Source: Candidatus Aphodenecus pullistercoris (GTDB lineage Bacteria > Spirochaetota > Spirochaetia > Sphaerochaetales > Sphaerochaetaceae). Taken from it: DNA of 54,876 bases. The stretch covers positions 1-54,876 of the forward strand of contig JADIMU010000057.1 of assembly GCA_017694495.1 (NCBI GenBank), in the 5' to 3' direction. The position numbers and the translations under genes were made by a program. Position 1 is the stretch's first letter; each line of letters starts with the position of its first letter. The notes under the pieces are model-generated. The model worked only from the letters and a program-made list of their open reading frames with translations, searched no databases and was not told the DNA's origin. Below, piece after piece: positions 1-54,876 of the stretch.

Positions 1-87
1 GTTGCGGAACAGTATGTCGTTGAAGAGCGTCATCCGCCCGATCCTCTCCAGGTTCTCCTGCGTCACGCAGTTGTCGACCTTGTCCAT
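1..87 (-). CDS. 5' end of an unidentified gene, cut by the window edge
   Basis: The minus strand has a near-perfect Shine-Dalgarno (AAAGGAGG) four bases upstream of an ATG at 87, followed by 29 open codons running off the window. The peptide begins MDKVDNCVTQ and contains RMTLFNDILF. That last stretch resembles the N-terminus of Rpn/PD-(D/E)XK-type putative transposases, but 29 residues are too few to be sure. The gene is divergent from the rubredoxin gene starting at 186. The coding call is reasonable from the ribosome site; the family is a guess. Confidence 0.45.
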   Translation of the reverse strand, partial: MDKVDNCVTQENLERIGRMTLFNDILFRN

Positions 88-185
88 GAGTACCTCCTTT
101 CTCTGGTCTCATGGACACATATGCGATTGTCTGGGCTTTTGTGCAGCTTTCCTATGATAGACTGTGGAAAAGGAGAACTTGAAGG

Positions 186-812
186 ATGGTATACGTCTGT
201 TCAATCTGTGGCCACATCTATGACGAGGCCAAGGAGGAGGTCCCCTTCGCACAGCTGCCTGATGACTGGACCTGTCCATCGTGCGGGGCTGAGAAGGCAA
301 TGTTCGACCCCGTCACAGATGATGACGGCCAGGAGAAGGTTGTGGAAGCTGAGGCACACAAGCTTGAGAAGCTGCCATCGGCGCTTCTTGCGACGATCTT
401 CTCGAACTTCGAGAGGGCATGCCGCAAGCAGTATGACGAGGAAGGTGCGAATCTCTTCCATGAGCTTTCCATCGCCCTTGCTCCTGCAGCAGGTGAGGGG
501 ACTCCTGATGACCTGGCGGCCATGGTGGACGAGGACATCTCGAAGCTGTATCCGGCCCTGAAGTCACTGTGTGCCGGGAAGAAGGACAGAGGTGCCCTGC
601 GCGCCCTGACCTGGGGCGAGAAGGTCACACGCATCCACCGCTCGCTCCTTGCGCAGCTGAAGAAGCAGGGCACAGCCTTCGCTGCAGGCACTTCCGTCTG
701 GCTCTGTACGGCATGCGGCTTCGTCTTCATCGGTGACAGCGCACCGGAGCGCTGCCCTGTGTGCAAGGTGCCACAGTGGCTTTTCGAACAGATCAAGGGA
801 GGTGAGGCATGA
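186..812 (+). CDS. Protein with N- and C-terminal rubredoxin-type domains
   Basis: A 208-residue cytoplasmic electron-transfer protein. Residues 1-45 form a classical rubredoxin knuckle pair (C5-x2-C8 and C30-x2-C33, with the usual PDDW before the second pair). Residues 172-196 carry a second, rubrerythrin-style knuckle pair (C174-x2-C177, C190-x2-C193). The roughly 130 residues between are predicted helical; their E/H-containing helices resemble a worn-down ferritin-like domain without a clear di-iron set. It starts after AAGGAGAA and shares an ATGA with the ferredoxin-like gene downstream, so the two are probably co-translated partners. A role in oxygen or peroxide defence, as for rubrerythrin systems, is likely but inferred. 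Confidence 0.85.
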   Translation: MVYVCSICGHIYDEAKEEVPFAQLPDDWTCPSCGAEKAMFDPVTDDDGQEKVVEAEAHKLEKLPSALLATIFSNFERACRKQYDEEGANLFHELSIALAPAAGEGTPDDLAAMVDEDISKLYPALKSLCAGKKDRGALRALTWGEKVTRIHRSLLAQLKKQGTAFAAGTSVWLCTACGFVFIGDSAPERCPVCKVPQWLFEQIKGGEA

Positions 813-1303
813 GCAAGTACGCAGTGAGGAATCTGAGGCTTTGCACGAAGGACTGTCTGTGCCTCTATGTCTGTCCCACTGGGGCGAGCGACACCGAGGA
901 CAGCATCATCGACACGGAGAAGTGCATAGGATGCGGAAGCTGTGCCGACGCCTGTCCTAGCAGGGCGATCAGCATGATCGAGCTGCCCTTGCCGCCACAA
1001 CAGCGCAAGGAGATCGAGGTGGAGTCCGCCCTCCAGGACCTTGCCGGACGCAAGAGTGCGGAGGAATCTCTGGAGCTTTCTCTCGCCAGTGCTGTGGACG
1101 GCGATGGAGGACGGCGCCTGATGAAGGCCCTCGCCCGCTCGAGCCGCATCCTTGGAGAGGACCTCGTGAGGGAGGCCGGCTTCATGCTGCCGCAGAGCAG
1201 GGCCGCCCGCAATCTCCTCGAGGTACTGGTGGCGGATCCTCCTGCCGGCTTCCCCGACGAGGTGGCCAGAAGGCTGCTTGAGCACATCGAATGCAACGAG
1301 TGA
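809..1303 (+). CDS. Ferredoxin-like 4Fe-4S protein with helical tail
   Basis: 164 residues. An N-terminal two-cluster ferredoxin region (about residues 10-60) is followed by a roughly 100-residue helical extension of unknown role. The second cluster motif is canonical (C39-x2-C42-x2-C45-x3-C49-P). The first is not: C12-x3-C16-x1-C18-x3-C22-P, so it may bind a cluster in an altered way. The start codon overlaps the stop of the two-rubredoxin gene (ATGA), which points to a redox partnership between the two products, probably electron delivery to or from the rubredoxin centres. No membrane segment or signal peptide is visible. Confidence 0.8.
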   Translation: MSKYAVRNLRLCTKDCLCLYVCPTGASDTEDSIIDTEKCIGCGSCADACPSRAISMIELPLPPQQRKEIEVESALQDLAGRKSAEESLELSLASAVDGDGGRRLMKALARSSRILGEDLVREAGFMLPQSRAARNLLEVLVADPPAGFPDEVARRLLEHIECNE

Positions 1304-1357
1304 TTGCCCCGCAATCCTGAGGGGTGCTAACATGCGCCCGGCAGGAGGAAACTTGAC

Positions 1358-2680
1358 ATGAAGGCGGATCTGACACAGGGCAATGTGGCCCGGGTGCTTG
1401 TGGCATTCACTGTGCCACTTGTCCTCAGCGGCCTCTTCCAGCAGCTCTTCAACTGGGTCGACGCTTTCATCGTGGGCAACATCGTCGGCGAGTCGGCGCT
1501 GGCGGGAATCGGCGCGACCAGTTCTATCTACAACCTTTTCGTCATGGTGATCACAGGCTTCACCTCAGGCCTCTCCGTGCTGGTCGCGCAGAAGGCGGGA
1601 AGCGGGGATGAGGAGGCCTCCCGCGGCATCCTGTCGACCTATGGTGTGGTCCTGACGGCGCTCTTCCTGCTGGTCGCAATCCTGGGCATGGCCTTCACCG
1701 GCCCACTCCTGTCCTTGATGGATACGCCGGATGACATCATCACACACGCCCAGGACTATCTCAGGATCATCTTCCTGGGAATCCCCTTCCTCGCGCTGTA
1801 CAACGTCTACAGCGCGGTCCTCAGGGGACTTGGCGACAGCAAGGCTCCATTCAGGGCCATACTAGTCTCGTCTGTGGCGAACGTCGTCCTGGACCTTGTA
1901 TTCGTCGCACTCTTCGGCTGGGGAACGGCCGGCGCCGCCCTGGCGACAGTCATCGCCCAGGCTGCGATGACGCTCTTCATCGTCGTCTATGCCCTGGCGA
2001 GGATGCCCGTCCTACGCCATCGTCTGGGGCGCGGCCTGGTCTCCTTCCAGGCTCTCGCCAGGGGAGGGGCCTTCGGTCTTCCTCCTGCTCTGCAATCCGG
2101 AGCCAGCTCGCTTGGCAATGTCGTCCTCCAGCAGTTCATGAACGGTTTCGGCGCCCAGACCGTCGCCGCGATCACGACGGCCTACAGGGTCGACACCGTC
2201 ATCCTCCTGCCCATCGTCAACCTGGGAAGCGGAATCGCGACGGTCGTCGCACAGAACTATGGAGCGGGGAATGAGGAGCGCAGCCGTTCTGTCTTGAGGA
2301 CAGGACTTGTGATGATGAGTGTCGTCTCCCTCGTCCTCACTGCAATCGTCTTCCTCTTCGGCGGCCAGCTGATCGCGCTCTTCGGTCTGGAGGAGGCGAC
2401 GGTCGCGATCGGACGTGGCTTCTTCAACAGGGTCGCCGCCTTCTACATCGTCTATGGCCTGGCAATGGCCTTCCGAGGAGCTCTCGAGGGCAGGGGAGAC
2501 ATGCTCTACTCAGGTATCGCAGGCATCCTCTTCCTTGTCGTGAGGATCATAGGCTCCTATGCGATGGACGACATCTTTGGCAACATGGTCATCGCCTGGG
2601 CCGAGGCCATCGCCTGGATTTTCCTCCTTCTGGAATTCGTGGTACGCTACTGGTACAAGACGAGGAGGAAGCCATGCTGA
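1358..2680 (+). CDS. MATE family efflux transporter
   Basis: 440 residues, the usual length for multidrug and toxin extrusion proteins, with about 12 hydrophobic helices in two homologous halves. The N-terminus (roughly residues 8-30) runs into the first helix around LVAFTVPLVLSGLFQQ, and LRGLGDSKAP near residue 168 is typical of MATE proteins. These carriers export cationic compounds in exchange for Na+ or H+. AGGAGGAAA precedes the ATG by eight bases, and an extended -10-like TGCTAACAT lies at 1325-1333. The 3' end overlaps ogt by seven bases. The substrate cannot be told from sequence. A second MATE gene lies at 21781. Confidence 0.93.
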   Translation: MKADLTQGNVARVLVAFTVPLVLSGLFQQLFNWVDAFIVGNIVGESALAGIGATSSIYNLFVMVITGFTSGLSVLVAQKAGSGDEEASRGILSTYGVVLTALFLLVAILGMAFTGPLLSLMDTPDDIITHAQDYLRIIFLGIPFLALYNVYSAVLRGLGDSKAPFRAILVSSVANVVLDLVFVALFGWGTAGAALATVIAQAAMTLFIVVYALARMPVLRHRLGRGLVSFQALARGGAFGLPPALQSGASSLGNVVLQQFMNGFGAQTVAAITTAYRVDTVILLPIVNLGSGIATVVAQNYGAGNEERSRSVLRTGLVMMSVVSLVLTAIVFLFGGQLIALFGLEEATVAIGRGFFNRVAAFYIVYGLAMAFRGALEGRGDMLYSGIAGILFLVVRIIGSYAMDDIFGNMVIAWAEAIAWIFLLLEFVVRYWYKTRRKPC

Positions 2681-3153
2681 TGAGGACGTGGCCATCACCA
2701 CTGGGCATGATGACGATGACTGGCGATGATGCTGGTCTGACGGGGCTCTGGTTCGAAGGCCAGCGCCACATGCCAGACCTCTGTGGATGCGGAGACGGCG
2801 ATTGTCCCGTCTTCGACCTGACTGTCCGCTGGCTGGAAGACTACTTCTCCGGCGGCAGGCCAGATGTGGAGATTCCTCTTCTCCTCTCGGGCACGGCTTT
2901 CCAGCTGTCCGTCTGGGGCCAGCTTGAGAAGATTCCATATGGCTGCACGACGAGCTATGGCGAGATCGCACGCCGTCTTGGATGCCAAAGCGCCCGCGCC
3001 GTCGGTCTGGCTGTGGGCCGCAACCCGATATCCCTGATCATTCCATGCCACCGCGTCATCGGTTCGGACGGCCGTCTTACAGGCTATGCCGGAGGACTAT
3101 GGCGCAAGGAGGCCCTGCTCAGGCTTGAGGGAGTGCTTCCACAGGAAGACTGA
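2674..3153 (+). CDS. ogt: Methylated-DNA--[protein]-cysteine S-methyltransferase
   Basis: 159 residues, as expected for Ogt/AGT. The enzyme removes alkyl groups from O6-alkylguanine in DNA by irreversible transfer to its own cysteine. The active-site signature PCHRV is at 124-128 with acceptor Cys125. The helix-turn-helix/arginine-finger region (SYGEIARRLG, about 94-103, and SARAVG, 106-111) and the terminal YAGGLWRKEALL segment are also present. The N-terminal half is shortened and contains extra cysteines (C37, C39, C44). The start overlaps the end of the MATE gene by seven bases, so the two are transcribed together. Confidence 0.93.
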   Translation: MLMRTWPSPLGMMTMTGDDAGLTGLWFEGQRHMPDLCGCGDGDCPVFDLTVRWLEDYFSGGRPDVEIPLLLSGTAFQLSVWGQLEKIPYGCTTSYGEIARRLGCQSARAVGLAVGRNPISLIIPCHRVIGSDGRLTGYAGGLWRKEALLRLEGVLPQED

Positions 3154-3432
3154 CTGTGCCTGAGTCCTCGATGAAGTCGATCTGCCACTTGCTGTCTTTG
3201 AAAATCTCCTGAATCTTCTGGCTGAGCTCTTCGCATCTCTCTTCGCCCTATGGTGTCTCACTACCTCCAGTCGCTGAGTTGTTGTACTCAAAGGAGCCGA
3301 AGGCCGAACCGTCCGTCCAACCACTTTGCCGCCATCCCCCATCCAGATGGGGTTTGCTGTCGGCAAATGTGTTGCTGTAGCCTTTCTGCTTTGTGCGAAG
3401 TAGTGCTAGACTGGTAAATAGAGGCAAGATTC
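3154..3432. other. Intergenic region with possible decayed coding remnant
   Basis: No intact gene. On the minus strand about 35 open codons (roughly 3120-3225) read like the C-terminal end of a protein (EELSQKIQEIFKDSKW...), but a stop lies immediately upstream and the other frames look equally broken, so this may be a gene relic. Towards the right an extended -10-like TGCTAGACT (3404-3412) sits before the next gene. Confidence 0.3.
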
Positions 3433-5991
3433 ATGAAAGTTGTAGTCATCGGAGGAGTGGCGGCTGGAACCAAGGCCGCGGCCAAGATCAAAAGGGAGGA
3501 CAGGTCCGCCCAGGTCCGGATTCTGACCAAGGGACATGACATCTCATACGCAGGCTGTGGCCTGCCATACTACATCGGCGGCATGATCGGGGAGCGTGGG
3601 GACCTCATAGTCAACACGTCTGAGAAGTTCAGCGCCCTGACGGGTGCCGAGGTGCTCACGGACGCTGAGGTGACAGCCGTCGACTTCGCAAAGAAGACTG
3701 TGACATACCAGCATGAGGGCTCTTCAGCCGTCGAGCCCTACGACAGGCTCGTCATCGCGACGGGGGCCACTCCCATCGTGCCTCCAGTGCCCGGTGTGGA
3801 ACTTGATGGCGTCTTCACGCTCAGGACCCCCGACGACGCTGAGGCGATCAGGGCCTGGGCGAGGCGTGATGAGGTCAGGCGCGCAGTCGTCGTGGGCGCC
3901 GGCTTCATCGGTCTGGAAGTGGCCGAGAACCTGATGGCGGAGGGCCTTGACGTGACTGTGGTCGACATGGCCGACCAGATCATGCCACGCGCCTTCGACT
4001 TCGAGATGGCCAATCTGGCCCGACGCCAGCTCGAGAAGGCCTCGATGAAGGTCTCGACATCGACCAGACTTGAGGCGCTTGAAGGCGATGCGGCGGTGAG
4101 GAGCGTGCGCACCGACAAGGGCGTCCTGCCCGCCGACCTCGTCATCCTGGCCCTCGGTGTCCGTCCGGCCACAGCCTTCCTTGAGGGCAGTGGTCTTGCG
4201 ATGGACAAGGGCGCCATCATCGTGGACGAGCACCTTGCCACGAACATCGAGGACGTCTGGGCTGCGGGAGACTGCGCTCTGGTGAGGAACCGCCTGACGG
4301 GCGCTTCCCTCTACTCGGCGATGGGATCCAGCGCCAACCTCGAGGCCCGTGTCCTGGCCAAGGTCGTCGCCGGAAGGAATGCGAGCTATCCTGGTGCCCT
4401 GGGAACAGGTGTCGTGAAGCTGCTTGATGGCCTGAACGCGGCACGTTGCGGTCTGACGGAGAACGAGGCCGTGAAGACCGGCTACGAGGTCGTCACCGTC
4501 GTTGCGGTCGAGGACGACAAGGCCCACTACTACAGCGGCTCGTCGAACTTCATCATGAAGCTCATCGCCGAGGCCAAGACGCACCGCATCCTCGGCTTCC
4601 AGGTCCTGGGCGCAGGTGCCGTCGACAAGGTCAACGACATCGCCGTCGTGGCGGTAAGCCAGGGTATGAGGGTGGAGGACTTCGACTCGATGGACTTCTC
4701 CTACGCTCCGCCTTTCTCGACTGCCATCTCGCCATTCGTCCAGCTTTGCAACGTGCTTGAGAACAAGATCCTCGGCGAGCTCGAGACGATGACTCCGGCG
4801 GAGTACCTGAAGACCCGTGGCCGCGGCTGGCGCGTCGTAGACGTCCTGCCTGAGCGTACGATTCCCGGAGCCTTCTGGGTCGATCTTGGCAAGGTCGACG
4901 GCCCCATCGAAGGACTTGGAAAGGACGAGAAGCTCCTTCTCGTGTGCAACCGCGGCAAGCGGGGCTACTTCCTCCAGAACAGGCTGAAGGCGGCAGGCTA
5001 CACTGCCACCCGTGTGCTTGAGGGTGGCGTCACCGTCAACGACGTCAGGGTCGACATCGGATCGGTCATCCCGCCGGACGAAGTGAAGAGGGTGAAGGGC
5101 CTGGGCTGTCTACAGGACAAGCGCCAGCCTGACCACTTCAATGTGCGTGTGATCACGCGCAACGGAAAGATCACCGCCGCCGAGCAGAAGTCGATCGCAG
5201 AGGCGGCCGAACGCTTCGGCAGCGGAGAGGTCACGATGACGACCCGCCTGACGCTGGAGATCCAGGGCGTCAAGTACAGTGACATCGAGCCCCTGATCGC
5301 CTTCCTCAAACAGCGGGGTCTGGAGACAGGAGGCACAGGCAGCAAGGTCCGCCCCGTCGTCTCGTGCAAGGGCACGACATGCCAGTATGGCCTGATCGAC
5401 ACCTTCGACCTGTCAGAGAAGCTCCATACGATCTTCTACGAGGGCTGGCACAACATCGCGCTGCCGCACAAGTTCAAGATCGCCGTCGGCGGCTGCCCGA
5501 ACAACTGCGTCAAGCCCAGCCTGAACGACATCGGCATCATAGGACAGCGCCTGATCCGCTTCGAGCTCGACAAGTGCCGCGGATGCAAGGTGTGCCAGGT
5601 CGAGCGCTCCTGCCCGATAAAGACGGCCCATGTCGTCGACGGGAAGCTCGTGGCGGATGAGTGCAACCACTGTGGACGCTGTCTTGACAAGTGTCCCTTC
5701 GGCGTCACTTCCGACTATGTGACGGGTTATGCCATCTATGTCGGCGGACGCTGGGGCAAGAAGGTCGAGATGGGCAAGAGGCTCTCGCGCATCCTCATGA
5801 GCGAGGACGAGGTCATAGCGACAGTAGAGCGTGCCATCCTCCTCTTCAGGGACGAGGGCGTGAGCGGCGAGCGCTTCGCCGATACGGTCAACCGCCTTGG
5901 TCTGGACTACGTCGAGGACAAGCTCTTCAACGGCAAGATTGACAAGTCGCGCATCCTGGAGAAGAATGTCATCGGCGGGGCTACCTGCTGA
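3433..5991 (+). CDS. Fusion: CoA-disulfide-reductase-like flavoprotein + rhodanese + sirohaem sulfite/nitrite reductase + 2x[4Fe-4S]
   Basis: 852 residues with four modules. (1) About 1-450: FAD/NAD(P)H-dependent disulfide oxidoreductase of the CoA-disulfide reductase/NADH oxidase type, with an FAD-binding glycine-rich start (GGVAAGTKAA) and the single redox cysteine C42 in SYAGCGLPYY. (2) About 455-545: rhodanese domain with active-site loop VCNRGKRG, C505. (3) About 565-710: sirohaem/4Fe-4S reductase domain with C645-x4-C650 and C688-x3-C692 (GGCPNNCVKP). (4) 712-765: two 4Fe-4S motifs, C715-x2-C718-x2-C721-x5-C727-P and C744-x2-C747-x2-C750-x3-C754-P. No signal peptide, so cytoplasmic. The modules suggest NAD(P)H electrons passing via FAD and clusters to sirohaem, with sulfane sulfur handled by the rhodanese: a persulfide, polysulfide or sulfite reductase is the likeliest role. 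An AGAGGC-type ribosome site precedes the ATG. Confidence 0.88.
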   Translation: MKVVVIGGVAAGTKAAAKIKREDRSAQVRILTKGHDISYAGCGLPYYIGGMIGERGDLIVNTSEKFSALTGAEVLTDAEVTAVDFAKKTVTYQHEGSSAVEPYDRLVIATGATPIVPPVPGVELDGVFTLRTPDDAEAIRAWARRDEVRRAVVVGAGFIGLEVAENLMAEGLDVTVVDMADQIMPRAFDFEMANLARRQLEKASMKVSTSTRLEALEGDAAVRSVRTDKGVLPADLVILALGVRPATAFLEGSGLAMDKGAIIVDEHLATNIEDVWAAGDCALVRNRLTGASLYSAMGSSANLEARVLAKVVAGRNASYPGALGTGVVKLLDGLNAARCGLTENEAVKTGYEVVTVVAVEDDKAHYYSGSSNFIMKLIAEAKTHRILGFQVLGAGAVDKVNDIAVVAVSQGMRVEDFDSMDFSYAPPFSTAISPFVQLCNVLENKILGELETMTPAEYLKTRGRGWRVVDVLPERTIPGAFWVDLGKVDGPIEGLGKDEKLLLVCNRGKRGYFLQNRLKAAGYTATRVLEGGVTVNDVRVDIGSVIPPDEVKRVKGLGCLQDKRQPDHFNVRVITRNGKITAAEQKSIAEAAERFGSGEVTMTTRLTLEIQGVKYSDIEPLIAFLKQRGLETGGTGSKVRPVVSCKGTTCQYGLIDTFDLSEKLHTIFYEGWHNIALPHKFKIAVGGCPNNCVKPSLNDIGIIGQRLIRFELDKCRGCKVCQVERSCPIKTAHVVDGKLVADECNHCGRCLDKCPFGVTSDYVTGYAIYVGGRWGKKVEMGKRLSRILMSEDEVIATVERAILLFRDEGVSGERFADTVNRLGLDYVEDKLFNGKIDKSRILEKNVIGGATC

Positions 5992-6075
5992 CACCAGGGA
6001 TGGTGGATTTGCCAGACTACACAGTTTAGGAAAGGGCCTTGAAACAATCCGCATCCTGAAGACCAAGGATAAAGT

Positions 6076-6915
6076 TTGTTCAGAAGGCTCTTTCTATCTG
6101 CATGCATGCTGGCCGCATGCATCCTCTCCCTCCATGCGATGGATGCGGCCTGCCTCAACTCATCCATAGCCGAGCTGTGGGCCCTTGCCGGAGGCCAGGT
6201 CGCCGTGACGGTCCAGGAGGCTGTCGACAGGGGGGTCGCCGATGATGGGGCCATCCTCGTCGATACGGCCAGCGGCCGGAACATCAACAGCGAAGTGCTC
6301 ATCGCATCCGGATGCGACCTCGTTCTGGGCTCCGTCGACACGGCGAGCCATGTCGCGCTCAAGGGCCTGATGGACAGTCTGGGCATCAGGATGGTCCTCA
6401 TCAGACAGGATTCCTTCAGCGACTTCCTCTCCATCTTTAGACAGCTCACATCGCTCACGGGTCGTGAGGACCTCTGGCTTGCCCACGGCCCTGCCCAGGG
6501 CGAGGAGATCGCCTCCATCGTCGATTCGTGCACTTCGCAGGACAGGAGGCCCCGCGTCCTCTTCGTCAGAGCAGGCAGCGCCTTCTCCTCGGTGCGCGCC
6601 AAGGGCAGCGGCGACCACTTCGCCGCAGGAATCATAGAGGACCTGGGCGGCATCAACGTCGCCGACGAGTACGGTATGCTGACCGAGAGCCTCTCGCTCG
6701 AGGCCATGCTCAGAGCCGACATCGACAAGATCCTGATCGTCGCCCAGGGGGACGAGGAGGCGAGCCGCGCCTATATGGAGGACCTCCTCTGCCAGCCGGG
6801 CTGGAGGGACCTCGGCGCCGAAGTCGTCTTCCTTCCCAAGGACCTCTTCCACTTCAAGCCGAACGGCCGCTGGAGCGAGGCCTACCGTGTCATGGCCGAG
6901 GCGCTTTATGGCTGA
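6076..6915 (+). CDS. Periplasmic substrate-binding protein of a BtuF/FhuD-type ABC importer
   Basis: 279 residues. A basic MFRR start and hydrophobic segment to about residue 22 form an export signal; LAAC at 12-15 could serve as a lipobox, making it a possible lipoprotein. The body follows the type III binding-protein plan used for cobalamin, haem and siderophores: two lobes joined by a long helix, and an NVADEYGMLTESLSLE stretch resembling the usual 'G..N.a......v..e.l' motif. The start is TTG (AAGGAT upstream); the next in-frame ATG at 6106 would cut off the basic start. It begins the importer operon, with the permease overlapping by eight bases. No cobalamin or other riboswitch was recognised upstream, so the ligand is open. 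Confidence 0.82.
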   Translation: MFRRLFLSACMLAACILSLHAMDAACLNSSIAELWALAGGQVAVTVQEAVDRGVADDGAILVDTASGRNINSEVLIASGCDLVLGSVDTASHVALKGLMDSLGIRMVLIRQDSFSDFLSIFRQLTSLTGREDLWLAHGPAQGEEIASIVDSCTSQDRRPRVLFVRAGSAFSSVRAKGSGDHFAAGIIEDLGGINVADEYGMLTESLSLEAMLRADIDKILIVAQGDEEASRAYMEDLLCQPGWRDLGAEVVFLPKDLFHFKPNGRWSEAYRVMAEALYG

Positions 6916-7882
6916 GGGGAGGAAGCTCGCCATCCCCATCCTGGGCCTCGTTCTGGTCCTGACTGTGCTGCTGTGCCTGGCAGTGGGAAGCACTGCGCTC
7001 GACCCTGTCCTCGTCTTCAGCCCAGGATCCGTCGACAACATCATCTTCCTCTCCGTCCGCCTGCCCCGTGTCGTTGCCGCCGCTACGGCCGGCATGGCCT
7101 TCGCCATCGCTGGCGTACTGCTCCAGGCGGCCAGCGGCAACAGTCTGGCAAGTCCGAACATCATAGGCGTCAACTCCGGAGCGGGCTTCGCCGTCCTCCT
7201 GTGCATGTGCCTTCTGCCGCGCCACTTCCTCCTCCTGCCAGTGGCAGCCTTCGCCGGAGCCCTGCTTGCGACGGGGGCCGTCTTCCTCATCTCCTCGCTG
7301 ACGAGCCGTCTGTCCTCGGCTTCGTCCCTCATCCTCTCGGGTGTCGCCGTCAATGCCTTCTTCAACGCCCTGACAAGCACGCTCTCCTCATTGAGACCAG
7401 ACCTCATGGGTTCCTACAGCGCCTTCTCCATAGGTGGCTTTGCCGGCATACAGACGCGTACGCTCGTCGAGCCCGTCATCCTCATCCTCGCATCAGGGGC
7501 CCTGGCCCTGTCGTGTGGCCCCCTGGTCGACGTCATCAGTCTGGGTGACGAGCTCGCCTCATCCCTGGGCTACCGGCCCAGCAGGCTCCGTGTGGGCATG
7601 TCGGCGCTCGCCGCCTTCCTTGCCGCATGCGCAGTGAGCTATGCAGGACTCCTGGGCTTCGTCGGTCTCGTCACACCCCATCTGGCCCGCTTCCTCACTG
7701 GCGGCGGGGGGAGGCGTACACTGGCCGCAAGTGCCTTGGCCGGAGCCATCCTCGTCCTGCTTTCCGACCTCTTGGCGCGCACTCTCGTCTCTCCCGGCGA
7801 GCTGCCTGCCGGCGTCTTCATGGCGGCCATAGGCGTGCCCTTCCTCATCATCCTTCTGACAAGGAGGTCGGGCCATGCTTGA
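6908..7882 (+). CDS. FecCD/BtuC-family ABC transporter permease
   Basis: 324 residues and about nine to ten membrane helices, matching the FecCD family of iron-siderophore, haem and cobalamin importers. Diagnostic stretches include SVRLPRVVAAATAGMAFAIA (about 43-62) and GLLGFVGLVTPHLAR (about 246-260), the cytoplasmic loop that contacts the ATPase. I chose ATG 6908 rather than an upstream GTG at 6887 because it begins right before the first helix and overlaps the binding-protein stop by eight bases, as do the next two genes. Works with the binding protein before it and the ATPase after it. Confidence 0.92.
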   Translation: MAEGRKLAIPILGLVLVLTVLLCLAVGSTALDPVLVFSPGSVDNIIFLSVRLPRVVAAATAGMAFAIAGVLLQAASGNSLASPNIIGVNSGAGFAVLLCMCLLPRHFLLLPVAAFAGALLATGAVFLISSLTSRLSSASSLILSGVAVNAFFNALTSTLSSLRPDLMGSYSAFSIGGFAGIQTRTLVEPVILILASGALALSCGPLVDVISLGDELASSLGYRPSRLRVGMSALAAFLAACAVSYAGLLGFVGLVTPHLARFLTGGGGRRTLAASALAGAILVLLSDLLARTLVSPGELPAGVFMAAIGVPFLIILLTRRSGHA

Positions 7883-8606
7883 AGTCGACAGGCTCTGTGT
7901 GGACGTGGGTGGCAGAAGGCTGCTAGATGAGGTCTCGTTCCGCCTGGAGGAGGGGAGGATCTACGCCCTCATCGGCGCGAACGGGAGCGGAAAGACCAGT
8001 CTGATCCGGGCCCTGACCTCCTACTACCCGCGCTATGGGGGAAGCATAAGGTTCGACGGCAAGGAGCTCAGGGACTGCAGGCGGAAGGAGAGGGAGAGCC
8101 TCCATGCCCTTCTGCCGCAGGTCCTGCCCCAGCTGGACAGCACGCTCGATACAATGCTGAGCGGGGGCTCCCCGATCCTCGGACAGCTTGGCCTGGAAAA
8201 GCTTGCACTCCGGCGCATCTCCAGCCTCTCGGGAGGTGAGAGGGAGCTTTCCTTCCTCGCCATGATGCTCTCACGCGAGGCGCGTCTCTACTGCCTCGAC
8301 GAGGCCGAGGCCAATCTGGACGCGCGCTGTCGGCGTCTGGTCGAGAATGCGATGCGCTCCCTGATGGCGGAAGGCAAGATGGTCCTCGCGTCCTTCCACG
8401 ACCTGGACCGTGCCATGAGGCTGAGCGATGGTCTCCTTGTGATGGACGCCGGGCGCCTCGTCTTCGCAGGAGATGGTGCCTCCTTCGCTTCCAGCGGCCT
8501 CGCTGAGCGCCTCTTCGGCCTCAGCCGGAGGCGCTTCACCTCAGCCGAGGGCGAGCTTGTCGAGCTCTTCGTCGAAGTGGCGGGCGAAGATCCGGGCGAA
8601 GTCTGA
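7875..8606 (+). CDS. ABC transporter ATP-binding protein (FepC/BtuD type)
   Basis: 243 residues. Contains Walker A (GANGSGKTS, about 34-42), the ABC signature LSGGERE (about 118-124), Walker B with D-loop (LYCLDEAEANLD) and the switch histidine in ASFHDLD. It energises import through the FecCD permease whose gene it overlaps by eight bases. The signature replaces the usual Q/R with E but is otherwise normal. The 3' end overlaps the 3' end of the convergent chelatase gene by 66 bases. Confidence 0.93.
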   Translation: MLEVDRLCVDVGGRRLLDEVSFRLEEGRIYALIGANGSGKTSLIRALTSYYPRYGGSIRFDGKELRDCRRKERESLHALLPQVLPQLDSTLDTMLSGGSPILGQLGLEKLALRRISSLSGGERELSFLAMMLSREARLYCLDEAEANLDARCRRLVENAMRSLMAEGKMVLASFHDLDRAMRLSDGLLVMDAGRLVFAGDGASFASSGLAERLFGLSRRRFTSAEGELVELFVEVAGEDPGEV

Positions 8607-9191
8607 GGACAGACAGGCGAGACCTTTCCGGTTCACGGCGACGCTGTGCCCAAGGCTCCTGAGATGGTCCGCGACCAGACCTTCCACCTCTTTGCGGGCA
8701 TGGTGGCCGTAGCCGAGGAGGAAGGGGGTGAGCGTCACATTGCGGCTGTCCACGGACAGGGACTTCCAGCATAGCTGCTCCTTCAGCGTCACAAGGACCA
8801 TGTCGTCCCTGAGGTGGTGCTGGAGCATGTCGAGCTCTTCGATGTGGCCGCCTTCCTCCCCATGGGCCACGAGTATGTGGCAGTGTCCTTCCTTCTCCTC
8901 AAGGGATGATGACAGAATCTGTGCGACCTGATGCGCGTCATCTTCGCAGGAGAGCAGTGGAGCCGAGACGGGCTTGCCCGATGAGGCCAGGCGCCTCCAG
9001 AGGCCACCCTTCTGGATGAGGAGGGGCAGTATGACGGTCCCTTCGCCATCCGCCTCGAGCGCCTCCTGGATGTGGGCCGTCCGCCAGGGGCAGGGGAGGA
9101 GGGCGCCGACGGAGGTGGCGAGCCTGTCCACTTCCTGCTGCGCCTGGCTGTCCCGGCTTTCGAATGCGACGATGAGGGCCTTTGGTTCCAT
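8541..9191 (-). CDS. CbiK-like sirohydrochlorin metal chelatase
   Basis: 216 residues, somewhat shorter than the roughly 260 of anaerobic cobaltochelatase CbiK. Two family motifs are visible: VAHGEEGGH around H110, matching the GHG segment with the first metal-binding histidine, and LTPFLLGYGHHA around H163/H164, matching the 'PFMLVAGDHA' segment with the second. The family inserts Co2+ (or Fe2+) into sirohydrochlorin or related tetrapyrroles. No signal peptide is seen, so it is probably cytoplasmic. It is convergent with the ABC importer and close to the sirohaem-dependent fusion, so iron insertion for sirohaem or metal handling of an imported tetrapyrrole are both possible. There is no Shine-Dalgarno; a promoter abuts the ATG. 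Confidence 0.72.
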   Translation of the reverse strand: MEPKALIVAFESRDSQAQQEVDRLATSVGALLPCPWRTAHIQEALEADGEGTVILPLLIQKGGLWRRLASSGKPVSAPLLSCEDDAHQVAQILSSSLEEKEGHCHILVAHGEEGGHIEELDMLQHHLRDDMVLVTLKEQLCWKSLSVDSRNVTLTPFLLGYGHHARKEVEGLVADHLRSLGHSVAVNRKGLACLSSDFARIFARHFDEELDKLALG

Positions 9192-9197
9192 GAGTCA

Positions 9198-9227
9198 AGG
9201 ATGGCAGGCATGGGCGCTTCGAGACAA
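9198..9227 (-). promoter_or_regulatory. Promoter of chelatase gene, predicted leaderless
   Basis: Minus strand: TTGTCT (9222-9227), 18-base spacer, extended -10 TGC-CATCCT (hexamer 9198-9203), then only six bases to the ATG at 9191. No ribosome-binding sequence fits between them. Confidence 0.45.
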
Positions 9228-9321
9228 GGGCTTGATTGAAGCGTAGAATAGTGTAGCAAGTGCGTTGGAAAATGCATTCGCGCCGCCCGGATGCGGGCTC
9301 AAAGTTCAAGAGGAGGCCATT

Positions 9322-11121
9322 ATGCTATACCCAAGGGTCGGCAGGAGCCGCAGCGTCCTTTCCCTGGATGGACTGTGGACATTCTGCCTCGATGACGGAA
9401 CACATGATGAGAGGCTGGACGAGGACTTCATCCGCGCCAACGGCGAAGTGATGAGCGTGCCGGCAAGCTACAATGACCAGAAGGACGACATCCGCTACCG
9501 TGAGCACTACGGCTGGGCCTACTACGAGAGGTCCGTGACCATCCCGGCATGCTATGCCGGTCAGAGGCTCTTCCTGCGCTTCGACGCAGTGACGCATGCG
9601 GCCGTCGTGTACATCAATGGCAAGGAAGTATGCCGCCACAAGGGAGGCTTCCTGCCCTTCACTGTGGAGCTCGAGGGAATCGCCGAAGCCGGAGACAGCT
9701 TCACGCTCTCAGTCGCAGTCGACAACCGCGTCAGCCATTCGACCTTGCCCGTAGGCAATGAGGATGGAACAGCCTTCTTCGGCAGCGACAACGCCGGAGT
9801 GCCCTCCGTAGAGGCTGCCAAGCGCTGGAGGAAGAAGCGCAATCTTCCCAACTTCGACTTCTTCAACTACGCAGGACTCAACAGGAGCGTCAGACTGTGC
9901 TCGACACCGAAGGACTACATCGAGGACATTACGCTCGTCCCCTCCGTCGATGGCAAGGACGGTCTTGTCCGCTACAGCGTCTCGACTGTGGGAGAGGGCC
10001 AGGTCGGCATCGAGATCCTCTCGAGGGAGGGTGAGGTCGTCGCCCGTGGCGAGGGCAGTGAAGGCGAGATCCGGATCGCCGACGCCCACCTGTGGAACCC
10101 CTGGCCGGAGGATCCATACCTCTATACGGCGCGCGTGTCCTTCGCTGAGGACGTCTACTGCGAGCCTTTCGGCATCAGGACTGTGGAGGTGAGGGGGCAT
10201 GAGTTCCTGATCAACGGCAAGCCCTTCTACTTCAAAGGCTTCGGCAAGCATGAGGACAGCGCCATCCATGGCCGCGGCCTCGATCTGGCCTACGATGTGC
10301 GCGACATGAGCCTGATCCGCTGGCTGGGAGCCAACTCCTTCCGCACGAGCCACTACCCCTACGCCGAGGAGATGTACCAGCTTGCCGACGAGCAGGGCGT
10401 GGTCATCATCGACGAGACGCCGGCCGTCGGCATCGGAGGCTCTCCTGTAGATCCGTACACGACCTTCGACATCAGGAAGCACCATGAGGATGTCATCCGC
10501 GACCTCATCGCCCGCGACAAGAACCATCCTTCCGTCGTCATGTGGAGCATGGCCAACGAGCCGGACACTGAGCACTTCCCCGAGTCTGCGCGCGACTACT
10601 GGGTGAGCCTCTACCACTATACCCACTCCCTCGACCCGCAGGACAGGCCCGTGACCTTCGTCTGCTGCCAGAACAACTACGAGGTCGACCTGGCCACCCG
10701 CGAGATGGACGTCGTGTGCATCAACCGTTACTACGGCTGGTACAACCTCTCGGGCGACATGGAGGCGGCCGTCTATGCCCTGAACCTCGAACTCGACTTC
10801 TGGCAGAAGATCGACAAGCCTCTGATCATGACGGAGTACGGCGCCGACACCTTGCCAGGCCACCATCTGACTGTGCCCGAGATGTTCAGCGAGGAGTTCC
10901 AGGTCATGTACTACGACCTGATCGACCAGGCCTTCGACAAGAGACCCTTCGTCGTGGGCGAGCACCCTTGGAACTTCGCCGACTTCAACACGATACAGGG
11001 CGTCTACAGGGCCGACGGCAACCGCAAGGGCCTCCTGACGAGGGACCGCAAGCCCAAGCTGGCCGCCCACTACTTCAGGAAGAGGTGGCACGACATTCCG
11101 AACTTCGGGTACAAAAAATAG
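9322..11121 (+). CDS. uidA: Beta-glucuronidase (GH2)
   Basis: 599 residues, nearly the length of E. coli GusA (603). It hydrolyses beta-D-glucuronides. Order of domains: jelly-roll sugar-binding (about 1-180), immunoglobulin-like (about 180-275), TIM barrel (about 275-599). The acid/base Glu413 is in MANEPD, the nucleophile Glu505 in MTEYGAD, and the glucuronate-recognising N-x-K motif is present (N567-R-K569 in GNRKGLLTRDRKPK); this motif separates glucuronidases from GH2 galactosidases. No signal peptide, so cytoplasmic. ATG 9322 was chosen because AGGAGG lies just upstream; an in-frame ATG at 9265 has none. No loop-1-type long insertion stands out. A strong terminator follows. Confidence 0.95.
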   Translation: MLYPRVGRSRSVLSLDGLWTFCLDDGTHDERLDEDFIRANGEVMSVPASYNDQKDDIRYREHYGWAYYERSVTIPACYAGQRLFLRFDAVTHAAVVYINGKEVCRHKGGFLPFTVELEGIAEAGDSFTLSVAVDNRVSHSTLPVGNEDGTAFFGSDNAGVPSVEAAKRWRKKRNLPNFDFFNYAGLNRSVRLCSTPKDYIEDITLVPSVDGKDGLVRYSVSTVGEGQVGIEILSREGEVVARGEGSEGEIRIADAHLWNPWPEDPYLYTARVSFAEDVYCEPFGIRTVEVRGHEFLINGKPFYFKGFGKHEDSAIHGRGLDLAYDVRDMSLIRWLGANSFRTSHYPYAEEMYQLADEQGVVIIDETPAVGIGGSPVDPYTTFDIRKHHEDVIRDLIARDKNHPSVVMWSMANEPDTEHFPESARDYWVSLYHYTHSLDPQDRPVTFVCCQNNYEVDLATREMDVVCINRYYGWYNLSGDMEAAVYALNLELDFWQKIDKPLIMTEYGADTLPGHHLTVPEMFSEEFQVMYYDLIDQAFDKRPFVVGEHPWNFADFNTIQGVYRADGNRKGLLTRDRKPKLAAHYFRKRWHDIPNFGYKK

Positions 11122-11127
11122 ACGGAT

Positions 11128-11161
11128 GGGGGAGAGTGCAGCAATGCATCTCCCCATTTTT
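11128..11161 (+). terminator. Intrinsic terminator after beta-glucuronidase
   Basis: Stem GGGGAGA-(G bulge)-TGCA, loop GCAA, TGCA-TCTCCCC, then ATTTTT. It starts seven bases after the uidA stop. Confidence 0.85.
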
Positions 11162-11223
11162 CCACCCGCCTTGTGGCCAGAAGACGGCTTTTAGGCTATC
11201 CTTGGTGCAAGGAGGAGCCGCCT

Positions 11224-12678
11224 ATGGACATCGCGAGACAGGCCAAGGAAGTCAGCCTCTCGGTGCTTCCCATCGCACTGCTGTCCATCATCCTGTCGCT
11301 TGCGCTGGGAATAATGGACTGGGGTGAGCTGGGAGCCTTCATGCTGTCGTGCGTCCTGGTCATCGTCGGACTCACCATCTTCCTGACCGGAGTGGATGTA
11401 GGCCTCCTGCCTGTGGGCGGCAGGCTTGGAACCGCCATGACGCGCTCACACAACATCCTGATACTGGTCCTCTCTGCCTTCCTGCTTGGGGCGATCATCA
11501 CGATACCCGAGCCCGATGTCCAGGTCCTGGCGACGCAGGTGGCCGAAGTCGATCCCTCCATGCCCACACAGGCCCTCACCTGGGCCATAGCCATAGGCGT
11601 GGGCATCTTCCTCGCCATCTCGCTGGTCCGTACCGTCCTGGGCTGGTCGATGAAGCTCATCCTGGCACTCAGCTACACAGCCATCTTCATCCTCGCATTC
11701 TTCAACAACGACTTCCTCGTCTCCGTCGCCTTCGACTCCGGCGGCGCTACGACAGGTCCCCTGTCGGTCCCCTTCATCATGGCCCTGGGCATGGGCGTCG
11801 CCTCGCTGAGGCATGGTGACGAGGAGGCGAGCTTCGGCTACGTCGCCCTCTCATCGGTCGGCCCAGTCATGGCCGTCCTGGTCCTGGGACTCTTCTTCAG
11901 CTCGTCCTCTGCACTCGCGCCCGACACCAGTGCACAGGCGGCCCTCTCCCTGGGCAGACTCTTCCAGACGAAGGCGAGCGAGGTGGGCACATCGCTGCTG
12001 CCTCTCGTCGCAGTCCTGGTCCTGTGCCAGATCCTCTTCCTGCGCATGCCGCGCATCGAGGCCACCAGGGTCGCCGTCGGCATCGTGTGGGCCTACATCG
12101 GCATCGTCGTCTTCTTCACGGGCGTCGAGTACTCCTTCTCATCCGTCGCCCGCCAGCTGGGAGCCGCCCTCATGGCCTCCAGTCCCTGGCTGCTGTACGT
12201 GTGCGGCTTCGTCTTCGGCCTGTGCGTCGTCCTCGCTGAGCCTGCCGTCCTGGTCCTGACAGGCCAGGTCGAGGAGGCGAGCAACGGCCGCATCCCGCGC
12301 CGCCTCATGCTCGCGGCCCTGGCCCTGGGCGTGGGACTCGCCGTGGTCCTGGCCCTTGTGAGGACAGTCAACGACCTTTCGATCTGGTACTTCATACTCC
12401 CGGGCTATGCCCTGATCATGCTTGCGATGCTGGCCACGCCGGGCCTCTTCTCCGCCATAGCCTTCGACTCCGGCGGGGTCGCCACGGGGCCGATGAGCTC
12501 GACCTTCCTGCTGCCCCTGGCCATTGGAGCGGCCAGCGGCAACGCCGCGCTTGGCCTGACCGCATCCTTCGGAATGATCGCCATGATAGCCATGATGCCC
12601 ATCCTCCTCGTGGAGGTCCTGGGCATCTGGTACGCCCACCAGGAGAGGAAGTCGAGGCGACAGGAGGGGAAGAAATGA
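11224..12678 (+). CDS. DUF1538 family membrane protein (two repeats)
   Basis: 484 residues, almost entirely hydrophobic, with about 12-14 membrane helices in two DUF1538 repeats. Each repeat carries the same signature, FDSGGATTGPLS (about 174-185) and FDSGGVATGPMS (about 416-427), which probably faces a central pathway; transport is likely but the substrate is unknown. ATG 11224 is preceded by AAGGAGGAGC at good spacing, so I reject the longer in-frame start at 11173. The stop overlaps the start of a PII-like regulator (ATGA), suggesting direct control of this protein by the regulator in the manner of AmtB and GlnK. Confidence 0.85.
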   Translation: MDIARQAKEVSLSVLPIALLSIILSLALGIMDWGELGAFMLSCVLVIVGLTIFLTGVDVGLLPVGGRLGTAMTRSHNILILVLSAFLLGAIITIPEPDVQVLATQVAEVDPSMPTQALTWAIAIGVGIFLAISLVRTVLGWSMKLILALSYTAIFILAFFNNDFLVSVAFDSGGATTGPLSVPFIMALGMGVASLRHGDEEASFGYVALSSVGPVMAVLVLGLFFSSSSALAPDTSAQAALSLGRLFQTKASEVGTSLLPLVAVLVLCQILFLRMPRIEATRVAVGIVWAYIGIVVFFTGVEYSFSSVARQLGAALMASSPWLLYVCGFVFGLCVVLAEPAVLVLTGQVEEASNGRIPRRLMLAALALGVGLAVVLALVRTVNDLSIWYFILPGYALIMLAMLATPGLFSAIAFDSGGVATGPMSSTFLLPLAIGAASGNAALGLTASFGMIAMIAMMPILLVEVLGIWYAHQERKSRRQEGKK

Positions 12679-13265
12679 GACAGATGCTCACTGCGATAGT
12701 AAGACGTGGCCAGTGCAGGCCCGTCATGGAGGCCGCAAGGAGGGCGGGAGCCCCCGGAGGCACCATCTTCTACGCCCGGGGCACGGCCTCGAGCACGATA
12801 CTTGCCGCCCTCGGCCTTGGGGACGGCTACAAGGACGTCCTCGTCAGCTTCATGGACGAGGAGGTCCTGGACAAGGCCATCAGAGAGATCCGGGGCGGCC
12901 ATGCCAAGGGCATGCTGCTCGCCTCGCCATGCATCGAAGGTGATGAGGAGGTTCCTATGGATTGCAAGTGGCGGCTGGTCGAAGTCATCTGCGAGGAGGG
13001 CTACAGCGAGGACATAATGGCGGTTGCGCGCAAGGCCGGGGCCAAGGGTGGCACAGTCGTCAACGCCCACGGAACGAGCACTCCTGACGACGTGAAGTTC
13101 TTCGGTACCCCGATCGTGCCCGAGAAGGAGATCCTCATGGTCGTCATGGAGGAGGACAAGGCCGACGCGGTCGTCAAGGCGATCGAAGGCATGGAGGTCC
13201 TGCGCCAGAAGGGCCGCGCCGTCATGTTCACCCTGCCTGTGAGCCGCTTCGTCAACCTTTCCTGA
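12675..13265 (+). CDS. Tandem PII-like (nitrogen regulator family) protein
   Basis: 196 residues made of two PII-like ferredoxin folds: about 1-95 with GAPGGTIFYARGTAS, and about 100-196 with GAKGGTVVNAHGTST. Each shows the beta-alpha-beta pattern and ends with a strand like ILMVVMEED. PII proteins are trimers of one domain; two domains in one chain would allow a trimer of tandem units or a pseudo-symmetric assembly. The canonical T-loop tyrosine/RG motif is not visible, so uridylylation is unlikely. The gene overlaps the DUF1538 gene by four bases. It probably senses a nucleotide and gates that membrane protein (inference). Its 3' end overlaps the convergent LysR gene by 14 bases. Confidence 0.85.
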   Translation: MRQMLTAIVRRGQCRPVMEAARRAGAPGGTIFYARGTASSTILAALGLGDGYKDVLVSFMDEEVLDKAIREIRGGHAKGMLLASPCIEGDEEVPMDCKWRLVEVICEEGYSEDIMAVARKAGAKGGTVVNAHGTSTPDDVKFFGTPIVPEKEILMVVMEEDKADAVVKAIEGMEVLRQKGRAVMFTLPVSRFVNLS

Positions 13266-14127
13266 GTTCTGATGTGATGTGGTCCAGGAAGGCTGCCGCC
13301 GCCTGGCCCAAGGCCTGACCCGGCTTCCAGGCGATGAGGCTGCCCGTCTCCAGTAGAGGAGTGAAGGGTACGAAGACCGTGCCCTCGGTCAGAGCGCCAA
13401 GGTCGAGGGCCAGAGCCACACCGACACCCTCGGCAACCATCGCACCTGCGTTGCGTCCCAGGTTGAAGGTCGCCGCAACTCTGGCATCAGCGATCTTCTG
13501 CCCCATCCACTTCTCGATCGGCTTCCAGACCTCCCTGCGCGAGGGGAGGATGAGCATCTGTCCATCGAGGTCCTCAGGTCCTATCGCCTCCTTATGCGCC
13601 AGCGGCGACGAGGCGGGGACGATGGCCCCCCAGCTGTCCATCACAGGAAGCTGGCATGTCTCATAATCCTTGCGCACTGCCGGCTCCGTCAGCAGCCCGA
13701 TGTCAGCCAGCCCCTGGTCCAGGCGCTGCCTGATCGCATCGACGTTGGCGCTGTGGACGGTGAAGCGCACTGCCCGATGGGCGGCGCGGAAGCTGGCCAT
13801 CAGAGAGAAGAGTAGGCTGGCTCCTCGGCTTTCCGTGCATGCGATGGCCACTTCTCCCGAAAGCTCTCCCCGCTGGGACCTGAGCGAGAGCGAGGTCCTG
13901 TCCGCAAGCTCGACGAGCGTCTGGGCCCTCTGGCGGAGGAAGATTCCATCCTCTGTAAGCGTGATGCCCTTGTGCCCGCGCTCGATGAGGCGCACTCCAA
14001 GCTCATCCTCGAGCTCTGCGATCTGGCGCGAGAGCGTCGGCTGGGTCAGGTTGAGGATCTGTGATGCCCTGGTCATGTTCCCCGTCTGGGCGATGGTGAG
14101 GAAGTAGCGAAGTACTCTGAGTTCCAT
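13252..14127 (-). CDS. LysR-family transcriptional regulator
   Basis: 291 residues. The N-terminal winged helix-turn-helix (about 1-65; MELRVLRYFLTIAQTGNMTR then QPTLSRQIAELE) is typical of LysR, followed by a two-lobe effector domain (about 88-291). I start at ATG 14127 because this gives the standard MELRxLRYF N-terminus; in-frame ATGs at 14136 and 14157 are possible. The gene is divergent from the cupin/CMD pair, the usual arrangement for a LysR regulator and its target. A perfect T-N11-A palindrome lies between (14143-14157). The effector is unknown. Confidence 0.9.
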   Translation of the reverse strand: MELRVLRYFLTIAQTGNMTRASQILNLTQPTLSRQIAELEDELGVRLIERGHKGITLTEDGIFLRQRAQTLVELADRTSLSLRSQRGELSGEVAIACTESRGASLLFSLMASFRAAHRAVRFTVHSANVDAIRQRLDQGLADIGLLTEPAVRKDYETCQLPVMDSWGAIVPASSPLAHKEAIGPEDLDGQMLILPSRREVWKPIEKWMGQKIADARVAATFNLGRNAGAMVAEGVGVALALDLGALTEGTVFVPFTPLLETGSLIAWKPGQALGQAAAAFLDHITSELRKG

Positions 14128-14134
14128 ACTCCTC

Positions 14135-14140
14135 ATGGTA
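14135..14140 (-). promoter_or_regulatory. -10 element of lysR gene, predicted leaderless
   Basis: TACCAT on the minus strand, seven bases before the ATG at 14127. No clear -35; the LysR palindrome covers the region just upstream. Confidence 0.35.
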
Positions 14141-14142
14141 CC

Positions 14143-14157
14143 ATGCCTTTCAGGCAT
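14143..14157. promoter_or_regulatory. Candidate LysR operator (T-N11-A palindrome)
   Basis: ATGCCT-TTC-AGGCAT is a perfect 6-3-6 inverted repeat containing the T-N11-A core that LysR-type regulators bind. It lies just upstream of the lysR -10 and about 75 bases before the divergent cupin start, as expected for an autorepressing activator. Confidence 0.6.
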
Positions 14158-14179
14158 CGTTCAGGCTTTGCACAAAGTA

Positions 14180-14206
14180 TTGGACATTCCCCCATCCCAC
14201 GATTAT
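14180..14206 (+). promoter_or_regulatory. Possible promoter of cupin/CMD operon
   Basis: TTGGAC (14180-14185) and GATTAT (14201-14206) with a short 15-base spacing, downstream of the LysR palindrome. Sub-optimal spacing would suit an activator-dependent promoter. Confidence 0.3.
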
Positions 14207-14233
14207 GTTTTCCCACGTATGGAGGAAAGAGGA

Positions 14234-14671
14234 ATGAGGATCAGCGACAAGGACGAATTCGACAAAGCGAACATCTTCGGCCAGGGCATGCCTAACGAGG
14301 CCTACGCCAAGTATTTCATCGGACACAGCTGGCTCAACGGCCTTTCCAGTCCCGAATGCGGTCTGGCGATGGCCAACGTCACCTTCGAGCCCGGCTGCCG
14401 CAACAACTGGCATATCCATCATGCGGCCACCGGTGGAGGCCAGATGCTCATATGCACGGCCGGAAGCGGCTGGTACCAGGAGTGGGGCAAGGATCCCGTC
14501 AGCCTGGAGCCCGGAGTGGTCATAGCGATTCCTGCCGGCGTAAAGCACTGGCATGGTGCGAAGGCTGACAGCTGGTTCAGCCACATTGCCTTCGACATTC
14601 CGGGCACTGAGCAGCACAACGAATGGCTCGAGAGCGTCGACGACGACTACTACGCCGCCCTGGAGGGTTGA
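14234..14671 (+). CDS. Cupin-domain protein
   Basis: 145 residues, a single conserved beta-barrel. Cupin motif 1 is H60-I-H62 ... Q70 and motif 2 is PGVVIAIPAG with H105. The usual metal-binding Glu of motif 1 is replaced by Gln70, but the histidines suggest a metal is still bound. GGAGGAAAGAGG precedes ATG 14234, so I reject longer in-frame starts. It is followed after one base by a carboxymuconolactone-decarboxylase-family gene, a common pairing in which the cupin and CMD proteins are thought to act on small carbonyl, quinone or aromatic compounds. The substrate is unknown. Likely controlled by the divergent LysR regulator. Confidence 0.85.
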   Translation: MRISDKDEFDKANIFGQGMPNEAYAKYFIGHSWLNGLSSPECGLAMANVTFEPGCRNNWHIHHAATGGGQMLICTAGSGWYQEWGKDPVSLEPGVVIAIPAGVKHWHGAKADSWFSHIAFDIPGTEQHNEWLESVDDDYYAALEG

Positions 14672-14672
14672 G

Positions 14673-15365
14673 ATGAGGAACTACAGGAAGAGCGACCCTG
14701 AGCTGGCAAGGATTGTGGAACGTTTCGCATACACGGAGGTCGCAAAGGACGGGGAGCACCAGCTGAAGGGCAATGACCGCCATCTGGCCATCCTCTCGGC
14801 CCTGATGGGCTGTGGAGGCGTCGACCTCTTCGCACTCGAGCTGGAGAGGGCCATCGATGATGGCTTCGACCCCGTCGCCGCCCGCGAGCTCGTCTACCAG
14901 GGCAACGACTACCTGGGCATGGGTAGGACTCTGCCCTTCCTCGAGGAGCTGGACCGCGTGCTGGAGGAGAAGGGCATCATCTTGCCCCTTCCCGACCAGG
15001 GCACAGTGGGGGAGGAGGACAGGCTGGAGAAGGGCGCCCAGGCCCAGGGGGAGATCTTCGGCCCCCAGATGCTCGAGGCCTGGAAGGATGGCACCGTCAA
15101 CCGCCACCTGGCGGCCAACTGCTTCGGCGACTTCTATACGAGGAAGGGCCTCGACTTGAGGGAGAGGGAGCTTGTGACCTTCTGCTTCCTCCTCGCCCAG
15201 GGAGGCTGCGAGCCGCAGCTCGTGGCCCACAGCAGGGGTAACATGAACATGGGCAACGACGCCTCCTATCTGGAGAGCGTCACTCTCAACGTCCTGCCCT
15301 ACGTCGGCTACCCGCGCAGCCTCAATGCCCTTGCGGCCGTCAGGAAGGCCTGCAGCGGCCAGTGA
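14673..15365 (+). CDS. Carboxymuconolactone decarboxylase (CMD/AhpD-like) family protein
   Basis: 230 residues, helical, containing two CMD units (about 35-110 and 130-225). The second carries the typical ERELVTFCFLLAQGGCEPQL then AHSRGN segment, matching the family's E...C...H relay; the first unit has MGCGGVDLFALE. Such proteins are either decarboxylases or thiol-dependent peroxidase partners; no CxxC of the AhpD type is evident, so an AhpD role is doubtful. The start follows the cupin stop directly and uses GGAGGG inside the cupin 3' end. Confidence 0.82.
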   Translation: MRNYRKSDPELARIVERFAYTEVAKDGEHQLKGNDRHLAILSALMGCGGVDLFALELERAIDDGFDPVAARELVYQGNDYLGMGRTLPFLEELDRVLEEKGIILPLPDQGTVGEEDRLEKGAQAQGEIFGPQMLEAWKDGTVNRHLAANCFGDFYTRKGLDLRERELVTFCFLLAQGGCEPQLVAHSRGNMNMGNDASYLESVTLNVLPYVGYPRSLNALAAVRKACSGQ

Positions 15366-15393
15366 GACAAAGCTCATGGCCTGGTGCTATCAT
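15364..15393 (+). promoter_or_regulatory. Promoter of buk, predicted near-leaderless
   Basis: GAGACA (15364-15369), 18-base spacer, extended -10 TGC-TATCAT (hexamer 15388-15393), then eight bases to the ATG at 15402; no Shine-Dalgarno. Confidence 0.4.
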
Positions 15394-15401
15394 GCTGGGC
15401 C

Positions 15402-16511
15402 ATGAGGATTCTCGTAATAAACCCGGGCTCGACCTCGACCAAGATCAGCGTCTATGACGATGAGGCCGAGCTCTTCACACAGAGCGTCTTTCATGACGCT
15501 CCCCAGCTTCTCCAGTACCCGACGACCAACGACCAGCTGCCGATGAGGCGCGCTGTGGTCGAGGATCTGCTTCGCGCCCACGGCATCCCGATGGACAGCA
15601 TCGACGTCTTCGTCGGCCGTGGCGGCTGCGCCTACAGCCAGAAGGCGGGCGTCATGCGGATAGACCAGCGTCTCGTCGACGATACGAGGGACGACAAGGG
15701 CGGCAGCGACCACCCGGCCAAGCTTGGCGTCATGCTCGCCTGGCAGCTTGCCGAGGAGTATGGGCGCGCTGCCTTCACCCTGGACCCGACGAACGTCGAC
15801 GAATACGACGACGTGGCGAGGATCACTGGGATCAAGGGGGTCTACAGGCGTGCCCAGTCCCATGTGCTGAACCAGAAGGGCATAGCTCGCATCCACGCCG
15901 CGAAGCTGGGCCGCTCCTACGAGGAGTGCTCCTTCATAGTGTGTCACATCGATGGTGGCATTACTGTGGCGGCCCACAGGAATGGCCGCATGGTGGACGG
16001 AAGCGAGGGTGCGGGAGGCGAGGGCGCCTTCACGCCGACCAGACTGGGAAGCATCCCTGTCCTGGAGACTGTGCGCTGTCTGTCCAAGTGCAGCGTCGGC
16101 GAGCTCGAGGCCATGTGCTCCCGCTCAGGCGGCTTCGTCAGCCACTTCGGAACATCGTCCGCAGACAAGGTCCATGAGCTGGCAAGTCAGGGAGACGGAC
16201 ATGCCCGCCTCGTCTGGCAGGCCATGTGCTACCAGATCGCCAAGTCGATCGGAAGCATGGCCTGTGTCCTGTGCGGCAAGGTGGACGCCATCCTCCTCAC
16301 AGGAGGGCTCGTCCGCTTCCAGGACATCGTGGACTACATCGAGGCCCATTGCGCCTGGATCGCACCCATCTGTGTCTATCCTGGGGAAATCGAGCAGGAG
16401 GTCCTCGCCGGCGAAGTGCTGCGCGTCATGCGCGGCGAGGCTGAGGCGAGGGACTATACGGGTCAGCCCGTCTTCAGCGGTTTCAGCTGGGATGGGCAAG
16501 CAGGGAAATGA
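15402..16511 (+). CDS. buk: Butyrate kinase (ASKHA acetate/butyrate kinase family)
   Basis: 369 residues (family usually 355-360). It makes butyrate and ATP from butyryl-phosphate and ADP, the last step of one butyrate-fermentation route; branched-chain acids are also used by some members. The phosphate-binding start RILVINPGSTSTKISVY, the middle VCHIDGGITV segment and LLTGGLVRF near residue 298 are typical. ATG 15402 was chosen because the family begins exactly at this motif; six in-frame codons upstream are not needed. The usual partner, phosphate butyryltransferase (ptb), is not in the window. Convergent by 29 bases with the LysR remnant. Confidence 0.9.
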   Translation: MRILVINPGSTSTKISVYDDEAELFTQSVFHDAPQLLQYPTTNDQLPMRRAVVEDLLRAHGIPMDSIDVFVGRGGCAYSQKAGVMRIDQRLVDDTRDDKGGSDHPAKLGVMLAWQLAEEYGRAAFTLDPTNVDEYDDVARITGIKGVYRRAQSHVLNQKGIARIHAAKLGRSYEECSFIVCHIDGGITVAAHRNGRMVDGSEGAGGEGAFTPTRLGSIPVLETVRCLSKCSVGELEAMCSRSGGFVSHFGTSSADKVHELASQGDGHARLVWQAMCYQIAKSIGSMACVLCGKVDAILLTGGLVRFQDIVDYIEAHCAWIAPICVYPGEIEQEVLAGEVLRVMRGEAEARDYTGQPVFSGFSWDGQAGK

Positions 16512-16888
16512 AGCGCCGCGTCAGCCCATCCACTTCCTTCGGGTGGTAGATGCCATAGCTCAGCGGCTCTACGCCTTCCAGCGGGATGTATGAGATGCGT
16601 CCATCAGGAGGCATGAAGATGGAGGCGAGGATGCCTATGCCGAAGCCTGCCAGTGCCAACGTGGCCACAGCCTCGCCGGACTCGGCCGGCAGCATGGAGC
16701 CGGGAAGGCGTTCGTGGAAGAGGTTGAGCTGGAGCTTCGTGACTGCGCGGGGACAGTGGGGCGGCGTCTGGATGATGAGCCTCTCTCCTTCCAGGTCCGC
16801 GACCGTCAGCCTCCTTTTGCGCGCGAGACGGTGCGTCTTCGGCACCAGGGCTATGAGGCAGGGTCTGTCGACCTCCTCATAGACGAGG
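16483..16888 (-). pseudogene. Truncated LysR regulator (effector domain only)
   Basis: About 135 codons of a LysR substrate-binding domain remain, from GTLVYEEVDRP to the natural stop. CLIALVPKTHRLA and AVATLALAGFGIGILASIF are characteristic of the second half of the family. The DNA-binding domain and first lobe are missing: the reading frame to the right runs antisense to an ABC-transporter tail. The open frame continues to an ATG at 16971, but those extra residues are not LysR-like. It cannot bind DNA, so I treat it as a relic. Confidence 0.75.
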
Positions 16889-17037
16889 GTGCCCACCGCC
16901 TCTCGACGGTCAAGGGCAGCAAGGCGATCATGGTCCTGGATGGCGGACGCATCATAGAGCGTGGCAGCCATGAGGAGCTGATTGCGAAGAAGGGCACCTA
17001 CTACAGGCTCTACACTGGCGCCTTCGAGCTCGAGTGA
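16889..17037 (+). pseudogene. 3' remnant of an ABC exporter ATPase gene
   Basis: The last 50 codons of an ABC-type exporter survive: the H-loop AHRLSTV, then IMVLDGGRIIERGSHEEL, then an ordinary C-terminal tail and stop. Membrane domain, Walker A, signature and Walker B are all gone. It joins the LysR remnant at about 16888, with both genes having lost their 5' ends. That is what one deletion across a divergent regulator/transporter pair would leave. Confidence 0.75.
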
Positions 17038-17436
17038 TCAGAAGGAGAGCGTCTGTGGCGGCTCAGTGAAGGATGACAGGGTGGCTGTGGCGTCGGCGAG
17101 GTAGAGGACCTGTGTGTTGCCGTCGTCCTCGTCGTACATCTTCCTGAGCTCAGGGTAGGCGTCGAGCATGCTCTTCCGCGCTTGTCTCCTGTCGTCCTCG
17201 ACGGCACGGGCCGCGATGCGCAGCCACTTCTGGCCGTCGAAGGCGCAGATCTCGATGCGGTCGTTGGCTCTGATCTGCTTCGAGACGTCCTTTCTGCGAC
17301 CTGTCTGTATGTAGAGGCGGCCCTCGAAGATGTGGGCCGTGCCGAAGGGGCGGACGCGTGGCTGTCCACCGTCATCCGTCGCCAGATAGTAGGTTCCTGC
17401 CTTCTTCAGGAAGGCTTCGATGTCATTGAGTGTCAT
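17038..17436 (-). CDS. Pyridoxamine 5'-phosphate oxidase-fold (FMN-binding) protein
   Basis: 132 residues with the split-barrel PPOX pattern: an N-terminal helix, TYYLATDDGGQPRVRPFG, LYIQTGRRKDVSKQI and IEICAFDGQKWLRI. Small single-domain members bind FMN, haem or F420-like cofactors and often reduce or detoxify small molecules; the exact role cannot be told. The ATG has no Shine-Dalgarno, but TATAAT ends seven bases upstream. Its stop abuts the ABC remnant. Confidence 0.85.
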   Translation of the reverse strand: MTLNDIEAFLKKAGTYYLATDDGGQPRVRPFGTAHIFEGRLYIQTGRRKDVSKQIRANDRIEICAFDGQKWLRIAARAVEDDRRQARKSMLDAYPELRKMYDEDDGNTQVLYLADATATLSSFTEPPQTLSF

Positions 17437-17442
17437 GACTAC

Positions 17443-17448
17443 ATTATA
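17443..17448 (-). promoter_or_regulatory. Consensus -10 of PPOX gene, predicted leaderless
   Basis: A perfect TATAAT with six bases to the ATG at 17436. The -35 region falls inside the hairpin at 17454-17479 and does not match consensus. Confidence 0.5.
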
Positions 17449-17453
17449 GACGA

Positions 17454-17479
17454 CAGGGGACCCGGCGTGGGGTCCCCTG
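17454..17479. terminator. Perfect 10-bp hairpin downstream of TRAP permease
   Basis: CAGGGGACCC, loop GGCGTG, GGGTCCCCTG. It follows the TRAP permease stop (17510) by about 30 bases on the minus strand. No T-run follows on that strand, so it could act as a terminator helper or mRNA 3' stabiliser, and it also overlaps the promoter region of the PPOX gene. Confidence 0.55.
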
Positions 17480-17509
17480 AAGTCGATCCAATATGTTTTT
17501 TTTCAGCCG

Positions 17510-19519
17510 TCAGGCCTTGGCGATCTGCTCCTTGCGCTTCATGCCGTACTCGTAGACGACGACCAGGACGAGGGCAGTGAGGCCCAGGAGGTCCGTCACT
17601 GTGCCCGGGATGACCATGCACAGTCCTCCGACGGCCAGAATGATCCTGACAAGCGGGTTCAGACTGCGGCCAAGGTAACCGTTCAGCGCGGCGGCGATGC
17701 CGAAGATGCCAAGCAGCGAGGTGATGCAGATCTGGATGACCTCGAAGACGCTCGTGACATTGACGAAGAGCATTGCCGGGTTCAGCGCGAAGACGTAGGG
17801 CACGATGAAGGCCGCGATGGCGAGCTTCGTCGCGACGAGTCCCGTCCTCATCGGATCCGACTTGGCTATGGCGCTGCCGGCGTAGGCCGCCAGTGCGACC
17901 GGTGGGGTTATGTCCGCGACGATGCCGAAGTAGAAGACGAAGAAGTGCGCGGCGACAGGCTCGACGTTCAGTGCGATTAGAATGGGGGCGCACACGCCTG
18001 CCATGATGCAGTAGTTCGCAGTCGTCGGGACTCCCATGCCCAGGACGATGCAGCACAGCATCGTCAGCAGGAGGGCCACCATGACGATTCCCTGTGAGAG
18101 GGAGACGATCGTGCCCAGCAGGATGGATGCCAGTCCCGTGACCGTGATGCATCCCGAGATGATGCCGGCGATGCCACAGGCGACGACGACTGTGATCGAG
18201 CTTCTGGAGCCGTTCTCGAAGGCGTCGAGGATCCAGCGGAATGAGAGCGCGGGCCTTTCTCCCTTCTCCTCCTCCTCACCTCCGTCCGTCGTGGCCTGGA
18301 AGTGGGGGACGATGTTGTGGATGATGCCCACGACCATGGCGACCAGGATGGAGAGCGTGGCGGAGTAGGCCATGGTGAAGGTGTTGGATCCGACGAGGTA
18401 GATCAGGGCGATCAGGGGAAGCAGCAGGTAGATGTCCTTGATCAGGTCCTTGACCTTTGGAAGCAGCTCCTTGGGTATGCCCTTCATGCCGCTCTTCTTG
18501 GCCTCGAGGTGGACTGCGATGAAGATGCCTGTGAAGTAGAGGACTGCGGGCAGGATGGCCATGACCGCGATCCTTCCGTAGGGGATGCCTGTGAACTCCG
18601 CCATGAGGAAGGCGGCGGCGCCCATGATGGGAGGCATGATCTGGCCACCAGTGCTGGCCGCGGCCTCGACGGCGGCGGCGAACTCAGGCCTGTAGCCCAT
18701 CTTCTTCATCATGGGGATGGTGATCGAGCCGGAGCCGACAGTGTTGGCGACTGAGGAGCCGGAGGCCATGCCCTCCAGGGCGGAGGCGACGACGGCGACC
18801 TTCGCGGGTCCGCCTGTGAAGCGTCCGACTGCCGTGTTGGCGAAGCGGATGAAGAAGTCCGCGACTCCGGTGCGTTCAAGGAAGGCGCCGAAGATGATGA
18901 AGATGACGATGTACTTCACGCATACGCCGACCGGAGTCGAGAAGATTCCGTTGGCAGTATAGAAGAGCGTGCGGATCAGCTGGTTCAGTCCGATGCCGCT
19001 GAAGAGCGTGTAGATGACCAGGGCTCCGGCGACGCACAGGATCGGCAGGCCGACGCAGCGGCGGCACAGCTCGACCAGGGCCAGGATTCCGATAGCACCA
19101 ACGACCATGAAGAGCGGGTCTGCCATGATGCGGGCCGACAGGCGGATGACAGTCATCGCGTTGGCCGCGTAGAAGAAGTAGGCCCCGCTTCCCACAAGCA
19201 TGATGATGATGTCGTACCAGGGCATGTGGTTGACGCGCTCGACGCCCTTCCTTACGGGGAAGGTCAGGAAGCCGAGGAAGATGATCATGCCCATGAAGAC
19301 CGAGTAGCGGATTTCCTGAAGTGTGGTGAGGAAGACCGCGTCGATGATGCAATAGATGGCGAAGGCCGCCATGATGTAGTGGATGACTGTCTTCTGCCAG
19401 CCTTCCCAGATTCTGGTGTTCGACTCCCTGTCGTACTTCTTCATTACGGCCTCGACATCGGCCATGGTTCCGACGGAGTCGTCGTGGATGTATTCCTTTT
19501 CTTTGTCCTTCTTGCTCAA
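17510..19519 (-). CDS. TRAP transporter fused permease (small + large subunit), TAXI-associated
   Basis: 669 residues with about 17 hydrophobic helices: a roughly 190-residue region corresponding to the small (DctQ-like) subunit fused to a large DctM-like subunit. This is the '4TM/12TM fusion' used with TAXI binding proteins. LEGMASGSSVANTVGSGS and ASTGGQIMPPIMGAAAFLMA are typical of the large subunit. It takes up organic or amino acids such as glutamate using an ion gradient. I start at TTG 19519 because AGGAGAGA lies four bases upstream; the open frame to 19570 has no initiation signal. Binding-protein gene is directly upstream on the same strand. Confidence 0.93.
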   Translation of the reverse strand: MSKKDKEKEYIHDDSVGTMADVEAVMKKYDRESNTRIWEGWQKTVIHYIMAAFAIYCIIDAVFLTTLQEIRYSVFMGMIIFLGFLTFPVRKGVERVNHMPWYDIIIMLVGSGAYFFYAANAMTVIRLSARIMADPLFMVVGAIGILALVELCRRCVGLPILCVAGALVIYTLFSGIGLNQLIRTLFYTANGIFSTPVGVCVKYIVIFIIFGAFLERTGVADFFIRFANTAVGRFTGGPAKVAVVASALEGMASGSSVANTVGSGSITIPMMKKMGYRPEFAAAVEAAASTGGQIMPPIMGAAAFLMAEFTGIPYGRIAVMAILPAVLYFTGIFIAVHLEAKKSGMKGIPKELLPKVKDLIKDIYLLLPLIALIYLVGSNTFTMAYSATLSILVAMVVGIIHNIVPHFQATTDGGEEEEKGERPALSFRWILDAFENGSRSSITVVVACGIAGIISGCITVTGLASILLGTIVSLSQGIVMVALLLTMLCCIVLGMGVPTTANYCIMAGVCAPILIALNVEPVAAHFFVFYFGIVADITPPVALAAYAGSAIAKSDPMRTGLVATKLAIAAFIVPYVFALNPAMLFVNVTSVFEVIQICITSLLGIFGIAAALNGYLGRSLNPLVRIILAVGGLCMVIPGTVTDLLGLTALVLVVVYEYGMKRKEQIAKA

Positions 19520-19544
19520 AATGTCTCTCCTGTCGTCAAAGGAA

Positions 19545-19567
19545 GGGGGCTGCCAGCGACAGCCCCC
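19545..19567 (-). terminator. Intercistronic stem-loop between TAXI protein and permease
   Basis: GGGGGCTG / CAGCCCCC 8-bp perfect stem with a 7-base loop in the 73-base gap. Placement after a binding-protein gene and before its permease is typical of partial termination or mRNA-end protection that yields more binding protein than permease. Confidence 0.6.
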
Positions 19568-19592
19568 CATGAAGATGTTTCCTGATGGAACC

Positions 19593-20558
19593 TTACTTCA
19601 CAGGCACTTCAATGCCCTGCTCGGCGAAGTACTTCGCGGCTCCCGGATGGTATGGCACTGTCGTGATCGAGGTCGCGAAGGCCAGGTCGAGCTCGTTGCC
19701 CTTGTCGTGGCTCTGCGCGATGGCGTCCTTGTCGTTGAAGATTGTGCTCACGACATCGTAGACTGCGTCCTCGCTGACATCGTCACGTGCGATGACGACG
19801 GCTCCGACTGCGACGCTCTGGCAGTCCTCGGCGGTTCCGTAGACGGAGCTGGCGATCGTGACGGGCGTGTAGTAGGGCGAGGCGTCGAGGAGGATGTCCA
19901 TGTGCTCGTCATCGATGGAGACGAGGTAGACCTTGTGGGTCGTGGCGAGCGTCGAGACGGCGACTGTCGGGGCGCCGGCGACGACGAAGGCCGCGTCAAT
20001 CTTGCCGTCCTGGAGGGCATCGACGCTGTCGCCGAAGCTCTGGTAGGTCGGGTTGATGTCGTCCTCAGTGAGGCCGTAGGCTGCCAGGATGTCGAGGGCG
20101 TTGTAGTAGACGCCGGAACCGGACGAGCCGATGGAGACCGTCTTGCCGGCCAGGTCTGCGACCGTCTTGATCTCAGGGTCGAGTGTGACGATCTGGACCT
20201 GCTCGAGGTAGAGGGCCGCCACTGTGGAGAAGTCGCTGATGGCGCCCATCTCGGCGAAGAGGTTGGTGCCGTTGTAGGCGTAGCTCATGACGTCCGTCTG
20301 GACGAAGCCGAGCTGGTAGCTGCCCATGTCCATCATCTCGATGTTGTCCTGGCTGCCTGCGCTGACGACGGCGACTACGCTCGTGCCGGTCTCCGACGAG
20401 ATCCTCTGCGCCAGGACGTTGCCGAAGCCGTAGTAGGTGCCCTGGTCACCGCCTGTGCCGAAGCGAAGTGTCGATCCGCTCTCGCTGGCGCCGCCTGCGA
20501 TGAGGGGCATTGCGAGTACGGTGAGAAGCGCAAGTGCGATTGCGATTGTTTTCCTCAT
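19593..20558 (-). CDS. TAXI-family TRAP transporter solute-binding protein
   Basis: 321 residues. A signal peptide (MRKTIAIALALLTVLAMPLIAGG) directs it to the periplasm; no lipobox cysteine is present. The mature part starts with the TAXI hallmark RFGTGGDQGTYYGFGN, and contains LAGKTVSIGSSGSGVY and AAFVVAGAPTVAVS, which line the ligand cleft in this family. Start at ATG 20558, behind GGGAGAA; the longer open frame is non-coding leader. It partners the fused permease downstream. TAXI proteins often bind glutamate/glutamine or other carboxylates; the ligand here is not determined. Confidence 0.93.
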   Translation of the reverse strand: MRKTIAIALALLTVLAMPLIAGGASESGSTLRFGTGGDQGTYYGFGNVLAQRISSETGTSVVAVVSAGSQDNIEMMDMGSYQLGFVQTDVMSYAYNGTNLFAEMGAISDFSTVAALYLEQVQIVTLDPEIKTVADLAGKTVSIGSSGSGVYYNALDILAAYGLTEDDINPTYQSFGDSVDALQDGKIDAAFVVAGAPTVAVSTLATTHKVYLVSIDDEHMDILLDASPYYTPVTIASSVYGTAEDCQSVAVGAVVIARDDVSEDAVYDVVSTIFNDKDAIAQSHDKGNELDLAFATSITTVPYHPGAAKYFAEQGIEVPVK

Positions 20559-20651
20559 AATTCTCCCTTTCCTCCCTTGGTTTTTTATGCGCCTGGAATA
20601 TGTCGTTGTCAATGATGAAGATGCGTGAACAAAAGACCGGGCGACGATTCC

Positions 20652-20680
20652 ACTATCAAGGAAAAAGGCCCACTTGTCAA
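20652..20680 (-). promoter_or_regulatory. Promoter of the TAXI-TRAP operon
   Basis: Minus strand: consensus TTGACA (20675-20680), 17-base spacer, GATAGT (20652-20657). The predicted leader is about 85-90 bases and ends in a good Shine-Dalgarno. Confidence 0.6.
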
Positions 20681-20849
20681 GTCTAAAACGGAATGACATG
20701 TGCATAAGGAATGAATAAAGATACGAAAATGGCTCAGAAATGCATTCCCAATGCATATTACAGAAATCTTATCAAATCTGTTTCCACTTTGCTGCATTTC
20801 TACTGTTTCTGTTGCACTGTGCCGTCATTCTGGAAGCAGACAGTCCATC

Positions 20850-20918
20850 AAGAAAAGCAAAACCAGAATAGCGTGAAAAGCTAAACCAAAATGCCGTGAA
20901 AAGCTAAACCAAGTTGGC
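20850..20918. repeat. Three tandem ~23-bp repeats, insertion-sequence-end-like
   Basis: The unit GTGAAAAGCTAAACCAA plus six variable bases occurs exactly at 20873-20889 and 20896-20912, and in a weaker copy at about 20850-20866 (GAAAAGCAAAACCAGAATAG). Multiple short terminal repeats of this 'GTGAAAA..TAAACC' kind are characteristic of IS21-family transposon ends, but no istA/istB gene is present. Confidence 0.55.
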
Positions 20919-21232
20919 TTACTCCTTTCACTGTAGTAAAATATAATTTGAGTTCGGCGCTGAAAGGCGCTTGCTGTCCGCTCCGATTTTAAGGAACGAG
21001 ATCAGCTTCTCCATTGCGGCGGCTCTTGCCAAAGACCCGATGTATTCCTGGTGACACAACTCTCGAATTCACCATAGAAGTTGATGTTGTCGTCACCAGC
21101 GTTGTGGATGATGAGTCTCGCACTATTGAGAATGCAGTGGATGACATCGACATGAGGCTGATCACCCCCTGGTAATCGGTTTTCCATGACGCTGAGGGCT
21201 GGGGTGACCTGGCCCTCTTTGCGTTTCTGCGA

Positions 21233-21262
21233 TTGACCAGAGGCTTCATGTTGCCACATGCT
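21233..21262 (+). promoter_or_regulatory. Promoter of vsr, predicted leaderless
   Basis: TTGACC (21233-21238), 18-base spacer, CATGCT (21257-21262), then six bases to ATG 21269; no Shine-Dalgarno. Confidence 0.45.
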
Positions 21263-21268
21263 TCAGCC

Positions 21269-21718
21269 ATGGATGTCATGAGCGCCGCCGACAGGCACAG
21301 GACGATGGCTGCGATCCGGGGTAGGGATACTGGACCTGAGGTCTTCGTGCGCCATCTGCTGTGGCATCATGGGCTGCGCTACAGGACCTCTGTACGCCGC
21401 CTGCCAGGTTCGCCGGACATCTACCTTGCGAAGTACTCCACTGCGATCTTCATCAATGGCTGCTTCTGGCATGGCCACGAAGGCTGCCGCTACTACAGAG
21501 TGCCCAAGAGCAACACCGACTTCTGGGTGGCGAAAATCACACGCAACAGGGAGCGGGACGGAGAGACGAGGCGGCGCCTTGAGGAGGCTGGAGTCAGACA
21601 GCTCGTCATCTGGGAGTGCACAGTCAGGGCGATGAGGAAGGACGAGGAGAAATGCGATGAGGTCCTTGCCGCCATTCTCAACTTCCTCCACAGCGACCAG
21701 CACTACCTCGAACTCTAG
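21269..21718 (+). CDS. vsr: Very short patch repair (Vsr) DNA mismatch endonuclease
   Basis: 149 residues, the usual size. Vsr nicks DNA at T:G mismatches arising from deamination of 5-methylcytosine. Diagnostic features: MAAIRGRDTGPEVFVRHLL near the N-terminus, LPGSPDIYLAKYSTAIFING with the catalytic Asp of SPDI, then CFWHGHEGCRYYRVPKSNTDFW with zinc-binding Cys/His residues. ATG 21269 gives the standard N-terminus. No cytosine methyltransferase gene is adjacent, although vsr almost always neighbours one; the upstream gap contains transposon-like repeats. The partner may be elsewhere or lost. Confidence 0.92.
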   Translation: MDVMSAADRHRTMAAIRGRDTGPEVFVRHLLWHHGLRYRTSVRRLPGSPDIYLAKYSTAIFINGCFWHGHEGCRYYRVPKSNTDFWVAKITRNRERDGETRRRLEEAGVRQLVIWECTVRAMRKDEEKCDEVLAAILNFLHSDQHYLEL

Positions 21719-21745
21719 AGTCCATTTTCATCACGGAATCCTTCC

Positions 21746-21774
21746 TTGTGCCAGTGGTGCATGGGTGCTAAGAT
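21746..21774 (+). promoter_or_regulatory. Promoter of second MATE gene, predicted leaderless
   Basis: TTGTGC (21746-21751), 17-base spacer, extended -10 TGC-TAAGAT (hexamer 21769-21774), then six bases to ATG 21781. Confidence 0.5.
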
Positions 21775-21780
21775 GCGCTC

Positions 21781-23121
21781 ATGGCCACGCATGACATGAC
21801 AAAGGGCGACATCGTCAGACAGCTGGTGGGCTTCACCATACCACTGGTCCTGGGCAACCTCTTCCAGCTGGCGTACAACGCTGTCGACAGCATGATTGCA
21901 GGACACTTCCTTGGCGCCGACGCCTTGGCGGCCACAGGTATGGCCGGCCCCGTCATGAACATCCTGATCCTCGGCATCAGCGGGATATGCATCGGAGCCG
22001 GCGTCCTCATGTCGAACTACTTCGGAAGCGGAGACGGCAACCGGCTCAAACGTGAGCTGTCTACGCTGCTCGTCAGCGGCACCGTACTCTCCCTCGTCCT
22101 GACGGCGCTTGGCATCATCTTCATCCATCCTTTGCTGAGGCTGCTCAACGTCCCGGAATCGATACACGACATGACTGCCACGTACCTGTCAGTCGTCTTC
22201 ATCGGTGTGCCATTCACCTATTTCTACAATGCGCTCTCCCAGGCCCTGAAGAGTGTGGGGGATTCGAAGACGCCCTTGAAGTTCCTGATGGCGACGAGCG
22301 TGCTCAATGCCTTGATGGACCTCGTCCTCATCGGCCATTTCGGCTTCGGCATCATGTGTTCGGCCATGACTACGACGGTCTCCGAAGTCCTTTCGGCCCT
22401 GCTGTGCTTCATCTACATCTACCGCCGCGTCCCGCAGCTGGCCTTGCGCCCCAGAGAGCTCAAAGTCGACCGCCAGATGCTGGCGACGACGCTCTCCTAT
22501 GGTGCCGTCACAGCGCTCCAGCAGAGCGTCCAGCCCATAGGCAAGCTCATGATCCAGGGCGCTGTGAACTCCCTCGGCGTCGCGACGATCGCCGCCTACA
22601 ACGCCTGTACGAAGATCGACGACTTCGCCTATACGCCCGAGCAGAACATAAGCCATGCGATGACGACCTTCATCGCCCAGAACCGGGGCGCAGGCAAGAA
22701 GGAGAGGGCCTATAAGGGCTTCGCGCGTGGCATGCTGATCGAGACGGTCTACTTCCTCATCCTCGCAAGCGTCGTCCTGGCGCTGAACAAGGTCCTGATG
22801 CACCTCTTCATCAGCGGAGAAGGTTCCGAGGCCGTCATCGCGGAAGGTGAGCGCTACCTCTTCACGATGGCCTTCCTCTACATCTTCCCCGCCTTCACGA
22901 ACGGCATCCAGGGCTTCTTCCGTGGAGTGGGCAAGATGAAGACGACGCTTGGGGGCACATGCATACAGGCTTCGCTGCGCGTCATCTTCACCTTCGTCCT
23001 CGTTCCCTACCTTGGCATCGTGGGCATATGCTGGGCCTGCGCCATCGGCTGGGTGTGCATGCTCGCCTTCCAGATACCCTACTACTTCCACACGAAGCGC
23101 AAGGACCTGGCTTCGGCCTAG
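21781..23121 (+). CDS. MATE family efflux transporter
   Basis: 446 residues with about 12 membrane helices. QLVGFTIPLVLGNLFQLAYNAVDSMI at the N-terminus is the classical first helix, and LSQALKSVGDSKTPLKF and GIQGFFRGVGKMKTT mark the two repeats. It is a Na+- or H+-driven exporter of organic cations. It resembles the MATE gene at 1358 in overall plan but only partly in sequence, so the two are not a recent duplication. No Shine-Dalgarno; the promoter abuts the ATG. The stop overlaps the convergent DUF4954 gene by four bases. Confidence 0.93.
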   Translation: MATHDMTKGDIVRQLVGFTIPLVLGNLFQLAYNAVDSMIAGHFLGADALAATGMAGPVMNILILGISGICIGAGVLMSNYFGSGDGNRLKRELSTLLVSGTVLSLVLTALGIIFIHPLLRLLNVPESIHDMTATYLSVVFIGVPFTYFYNALSQALKSVGDSKTPLKFLMATSVLNALMDLVLIGHFGFGIMCSAMTTTVSEVLSALLCFIYIYRRVPQLALRPRELKVDRQMLATTLSYGAVTALQQSVQPIGKLMIQGAVNSLGVATIAAYNACTKIDDFAYTPEQNISHAMTTFIAQNRGAGKKERAYKGFARGMLIETVYFLILASVVLALNKVLMHLFISGEGSEAVIAEGERYLFTMAFLYIFPAFTNGIQGFFRGVGKMKTTLGGTCIQASLRVIFTFVLVPYLGIVGICWACAIGWVCMLAFQIPYYFHTKRKDLASA

Positions 23122-25256
23122 GCCCAGGACACTCCAATGTAGCATGGCAGAGGGAAGGGCACTTCATCAGGCTCCTTTCCCAGGACGGCCAGCCGCTCAG
23201 CCTCGTCGTCGTAGGTCAGGTGCCTGAAGGGGCTCTCGTAGTCCTTCTTCCTGGAGGAGAGGGCCTGGTCGTGGATGTAGCCGCTCAGTCCAATGCACTT
23301 CCTGTCCCATTCTCCATACAGGTCCTCGATCTTCCTCCCGCGCCTGTGTGCCAGCCATTCGAGCACTGCTATTGCGTTGTTCAGCCTGTCCTCCGCATAG
23401 AGGGATGCGAGCTGAGTGTAGCACGCGTGGACTTCGTCCCAGGAGCGGACCTTCCTCTGTTCGATGTCGTCCATGAGCTCCTCGAGCCTATGCTTGGGCG
23501 TGAGCTGACCTCCCAGGTTGACGTAGTCCTCCAGGACAGCGTCTGGATGTGTCTTCAGAACTTGTGAGAAGCTCTCTCCTCGTTCCCTCGCCCAGTCGCT
23601 GACCGTCTTCATGCCGTAGAAGAGGAGCATCTCATGGTATGAGGTCCAGCCTTCGCTGGCCTTGAGGATGCGCACTCCGAGCCGGCTGTTCTCCATGTCG
23701 TAGGCGATGACTGGGACCTTGATGCCTGCCTTGAGCGCCTCGCGCCCTTGCCTTGCAGCCTCATCCCTGTCGGCGCCGCGGCCCAGGATGGCCACACCAC
23801 TCCAGTATTCAAGCAAGTCTATTGCCTTGATGATCTCTCCTGCCGTGTCCGGAGCGAGGAAGTCCGTCACGATGGCCACGCTCCTGTCGCGGCGCTTGTC
23901 GCGCACGGAGAACTTCCAGGCGTTCCTCGCCAGGGCGTAGAGGTTGTACATCCACCAGTAGGCGGGAATCAGCTGGCGCTGTCCCCTGTCGGACAGCAGG
24001 CTGAATGGCATGCGGATGTCCAGTTCGTATGGGTAGTCGCCCTTGGACAGGAGGACGAAGGAGGCAAAGCGGCTGTCGTGCTTCACGCTGGTCGCAAGGG
24101 CCGGCCAGAAGCCGCGTCCCGCCACAAGCTCGCCGTCGTTCTTCCTGCTGTTGTGGTTGCTTCCTATCGTGGCGCCGGCGGCCATGTTGCTCTGGCCCAT
24201 GACGAGGGAAGCGATGAGGAAGGAGTTGTTGTGGTGCTCTTCGTGGAAGGGGAAGATCAGGTTGTTCAGGACCTCGCAGCAGCTGATCGTGCTGTTGTCG
24301 CCGAGGTAGGAGTGGATCAGACGGGCTCCGTACTTCAGAGAGCAGTGCGTCCCCATGACGAAGCGGATCGCCTTGCTTCCGTAGAAGACGCGGCTGCCGC
24401 GTCCGACGATGCCGTTGACGAGCTCTATGCCTTCGCCCAGCTGGGTGGGCTCCTCCTGGCTGGAGTCGACTGTGAGGTTCTTCAGCTTGTTGCATCCCTT
24501 GACGTAGCATGCTTCGCCAAAGGCGACATCCTTGATGATGTGGCAGCTCTTGATGACGCTGTGGCGGCCGACTGTTCCGTAGAGGCCCCGCTTCGCTGTG
24601 GCTGTGGCCTCGGTGAAGGCCTTGAGGCGTTCCATCAGGACCGGTCGGCCCCTGTGCTTGGCCCACAGCCAGGCGTCGGCCGAGTTCATGCCGACGAAGG
24701 GGAGGATCTCGCGTCCACCCGCCTCGTTCATGACGTCGATCGTGACGCGCACGTCCTCGTCCTCTCCCTCCTTGACTATGCCGACGCCGAACTTGGAATG
24801 GTCCGTCGTCTGCAGCTCGCCGACGCGGTAGACGATGCACTCCTCGCCGATGATGTAGTGGCTTATGTAGGGGCAGTTGTGTACGGCAGCGTTGGAGAGG
24901 ATGTCGCAGCTGACCAGACGTGAGTCTGTGACGCCGACTTCGACGAAGAAGTCGTGGAAGCCCACCAGCTGGCGCACGAAGGGACCGAGCCTGACGAGGC
25001 CCGAGAAGCTGTTGCGCCTCACAGTCGCCGGATCGAATGGGTCCTTGACGAGGATCTCGCTCCAGTCGGCGGCGCTGTTGCCGTTCGCCTTCAGCCTTTG
25101 TATCTCTTCCTCAGTCAGCTGGCGGTAGCCGTCTTGGGGAACCTGGGTGAAGCGCAGTCTGTTCTCGTCCTCCCCGGGGGCGAGGTGGCGACTGTCTACA
25201 AAACCGTGGCCGAAGCCGTCAAATGGGCTCAATGTTACCCTGTCGACACTTTCCAT
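23118..25256 (-). CDS. DUF4954 family protein (left-handed beta-helix type)
   Basis: 712 residues. A long middle region (about 95-480) is built of short repeated turns such as NCPYISHYIIGEEC, GRHSVIKSCHII, LVNGIVGRGSRVFYGSKAI and HNNSFLIASLVMGQSNMAAG, consistent with a left-handed parallel beta-helix as in acyl- and nucleotidyl-transferases. The C-terminal 200 residues are helical. DUF4954 occurs mainly in spirochaetes and Bacteroidetes; function is unknown, possibly sugar-nucleotide or acyl transfer. I chose ATG 25256 because a promoter ends six bases upstream; in-frame ATG 25271 and TTG 25292 are alternatives but lie inside that promoter. Convergent with the MATE gene. Confidence 0.85.
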   Translation of the reverse strand: MESVDRVTLSPFDGFGHGFVDSRHLAPGEDENRLRFTQVPQDGYRQLTEEEIQRLKANGNSAADWSEILVKDPFDPATVRRNSFSGLVRLGPFVRQLVGFHDFFVEVGVTDSRLVSCDILSNAAVHNCPYISHYIIGEECIVYRVGELQTTDHSKFGVGIVKEGEDEDVRVTIDVMNEAGGREILPFVGMNSADAWLWAKHRGRPVLMERLKAFTEATATAKRGLYGTVGRHSVIKSCHIIKDVAFGEACYVKGCNKLKNLTVDSSQEEPTQLGEGIELVNGIVGRGSRVFYGSKAIRFVMGTHCSLKYGARLIHSYLGDNSTISCCEVLNNLIFPFHEEHHNNSFLIASLVMGQSNMAAGATIGSNHNSRKNDGELVAGRGFWPALATSVKHDSRFASFVLLSKGDYPYELDIRMPFSLLSDRGQRQLIPAYWWMYNLYALARNAWKFSVRDKRRDRSVAIVTDFLAPDTAGEIIKAIDLLEYWSGVAILGRGADRDEAARQGREALKAGIKVPVIAYDMENSRLGVRILKASEGWTSYHEMLLFYGMKTVSDWARERGESFSQVLKTHPDAVLEDYVNLGGQLTPKHRLEELMDDIEQRKVRSWDEVHACYTQLASLYAEDRLNNAIAVLEWLAHRRGRKIEDLYGEWDRKCIGLSGYIHDQALSSRKKDYESPFRHLTYDDEAERLAVLGKEPDEVPFPLPCYIGVSWA

Positions 25257-25262
25257 GACTGG

Positions 25263-25292
25263 ATTTTCCATCCACAATGGAAACCGCTTCAA
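25263..25292 (-). promoter_or_regulatory. Promoter of DUF4954 gene, predicted leaderless
   Basis: Minus strand: TTGAAG (25287-25292), 18-base spacer, GAAAAT (25263-25268), then six bases to ATG 25256. Confidence 0.4.
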
Positions 25293-25330
25293 GACCTGCA
25301 GGGCGCCTGTGGGCCATTTTGGAGGAGTGG

Positions 25331-26053
25331 ATGGACAGTTTTCTCAGTACGAAGTTCACGATAGGGGAAGGCCTGGGCATGGGCGCCTGGTCACTCGGAC
25401 ACATAGCCTGGCTGGCCGCCGGAGCGCTCTTCATCGCCATCATGTGCATCACCTTCCGCCGCAGCACGGAAGCTGGAAGGCGGTATCTTCTGCGTCTCGT
25501 CGCTGGTCTGATACTGGCCGATGAGATCGTCAAGTACGTCATCACCATCCCGACGGGGCAGTGGGACTGGTCCTTCCTTCCGCTCCACCTGTGCTCCCTG
25601 TCCGTCTTCGTCATTCTGGCCCATGCCATAAGGCCGAATGATGCCGTGGCCGAATACCTCTACGCGTTGGGCCTGCCTGCGGCCCTCATGGCCCTCATCT
25701 TCCCCAACTGGACGATGCTGCCTTGCATGAACTGGGAGTCGATCCACAGCTTCTCGATCCACATCCTGCTCGTGTGCTACCCCATGATGCTGCTGGCTGG
25801 TGGCTGGAGGCCCCGCTTCTCCCGCCTGCGCTTCTGGATAGCCCCTCTGGCCCTTGCGGTCATTCTGGCCGTCTGTCTCAACGCCACGCTGGACACGAAC
25901 TTCTTCTTCCTGAACGGAGGGGAGGGTGGCAATCCGCTCTCCTTCCTGGAAGGCATTGTGGGTGGCTGGTACGTGCTTGCCATCCCCTTCATCGCGGCAG
26001 CATTGTGGGCCGTGATGTACATCGCAATCCCCAAGGTGCTGAGATGGTGCTGA
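25331..26053 (+). CDS. TIGR02206/YwaF-family membrane protein
   Basis: 240 residues with six to seven membrane helices. Family marks include PLHLCSLSVFVILA, the conserved NW and IHSFSIHILLVCYPMMLL, and NATLDTNFFFLNGG. Function is unknown. ATG 25331 follows GGAGGA at good spacing; an earlier in-frame ATG at 25277 lies in the DUF4954 leader region and lacks a ribosome site. It overlaps the following esterase gene by 10 bases, so the two are co-transcribed and may act on the same lipid or membrane process (weak inference). Confidence 0.82.
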   Translation: MDSFLSTKFTIGEGLGMGAWSLGHIAWLAAGALFIAIMCITFRRSTEAGRRYLLRLVAGLILADEIVKYVITIPTGQWDWSFLPLHLCSLSVFVILAHAIRPNDAVAEYLYALGLPAALMALIFPNWTMLPCMNWESIHSFSIHILLVCYPMMLLAGGWRPRFSRLRFWIAPLALAVILAVCLNATLDTNFFFLNGGEGGNPLSFLEGIVGGWYVLAIPFIAAALWAVMYIAIPKVLRWC

Positions 26054-26979
26054 TCCTGGTCTGTCTTCTTGTCGCCATCATCGTCGTCTACGCCACCCTG
26101 CGCATGCGCCGCTATCCGCTGGACAGGGGGCTGAGGATCCTCGCGCCCCTTTCCTATCCACTCTTCCTTGTCCGACGGCCAGTACTCCGTTTCGCGAACT
26201 CTGTCATACGCCATATGCCAGGCGGAAAACCGCTTGAGGGCATGGAGGTGAGGCGTGGCGACATCGATGGTGTGAAGGTGACACTCTATAGACCAGAAGG
26301 GGTCGGGGATGGCGACATCCTCGTCTACTTCCACGGTGGGGGCTTCTTCCTCGAGGCGGCTCCCTATCTCAGGCGCAAGTGCATGCGCTATGCCCTTGGA
26401 GCCGGCATCCCCGTCCTCGCAGTCGACTACCGCACGAGCGACCGCTTTCCCTGGCCGGCACAGCTCGAGGATGCAGTCAAAGTGCTCACCCATGTCGCAC
26501 CGAAGGCGAAGCGCATTGCAATCGGGGGCGACAGCGCAGGTGGAATGATCGCCCAGTCGCTGGCCACCTGGGCCGGACGCAATGGCATCGCCATAGGCTT
26601 CCTCATGCTCGTCTATCCTGTCCTCGACAGGCGGATGGAGACGGCATCGATGAAGGATTTCACCCACTCGCCGGCGTGGAACTCCCGCCTGTCCAGACGG
26701 ATGTGGTCCATCCTGCTGTCAGGCTCCTCCGCTTTCGAGAATCCGGCTGAGCTGGACGACTTCAGCCATCAGCCGACGACCTACATCGAGGCGGCGCGCT
26801 TCGATTGCCTCAGGGACGAGGCCCTCGTCTTCGCATCCCGCCTTGAGGAGCACCATGTGAGTGTCGAGTGCCACCTGGTCGAGGGAGCGTGCCACGGCTA
26901 TGATGTCCTCGAGTCGTCCAGGACGGCAAGGACCATGCTCGCGCAGCGGATTGAGGCGTTGAAGAAGGCTTTCAGCTGA
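26044..26979 (+). CDS. Alpha/beta hydrolase of the HSL (acetyl-esterase) family
   Basis: 311 residues. An N-terminal hydrophobic segment (about 2-18) probably anchors it to the membrane. The oxyanion-hole motif HGGG is at 97-100, the nucleophile Ser164 lies in GDSAGG, and the triad is completed by Asp254 (FDCLRDE) and His284 (CHGYD). Members cleave short-chain acyl esters. ATG 26044 with AAGGTG upstream overlaps the YwaF-like gene. The substrate is unknown; acetylated sugars or lipids are typical. Confidence 0.9.
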   Translation: MVLILVCLLVAIIVVYATLRMRRYPLDRGLRILAPLSYPLFLVRRPVLRFANSVIRHMPGGKPLEGMEVRRGDIDGVKVTLYRPEGVGDGDILVYFHGGGFFLEAAPYLRRKCMRYALGAGIPVLAVDYRTSDRFPWPAQLEDAVKVLTHVAPKAKRIAIGGDSAGGMIAQSLATWAGRNGIAIGFLMLVYPVLDRRMETASMKDFTHSPAWNSRLSRRMWSILLSGSSAFENPAELDDFSHQPTTYIEAARFDCLRDEALVFASRLEEHHVSVECHLVEGACHGYDVLESSRTARTMLAQRIEALKKAFS

Positions 26980-27296
26980 TTTGGTGGCAAATCTGTAAGA
27001 TTATTCCTGCAATTCAAACATCTTACTTGATTTTTTCTCGGTTTTATGCCATTATATTAAATCACTTTTTGCGCAAAAAACTGAGTTCGATGGATGTCCT
27101 CTGTGACTGATCCTTTACGCTTTGCACGGGGCCTTTGGGGGAGGGCCTGCCGACAATCCGAAACAGTCTGGAAGCTGACCTGAGGAGGTGGCTTCCGTCC
27201 CGATGAGGGAAATCGCATGCGATTTGGACCATGGCCATGGCCCGGGGTCTGTCCGTCCCCAGCCTTGTCATGTCGTCCACAGGGAGAGTGTGTGTG
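26980..27296. other. Intergenic region and leader of the Lon-like gene
   Basis: AT-rich to about 27080, then GC-rich. A candidate promoter TTGATT (27027-27032) with CATTAT (27050-27055), 17-base spacer, would give a leader of over 200 bases before ATG 27297. I see no intact gene and no clear riboswitch fold. Confidence 0.35.
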
Positions 27297-29096
27297 ATGG
27301 ACCTGAACGAACACATCAGGCTTGCAGGCATCATCAGGGGCCTTGCCGACAAGCTGAGCGGCGAGGACTATGCCAGAATCTGGGATGAAGTCATGGCCTT
27401 GGATGTCGATGACGATGAGGGGGATGATTCCCTCTCCCTGGACGACGGCCTGCCGACCATCAGCGACAGTCGGTCGCTGGAGGTGGCGCGGAGGAAGCTT
27501 GAGGGGCGGCTGGAGACGGCCATGATGGACGCATCTACGCGTTCCCTCTTCCTTCGCTCGCTCGATTCGGCGCTCGACGTCACGCTGGACAATGATGGAT
27601 GCCGGATCCTTTCGAAGCGGCTTGGTGCCGTATGGCGCCTCCTGGACCTTCCCTGTCCCGCCTTCCGTCTGGAGGACGTAGAGAAGGCGAGGGTGGCCAT
27701 GGATGAGAGCCACGAGGGCCTTGGCCGACTGAAGGACTTCCTCCTCGACGAGCTGGCGGCCTCAGCCCTCGATGGCACGACGCCCCATCCTGTCCTGCTT
27801 GTAGGCCCGCCCGGATGCGGCAAGACGAGCCTTTCCGTCTCGCTCGCCTCGGCCCTGTGCGGCCATGGCCACAGCATCATTCCGATGGCTGGCAAGTCGG
27901 CGGCCTTCGAGCTTGGCGGCAACGATCAGGGCTGGAGCAGGGCCGGCTACGGATCCATCGCTTCCGCCTTCATCCAGGCTGCTTCCCTGAGCCCGATCAT
28001 CATCTTCGACGAGCTGGACAAGGTCGGCAGCGAGAACCGCTACTCGAGGGCGGACTCCGTCTTCATGGACCTCCTCCAACAGGAGCGCGCGGCTTCATTC
28101 ACGGATGCCTTCCTCATGCTTCCCTTTGATGCTTCCCACGCCTGGTACATCTTCACGGCCAACAAGCTGGAGGGCATCCCAGAGCCCCTTCTGGACAGGC
28201 TGACGGTCTTCGAGATGGACCGCTACGGCTTCGGTGAGCTGGTGGCTGTAGCACAGCGTCTTGTGGACAGGCGCAATGTGAAGGCGAAGTGCAAGCTGAA
28301 ATTCGCGCCTGGATCGCTCGAGCGCCTCGTGCTGCTCAGTGGAGGCCAGGATTCTTCGGTGCGCCCCATAGCAAGGGCTGTCGACAGGATCTGGTCGGCA
28401 AAGGCGCGCGAGATCGCGCACCGGCCCAGGCTGAGGAGCCTTGTCGTCAGCAGCGGCGACGTCGAGGCTGTTCTTGGTGGACGCACGAGGGCTGCACTCA
28501 TCCCTGAGGGGCTTTCCGTGCAAGCAGGAATCGTCAATGCGATAGGCCTTGCCGATGGCATGGGCGCCATGCTTCCTGTCGAGGTGCGCAACGCGCCCTG
28601 TCCCTTGCTTGACGTGAGGATTCTTGGTGATGTCGCATACGACGTGAAGGAGGCTGTCATGGTGGCAGTCGAGCTGGTCGACAGCTATGCGGACAAAGAG
28701 CTCTTCACCCATCTTGGGCGAGTGGGCGTGAACTTTGTCCATGGAATCTCCATGAGTGGGGCGTCCTCGGCTCTGGCTGTAGCGTTGGCCATCCTTTCGG
28801 ACCTGCTTGGCAAGGCGGTGCCGCCGCAGCTTGCAGTCATGGGAGGCCTCTCGATGAAGGGGTGCGTGCTGCCTGTGTGTGGCCTTCTGGCCAGACTGGT
28901 CGGGGCCAGCCGCCAGGGTGCCCGTGAGATCGTGCTTCCCGAGGCCAACCGCCGGGATGTGGACGCGCTTCCTCCCGCGCTGCTTCCCGATGTGCGCCTC
29001 ACATACGTCAGCAGCTTCGAGGAGGCTGTCGGACATGTCCTCCCTCCTGTCCAGCCGGAATCACCTCCTATGAAGAGCCTTGAGAGGGGCGCCTGA
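27297..29096 (+). CDS. Lon-like AAA+ protein with apparently inactive protease domain
   Basis: 599 residues. A helical N-terminal region (1-140) differs from the usual Lon substrate domain. The AAA+ module (about 150-380) has Walker A GPPGCGKTS (170-178), Walker B IIIFDELDK with D238/E239, and a Lon-type sensor TANKLEGIPEPLLDRL. The C-terminal Lon protease domain (about 400-590) keeps the catalytic Ser position (S490 in SGASSA), but the catalytic Lys of the GGLKEK motif is Leu531 (CGLLARL; the second Lys is R533). Proteolysis by the standard Ser-Lys dyad is therefore unlikely; K521 might substitute. It may act as an ATP-driven unfoldase or holdase. Start ATG 27297 follows GGGAG. Confidence 0.85.
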   Translation: MDLNEHIRLAGIIRGLADKLSGEDYARIWDEVMALDVDDDEGDDSLSLDDGLPTISDSRSLEVARRKLEGRLETAMMDASTRSLFLRSLDSALDVTLDNDGCRILSKRLGAVWRLLDLPCPAFRLEDVEKARVAMDESHEGLGRLKDFLLDELAASALDGTTPHPVLLVGPPGCGKTSLSVSLASALCGHGHSIIPMAGKSAAFELGGNDQGWSRAGYGSIASAFIQAASLSPIIIFDELDKVGSENRYSRADSVFMDLLQQERAASFTDAFLMLPFDASHAWYIFTANKLEGIPEPLLDRLTVFEMDRYGFGELVAVAQRLVDRRNVKAKCKLKFAPGSLERLVLLSGGQDSSVRPIARAVDRIWSAKAREIAHRPRLRSLVVSSGDVEAVLGGRTRAALIPEGLSVQAGIVNAIGLADGMGAMLPVEVRNAPCPLLDVRILGDVAYDVKEAVMVAVELVDSYADKELFTHLGRVGVNFVHGISMSGASSALAVALAILSDLLGKAVPPQLAVMGGLSMKGCVLPVCGLLARLVGASRQGAREIVLPEANRRDVDALPPALLPDVRLTYVSSFEEAVGHVLPPVQPESPPMKSLERGA

Positions 29097-29125
29097 ATGG
29101 TGTGTTGAGGGAATCGAGGGAGATT

Positions 29126-29152
29126 CGCCGTCCGGCATCGCGCCGGGCGGCG
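29126..29152. terminator. Hairpin between convergent genes
   Basis: CGCCGTCCGGC, loop ATCGC, GCCGGGCGGCG: an 11-bp stem with one G-T pair, lying 30 bases after the Lon-like stop and 35 bases before the outer-membrane gene's stop. Serves both strands; no long T-run. Confidence 0.6.
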
Positions 29153-29186
29153 TCTGTGCATCTGACCCTAATTTCCCCGTATGGAA

Positions 29187-29765
29187 TCAGTATCTGAAGA
29201 TGAAGGAGATGTCGGCTTTGACGCCGTACCTCATGCCCTCGACGAGGCTGTTGTCGTCATTCAGTGCGCTGGCCAGGAAGAGAGGCTCGACTGTCAGAGA
29301 CACGCCCATGTTCTGTGCAAAGTAGTAGGACAGCTGGAGCATGATTTCGTAGTAGAGGGCCATGTCCAGATCGCTTATCGTGTCATCGATGCCAGAGACC
29401 ATGAACAAGTCCAGACCCAATCCGATGAAGAGGTTCAGGCTGTCCATGATGTCGATGTTTGCGCCGAAGCCTCCTGCGAAGTCGGCTGGGATGTCCTTCT
29501 CATGGAACTCTGGAAGCTGCCAGGCATAACCGACCCCCAGGACTTCGTAGGTCTGAATGAAGCGTAGGAAGAAGCGCTGTCTGGCTCTTAGCACGCCTTG
29601 GAAGACTGCCGTCTGCTCAGGTTCTCCGATGCTCCTGAAGTCGACTCCAGCACCGATCGAGAAGGTTCCCCGTGAGGGAATGGGCTTCTCCACATCGACG
29701 TCGTCGGCGAAGACCGCTGTGCTTGCGAGAATGATCAGAATGAGTGTCAGAAGTGTCTTTTTCAT
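29187..29765 (-). CDS. Putative outer-membrane beta-barrel protein
   Basis: 192 residues. The signal peptide (MKKTLLTLILIILASTAVFA) is cleaved probably after AFA/VFA at about residue 20. The mature part alternates short hydrophobic/aromatic strands (FSIGAGVDFRSIG, FFLRFIQTYEVLGVGY, MALYYEIMLQLSYYFA) and ends in IFRY; a C-terminal aromatic residue is the usual signal for barrel insertion. About eight strands are possible, as in OmpX/OmpA-type small barrels. No family is recognised. AGGGGAAT precedes the ATG. It seems to be a single-gene unit. Confidence 0.75.
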   Translation of the reverse strand: MKKTLLTLILIILASTAVFADDVDVEKPIPSRGTFSIGAGVDFRSIGEPEQTAVFQGVLRARQRFFLRFIQTYEVLGVGYAWQLPEFHEKDIPADFAGGFGANIDIMDSLNLFIGLGLDLFMVSGIDDTISDLDMALYYEIMLQLSYYFAQNMGVSLTVEPLFLASALNDDNSLVEGMRYGVKADISFIFRY

Positions 29766-29862
29766 ATTCCCCTCTCATGGACGATAGTGGACGTCTGTTG
29801 ACATTCTACCATTGAATTGTCTGTCGTGGGAGGAAAAAGTTGTGGACGTGGATGAAATGAAG

Positions 29863-29886
29863 AGGGGCGTCCCGGAGGACGCCCCT
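29863..29886 (-). terminator. Terminator of the efflux operon
   Basis: AGGGGCGTCC / GGACGCCCCT perfect 10-bp stem with four-base loop, 20 bases after the TolC-like stop on the minus strand, followed by a T-rich CTTCATTTCATCC. Confidence 0.7.
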
Positions 29887-29906
29887 GCCAGCGGATGCGA
29901 TGCACA

Positions 29907-31409
29907 TCACTGTCCTGTGTAGGAAGTCATGTATTCCACGGTGTAGGCGCTGGCCGCCAGCGTGATGCAGTTCGTCAGGCGCTCGATGCGTGCCTGGCCA
30001 AGCTCTATGCGTTTCTGGAGGACATCGCTCCTCGATCCGGCACCGAGCTCGAGCTTGAGCTCCTCGTTGGACAGCTCCTCTTCCAGGAGTGCGATGTTGG
30101 CATCCTGGTAGCTGATGTTCGCAAGCGCGAGGTCGATTGAGGTGAAGTTGTCGTTCAGCGTCGACTTTATCGTGTTGACAGCCTCCGTGCGGGCGATCTG
30201 GGCGCTGGCGACGGCGCTCTCGGCCCTGTCCTGGTCGTTCAGCTTCTTGCCTCCGTCCCAGATTGAGCCCTGGATGCCGACGGCGACCGTCACACCCCAG
30301 CCGGACTGGGAGACCCAGTTGGAGTTCATCGGAGCCGTGTAGTTGGCGCTCACAGACAGTGCGATGTCGGGGAACCAGTACATCGAGCGGTCGGCGGCAC
30401 TCTTCGCAGATTCGGTGGCGCTCAGCATGTGGTTGAGCATCTGCATGTTGAGGCTGCTGTTGCTCGTCGCCTGCACTTCAAGAAGGTTCCTGTCGGCATT
30501 GGCGATCTCCATGAAGAAGGCCTCGTCCGGGGTGAAGTCGATCGACTCGAGCGTGATGTCCTCGATGCCTGTCATGTTCTCGAGGCTGACAAGGATGGTC
30601 GAGATCTGGTTCTGGATCTGGGTGCGGGAAAGCTCCAGCTGCCGGGCCGTGAGGCGGGCTTCGGCTGCGTCTGTGGCGAGCATGATGCCAGTCTCGCTGC
30701 TTCCTTCCGCCAGAGCTACGAGCTCGGCCGCGTCGCTTTCCATCTCGGCGAGGATGCCGTCGATCTGCTCAAGGTAGTACAGGCTTGCCAGGTAGGCCTT
30801 GAGCTGGACGTCGAGCTGCATCTCGGTGTCTGTGATCTGCAAGGCCATTGCCTGCTCGATCTCCTCGTACATGTCGACGCTTGCGCCGATCTTGCCCCAG
30901 GTCCAGATGGGCTGGACGAGGGACAGCTGGGCGTTGAAGTAGGGGGCGTTGGTGTCGATGGCGAAGTCGTAGTTGTCAGGCAACATGTCAATCATGGAGC
31001 CAAACGTTATTGGAATTAGTGATCCCCCTTGTGTGTATCCTGGTGGTGTGATGGCGAGTCCAAAATCGTTCAGATCAATCAGTCCTGCATAGTCACCAAG
31101 TATAGCTGTAGCTGCATCCTGCATCATGTCTGATGCCATATCCTTTACAGGCATCGGCATCACCTGATGGTTGTATACATAGCTTCCTGCCAGAGTGTAG
31201 CTGATCTGGGGGTGGTAGTTGGCTTTTGCGTCCTTGACGTCCAGGCTTGCCGTCCTGTGGTCCTCGATGGCCTGGAGGATGTCCGGGTTGTTGAGCGTCA
31301 GGGAGTCCTTGAGGTCATCGTAGGTCAGCTTTGTGCCTTCCTCTGCCGCCAGGGGGAGGAGGCAGAGGGCCAGCATGAATGCAACGATCGTCTTTCTCAA
31401 TGTTCTCAT
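29907..31409 (-). CDS. TolC-family outer-membrane efflux protein
   Basis: 500 residues. Signal peptide at 1-22 (LALCLLPLAAEE). The rest is largely long coiled-coil helices rich in A, E, Q and L with two repeat halves, the TolC plan: barrel in the outer membrane and an alpha-helical tunnel in the periplasm. It is the outer-membrane exit duct for the RND pump encoded immediately upstream; its ATG overlaps the pump stop (ATGA) and GGAGG precedes it. Codons about 70-145 are clearly AT-richer than the remainder and encode a Met/Pro/Gly-rich loop. Confidence 0.9.
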   Translation of the reverse strand: MRTLRKTIVAFMLALCLLPLAAEEGTKLTYDDLKDSLTLNNPDILQAIEDHRTASLDVKDAKANYHPQISYTLAGSYVYNHQVMPMPVKDMASDMMQDAATAILGDYAGLIDLNDFGLAITPPGYTQGGSLIPITFGSMIDMLPDNYDFAIDTNAPYFNAQLSLVQPIWTWGKIGASVDMYEEIEQAMALQITDTEMQLDVQLKAYLASLYYLEQIDGILAEMESDAAELVALAEGSSETGIMLATDAAEARLTARQLELSRTQIQNQISTILVSLENMTGIEDITLESIDFTPDEAFFMEIANADRNLLEVQATSNSSLNMQMLNHMLSATESAKSAADRSMYWFPDIALSVSANYTAPMNSNWVSQSGWGVTVAVGIQGSIWDGGKKLNDQDRAESAVASAQIARTEAVNTIKSTLNDNFTSIDLALANISYQDANIALLEEELSNEELKLELGAGSRSDVLQKRIELGQARIERLTNCITLAASAYTVEYMTSYTGQ

Positions 31410-34400
31410 CTTGCCACCTCCATGCTCTTTGCGTCCTTGCGTCCCTTGCCGTAGGCGCGGCGGATCTTCCGCCTCTCGAGGGTGTAGTAGATGACGGGCA
31501 GGACGAAGAGCGAGATGACCGTCGTCGCGAAGAGTCCTCCGGCGATGGCCTGGCCGAGGGAGGCGTAGATCTCGCTGCCTTCTCCTGTGGCCAGCGACAT
31601 CGGGACGACACCCATCATCGTGGTCAGCGTGGTCATCAGGATGGACTTGAGCCTGTTCATCGCCGACTCGATGATCGATTCGGCGAGGATGCGCCTTTCA
31701 GTCGCGTAGTCCAGTCTGCCGTAGAGGACAGTGTCCTCGTCCGCCTTGATCGCGTACTTCTCCTCGATCGCCGCCATGCGTTTGCGCTTGAGCGTCATGT
31801 TCGTGTAGTCGAAGAGGATGATGCCGTTGTTGACGGCCGTTCCTCCCAGTGTGATGACGCCGAGCATCGACAGCAGGTTCAGCGTGCTTCCGAAGGCCAT
31901 CAGGCCGAGTGAGACGCCGATGAAGCAGAAGGGTATGGTCAGCATGACGACCAGAGGCTGGTCGAAGCGCTCGAACTGGAAGACCATGACCATGAAGACG
32001 AGGAAGAAGCCGATCAACATGGCGCTGACGATTGGGACCATGATGTCCTCGATCAGGGTGCCGACGCCTCCCGTCTGGGTCGTGACGCCGTCCGCGAGCG
32101 GGTACTGCCTGAGGTATTCATCGAGCCTGCGCTCGATCCTGGAGGAGTCTTCCGTCGTGATGGCCGCGTTCAGCGTGATAGTGTTCGCCCTGTCGGTGTG
32201 GTTGATCTGGCTGACAGTGTTCTCGACCTGGAGGTCGGCGATGGATGCGTAGCTCACGTCTGCTCCAGTCGAGGAGACGACATGCAGCCTGGCCAGCGTG
32301 TTGGCGTCGATGGGCTGGCCCATGACGTCGCTTCTAAGCTTTATGTCGTACCTTTCACCGGTCGCAGGATCCGTGTAGACGCCGCTGTCCATGCCGTTGA
32401 AGAGGATGGCTGTCGTCGTGCCCGCCTCGTAGCTCGTCAGGCCGAGCGAGGAGAGCATGTCGTTTGATGCCTTGATGACGGCGGAGTAGGAGTCGTAGGA
32501 GGAGTCCATTGTGACGGAGTAGACCTCAGGATCGCTCTCCAGATGTGCCGCGATCCTCTGCGCCTCGCTGTACAGCAGCTCCTGGTCCTCGCTGACCAGC
32601 GTGATGCCGTAGCCGCCACCGCCGGAGACGTAGCTGACCAGGTTGTCGAAGCCTCCGTTGAGGACCTCGACGTCCGTATCGACCATCTGTCGGTCGAGCT
32701 CCTCCTTGACGATGGCCATGAGGGTGTGCACGTCACGTCCCTCGTCACGTTCGGCGACGGGCGGAAGGATGACCCTGATCGAGCCGTTGGAGCCGGTCGA
32801 TGTGAAGCTCAGGCCGCTGGTCTGTCCGAGCGTCGTGACGACGGTCTGGACCTCCGGGATGAGCCCTCTGACGATGGCCTCGGCCTGGTCGAGCTTGGCC
32901 TCGTTCTCCTCAGCCGAGTTGGAGGAGGGGAAGTAGAGGTTGACGTAGAACTCACTGTTGTCCGTCGATGGGATGAATGCGATGCCGAGCTGGACGATGG
33001 CCCAGACGGTCACGACCAGGACGACGATGGAGATCAGGATTACGAACTTGCGGTTCCTCAGGACCCAGGAGACGGCCCTTCCGTAGGCGGCCGTGATCCT
33101 GTCCATGGTCCTTGTGATGACGTTGTCCGTGATCTTCCTGTGGTCTTCCTTCAGCAGCTTCTTGAGCAGGTAGGGGATGATGACCAGGGCGACGATGCAG
33201 CTGGCCGTCAGGGCGAACATGAAGGTCAGCGCGACGTCCCTCATGATCTGGCCACCAAGGCCCTGGATGAATAGGATGGGGACGAAGACGATGACCGTCG
33301 TGATGACGGAGCCGAGGATGGAGACGCCGACCTCGTCGGCCCCCTTGAAGATGGCCTGGTTGACCGTGTAGAGGGCCTTGCCGTCCTTGCGCGTCTGCCA
33401 GTGCTTGTAGATCTGCTCCAGCATGACGATGGAGCCGTCGACGATGGCGCCCAGTGCGACGACCATACCGCTGATGGACATCAGGGAGATCGTGACGCCG
33501 GTGACCTTCATCGCGATGAAGGTGAAGAAGATCGACAGCGGCATCGAGATCGCGATCGTAAGCGTCGCCTGGATGTTGCCCAGGATCAGGAAGATGACCA
33601 GGACTGCGACGATGACGCCCATGATTCCCGACTCGATGACGGCCGCCAGCGAGGCGCTGATCGTCCTGGAGTCGTCTGCGATGACGTTGAAGTGGACGCC
33701 GCCGTTCATCGCGGCCTCCTCTCTTGCCAGGATGTCCTTGACGCTCTGGGCGATGGCGACGGTGTTGCCGTCGCTGCGCTTGGAGATGTCGACCTGGATG
33801 ATCTGGCGTCCGTCGTTCTTGATGACAGTGTCGGGTTCGCTTGCGACGAGCTCGACGGTGGCGACGTCCGACAGGTGGACCAGGGTGCCGTCCTCGCCGG
33901 CTCCTATGGTCAGGTTGCGGATGTCGTCCAGACTCTCGTACTCGCCGTCGAAGCGCAGCGAGGCGGACTGGCCGTTGTAGGTGGTCGTGTCGAGAGGCAG
34001 GTTGGTGTTGCTGTAGCCGAGGATCTGGTAGACCTGGAGGACCGAGATGCCCCTGTCGGCCAGCTCCTGGGTGTCGAGTGTGACGACGAGCTCGACCTGG
34101 CTGCCTCCTGAGACGGAGACCGTGCTCACGCCGTCGAGCCTCGTGATCTGGGGCACGAGGACGTCGTTGACGTAGCTCGTCGTGGCGGCGAGGTCCTCGC
34201 CGGCCTCGACGGTGAAGGAGAAGATCGGGAGCATCTCGGTGCCGCCGACGATGGCCATCGGGGAGCCCTGTATGCCTGCGGGCATGCTGTCTGCAAGCTC
34301 GTCCAGACGGTTGCGCACCTCGTCGAGCATGTCGTATGCGTCGACGCCGTCGGCGAACTGGATCTGGATGACTCCGACGTTGGCGTAGGCGTTCGATGTC

Positions 34401-34639
34401 ATGGACGAGAAGTTTGGCAATGTGGTGAAGTTCTCCTCCATGACGTCGATGACGCCACGTTCCACCTCCTCGGCGCTGGCGCCGGGGTAGATGGTGTAGA
34501 CGATTACGGTGGGCATGTTCATGCCGCTGACGAACTCGACGTTCATGCTGCCCAATGACAGCAGGCCGAAGAGCACCAGGGCTATGAGTATCATTGTGAT
34601 GTAGACAGGATGTCTTACTGCGATTCTGGCGCTCTTCAA
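31406..34639 (-). CDS. RND-family efflux pump (HAE1/AcrB type)
   Basis: 1077 residues with the full RND plan: one N-terminal helix, a roughly 300-residue periplasmic loop, six helices, a second loop and five more helices. The proton-relay helix 4 reads ALGAIVDGSIVMLE, keeping only one of the two AcrB aspartates (the VDG form also seen in metal-type RND pumps). It uses proton entry to expel hydrophobic or amphiphilic compounds through the adaptor and TolC-like partner. TTG start at 34639 with AAGGAG seven bases upstream, one base after the adaptor stop. Confidence 0.93.
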   Translation of the reverse strand: MKSARIAVRHPVYITMILIALVLFGLLSLGSMNVEFVSGMNMPTVIVYTIYPGASAEEVERGVIDVMEENFTTLPNFSSMTSNAYANVGVIQIQFADGVDAYDMLDEVRNRLDELADSMPAGIQGSPMAIVGGTEMLPIFSFTVEAGEDLAATTSYVNDVLVPQITRLDGVSTVSVSGGSQVELVVTLDTQELADRGISVLQVYQILGYSNTNLPLDTTTYNGQSASLRFDGEYESLDDIRNLTIGAGEDGTLVHLSDVATVELVASEPDTVIKNDGRQIIQVDISKRSDGNTVAIAQSVKDILAREEAAMNGGVHFNVIADDSRTISASLAAVIESGIMGVIVAVLVIFLILGNIQATLTIAISMPLSIFFTFIAMKVTGVTISLMSISGMVVALGAIVDGSIVMLEQIYKHWQTRKDGKALYTVNQAIFKGADEVGVSILGSVITTVIVFVPILFIQGLGGQIMRDVALTFMFALTASCIVALVIIPYLLKKLLKEDHRKITDNVITRTMDRITAAYGRAVSWVLRNRKFVILISIVVLVVTVWAIVQLGIAFIPSTDNSEFYVNLYFPSSNSAEENEAKLDQAEAIVRGLIPEVQTVVTTLGQTSGLSFTSTGSNGSIRVILPPVAERDEGRDVHTLMAIVKEELDRQMVDTDVEVLNGGFDNLVSYVSGGGGYGITLVSEDQELLYSEAQRIAAHLESDPEVYSVTMDSSYDSYSAVIKASNDMLSSLGLTSYEAGTTTAILFNGMDSGVYTDPATGERYDIKLRSDVMGQPIDANTLARLHVVSSTGADVSYASIADLQVENTVSQINHTDRANTITLNAAITTEDSSRIERRLDEYLRQYPLADGVTTQTGGVGTLIEDIMVPIVSAMLIGFFLVFMVMVFQFERFDQPLVVMLTIPFCFIGVSLGLMAFGSTLNLLSMLGVITLGGTAVNNGIILFDYTNMTLKRKRMAAIEEKYAIKADEDTVLYGRLDYATERRILAESIIESAMNRLKSILMTTLTTMMGVVPMSLATGEGSEIYASLGQAIAGGLFATTVISLFVLPVIYYTLERRKIRRAYGKGRKDAKSMEVAR

Positions 34640-34640
34640 C

Positions 34641-35699
34641 TCAGTTCTCCTTCACAGTGACGCGTTCGCCGTCCAGGACGCTGTTCTGGCCGTCGATGAT
34701 GAAGGTTGCGTCCTCATAGCCGGCCGGGGCGATGAACCAGCCGTCAGAGATCGTCCAGTCCTGAGGCGCGATGTAGTGGGCCGTGTCGCCTTCGACGTAG
34801 TAGAGCGAGCCGTCCGCCTTGAGCACGTCCTCGCTCAGCGCCCACACGTCCTCGGCCGTGGCGTAGACGATTTCGACGTCGGCGTACATTCCGACGGTGA
34901 AGGGGGCGGGGTCGTCGATCGAGACCTTGAGCGTGAAGCTCTTCGTCGTCGGGTCGATGTAGGGTGCGATGGAGACGACGCTGGCTGTGCTCGTGGCTCC
35001 CGTCACCTTGCTTGTGACGGTGACGGAGAGTTCCTCATTGCCGGCCAGGAGGCTGTACCAGCGTTCGGGAACCGCTATGCTCAGCGACAGGTGGTCGGTG
35101 TCGGCGATGATGGCGACGGGTGTCTGGCTGTTGCCTATGCTTCCCACGCTCTGGTCCGCCATGATGACGGTCCCGTCGATGCTGGCCGTGACGTCGGTGT
35201 ATGAGAGCTGGAGCTGGGCCAGCTCGAGCTGGGCCTGGGAGGCCTGCATCTGGGCGCGGACCGTCTCGAGGTCCTGGTCGCTGGCGGCGCCGATTCCATT
35301 GAGCTTGACCAGACGTTCGTATGAGCTCTCGTAGGCGTCCAGAGCGGCCTGGGCCTGGGTGAGCTGGAGCTCGTAGGGCCTCTTGTCGATCACGGCGAGG
35401 ACCTGTCCCTCGCTGACGACGTCTCCCGCCTTCACGTTGTACTCTTCTATGGTTCCGCTGACGAAGGGGACCACCGGGACCATCGAGTCGCTCATGACGT
35501 AGCCTGAAAGCGTGATGCTCTGTGTGATGTCGCGCTGTTCGGCCCTCGTCGTCGTGACGCTCCTGAGCGGGCTCTCGTATGTGGGCACCTCACGCGAGGT
35601 GAAGAAGAGGTTCAGGCCGATGACGGCCGCTGCGATGACCACGATGAAGGCCAGGTATTTCATGACCCTTTTCCAGACCGGTTTCCTGTTGTTGCTCAT
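34641..35699 (-). CDS. Membrane-fusion (periplasmic adaptor) protein of the RND pump
   Basis: 352 residues. N-terminal membrane anchor (about 11-30), then a lipoyl-type half (SGTIEEYNVKAGDVVSEGQV), a coiled-coil hairpin (about 110-165), the second lipoyl half (TASIDGTVIMADQSVGSIG) and a beta-barrel domain. It joins the inner-membrane pump to the TolC-like duct. First gene of the operon; ATG 35699 gives a sensible anchor, whereas the 38 codons upstream are out of character. No Shine-Dalgarno precedes it; TATACT lies nine bases upstream. Confidence 0.92.
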   Translation of the reverse strand: MSNNRKPVWKRVMKYLAFIVVIAAAVIGLNLFFTSREVPTYESPLRSVTTTRAEQRDITQSITLSGYVMSDSMVPVVPFVSGTIEEYNVKAGDVVSEGQVLAVIDKRPYELQLTQAQAALDAYESSYERLVKLNGIGAASDQDLETVRAQMQASQAQLELAQLQLSYTDVTASIDGTVIMADQSVGSIGNSQTPVAIIADTDHLSLSIAVPERWYSLLAGNEELSVTVTSKVTGATSTASVVSIAPYIDPTTKSFTLKVSIDDPAPFTVGMYADVEIVYATAEDVWALSEDVLKADGSLYYVEGDTAHYIAPQDWTISDGWFIAPAGYEDATFIIDGQNSVLDGERVTVKEN

Positions 35700-35708
35700 A
35701 GTGATTAA

Positions 35709-35714
35709 AGTATA
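35709..35714 (-). promoter_or_regulatory. -10 element of efflux operon, near-leaderless
   Basis: TATACT on the minus strand with nine bases to ATG 35699. No good -35 match at 17-18 bases. Confidence 0.35.
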
Positions 35715-35859
35715 CAGAAGGGCTTCGGGAGCCGGATATAGGCAACAAAACATACATTCTGTACAAAATTGTACAAAGTTATGGGTTTTTGTTGGATTTT
35801 TGATAATCGACAAAGAAGGTCAAAAATGTTTGGTTATTCAGTTTTTGTGTGTGTAATTC

Positions 35860-35988
35860 ATTCTGTTGCAAGGTTATAATTCCGCTTGTCTCGAGCTGTC
35901 CGCCTCCACTTGGCACCTCCCGTCTCCTCCCGATTGGCCAAGCCCGCTTTTCCTGCTAGAATGGACAAGTTATCTAATTCTGTTGCAA
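35860..35988. repeat. Direct repeat pair flanking the glnN promoter
   Basis: ATTCTGTTGCAA occurs exactly at 35860-35871 and 35977-35988, on either side of the promoter at 35934-35962. The 323-base divergent region between the efflux operon and the glutamine synthetase gene is otherwise AT-rich without genes. Could be regulator sites. Confidence 0.4.
35934..35962 (+). promoter_or_regulatory. Promoter of glutamine synthetase gene
   Basis: TTGGCC (35934-35939), 17-base spacer, extended -10 TGC-TAGAAT (hexamer 35957-35962). Leader about 55 bases, ending in CTGGAGG before ATG 36023. Confidence 0.6.
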
Positions 35989-36022
35989 TTTGTTGCTCTG
36001 GAATGAGCTGGAGGTTTTTCGT

Positions 36023-38110
36023 ATGGAAGATGTCGCGTCCTATTTCGGTTGTCTCGTGTTCAATGACGAAGCCATGAGGCTGCGTCTGCCGAAGGATGTC
36101 TACCGGCAGCTGAAGAAGACTGTGGGCGAGGGCAAGGACCTCGACCTGAACATAGCCAACAGCGTGGCCCATGCGATGAAGTGCTGGGCCCTCGAGAACG
36201 GCGCCACCCATTATACGCACTGGTTCCAGCCCATGACGGGAATCACGGCCGAGAAGCACGAGGCCTTCATCACGCCGGCCGGAGGCGGCCGCATCCTGAT
36301 GGAGTTCAGCGGCAAGGAGCTGATCAAGGGCGAACCCGACGCCTCATCCTTCCCCTCTGGCGGCATCAGGGCGACCTTCGAGGCGCGCGGCTATACGGCC
36401 TGGGACCCGACGAGCTACGCCTTCATCAAGGACGAGACGCTGTGCATCCCCACAGCCTACTGCTCCTTCTCCGGCGAGGTCCTCGACAAGAAGACGCCGC
36501 TGCTGCGGAGCATGGAGGCGATCAGCGAGGAGGCCGTGAGGCTCTTGCACCTCTTCGGCAAAGAGGACGTCAGGCGGGTGATCACTACAGTTGGTGCCGA
36601 GCAGGAGTACTTCCTCATCGACAAGAAGGACTACGAGAGGCGCAAGGACCTCATCTACACGGGCCGGACCCTGGTCGGGGCCCGCTCTCCAAGAGGGCAG
36701 GAGCTGGACGACCACTACTTCGGCGCATTGCGCACCCGCGTCTCCGCCTACATGAAGGACCTGGACCGCGAGCTGTGGAAGCTGGGCATCTACGCCAAGA
36801 CGAGCCACAACGAGGCGGCGCCATGCCAGCATGAGCTCGCGCCCGTCTTCACGACGACGAATGTGGCTGTCGACCAGAACCAGGTGATGATGGAGCTGAT
36901 GAAGAAGGTCGCCGACCGTCACGGCTTCGCCTGCCTGCTGCACGAGAAGCCCTTCAAGGGGGTCAACGGCTCGGGCAAGCACAACAACTGGTCGCTCAAG
37001 ACGGACACTGGCGTCAACCTGCTGGAGCCGGGCGAGAGCCCAAAGGACAACGCCCAGTTCCTCCTCTTCCTCGTGGCCGTCATCAAGGCGGTGGATGAGT
37101 ACCAGGACCTGCTGAGGGTCAGCGTGGCGAGCGCCGGCAACGACCAGCGTCTGGGTGGCTATGAGGCACCTCCCGCCATCATCTCGATGTTCCTGGGCGA
37201 TGAGCTGACCGAGATCCTCGAGGCCATCGCCAGCGGCAGCGCCGTCACGGGACGGGGACGCAGCCAGATGAAGCTCGGCGTCCATGTCCTTCCTCCCATT
37301 CCGCGCGACACGACGGACCGCAACAGGACGAGCCCCTTCGCCTTCACTGGCAACAAGTTCGAGTTCCGCATGCTCGGCTCCTCCTTCTCCGTCGCCGACC
37401 CCAACACGATGCTCAACACCATGGTCGCCGCCTCACTTGCAGACTTCTACGAGGAGCTCAAGGACGCGAAGGACCTCAACCAGGCCGTCCAGGACCTGGT
37501 CAAGAGGACCTGGGTCGAGCACCGCAGGATCGTCTTCAACGGCAACAACTACGCACCTGAGTGGGTCGATGAGGCGGCCAAGAGGGGACTGCTGAACCTC
37601 AAGAGCTCGCCTGAGGCCTACGACACCTTCCTGTTGCAGAAGAACATCGACCTGCTTGGCCGCTTCGGGATCTTCAACTCCGTTGAGATGCACTCCCGCT
37701 ACGAGATCCTCAACGAGATCTACAGCAAGACCGTCCACATCGAGGCCGTCACCCTGGTCGATATGGTCAACAAGGAGATCGTTCCGTCAGTCTCGCGCTA
37801 TGCAGGTGCTCTGGCCTCCTCTGTCCAGTCGAGGAGGGAAGCCGTCAAGGACCTGCCATGCAAGGCCGAGTGCGGCCGCATCGAAGCGCTCAGCCGCCTG
37901 TGCGACAGCCTGGTCGAGGCGACGGACAGGCTGCAGTGTCTGATCGACGAGTCGGCCTCCTTCAAGGGAAGCGACCTCGCCCACTTCTGCCAGCGCTCAA
38001 TCCTCAGCCAGATGGACGAGGTCAGAAAGAGCGCCGATGAGCTCGAGCTCATCATGGACAGGGGCCAGTGGCCCTATCCGACATACGGCGAGATGTTCTT
38101 CTACATGTGA
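36023..38110 (+). CDS. glnN: Glutamine synthetase type III
   Basis: 695 residues, the length of the large GSIII form (about 700-730) rather than the 450-residue GSI. It makes glutamine from glutamate, ammonia and ATP in the cytoplasm. Visible marks: THWFQPMTG near residue 70, GRILMEFSGKELIKGEPDASSFPSGG split around 92-117, VGAEQEYFLID, HNEAAPCQHELAPVF, and KGVNGSGKHNNWSL. No adenylylation-site region of the GSI kind exists, so control is likely at transcription. Start ATG 36023 follows GGAGG. The 3' end is followed by a strong two-way terminator. Confidence 0.95.
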   Translation: MEDVASYFGCLVFNDEAMRLRLPKDVYRQLKKTVGEGKDLDLNIANSVAHAMKCWALENGATHYTHWFQPMTGITAEKHEAFITPAGGGRILMEFSGKELIKGEPDASSFPSGGIRATFEARGYTAWDPTSYAFIKDETLCIPTAYCSFSGEVLDKKTPLLRSMEAISEEAVRLLHLFGKEDVRRVITTVGAEQEYFLIDKKDYERRKDLIYTGRTLVGARSPRGQELDDHYFGALRTRVSAYMKDLDRELWKLGIYAKTSHNEAAPCQHELAPVFTTTNVAVDQNQVMMELMKKVADRHGFACLLHEKPFKGVNGSGKHNNWSLKTDTGVNLLEPGESPKDNAQFLLFLVAVIKAVDEYQDLLRVSVASAGNDQRLGGYEAPPAIISMFLGDELTEILEAIASGSAVTGRGRSQMKLGVHVLPPIPRDTTDRNRTSPFAFTGNKFEFRMLGSSFSVADPNTMLNTMVAASLADFYEELKDAKDLNQAVQDLVKRTWVEHRRIVFNGNNYAPEWVDEAAKRGLLNLKSSPEAYDTFLLQKNIDLLGRFGIFNSVEMHSRYEILNEIYSKTVHIEAVTLVDMVNKEIVPSVSRYAGALASSVQSRREAVKDLPCKAECGRIEALSRLCDSLVEATDRLQCLIDESASFKGSDLAHFCQRSILSQMDEVRKSADELELIMDRGQWPYPTYGEMFFYM

Positions 38111-38117
38111 TGAGACG

Positions 38118-38145
38118 AAGGACGGCCCAGTAGCGGGCCGTCCTT
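38118..38145. terminator. Bidirectional terminator between glnN and aminopeptidase
   Basis: AAGGACGGCCC, loop AGTAGC, GGGCCGTCCTT: perfect 11-bp stem seven bases after the glnN stop and 18 bases after the convergent aminopeptidase stop. Confidence 0.7.
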
Positions 38146-38163
38146 GCTTGATTGGGCTCTTCC

Positions 38164-39477
38164 TCAGGCTTTGAAGAAGGCGCCGTAGGCGCTGTATGCG
38201 CTCTCGATGTCGCTCAGGGCTGTGATCTCCCAAGGGCTGTGCATGCTCAGCACGGGCACGCCGCAGTCGATGACGTCCATGCCATACCAGGCCGCGAACT
38301 TCGCGATCGTTCCGCCTCCGCCGACGTCGACCTTGCTCATCTCGTTCATCTGCCAGGGGAAGCCGGCCTCGTCGAAAATCCTCCTCAGGTGGGCGATGAA
38401 CTCGGGGTTCGCGTCGCTCGAGCCAGACTTTCCACGGCTGCCGGTGTACTTCTCGAAGGAGACTCCCTTGCCAAGGTAGGCGGCGTTGCTCTGGTCGTAG
38501 AGCTCGGGGTGCAAGGGGTCGAAGGCCGCAGTGACGTCGCTCGAGAGCATCTTCGAGTCCCTCAGACACCTTCTGAGCGCGAGCGAGGAGTAGCAGCCGC
38601 ACTTGTCGAGGACCTCGGCGACGAGGTTGGAAAGCAGCTGGCTGTCCATCCCGCTCATTCCGGTCGAACCGATCTCCTCCTTGTCGACGAGGAGGGTGCA
38701 TGCCGTCCTCTTGGGCATCCCCTCGAGGTCGAGGATGGCCTGGAGGGAAGTGTAGGCGCACACCCTGTCATCCTGGCCATAGGCCATGACGAGGGAGGAG
38801 TCGAAGCCCAGTGAGCGGGCGCGGCCGGCGGGTACGACCTCGAGCTCCGCAGAGAGGAAGTCGTCCTCCTTGATGCCCCATTCCTTCTCGATGATCGAGA
38901 GGATGGCGGCCTTGCCCTCATCCTTGCCGTCCTTGCCCTTGGGGTCGAGGCCGACGACGAGGTCGAGGTCCTCACCTTCGATGAAGTCGCTTGCGCTCTT
39001 CTTCATCTGCTCCTGGGCCATGTGGGGCAGGATGTCGCTGATGCAGAAGCTGGGCTCGTCCTCCTTCTCGCCGGCGATGACGTCGACGCGGCTGCCGTCC
39101 TTGCGGAAGATGACGCCGTGGATGGCCAGGGGCATGGTGACCCACTGGTACTTCTTGATTCCACCGTAGTAGTGGGTGTTGAGGTAGACGACGCCGTCCT
39201 TCTCGTAGACGGGCTTCATCTTCAGGTCGAGCCTGGGAGAGTCGATGTGGGATGTGACGAAGTTGATGCCTCCCCTGATGTCCTCCTGTCCGATGACGAA
39301 GAGGGCGACGGACTTCTCATGGTTGGTCACGTAGACCCTGTCTCCAGCCTTGAGCTCCTTGTAGTCCCCGATGGGCCTGAAAGCCTTGGCCTGGGCCATG
39401 GCGAGGGCTGTGGTCACGCACTCCCTCTCCGTCTTTCCGTTGTCTAGAAAGGTCTTGTAGGAATTGATGAGATCCAT
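38164..39477 (-). CDS. M18 family zinc aminopeptidase
   Basis: 437 residues, close to the 430-460 of M18 enzymes. It removes N-terminal (often acidic or neutral) residues from peptides in the cytoplasm. Metal and catalytic motifs: SHIDSPR with H77 and D79, AYGQDDR, LLVDKEEIGS with the paired Glu, and the late VLSMHSPWE with a zinc-binding His. AAGGAGG precedes ATG 39477. It stands alone and is convergent with glnN. Confidence 0.93.
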   Translation of the reverse strand: MDLINSYKTFLDNGKTERECVTTALAMAQAKAFRPIGDYKELKAGDRVYVTNHEKSVALFVIGQEDIRGGINFVTSHIDSPRLDLKMKPVYEKDGVVYLNTHYYGGIKKYQWVTMPLAIHGVIFRKDGSRVDVIAGEKEDEPSFCISDILPHMAQEQMKKSASDFIEGEDLDLVVGLDPKGKDGKDEGKAAILSIIEKEWGIKEDDFLSAELEVVPAGRARSLGFDSSLVMAYGQDDRVCAYTSLQAILDLEGMPKRTACTLLVDKEEIGSTGMSGMDSQLLSNLVAEVLDKCGCYSSLALRRCLRDSKMLSSDVTAAFDPLHPELYDQSNAAYLGKGVSFEKYTGSRGKSGSSDANPEFIAHLRRIFDEAGFPWQMNEMSKVDVGGGGTIAKFAAWYGMDVIDCGVPVLSMHSPWEITALSDIESAYSAYGAFFKA

Positions 39478-39524
39478 GGATTATCCTCCTTGAACTGGAA
39501 GCGAGTATAGCACAGGCGAAATGT

Positions 39525-39554
39525 TTGGCACAGAGCGCCCAAAACTGCTAGACT
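39525..39554 (+). promoter_or_regulatory. Promoter of membrane protein gene, predicted leaderless
   Basis: TTGGCA (39525-39530), 18-base spacer, extended -10 TGC-TAGACT (hexamer 39549-39554), then six bases to ATG 39561. Confidence 0.5.
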
Positions 39555-39560
39555 GTGGAC

Positions 39561-40424
39561 ATGCGGAAGTCGGAGCGGATCCATTCAAAAAGCCTGGCGA
39601 GCCAGATCAGGGAGCACAAGGCCGTCTTTCTGGTCTATGTCCTGCTGCGCCTGTCCGTCGTCCTGATCCTCATAGCCCAGGTCTTCAACCGCAGCTGGGA
39701 GAACGTCTTCTACTGTGTGCTGACGCTCGTTCTGATGACGCTCCCTTCGTTCATCGAGAACAACTGGCACATAGACATACCTGACACGCTCGAGATCATA
39801 GTCCTCCTCTTCATATATGCGGCCGAGATCCTCGGTGAGCTGAGCGCCTACTACGTCAACTTCCCATTCTGGGACACGATGCTGCACACGACGACGGGCT
39901 TCCTCGCCGCGGCAGTGGGCTTCTCGCTGTGCGACATCTTCAACCGCAACGAGAAGATAAAGTTCACGCTCTCTCCCTTCTTCCTGGCCTTCGTCGCCTT
40001 CTGCTTCTCGATGACCGTCGCCGTCTTCTGGGAGTTCATCGAGTTCGGCTTCGACATGACGATGGGCCTGGACATGCAGAAGGACACCGTCGTCCACTCG
40101 ATCAGCTCGGTCGACCTGGACCCCTTGCACTCGAACAACATCGTGACGATCAGTGGCATAACTGAGGTCTATCTCCAGGATGGGACTCCGCTGGGCGTCG
40201 GCGGCTATCTCGACATAGGCATCATAGACACGATGAAGGACCTCTTCGTCAACTTCATCGGGGCCCTCGTCTTCTCCTTCATCGGCTACTTCTACACGAA
40301 GAACAGGGGAGAGGGGCGCTTCGCGCGCCTCTTCATCCCGACGGTGAAGTACAAGGAGGCCCTCGAGGCGAAGAAGGCGAGACAGGAGAGGAAGGCCCTC
40401 AGGAAGGCCAGAAAGGAGGAATGA
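39561..40424 (+). CDS. Unknown multi-pass membrane protein (DUF2238/YjdF-like)
   Basis: 287 residues with about seven membrane helices and a strongly basic cytoplasmic tail (EAKKARQERKALRKARKEE). FWDTMLHTTTGFLAAAVGF and VAVFWEFIEFGFDMTMG resemble the WD..LH..SG and W E..E motifs of DUF2238/YjdF-like proteins; charged residues inside helices hint at ion or metal contact. Function unknown. The first codon is ATG 39561, or GTG 39555. The stop overlaps the oxidoreductase gene's first possible ATG at 40421 (AGGAGG within the 3' end), so the two form an operon. Confidence 0.6.
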   Translation: MRKSERIHSKSLASQIREHKAVFLVYVLLRLSVVLILIAQVFNRSWENVFYCVLTLVLMTLPSFIENNWHIDIPDTLEIIVLLFIYAAEILGELSAYYVNFPFWDTMLHTTTGFLAAAVGFSLCDIFNRNEKIKFTLSPFFLAFVAFCFSMTVAVFWEFIEFGFDMTMGLDMQKDTVVHSISSVDLDPLHSNNIVTISGITEVYLQDGTPLGVGGYLDIGIIDTMKDLFVNFIGALVFSFIGYFYTKNRGEGRFARLFIPTVKYKEALEAKKARQERKALRKARKEE

Positions 40425-40426
40425 GA

Positions 40427-41440
40427 ATGATGAGGATCGGAATTGTAGGCTGCGGGAACATTGCGCACACATTATGCTCCACGATGGTGCGCCTCAAGGA
40501 CCATATGGAGGTCGTCGCCGTCGCCGCGCGTGACGAGGAGAGGGCCAAGGCCTTCGCCGCCGAGTTCGGCGTGCCAAGGGCCTACGGCTCCTACGGTGAG
40601 CTCTACAGGGACGAGGAAGTCGACCTCGTCTACGTGGCCGTGCCCCACTCGCACCACAAGGCCGTCATGCTGGACGCGCTCTCCAACGGGAAGAACGTCC
40701 TGTGCGAGAAGGCCTTCACCGTCAATGCCGCCGAGGCGCGGGAAGTCTTCGACCTGGCACGGGAGAAGGGCCTCTTCGTCGCAGAGGCGATCTGGACCCG
40801 CTACATGCCCTCGCGCACGATGATCGACTCGATCATCGCATCGGGACGCATAGGGCGCGTGACGACAATCAGCGCGAACCTGGGCTACAAGATCAGCCAC
40901 AAGCCCCGCATAGCCGAGCCCTCGCTGGCGGGCGGCGCCCTGCTCGACATCGGCGTCTACCCGCTGAACTTCGCCCTCATGGCGCGTGACGGCGTGCCCA
41001 TCGAGTCGATGTGCGGCCAGTGCGTGAAGAGCGACAAGGGTGTGGACCTTAGGGACATGATCCAGATCAGCTTCACTGACGGCAGTCAGGCGGTCATCTT
41101 CGCCGACGCCGAGACCGTGTCCGACAGGAAGGGCATAATCTACGGTACGGAAGGACGCATCGACGTCTACAACGTCAACAATCCTGAGAAGATCGAGATC
41201 TGGTCCGGGGACAGGAATCCAGTCCTCCTCGAGACGATCGACATCGAAGAGGAGATCAACGGTTACGAGTACGAGCTCCTGTCCGTCGCCGACTGTCTGG
41301 AGAAGGGCATCAAGGAGGATCCTCACATGAGCTGGAATGAGACGTTGCGGGTCCTGAGCTACTGCGACGCGCTGCGTGAGCTTTGGGGCATAAAGCTGGC
41401 GGGAGAGATGGAAGAACCAGCCACCACTGTCCAAGGGTAG
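40427..41440 (+). CDS. Gfo/Idh/MocA-family oxidoreductase
   Basis: 337 residues. N-terminal Rossmann fold (MRIGIVGCGNIAHT, 2-15; DLVYVAVPHSHH, about 67-78) and the catalytic-lysine region NVLCEKAFTVN near residue 90, where Lys is the conserved active-site residue, followed by the alpha/beta substrate domain. It oxidises or reduces a sugar, cyclitol or related alcohol with NAD(P). Start at ATG 40427 gives correct spacing to AGGAGG; 40421 and 40430 are alternatives. Substrate unknown. Confidence 0.9.
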   Translation: MMRIGIVGCGNIAHTLCSTMVRLKDHMEVVAVAARDEERAKAFAAEFGVPRAYGSYGELYRDEEVDLVYVAVPHSHHKAVMLDALSNGKNVLCEKAFTVNAAEAREVFDLAREKGLFVAEAIWTRYMPSRTMIDSIIASGRIGRVTTISANLGYKISHKPRIAEPSLAGGALLDIGVYPLNFALMARDGVPIESMCGQCVKSDKGVDLRDMIQISFTDGSQAVIFADAETVSDRKGIIYGTEGRIDVYNVNNPEKIEIWSGDRNPVLLETIDIEEEINGYEYELLSVADCLEKGIKEDPHMSWNETLRVLSYCDALRELWGIKLAGEMEEPATTVQG

Positions 41441-41469
41441 GAGCTTGCAGATTCTCTTGATGGTATGAG

Positions 41470-41513
41470 GAAGGGGCTGTCTCAGAAGCGTCGACTTTTG
41501 GATCAGCCCCTTC
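41470..41513. terminator. Long bidirectional terminator hairpin
   Basis: GAAGGGGCTG pairs with CAGCCCCTTC, the inner TCAGAAG with CTTTTGG, leaving a six-base loop. It sits between the 3' ends of the oxidoreductase (41440) and lipoprotein (41521) genes, with T-rich sequence to the right. Confidence 0.75.
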
Positions 41514-41520
41514 TTGCATC

Positions 41521-42966
41521 CTATTTCTCTATTGTCAATCTGATTACATTCTCACTCGGACATGCAAGGTCTTCAAAGATAAGATAGTCGACATGCTCGT
41601 TCTGGTCATAGACGAAGGTCTTGTCCCGATGGGCTTCTTGCAGCAGATTCTGTCTATATCCTCTGCTGTCATCCCTGCTGCTATAAGACTTGCACATCAG
41701 TCCGTCATCAGTAAAATCACCGTCGACGAAGTCAAGCCTGATCTTCAGCCCTTTCAGGTTTTCAGAATCGTCTGCCGTGAAGACCACAAGCCTCAGCGGG
41801 TCATCTTCCGTAAGCTTTATATCCACAGGCCCCTTATATTCGTCGATGTCAATGCTGACCATCTTCGCTCTTTCGTCATCAGTGATCTGACGGAGCTCGA
41901 TTTTACCAACATGCTCTTCGTTGATTGCATTCTCGAAGTCTTCAAACGCATATAGCCTATAGAAATCGAAGATGAAGTCCTGGTCCAGTTTTCCTACGTA
42001 AAGGAGAATACTGTCTCCCGAAACGGACATAGGCGCAATGTAGTTCTTTACTCTTCCTGCCTTCTCCCCGCTTGCATATCTTGGGCGAGAGTTGTTGATC
42101 AAGGTATCAAAATCATACAGACCAAGCCCTTCGTCCAGAGTAAGTTCAAGGACATACTCTGCAGTGGAATCGGACGCGTTGACCCTGTAGATGCCAGGAC
42201 TTGTGAGCTCGGATGGCACATTCTCAACCAGAGTGGTAGGATTGCACAAGGCGATGCGGACCGCACTTCCTCCTTTGTTTGTCCGCAGCCTCAGCTTCAT
42301 TTGATTGATGACTCTGACCGATTCTTTTCCAGAAAGATCCATCACTCCGCAATTTTCCGGCTCATCGCTGCCTTTTATCGCATTCTCGGTGACCACACCA
42401 TAATATGTCGCCCGATTCATCACACTCTGCGACTTGTTGATGCTTAGCACCGCCACATTCTCTGGATCAATTCCCTCTGTGAGAGGAATCTCGTAATACT
42501 CTTCATAGAATGCTGTACCATCGGCTGCAGTGAAGAGGGGAGCGTCAGTTTTTGAATTGATGACAAAACCGGCATTGTCCGATTCGACTGCATAATTCAC
42601 AAACCTCAGTGCCCCTACATCTTGGATTCCAGCTTCAGAGCCTTTGAATGTAAGATCTCCGTCCTTGTCGGCAAGATAGAGATAGGAGCCAGTATTGCCA
42701 GCTGGAATCAGGCCTGATGACCCGTCAGAGTCCGGATCAAGAGATCTGGAAGGGTTGTCAGATGAATAGATGCCATACAGCTCGCCCTCTTTCAGCCCTG
42801 TCAGAGTCACAGTCGTCTGGCTGCCTGTCAGAACCGATTTCGAAATGTCAGATGAAACATTCTCGACACTGACCGTCTCAGGCGGAACAATCTTCCCTTC
42901 CTGTTCCTGAGAACAGGATGCCAGAGTCAGCACACATGCCAACAGACACAGAAAAATCCGTTTCAT
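41521..42966 (-). CDS. Orphan lipoprotein, AT-richer than its surroundings
   Basis: 481 residues. Lipoprotein signal MKRIFLCLLACVLTLASC with lipobox LASC, lipid on Cys18. The rest is acidic and strand-rich with no family I recognise; possible Ig-like opening (VSSDISKSVLTGSQTTVTLTG) and Asp-rich stretches (LDPDSDGSS). GGAGGG precedes the ATG, and TAGAAT (42985-42990) upstream could be the -10. Sampled GC is about 43-50 percent against about 60 or more in neighbours, with more AAA, ATA and TTT codons, suggesting recent acquisition. Anchored on the periplasmic or outer surface. Confidence 0.75.
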   Translation of the reverse strand: MKRIFLCLLACVLTLASCSQEQEGKIVPPETVSVENVSSDISKSVLTGSQTTVTLTGLKEGELYGIYSSDNPSRSLDPDSDGSSGLIPAGNTGSYLYLADKDGDLTFKGSEAGIQDVGALRFVNYAVESDNAGFVINSKTDAPLFTAADGTAFYEEYYEIPLTEGIDPENVAVLSINKSQSVMNRATYYGVVTENAIKGSDEPENCGVMDLSGKESVRVINQMKLRLRTNKGGSAVRIALCNPTTLVENVPSELTSPGIYRVNASDSTAEYVLELTLDEGLGLYDFDTLINNSRPRYASGEKAGRVKNYIAPMSVSGDSILLYVGKLDQDFIFDFYRLYAFEDFENAINEEHVGKIELRQITDDERAKMVSIDIDEYKGPVDIKLTEDDPLRLVVFTADDSENLKGLKIRLDFVDGDFTDDGLMCKSYSSRDDSRGYRQNLLQEAHRDKTFVYDQNEHVDYLIFEDLACPSENVIRLTIEK

Positions 42967-43066
42967 ACAATTCCCTCCAGCTCTATTCTACAGAGGTGGG
43001 AGAGGGACAAGTCAATCTGCATCAGCTGCAATGCTTTGATGCCAATTGGGCCCATACACATCGAAT

Positions 43067-43101
43067 GGACCTCCCTGGAAGCTTGTTCCGGAGAGGTCCA
43101 T
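43067..43101 (-). terminator. Terminator hairpin after polyphosphate kinase
   Basis: TGGACCTCCCTGGAA and TTCCGGAGAGGTCCA form a 15-base stem (one mismatch, one G-T pair) with loop GCTTG, about 66 bases beyond the ppk stop on the minus strand. No other gene lies between. Confidence 0.6.
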
Positions 43102-43167
43102 TGTCTTTGCGCAGTTCATGGAGACTGCCAGATTCCTCTGAATCCTGTGGCCCCCAAGCCCTTTGTC

Positions 43168-45240
43168 CTAGAGGTTCAGCGCTTCCTTCAGACACTCTTC
43201 CTGGCTGTTGACCGGTGTGGAGAGCGACTGGATCTTCTCGTAGCTGCCGTTCGGCAATAGCCGGCGCGCCTTGACAGTGTCGCCCTCGATCAGGGAGAGC
43301 ATGTGGAGGATGCGGCGCTTGACGTCCTTGTCCAGGATTGGCGTCGCGATCTCGACACGCTTTTCCAGGTTGCGCGTCATCATGTCGGCGCTGGCGATGT
43401 AGACGCGCTCCTCGCCCTCGCGGCCGAACGAGTAGATGCGCGAGTGCTCCAGGAAACGTCCCACGATGCTGATCACCGTGATGTTCTCGGTCAGTCCCTT
43501 GACGCCTGGAACGAGGCAGCATATGCCCCTGACGACGAGGGAGACTGTGACGCCGGCCTGGCTCGCCTCGATCAGCTTCTCGATGCAGTCCTTGTCGGTC
43601 AGGGAGTTGACCTTGGCCCTGATAAGGCCATCCTTGCCCTTGGCGATCTGGCTGTCGATCTCAGCTATGAGTCCCGCCTTGAGGGAGTGGGGCGCGACGA
43701 GGAGGCGCTTGTAGTCGGCCTCGACGTTGAGGACGGCCAGGTTGCGGAAGAAGGCGGCTCCATCCTCTCCGATCTCCTGGTCCGCTGTAATGACGTTGAG
43801 GTCCGTATACTGCTTTGCCGTCGATTCGTTGTAGTTTCCGGTTCCCAGATGGGTGATGTAGTGGATGCCCTCGTCGTCCTCCAGCGTGATCGAGATGATC
43901 TTTGAGTGGACCTTGTAGTCCTCGATGCCGTAGAAGACCGTGCATCCCGCATCGCGCAGCAGGTCCGCGTTGTAGAGGTTGTTCTCCTCGTCGAAGCGGG
44001 CGGCGAGCTCCATGACGGCCACGACCTCCTTGCCGTTCTCCGCGGCCTTGAGCAGGTGCTCGATGACCTTCGAACGTCCGGCGAGCCGGTAGATCGTGAT
44101 CTTTATCGAGGTGACGCGCTTGTCCTCGGCCGCCTGTGCCAGGAGGTTCAGCAGTACGTCCATGCTCTGGTAGGGGTAGGCGAGGAAGATGTCCTTCTTC
44201 ATGACCTCGCCGATCAGGTCGGCCTGTCCCGACAGGTACTTGGGCACGACGGGCTTGAAGGCGCTGTAGCGCAGCGTCGAGACCGTCTCGTAGTCGAACC
44301 AGTCGCCCAGGCGGAAGAGGAACTTGTAGTCGAAGCAGCCCTGGATCTGGAAGCAGTGCGTCTTTTTGAGGTTGAGGTTCTTGAGCAGGAAACTGCGCAG
44401 CTGGTCTGACAGTCCGCTGGACTCCAGCCTGATGACGTCGCTGCCCGTCCTGGCCTCGACGCGGGTCTGGATCAGGCGCGAGAAGTCGAAGCCGAACTCG
44501 TCGTCGGCGTCCTCCATCGTGGCATTGAAGTCGGCGTTGCGCGTCACCCTCACCAGGGCCTTCTCCTTGACGGTGAAGCCGGGAAAGACGTGGGATGCGA
44601 AGTGCAAGAGAAGCTCCTCGCAGAGCATCAGGTGGGTCTTCTTGCCGCCGGCCAGACGCAGGACGCGGGGCGTGGAGCTGTGCAGTGAGGCCACGCCAAT
44701 CATCTCGCGGCCCTTGCGCTCCAGGCTGACGACGAGGTAGATGCGCATGTTGTCGAAGCGGTAGAGCGGGTGCTTCGAGTCGAGGACCATGGGGGTGGTG
44801 CGAGGGAGGATCTCCTTCTCGAAGGCCTCCAGCGCGAGGGCCTCCTGGCGCTGCGAGAGGTCCTTGCCACGCAGGAAGTTCACGCCTTTGTCGTAGAGTT
44901 CCGTGCGCAGGAACCTCCAGGTCTCGTTGCTCGCCTTGTACAGGCCGGGCAGGACGGCGAGTATGGAGTCGATCTGCTCCTTCGCCGTCATCTGTGTCTT
45001 GTTCTCCCTCTCAAGCGGCTCGCTCTCGTTCTGGTTCGTCAGCGTTCCCAGACGCACCTGGATGAACTCGTCCAAGTTGGAGATGAAGATGGAGAGGAAC
45101 TTGCACCTCTCCAGCAGGGGATTGGTCAGGTCCATCGCCTGGTCGAGCACCCTCTTGTTGAAGGCCAGCCAGCTGATCTCACGGTTCTCATAGGCGCCCT
45201 TGACGCAGCTTGCCAGGGCGCTCGAAAGCACTTTGGACAT
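43168..45240 (-). CDS. ppk: Polyphosphate kinase 1
   Basis: 690 residues, typical of PPK1. It polymerises the gamma-phosphate of ATP into polyphosphate reversibly via a phosphohistidine. NREISWLAFNKRVL opens the N-terminal domain; the phosphorylated His is H445 in KVHSKIISI, followed by HLGTGNYNESTAKQYTDL, and the C-terminal domain contains the second catalytic-His region with phosphate-binding arginines (HSRIYSFG). Third gene of an operon with phosphofructokinase and a Ppx-like gene; AGGAG precedes the ATG and only four bases separate it from the Ppx-like stop. Confidence 0.95.
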   Translation of the reverse strand: MSKVLSSALASCVKGAYENREISWLAFNKRVLDQAMDLTNPLLERCKFLSIFISNLDEFIQVRLGTLTNQNESEPLERENKTQMTAKEQIDSILAVLPGLYKASNETWRFLRTELYDKGVNFLRGKDLSQRQEALALEAFEKEILPRTTPMVLDSKHPLYRFDNMRIYLVVSLERKGREMIGVASLHSSTPRVLRLAGGKKTHLMLCEELLLHFASHVFPGFTVKEKALVRVTRNADFNATMEDADDEFGFDFSRLIQTRVEARTGSDVIRLESSGLSDQLRSFLLKNLNLKKTHCFQIQGCFDYKFLFRLGDWFDYETVSTLRYSAFKPVVPKYLSGQADLIGEVMKKDIFLAYPYQSMDVLLNLLAQAAEDKRVTSIKITIYRLAGRSKVIEHLLKAAENGKEVVAVMELAARFDEENNLYNADLLRDAGCTVFYGIEDYKVHSKIISITLEDDEGIHYITHLGTGNYNESTAKQYTDLNVITADQEIGEDGAAFFRNLAVLNVEADYKRLLVAPHSLKAGLIAEIDSQIAKGKDGLIRAKVNSLTDKDCIEKLIEASQAGVTVSLVVRGICCLVPGVKGLTENITVISIVGRFLEHSRIYSFGREGEERVYIASADMMTRNLEKRVEIATPILDKDVKRRILHMLSLIEGDTVKARRLLPNGSYEKIQSLSTPVNSQEECLKEALNL

Positions 45241-45244
45241 TTTC

Positions 45245-46180
45245 CTACTCCTCTTCCTCCAGTCTCAGGAAGTCGGCCTGCATGGCGCCGGAGACGAGCT
45301 GTTTGAGGATGCCCTCCTTGACGCCGAGGTCGGAGACGATGATGTTCGACACGCCGAAGCGTTTGAGCAGCTCCTTGGCCAGTATGACGGCGGGCACGAC
45401 CTGGTGCATGAGCTCAGGGGCGCTGCGCAGTATCATGATTGAGCGGTTGTTCTCCTGCCTCACGAGGTACTTGGCCAGCTTCTTCAGCTTCTTGTACTGG
45501 ATGATCTTCTCTCCATGCTGATGGGAGAGCTTGTAGTAGTCGGCGTAGAGCTGGTAGACGGCCCAGCTGTAGGCTCCGGCGAGGACTGCGTTCTCGAAGA
45601 AGCCCTCCTCGGGAAGGTTGGCCTCGTCCAGGGCCTCGCGGACGGTGCGCTTGATGCTCGCCGCCTCCTTCTGGCTGGGGATCACTTCGCTCACATGCTC
45701 CTTATAGAGTCCCAGTGGGCCGAGCGGGATGGTGCACAGATAGTTGGAGAAGCTGTAGAGCTTCAGAAAGAGGGAGCCGAAGTCGACGAGGACGGCCCTC
45801 GGGAGGATGTTGTAGCGCTCATTCGCGATCAGTCGGGCCTCGCCTTCCTGGGCGATGTCCAGTGGCATGATGTCCAGTCCCAGCCTCTCCTTCGCGTCCT
45901 TGAAGAGCTTGTCGGCATCCTCCAGCGAGCTCAGCGTCGATGATGCTATGGCGTAGACCCTCTCCACGCCCTCCCTGCGGCAGATGTCTATCATGCCTTC
46001 AGCGGTCTCGAGGACCTCGAGCTCCTCGATGTCGCTCAGCTTCCGTCCCTCCCAGATGGAGGTCGAGAAGCTGAGTTCCGTCCTCTCACGATGGATCGAC
46101 TCGATCTTCTGTCCCTCGACCTTCGCAATCAGGAGGGACAACGATGATGACGAGAAGTCTATGATTGCCTGTCTTCTCAC
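45245..46180 (-). CDS. Degenerate Ppx/GppA-family protein
   Basis: 311 residues. The fold follows exopolyphosphatase/pppGpp phosphatases, but the phosphate-binding motifs are altered: IDFSSSSLSLL stands where family members have IDIGSNSxRL, and VDFGSLFLKLY where they have DIGGGSTE. The catalytic-Glu segment survives loosely as QEGEARLI. Hydrolysis may be lost, making this a binding or regulatory protein. GTG 46180 was chosen: it overlaps the pfk stop as GTGA and follows GAGGAAT; the longer open frame upstream is antisense noise within pfk. Four bases upstream of ppk, so a polyphosphate link is likely. Confidence 0.7.
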   Translation of the reverse strand: MRRQAIIDFSSSSLSLLIAKVEGQKIESIHRERTELSFSTSIWEGRKLSDIEELEVLETAEGMIDICRREGVERVYAIASSTLSSLEDADKLFKDAKERLGLDIMPLDIAQEGEARLIANERYNILPRAVLVDFGSLFLKLYSFSNYLCTIPLGPLGLYKEHVSEVIPSQKEAASIKRTVREALDEANLPEEGFFENAVLAGAYSWAVYQLYADYYKLSHQHGEKIIQYKKLKKLAKYLVRQENNRSIMILRSAPELMHQVVPAVILAKELLKRFGVSNIIVSDLGVKEGILKQLVSGAMQADFLRLEEEE

Positions 46181-47265
46181 TTTATTCCTCTGAACTTCCT
46201 GCCGTCGCCGAAGGAGATGCCGATGGAGCGGGCGATGTTGACCATCTGGTTGTCCTCCTCCACGTACTTCGTCTTTCCGGCGATGTCGGCAAGCCAGTTG
46301 TATGTGATCTGGTTGTTCTGGATCGCGACCGTCGTGCCGAAGTTGCCTTCCTGCACGAGCTTTCCGGCGAAGGATCCCAGCTCGGTCGAGATCAGCCTGT
46401 CGTAGGGCGAGGGACTGCCGCCGCGCTGGAGGTGTCCGATGACGACCGTCCTGGTCTCGACGCCGACCTTGTCCTGGATGTAGGAGGCGATGTAGTTGGT
46501 GCACGTCGTCTCGCCGCCGCGGGCCTCGAGGCGCTCGGCCTTCTTCATTTCGGCCTCGGCCTTCGTCATGGCGCCTTCCGCGATCGCGACGATGGTGAAG
46601 GCCTTGCCGCTCTTGTAGCGCTTGGCGACGGTCTTGCACACTTCGTCCGGATCGAATGGAATCTCAGGAATCAGGATGATGTCCGCGCCGCCTGCGATGC
46701 CTGAATAGAGCGTCAGCCAGCCGACCTTGTTGCCCATGATCTCGACGACCATCGTGCGTCCATGGCTTGCGGCGGTCGTGTGGAGGCGGTCGATGCACTC
46801 GGTATCGATGTCGACTGCGGAGTGGAAGCCGAAGGTGACGTCCGTTCCCCAGATGTCGTTGTCGATCGTCTTGGGCAGTCCGATGACGTTGCATCCCGCT
46901 GCGGAGAGCATGGCGGCGGTCTTGTGCGTTCCAGCTCCGCCGAGGGTCACGACGAGGTCAAGCTTCTCCTTCTTGTAGTTCTTGACCATCTGGTCGAGCC
47001 TGGTCTGGCCGTTCTGCTCCTCCTTCGTCATCTGCTTCGAGGGCTGGCGGCTGGTGCCGAGGATTGTGCCTCCGATGTTGAGGATGCCGGAGAAGTCGGA
47101 TTCCTTCATCTCCTTGAACTCACCGTTGATGAAGCCGCGGTAGCCGTCGGCTATGCCGAGGATCTCGACACCGGGAATCTGGTTGTAGACGTATTTGGCG
47201 AAGCCTCTGATGACGGCGTTCAGGCCAGGGCAGTCCCCGCCTGCGGTAAGAATTCCAATTCTCAT
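46177..47265 (-). CDS. 6-phosphofructokinase, group III type (ATP or PPi donor uncertain)
   Basis: 362 residues. It phosphorylates fructose 6-phosphate in glycolysis. MRIGILTAGGDCPGLNAVIR is the family start; the catalytic TIDND is at 133-137 with Lys132 before it (PKTIDND), the residue found in PPi-using enzymes. The donor-site loop is GGAGTHKTA (109-117): the second signature residue is Gly as in ATP-using enzymes rather than Asp, and the usual Mg-contact Asp is Ala. Donor choice cannot be read off. AAGGAG precedes the ATG. First gene of the operon with Ppx-like and ppk, so glycolysis and polyphosphate metabolism are co-expressed. Confidence 0.9.
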   Translation of the reverse strand: MRIGILTAGGDCPGLNAVIRGFAKYVYNQIPGVEILGIADGYRGFINGEFKEMKESDFSGILNIGGTILGTSRQPSKQMTKEEQNGQTRLDQMVKNYKKEKLDLVVTLGGAGTHKTAAMLSAAGCNVIGLPKTIDNDIWGTDVTFGFHSAVDIDTECIDRLHTTAASHGRTMVVEIMGNKVGWLTLYSGIAGGADIILIPEIPFDPDEVCKTVAKRYKSGKAFTIVAIAEGAMTKAEAEMKKAERLEARGGETTCTNYIASYIQDKVGVETRTVVIGHLQRGGSPSPYDRLISTELGSFAGKLVQEGNFGTTVAIQNNQITYNWLADIAGKTKYVEEDNQMVNIARSIGISFGDGRKFRGIK

Positions 47266-47393
47266 GACGTTTTCTCCTTTTGTAGCAGTTTAGCAAAGAA
47301 AAGAGAATCGCGGGAGTGCAAAATGGCTGTGAAATCTGAACATGTGATGCATGGGGACATGGAGGGGCGTATGGAGTCCTTTTGTCGACTTTG

Positions 47394-47402
47394 TGCTAGA
47401 AT
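47394..47402 (+). promoter_or_regulatory. Extended -10 of DUF3307-like gene, predicted leaderless
   Basis: TGC-TAGAAT (hexamer 47397-47402), then six bases to ATG 47409. No Shine-Dalgarno and no good -35. Confidence 0.45.
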
Positions 47403-47408
47403 TCCCGC

Positions 47409-48143
47409 ATGGACTTGAGACAGGCCTTCATGCTCTTCACGCTGGCCCATGCGGTCGGCTACTACCACCTCTCGTCGTTCAAGGTCGACCGCAGACCCTG
47501 GCGCCTGGTCGTGGAGATCCTCCTCTACATCCTCGCTGTCGCCCTGGTCTTCGCCCCCGTCCTGGATGGCAACAACTATCTCTACGCCCTGACGATCATC
47601 GTCTTCCACCTCGTCACGGCTCCGCTTGCCTACATCCTGGGCCGTGTGGTCCACAGCTCCCGTGCCCGCTCCATACTCTTCTTCACTGTGGAAGGCGTCA
47701 CATTGGCAGGCTTCCTCGTCATGGCCTTCTTCTACAGTGTGCGCTGGGGCGCCTTCGTGCCCTGGCGTCAGGTGCGCTTCCTCCTCTCGTCCTTCGGCTT
47801 CAGCTATGAACAGGTCCTCGCCTGGGCCTTCTGCCTTTCGATCGCGCTGCGTCCGGCCAACATCGTGGTGAAGAAGGTGCTCGCGGCGATCGGCGAGGAA
47901 GGGGAGGCTGAGGAAGGCCACATCAGTGGCGCGGCCGTCGGCGTCATCGAGAGGCTGTGCCTCCTCGCCTCGGCCCTTCTGGGTTCCTGGCTCGCCTTCG
48001 GCCTCACGCTGTGCTTCAAGGCCTTCCTCTTCGCCATGCCAGTGAGACGGAATCCTGAGTGGGGCATGAGGGTCTACGTTGGCACCTTGCTCAGCGTCCT
48101 CTTCACACTGCTGCCACTGGCCTTCGCCAAGCCATTCTTCTGA
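47409..48143 (+). CDS. DUF3307-like multi-pass membrane protein
   Basis: 244 residues with about six to seven helices. The N-terminal LFTLAHAVGYYHLSSFKVD resembles the 'LLxAHxxGDFxLQ' start of DUF3307, and the C-terminal half (AVGVIERLCLLASALLGSWL, CFKAFLF, VGTLLSVLFTL) matches the tail of such proteins with its conserved ER and K...F. DUF3307 has no known function. The gene is divergent from pfk and ends at a strong hairpin. The assignment rests on motif resemblance only. Confidence 0.55.
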   Translation: MDLRQAFMLFTLAHAVGYYHLSSFKVDRRPWRLVVEILLYILAVALVFAPVLDGNNYLYALTIIVFHLVTAPLAYILGRVVHSSRARSILFFTVEGVTLAGFLVMAFFYSVRWGAFVPWRQVRFLLSSFGFSYEQVLAWAFCLSIALRPANIVVKKVLAAIGEEGEAEEGHISGAAVGVIERLCLLASALLGSWLAFGLTLCFKAFLFAMPVRRNPEWGMRVYVGTLLSVLFTLLPLAFAKPFF

Positions 48144-48155
48144 TGTGGAGACAAT

Positions 48156-48183
48156 GGAGCCGCCAGATTTCTCCGGCGGCTCC
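48156..48183. terminator. Bidirectional terminator hairpin
   Basis: GGAGCCGCC / GGCGGCTCC 9-bp stem with a 10-base loop between two convergent genes (stops at 48143 and 48212). Confidence 0.65.
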
Positions 48184-48211
48184 GAGAGGGGTAGGTATTG
48201 TCACTTTGAGC

Positions 48212-49384
48212 TTATCTCGTGGTCAGGTCGAAAGTGCTCGTGAAGGTGTTGCCATCGCTGACGCTCATCGTGACTGTGAGCGGGATGACTGTTCCGGCAG
48301 GGCAGTCGGAGCTGATGACTAGGATGACGTTCCTCAGACTGTAGTCCTGGCCCGCCCTCATCGTGCGCAGGTATGCGGATGTGTTCATCAGCCTGGCGTA
48401 GCCGCTGTCGCTGGAGACCGTGATGTCCACGCCCTGGATGTCCTCGCTGCCGCTGTTGGCCAGCGTGAAGGTCAGGGGAATCTGGACGCCGGTGGGCACG
48501 GAGTCGACATCGTAATGTCCAGTCGTCACCTCACTGGCCTCGGCCTTGATGTACAGTGCCTCGAAGCTGGCTCCCATGCCGCGGACCGTGTACTCCGTCT
48601 CGTCAGGCGAGAGGTACTGGCCGCTGCTGCTGTCGTACCAGCCTTCGAAGATGGCTCCATCATTCTGTGCGGGAGAAGGGATCTGGATGACGTCGCCTTC
48701 CGCAACATCGGTGAATACCGTGTCCTCGCCACCCTCGCCGTCGCTGAAGCTGACGCTGCTGGTGAAGACTGCGAAGAGCGTCTGGTCGGTGTAGGGCATC
48801 GTGATCGTCTCTCCTGCGGCGTAGGTGACCTCGTCAGGCGTGATGCCCCAGCCGGTCAGGACGCCTGCGGCGGAAGAGTTGACACTCAGGTCCTCAGCTG
48901 TCGGCAACGTGATCTCACTGCCGGGTGCGACGGAGATCGAACGGCGGTAGCTGTGGCTGTAGCTGGCGCTTGAGACGTCGACGCTGAAGCTGAGCCTGGG
49001 GTGGTAGTAGCGCGAGTTCTCGTACAGCCAGGCGGCCCATTCTCCAGCCTGGTCGCTGTCGCTGTTGACGATGGCCCTCAGCAGGCTGTCGGTCTCGCTC
49101 TGGCTGATCGCATAGCCTTCGAGCGACCTGAGGTCGGCCATGGCGTTGTAGTACAGCTGTCTGTCGTTCTTCTCATAGGCCTTCTGGATGTCGCGCTGTA
49201 TGTCCTCCTCATCCTTGGCCACCCTCTCCTGGAGGTCCTCATAGCTGTCGATGGCGCCTTGCACATCACCGTTCTGGACGGCGGCGACGAAGTCCTGGTG
49301 GAGGTCCTGGGCCGAGGCGGCGAACATGAAGGATGCCGAAAGCAGCAGTACAAGCAAAGTTGTCAAGATTTTCCTGGAATGCAT
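48212..49384 (-). CDS. Secreted protein with InlB-type B-repeats
   Basis: 390 residues. Signal peptide at 1-25 (LLVLLLSASFMFAASA). Residues about 27-125 are helical and acidic; about 155-280 hold two Listeria-Bacteroides (InlB B-type) repeats, each ending in the typical 'G..W....... L.A.' pattern (GWGITPDEVTYAAGETITMP, then GAIFEGWYDSSSGQYLSPDE). The last 100 residues form an Ig-like strand domain. Such proteins are exported and often bind carbohydrates or matrix. Nothing enzyme-like is seen. AAGGAGAA precedes ATG 49384; the extra 11 codons to 49417 are not needed. Confidence 0.75.
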   Translation of the reverse strand: MHSRKILTTLLVLLLSASFMFAASAQDLHQDFVAAVQNGDVQGAIDSYEDLQERVAKDEEDIQRDIQKAYEKNDRQLYYNAMADLRSLEGYAISQSETDSLLRAIVNSDSDQAGEWAAWLYENSRYYHPRLSFSVDVSSASYSHSYRRSISVAPGSEITLPTAEDLSVNSSAAGVLTGWGITPDEVTYAAGETITMPYTDQTLFAVFTSSVSFSDGEGGEDTVFTDVAEGDVIQIPSPAQNDGAIFEGWYDSSSGQYLSPDETEYTVRGMGASFEALYIKAEASEVTTGHYDVDSVPTGVQIPLTFTLANSGSEDIQGVDITVSSDSGYARLMNTSAYLRTMRAGQDYSLRNVILVISSDCPAGTVIPLTVTMSVSDGNTFTSTFDLTTR

Positions 49385-49461
49385 ATCGAATTCTCCTTTC
49401 GCGATGAAATCTAACAACGAATCGGACCGCCTTCCGTGTATTTTGTGTGTAGTCGAACTTC

Positions 49462-49491
49462 TTGCCTTTCAGGCGGGCAATGGGGCAGACT
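49462..49491 (+). promoter_or_regulatory. Promoter of ACT/UPF0210 operon, predicted leaderless
   Basis: TTGCCT (49462-49467), 18-base spacer, CAGACT (49486-49491), then seven bases to ATG 49499. Confidence 0.4.
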
Positions 49492-49498
49492 GTCATGC

Positions 49499-49771
49499 AT
49501 GAGCAAGTCTATAATCACGGTGGTCGGACGCGACCAGGTCGGAATCATAGCCAAGGTGTGCACCTACCTGGCCCAGAACAATGTGAACATCCTCGACATC
49601 AGCCAGACGATCGTCGACGGCTACTTCAACATGATGATGATAGCCGACGCCGACAAGGCCAGCATCGAGTTTCTCTCCCTCTCCGAAGGGCTGGAGGAGC
49701 TTGGCCGTGGCATGGGCTGCATCATCAAGCTGCAGCGCGAGGAGATCTTCAATCAGATGCAGAGGATCTGA
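49499..49771 (+). CDS. ACT-domain protein (UPF0237)
   Basis: 90 residues, a single ACT domain: [20 protein letters not shown], then [23 protein letters not shown] domains bind amino acids and work as dimers or tetramers. The ligand is unknown. It is followed five bases later by the UPF0210 gene, and the two occur together in many bacteria, so the ACT protein probably senses a ligand for its partner. ATG 49499 lacks a Shine-Dalgarno. The earlier open frame to 49436 has no initiation signal. Confidence 0.9.
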
Positions 49772-49776
49772 GCGCC

Positions 49777-51141
49777 ATGATCAACATCAACGAGGTCATC
49801 GAGACCAATGCAATGATTGAGAAGGAGAACCTGGACGTGAGGACCGTCACGCTGGGCATCTCGCTTCTGGACTGCGTCAGCGACAATCTCGAACGGCTGA
49901 ACGACAGGATCTACGATAAGATCACGAGCGTGGCGAAGGATCTGGTGCGCGTGTGCTCACAGATCGAGCGCGAGTACGCCATCCCCATCGTCAACAAGCG
50001 CATCTCCGTCACTCCCATCTCTCTGGTGGGCGGAGCCGCATGCCACAGCGAGGAGGACTTCGTCTCTGTCGCACACACCCTCGACAGGGCTGCCCGCAAG
50101 GTCGGCGTCAACTTCCTTGGCGGCTATTCGGCGATCGTCTCGAAGGGTATGACCAGGGCCGATGAGCTGCTGATCCGTTCCATCCCCCAGGCCCTCGCCG
50201 AGACGGGCAACGTGTGCGCCTCGGTCAACCTGGCGAGCACGAAGACGGGCATCAACATGGACGCCGTCCTCCTGATGGGCCGCGTCATCAGGCGCACGGC
50301 CGAGTTGACCGCCGATGCCGACAGCATAGGCTGCGCCAAGCTCGTCGTCTTCTGCAACGCGCCTGACGACAATCCCTTCATGGCTGGCGCCTTCCATGGC
50401 GTGAGCGAGTGCGAGTGCGTCATAAACGTCGGCGTCTCCGGACCTGGCGTCATCCGCGCAAGCCTCGAGGCTGTGCGTGGAGCAGACTTCGGCACGCTGT
50501 GCGAGAGGATCAAGAAGACGGCCTTCAAGATTACGCGCCTGGGCCAGCTCGTCGCCCAGGAGGCCAGCCGCCGCCTTTCCATCCCCTTCGGCATCGTCGA
50601 CCTCTCCCTGGCTCCGACGCCGGCTGTGGGCGATTCGATCGCCGAGATCTTCGAGACCATGGGACTCGAGAAGGCTGGAGCTCCCGGCACGACTGCGGCC
50701 CTGGCCCTCCTGAACGACCAGGTGAAGAAGGGTGGCATCATGGCCTCAAGCTATGTGGGTGGCCTGTCTGGCGCCTTCATCCCGGTCAGCGAGGACCATG
50801 CCATGATCGAGGCGGCCAGCTGTGGGGCCCTCACTCTGGAGAAGCTCGAGGCGATGACATGCGTGTGCTCCGTCGGACTCGACATGATCGCGGTGCCAGG
50901 CGATACGAAGGCGACGACGATCAGCGGCATCATCGCCGACGAGATGGCGATCGGCATGGTCAACCAGAAGACGACAGCCGTCCGCCTGATTCCCGTCATC
51001 GGCAAGACTGTGGGGCAGGAGGCCCACTTCGGAGGCCTCCTTGGACATGCGCCCATCATGGAAGTGAACAGGTACTCCTGCGACGACTTCGTCCTGCGCG
51101 GCGGCCGCATTCCGGCACCCGTTCACAGCTTCAAGAACTGA
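49777..51141 (+). CDS. UPF0210 (PFL-family, DUF711) protein
   Basis: 454 residues, the standard length. Long Gly- and Ala-rich conserved stretches are present: [33 protein letters not shown] and [12 protein letters not shown]. Related to pyruvate-formate-lyase-type proteins in fold, but the radical Gly domain of true PFL is not seen, so PFL activity is unlikely. Its function is unknown. ACT gene upstream and a one-base overlap with the M81 gene downstream (TGATG) place it in a four-gene cluster. Confidence 0.92.
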
Positions 51142-52583
51142 TGCGCGTCCTGGTCGGCGGCCTCCACCACGAGAGCGACAGCCTGAATCCCCATCCCACA
51201 GCGCTTGGGGACATCAGGGTGAGGCGGGGCATCGGACTCTTTTCCCGCCAGAGCGAGGACGCCCTCGGAGGCATCATCTCGGCCCTTGCTGAAGCGGGAG
51301 TGGAGGTCGTTCCTGCCCTCCATGCCCGCGCCATCCCCGGCGGCCTGTGGACGGACGAGGCCTACAGGAGCCTGGCTGACGAGCTTGTCGGCATGGTCGC
51401 ATCAAGCCTTCCGCTGGACGGAATCTGCCTCGCCTTGCACGGCTCGATGAGGAGCCAGAGCGAGGACGACTGCGAGGGCGAGATCCTGGAGCGCATCCAC
51501 TCTCTGTGGCCCGACATCCCCATCTACGCTTCCCTCGACACCCATGGCACGCTGACGGACAGGATGCTTGCCAACGCATGCGCCTTTGCCGCCTACAAGT
51601 GCGCACCCCATACGGACGCCTATGAGACCGGCCGTCTGGCCGCCTCCATGCTCGTCTCCCACCTCCAGGATGGTACAGTCCATCACATGGCCGCCTTCCG
51701 CCTGCCCATGCTGATCGCTGGCGAGAAGAGCGAGACGGGCCGCGAGCCCATGCTCAGCCTGTGCGCCATGCTGCGCAAGGAGGAAGAGGAGGGGGCCTCG
51801 GCCGCCTCCTGGCTCCTCGGCTTCCCCTGGGCGGACTCGCCGACGGCGGGCGTGTCGGCGCTCGTCGTCTCTCCCGTCAGCATGGACGATGCCTACAGGA
51901 GGGCCCTCAGGCTTGCCAGGGCCTTCTGGAGCTGCAGATACGACTTCAGCTTCTGCACACAGGCCCTCGGCATGGACGAGACCGTCGAAGAGGCCCGAAG
52001 GCTCGTACAGGAGGGCGCTTGTCCTCTTGTAATCTCGGACTCGGGCGACAACCCGACGGCTGGTGCGCGGCAGGAGATGACATCCTTCCTTGCAAGGATC
52101 CTGTGCGACCCCTTCCTCTCTTCCTTGCCCACGCCTCTCGTCTACCAGGCCTTCCACGACAGCGCCATCGTGGAGGAAGCGCTGGAGAAGGGGCCTGGCG
52201 CCGAGATCATGGTCTCCTTCGGTGTGCCGAGGCTGTCAGGCCGCGCCATCGTCAAGGCCGTCTGTCCCGACTGGTGCGGCGACTTCAGCTCGGCCCTGGC
52301 CCTGGTGGGCTTCGGCGGAATCGACATCGTCTTCAGCCAGCGAAGGGTGGGATGCTACGAGCCTGGCATGCTGCGCGCTCTGGGACTCGAGCCGTCTTCG
52401 CTTTCCGTCCTCGTCGTCAAGCTGGGCTACCTGGAGCCGGAGCTGAAGGCCCTGGCCTCCTCAAGCCTCCTCGCCCTGACAGAGGGGGACACGGACGAGG
52501 TCCTCGAGCGGATAGCCTACAAACGCATTCCTCGGCCGATCTTTCCCCTAGACGAGCCTGAAGTCCTTTTCCCTGAAGCCTGA
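51141..52583 (+). CDS. M81-family metallopeptidase (MlrC-like)
   Basis: 480 residues, typical of M81/MlrC. Begins RVLVGGLHHESDSLNP with metal-binding-type His residues, followed by LALHGSM and DTHGTLTD, the core of the family's zinc site. MlrC opens or cleaves peptide bonds in cyclic or linear oligopeptides such as microcystin. Its natural substrate here is unknown; linear D-amino-acid-containing peptides are likely. The start overlaps the UPF0210 stop by one base and the AvtA-like gene begins 20 bases after. Confidence 0.88.
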   Translation: MRVLVGGLHHESDSLNPHPTALGDIRVRRGIGLFSRQSEDALGGIISALAEAGVEVVPALHARAIPGGLWTDEAYRSLADELVGMVASSLPLDGICLALHGSMRSQSEDDCEGEILERIHSLWPDIPIYASLDTHGTLTDRMLANACAFAAYKCAPHTDAYETGRLAASMLVSHLQDGTVHHMAAFRLPMLIAGEKSETGREPMLSLCAMLRKEEEEGASAASWLLGFPWADSPTAGVSALVVSPVSMDDAYRRALRLARAFWSCRYDFSFCTQALGMDETVEEARRLVQEGACPLVISDSGDNPTAGARQEMTSFLARILCDPFLSSLPTPLVYQAFHDSAIVEEALEKGPGAEIMVSFGVPRLSGRAIVKAVCPDWCGDFSSALALVGFGGIDIVFSQRRVGCYEPGMLRALGLEPSSLSVLVVKLGYLEPELKALASSSLLALTEGDTDEVLERIAYKRIPRPIFPLDEPEVLFPEA

Positions 52584-52589
52584 TGTGGC

Positions 52590-52595
52590 TATCAT
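52590..52595 (+). promoter_or_regulatory. -10 element of avtA, predicted leaderless
   Basis: TATCAT, then seven bases to ATG 52603; weak TTTTCC at the -35 position inside the end of the M81 gene. Confidence 0.35.
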
Positions 52596-52602
52596 CGGGT
52601 GC

Positions 52603-53874
52603 ATGGTACTCTCAGACTTCGGAACGAAACTGTCATCGCACTCAGGTATCCTCCAGCTCATGGACGACATCTCGCGCCCCCTTCCCGAAGGTGTGCGCGT
52701 CCGACCCCTCGGAGGAGGGAACCCGGCCCGCGTCAGCCAGGTGGAGGCGGCCTACCGCAGAAGGCTCGAGGATCTCCTTGGACAGGGAGAGGCCTTCGAG
52801 GACCTGATCGCCCACTACGACTCTCCCCAGGGCCGCGTCGGCACGCTGGATGCGGTCGCCGCCTTCTTCCGCCGCGAGTACGGCTGGCCGATAAGCGGAG
52901 CCAACGTCGCCCTGACCAATGGCAGCCAGAGCGCCATGTTCTACCTCTTCAACATGTTCAGCGGCATGACGAAGGGAGTGAAGCGCACCGTCCTCTTCCC
53001 CCTCATGCCCGAGTACATCGGCTACGCTGACCAGGGCATAGAGGAGGGCACCTTCGTCAGCCTTCCGCCCAAGTGCGAGTTCTACAGCGACGGCAGCTTC
53101 AAGTACCTGCTGGACGGCGAGGCCGTGAGGGCCTATCTCGACGCGCATCCGGAAGTGGGCGCCATGGCCGTCTCCCGGCCGACGAACCCCAGCGGCAACG
53201 TCCTGAGGGACGACGAGATCCGTCTCCTCGAGGCCCTGGCCCATGAGCATGGCATCCCCCTGATCGTCGACAACGCCTATGGCCTGCCTTTTCCGGACAT
53301 CGTCTTCACAGAGGACGCGAAGCCGCTGTGGAGCGAGGACATCGTCCTGTCGATGAGCCTGTCGAAGATCGGGCTGCCATCGATCCGCACGGGCATCGTC
53401 ATCGCGCGCGAAGAGATCGCGCACGCTGTCGGGAACATCAACGCAATCGCCGCGCTGGCGACAGGCTCCTTCGGACCTGCCCTGGTCGAGGACATGCTCT
53501 CGTCGGGCGAGCTCACTCGTCTGGCACGCGAGGCCGTCATGCCCTTCTACAGGCGGAAGGCCGAGGCCATGAAGGCCCTGGTCGACGAGGTCTTCCGCGG
53601 AACAGAGTACCATCTGCACCGCATCGAGGGCTCGATATTCTGCTGGATCTACCTGCCACGCCTGGACATGCCGACGCTCGACTTCTACCGCCTCCTGATG
53701 GAGCAGGGTGTCGTGACCGTTCCCGGAGAGTACTTCTTCTTCGGCGGAGGACCGGGACGCTACCCCCATGAGCACTACGACAAGTGCCTCAGACTGAACT
53801 ACTCGGGCGACTGGCAGCTCGTGAAGGAGGGTGTGGAGCTCATAGGTGAGCTGTACCGTCGCCACTGCATGTGA
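52603..53874 (+). CDS. avtA: Valine--pyruvate aminotransferase
   Basis: 423 residues (E. coli AvtA 417). It interconverts valine and 2-oxoisovalerate with alanine and pyruvate, using PLP. The N-terminus FGTKLSSHSGILQLMDDI and LGGGNPARV match AvtA; NPSGNVL is the PLP-phosphate/ring motif, and Lys255 in SMSLSKIGLPS forms the internal aldimine. ATG 52603 gives the family start; an in-frame GTG at 52585 is possible but would lie within the promoter. The gene is just downstream of the M81 peptidase. Confidence 0.92.
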   Translation: MVLSDFGTKLSSHSGILQLMDDISRPLPEGVRVRPLGGGNPARVSQVEAAYRRRLEDLLGQGEAFEDLIAHYDSPQGRVGTLDAVAAFFRREYGWPISGANVALTNGSQSAMFYLFNMFSGMTKGVKRTVLFPLMPEYIGYADQGIEEGTFVSLPPKCEFYSDGSFKYLLDGEAVRAYLDAHPEVGAMAVSRPTNPSGNVLRDDEIRLLEALAHEHGIPLIVDNAYGLPFPDIVFTEDAKPLWSEDIVLSMSLSKIGLPSIRTGIVIAREEIAHAVGNINAIAALATGSFGPALVEDMLSSGELTRLAREAVMPFYRRKAEAMKALVDEVFRGTEYHLHRIEGSIFCWIYLPRLDMPTLDFYRLLMEQGVVTVPGEYFFFGGGPGRYPHEHYDKCLRLNYSGDWQLVKEGVELIGELYRRHCM

Positions 53875-53883
53875 ATATTCTTC

Positions 53884-53912
53884 TTGCTCTGGCCGTGCGG
53901 CTGTAGGACAAT
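53884..53912 (+). promoter_or_regulatory. Promoter of GPH transporter gene, predicted leaderless
   Basis: TTGCTC (53884-53889), 17-base spacer, GACAAT (53907-53912), then six bases to ATG 53919; no Shine-Dalgarno. Confidence 0.45.
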
Positions 53913-53918
53913 TGTCAC

Positions 53919-54876
53919 ATGAGACGCGACGACACAGACAGGAGGAACCTCCTCTTCTTTCCTCTGGGCACCTTCGGGCGCGACATGGTCTACGCCCTGG
54001 TCACGAACTTCCTGCTGACCTACATCCTCTTCACCCAGAACCTCAGTGCGGCCCAGCTCGCGGCGGTGACTGCGATCATGATCGCGGCGCGCATCTTCGA
54101 CGCGCTGAACGATCCTGTGATGGGCAACATCATAGAGAGGACGCGCACCCGCTGGGGCAAGTTCAAGCCCTGGCTCCTTGCCGGAGGCGCCTCGACCTTC
54201 GTCGTCGTGACTGCGATGTTCAACGTCCAGCTCGAGGGCTGGGCCTTCGTCACCTTCTTCGGCCTCGTCTACTTCTGCTATTCGATCGCCTACACGATGC
54301 ATGACATCTCGTACTGGGGCATGATCCCCGCCCTCAGCCGCGATGCCGGCATGAGGGACCGGCTGACGAGCCGCACGACCCTGGTGGCGGGCATCGGAGG
54401 TACGCTGGCCAACATCCTGATCCCCATCCTGACCGCCGGCCAGTTCGCCCTGGGGGGCTCCGCGCGCACCGCCTATGGGCGCATCGCCCTCATAGTCGCC
54501 ATTCTGGCGCCACTCTTCCTTCTGTTCACCGTCAAGGGAGTGAGGGAGGACAGGAGCGACCTTGCCCACAAGGCTCCTCCCGTCAGCTTCAGGAAGATCT
54601 TCTCCACTGTGGTCCACAACGACCAGCTGCGCTGGGTATGCCTCTTCTTCCTCCTCCAGCAGGTGGGAAACGGCCTCGCCCTCTCAGGCCTGGCCTCGAC
54701 CTACATCTACTTCGAGTTCGGCTACGACGGCTCGCTCTTCTCCCTCTATACGACGCTGGGAATGCTTCCCACAGCCTTCCTCATGGTCTTCTATCCTGCG
54801 CTCGCCCGGCGCTTCGGACGGCGCAAGCTGGTGTGGGGCCTCAGCGCCATGGCCCTTGCCGGCTACGCGGTGAGCC
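53919..54876 (+). CDS. GPH-family sugar:cation symporter (5' part, runs off the window)
   Basis: 319 codons up to the window edge, with about nine membrane helices so far. FFPLGTFGRDMVYALVTNFL, then ARIFDALNDPVMGNIIERTRT, with the DP of the first loop and RTRWGKFKPWLL are the signature of glycoside-pentoside-hexuronide:cation symporters (MelB/UidB/XylP type). It imports a sugar or glucuronide with Na+ or H+. Since beta-glucuronidase is in this genome, a glucuronide transporter (UidB-like) is a fair guess, but the genes are 43 kb apart. Confidence 0.9.
   Translation, partial: MRRDDTDRRNLLFFPLGTFGRDMVYALVTNFLLTYILFTQNLSAAQLAAVTAIMIAARIFDALNDPVMGNIIERTRTRWGKFKPWLLAGGASTFVVVTAMFNVQLEGWAFVTFFGLVYFCYSIAYTMHDISYWGMIPALSRDAGMRDRLTSRTTLVAGIGGTLANILIPILTAGQFALGGSARTAYGRIALIVAILAPLFLLFTVKGVREDRSDLAHKAPPVSFRKIFSTVVHNDQLRWVCLFFLLQQVGNGLALSGLASTYIYFEFGYDGSLFSLYTTLGMLPTAFLMVFYPALARRFGRRKLVWGLSAMALAGYAVS

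Follow-up and report, generated by a model that had tools for sequence, protein, structure and literature searches.

A CoA-disulfide reductase, rhodanese and sirohaem reductase fusion beside a putative tetrapyrrole importer: a candidate sirohaem-scavenging sulfur-reduction operon in gut bacteria

Organization of the locus and modules of the fusion

The window, that is the whole stretch of 54,876 nucleotides that was analysed, is one contig of the 2.07 Mb draft genome of Candidatus Aphodenecus pullistercoris. Its forward strand carries a gene for a fusion reductase (3433..5991) followed by the three genes of an ABC importer: a substrate-binding protein (Peripla_BP_2, 6076..6915) with a haem/B12-like fold, a FecCD-type permease (6887..7882; PF01032, 3.5e-74) and an ATPase (7875..8606; PF00005, 8.9e-23). 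A gene for a CbiK-like sirohydrochlorin chelatase lies on the reverse strand (8541..9191), convergent with the ATPase gene. Promoter and terminator scans gave nothing helpful above shuffled sequences. Upstream of the operon (186-1303), one protein with both rubredoxin and rubrerythrin-type rubredoxin domains is encoded, and a ferredoxin gene comes next.

The fusion ORF starts at an ATG and runs uninterrupted for 852 residues. This, together with its conservation (see below), bears out the single chain of the original prediction. The ORF, Pfam and NCBIfam searches, alignment and a structural model delineate a CoA-persulfide/disulfide reductase (CoADR), a rhodanese and a putative sirohaem sulfite reductase into which two [4Fe-4S] clusters are inserted. 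The CoADR module (residues 1-448, 3433..4776) is supported by Pfam and Foldseek. It includes Pyr_redox_2 (PF07992, 1-285) and Pyr_redox_dim (PF02852, 334-432) and thus FAD, NAD(P) and dimerisation domains, together with an active cysteine of the SYAxCGLPY type (C42) and Y424. In the rhodanese module (residues 449-540, 4777..5052), the PF00581 match covers residues 468-533 (26.1 bits against a cut-off of 22.2) and the active loop begins at C505. The C-terminal part matches the PF03460/PF01077 family pair, with NIR_SIR_ferr at 562-626 and NIR_SIR at 636-826. The NIR_SIR_ferr half-domain (5116..5310) holds R572 and R605, while the sirohaem/[4Fe-4S] core (residues 627-705, 5311..5547) carries R640, C645-x4-C650, K680, K682 and C688-x3-C692. 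The ferredoxin domain (residues 706-760, 5548..5712) contributes two further [4Fe-4S] motifs (C715/718/721/727 and C744/747/750/754). Pfam therefore supports the three domain types read originally (CoADR-like, rhodanese and sirohaem reductase), and the positions given for C42, C505, C645, C650, C688 and C692 are correct. The 4Fe-4S motifs had been counted as a fourth module. However, the Fer4 match (708-755) sits within the NIR_SIR match, so that the fusion has three modules and not four. A ferredoxin is likewise inserted in the sirohaem domain of Fsr, of DsrA and other Dsr proteins and of AsrC.

The predicted structure has a mean pLDDT of 87, but its modest pTM (0.64) and a poorly predicted region around residues 635-650 make it unsuited to judging contacts between modules. 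Its superposition on the E. faecalis CoAPR (8a56) has a TM-score, normalised to the target length, of 0.94. Residues 1-538 share their fold, C42, Y424, the dimerisation domain and the rhodanese cysteine with the CoADR-rhodanese reductases (E. faecalis CoAPR, B. anthracis CoADR-RHD 3icr/3ict and A. fulgidus NPSR 6pfz), whereas the sirohaem reductase domain of 310 residues is additional. The two NCBIfam CoADR equivalog models score the fusion below their cut-offs (401 vs 458 and 390 vs 579 bits).

Among solved structures, those nearest to the C-terminal part by profile search are F420-dependent sulfite reductases (Fsr; 7npa, 7np8). Fsr and Dsr-like proteins including AsrC resemble the fusion in their ferredoxin-bearing sirohaem domain, their R,R,R,K,K pocket and the coupling of a flavin oxidase to sirohaem in a single chain. 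The fusion differs from Fsr in two respects: the N-terminal FrhB F420H2 oxidase is missing and replaced by the CoADR-rhodanese electron input, and the first cysteine pair is spaced CX4C rather than CX5C. It is 24-26% identical to AsrC and falls well below the AsrC model (TIGR02912, 98 vs 324 bits). The fusion is a new architecture built from known modules; no description or characterisation of it was found in open-licence papers.

Distribution and conservation of the fusion

The nearest named records belong to Spirochaetales, including Candidatus Ornithospirochaeta. A full-length copy is present in 12 of the 15 other genomes of the genus (59-83% identity), and chance or mis-assembly can be dismissed on this ground. 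When 84,980 species genomes were searched with the C-terminal half, 504 encoded relatives were returned, of which the best 80 loci were examined. Full-length fusions are encoded at 75 of these; a contig end truncates four others, and the remaining one is frame-split. Their hosts are spirochaetes, Lachnospiraceae, Oscillospiraceae and Holdemania. The module order is common in gut Firmicutes and spirochaetes, but the literature searched gave no characterised example. The possibility of a one-off chimera was rejected in view of the conservation in the genus and among the best 80 loci. In a plasmid search the matches were confined to the CoADR-rhodanese half and no record covered 80% of the query.

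In the 43 aligned copies C42, C505 and all 12 Fe-S cysteines are invariant. Conservation is highest in the sirohaem core (85% identity, against 62% for the flavoprotein). The C-x4-C spacing, which the original prediction had rightly singled out as departing from C-x5-C, means that the standard CX5CXnCX3C cluster motif does not match any of these copies: all 43 have CX4C. The same spacing occurs in two differently built relatives (59-60% identity; loci L133 and L138), the first of which is a stand-alone sirohaem reductase of 306 residues. Both the invariance and the sharing with L133 and L138 indicate that CX4C is a fixed mark of the subfamily rather than an error and that, judging from the sequences, the subfamily also exists unfused. 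At L138 (7265-8629), a redox domain with a C-GCAxxG-C-C motif is fused to a sirohaem reductase of the CX4C type, which represents a further architecture of this subfamily.

In one relative of the same family (genome G030), the copy comprises 556 residues and ends immediately behind the rhodanese (67% identity), a possible case of loss of the sirohaem module. The region (L016/L023, 769-3071) also holds, just upstream of this shorter copy, a gene that by eye resembles an IS200/IS605-type transposase (769-1191).

Predicted activity of the fusion

The sulfite-binding residues of Fsr are R355, R423, K460 and K462, with R388 as an additional mark of the assimilatory type (PMC10229431). A profile alignment places R355, R388, R423, K460 and K462 of Fsr opposite R572, R605, R640, K680 and K682 of the fusion, all five of which are invariant in the 43 copies. 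From these assimilatory-type pocket residues, the sirohaem half is predicted to reduce sulfite.

The PF01077 and PF03460 domain family is shared with nitrite reductases, and nitrite is an additional substrate of many sulfite reductases (PMC10229431), which could point to a NirB-type enzyme involved in ammonia formation or nitrite detoxification. However, the NirB model scores the fusion far below its cut-off (TIGR02374, 234 vs 578 bits), the closest solved sirohaem domain is that of a sulfite reductase, the pocket is of the sulfite type and neither rhodanese nor CoADR has an obvious role with nitrite. This reading is highly improbable, and the pocket residues and model scores led us to reject the identification of the fusion as a nitrite reductase.

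The N-terminal half would receive electrons from NAD(P)H on its FAD and handle sulfane sulfur, a persulfide on C505 being passed on as CoA persulfide and reduced to sulfide at C42. It is 31-36% identical to solved persulfide reductases and retains their active cysteines. These features are compatible with the original view of a self-contained sulfur reductase, in which persulfide or polysulfide is reduced and the sirohaem domain assists in the reduction of carrier-bound sulfur. The idea of a self-contained single-chain enzyme is plausible. However, persulfide reduction needs no sirohaem: relatives lacking the sirohaem domain exist, among them the 67% identical copy of G030, and the fusion carries all five sulfite-type pocket residues. 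A persulfide or polysulfide reductase with an assisting sirohaem domain is therefore unlikely. Since substrate-bound sulfur would occupy the CoADR-rhodanese half alone, a substrate that involves both halves, such as thiosulfate, fits better.

The rhodanese loop is consistent with such a substrate. It reads C-x-[RK]-G-[KR]-[RK] in all 43 fusions; against a loop of the form CA[RK]GKRG there, CoADR-rhodanese proteins without a sirohaem domain have CGVGLRA, CGVGFRA or CKISLRG. Its unusually cationic character suits an anionic donor such as thiosulfate, a substrate proposed from module logic and this one loop. Thiosulfate would use every module: the rhodanese would split it into persulfide and sulfite, and each half would reduce one product, giving two sulfides. 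In the C-terminal half, electrons would travel through the two [4Fe-4S] clusters to the sirohaem-[4Fe-4S] centre, where sulfite would be reduced to sulfide. The unproven step is the transfer from the CoADR FAD to an Fe-S cluster. It counts against this explanation because CoADR-type enzymes normally carry out two-electron thiol chemistry. Overall, the fusion is probably an enzyme that reduces sulfite or thiosulfate with NAD(P)H rather than one restricted to persulfide. A comparable route from thiosulfate to sulfide was proposed in Halanaerobium via a separate rhodanese and AsrABC (PMC5497025), there encoded by separate genes and here by one chain.

A candidate sirohaem importer in a genus predicted not to make sirohaem

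The original prediction made no mention of the adjacent importer and chelatase or of the missing sirohaem synthesis, which together are the most novel part of the system. Of the best 80 loci, 46 have the importer adjoining the fusion, some contigs ending too early to tell; it lies 3' of the fusion in nearly all spirochaete loci and in part of those from Firmicutes. A gene for a clear CbiK (E 4e-30) immediately follows the fusion and precedes the binding-protein gene in Holdemania and some Oscillospiraceae. The substrate of CbiK enzymes is sirohydrochlorin, which is iron-free sirohaem. The chelatase of the window is a divergent member of this group. It exceeds the Pfam CbiK family cut-off (29.6 vs 26.2 bits), matches the family of CbiK and other sirohydrochlorin chelatases (1qgo, 2xvx) by profile (E 1e-26) and shares their two ligand histidines, H110 and H164, which are invariant in the aligned chelatase copies. 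The NCBIfam SiroCoChCbiK equivalog (400 bits) does not match the window protein and gives 82 and 158 bits for Firmicute copies.

In genome searches that were positive in control genomes, none of the 16 genomes of the genus yielded HemC (PF01379) or SUMT (TIGR01469), although in drafts a missing HemC may reflect an assembly gap. Lacking both, the genus should not make sirohaem; nor does it make a cobalamin ring of its own, and the expected metal of the chelatase is iron.

Across 50 fusion-bearing genomes, the importer lies beside the fusion in 22 that lack HemC and in none that has it. When the binding protein is counted anywhere in the genome, it is found in 30 of 31 genomes without HemC and in 0 of 19 with HemC (Fisher 7e-13). 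On the fusion tree HemC changes nine times and the binding protein eight times. Of five supported independent pairs, HemC and the binding protein are opposite in four and tied in one (phylogeny-corrected p 0.125), a test that is not significant on its own because supported pairs are too few. Within the genus the binding protein occurs in 13/13 genomes with the fusion and 0/3 without it. These three genomes rule out, for the genus, that the importer simply occurs in any genome devoid of HemC. It is also absent from G030, which has only the CoADR-rhodanese half. G030 and 19 of the other 20 genomes of the same family have no binding-protein match below 1e-20, the one exception being weak (1.2e-24). 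The binding protein thus follows sirohaem enzymes and not auxotrophy in general.

The association extends beyond the fusion. In a survey of 299 genomes of one family, 30 carry the binding protein. A HemC match was found in 2 (one weak) of 29 importer-bearing genomes, namely 28 of the surveyed family and one other (G046), against 19 of 30 controls. A sirohaem gene (the fusion, AsrC, small sirohaem reductases, CysG, SirC alone or CbiK) lies within about 6 kb of the importer in 20 of 27 readable importer loci. The importer is beside CysG at L119 and L120, where CysG is over its curated cut-off, beside SirC at L133, L143 and L152, and beside CbiK at L062 and L149. At L128 (2830-9406) the order is asrA-asrB-asrC-binding protein-permease-ATPase-CbiK half-NirC-like channel. 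With its half-size CbiK and its NirC/FNT-type channel, this is likely a complete sirohaem-scavenging sulfite-reduction operon in another family. The other seven of the 27 loci are without a nearby sirohaem gene; among them is L139, which lies near the corrinoid genes CobQ/CobD. Some HemC-lacking genomes keep CysG. Such hosts would need an earlier precursor, for example uroporphyrinogen, and the imported molecule may therefore differ between hosts. A SirC-SUMT-HemD triple fusion of 698 residues (L142, 1334-3427) adjoins the importer in a HemC-lacking genome, so that one must ask which earlier precursor it receives.

The importer shares a class III binding protein, a FecCD permease and an ATPase with the IsdE, HutB/BhuT and BtuFCD importers. 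However, it scores below both curated haem and cobalamin cut-offs, is linked to sirohaem genes and lacks a cobalamin riboswitch. The best fold matches of the modelled binding protein are IsdE (haem, Z 25.2) and then BtuF (Z 23.2), scores so close that the fold does not discriminate between haem, sirohaem and B12.

The haem-type fold would also be in keeping with haem-iron scavenging, in which the CbiK-like protein strips iron from imported haem and the reductase contributes to breakdown or reduction of the tetrapyrrole; FetB (9b86), a haem-binding protein of CbiK-like type, closely matches the chelatase family. This is very improbable: Firmicutes with HemC hold the same reductase without the importer, so that the reductase needs no imported tetrapyrrole as substrate, and the CysG and SirC of such operons work on precursors of sirohaem, not on haem.

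The match with BtuF could instead indicate an ordinary cobalamin (BtuFCD) system that lies beside the reductase by chance. Loss of HemC abolishes B12 as well as sirohaem synthesis, and the anticorrelation with HemC would then reflect B12 auxotrophy. A distant homologue of the binding protein (L129, E 1.3e-49) is encoded within a cobalamin cluster, and the position of L139 near corrinoid genes is a reason for caution on sirohaem import. Cobalamin riboswitches are frequent, not universal, at cobalamin importers. One was detected at the binding protein of L129, which serves as a positive control, but none in the window, at the 14 sirohaem-linked loci scanned or at L139. Moreover, the binding protein tracks the sirohaem enzyme among genus genomes that all lack HemC, and most readable loci place the importer with a sirohaem reductase, CysG, SirC or CbiK. 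The cobalamin explanation is accordingly rather improbable.

We therefore favour, with a probability of about 0.6, a sirohaem-scavenging sulfur-reduction operon. The architecture, the invariant catalytic residues, the gene linkage, the lack of HemC and SUMT and the pattern of co-occurrence are all read directly from sequence, whereas we infer what the enzyme reduces, how its electrons travel and which ligand is transported. Import is proposed because the host lacks HemC and SUMT: the binding protein, permease and ATPase would take up sirohaem or iron-free sirohydrochlorin, and the CbiK-like chelatase would insert iron if the free base were imported. More generally, it is rather likely that a dedicated importer of sirohaem or a precursor, supplied by neighbours or diet, allows anaerobic gut bacteria without tetrapyrrole synthesis to keep the fusion, AsrABC or small sirohaem reductases.

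Sirohaem is generally regarded as a cofactor that each cell makes itself. No published sirohaem importer was found in the open-licence papers searched, and the importer would represent a new function for a known transporter class. If this is correct, sirohaem is a shared gut nutrient, sulfide production by many gut anaerobes hinges on cofactor cross-feeding, and these organisms would escape genome surveys in which sirohaem synthesis genes are taken as the sign of sulfite reduction. In addition, the fusion, as an NAD(P)H enzyme in a single chain, is a candidate for an unrecognised and widespread sulfide route in gut Firmicutes and spirochaetes.

Two other regions of the window were identified by eye. 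A membrane protein gene is followed by one for a short protein with two similar halves, resembling a P-II-type regulator (11173-13265), and a further ORF (21233-21718) resembles a Vsr-type very-short-patch-repair endonuclease.
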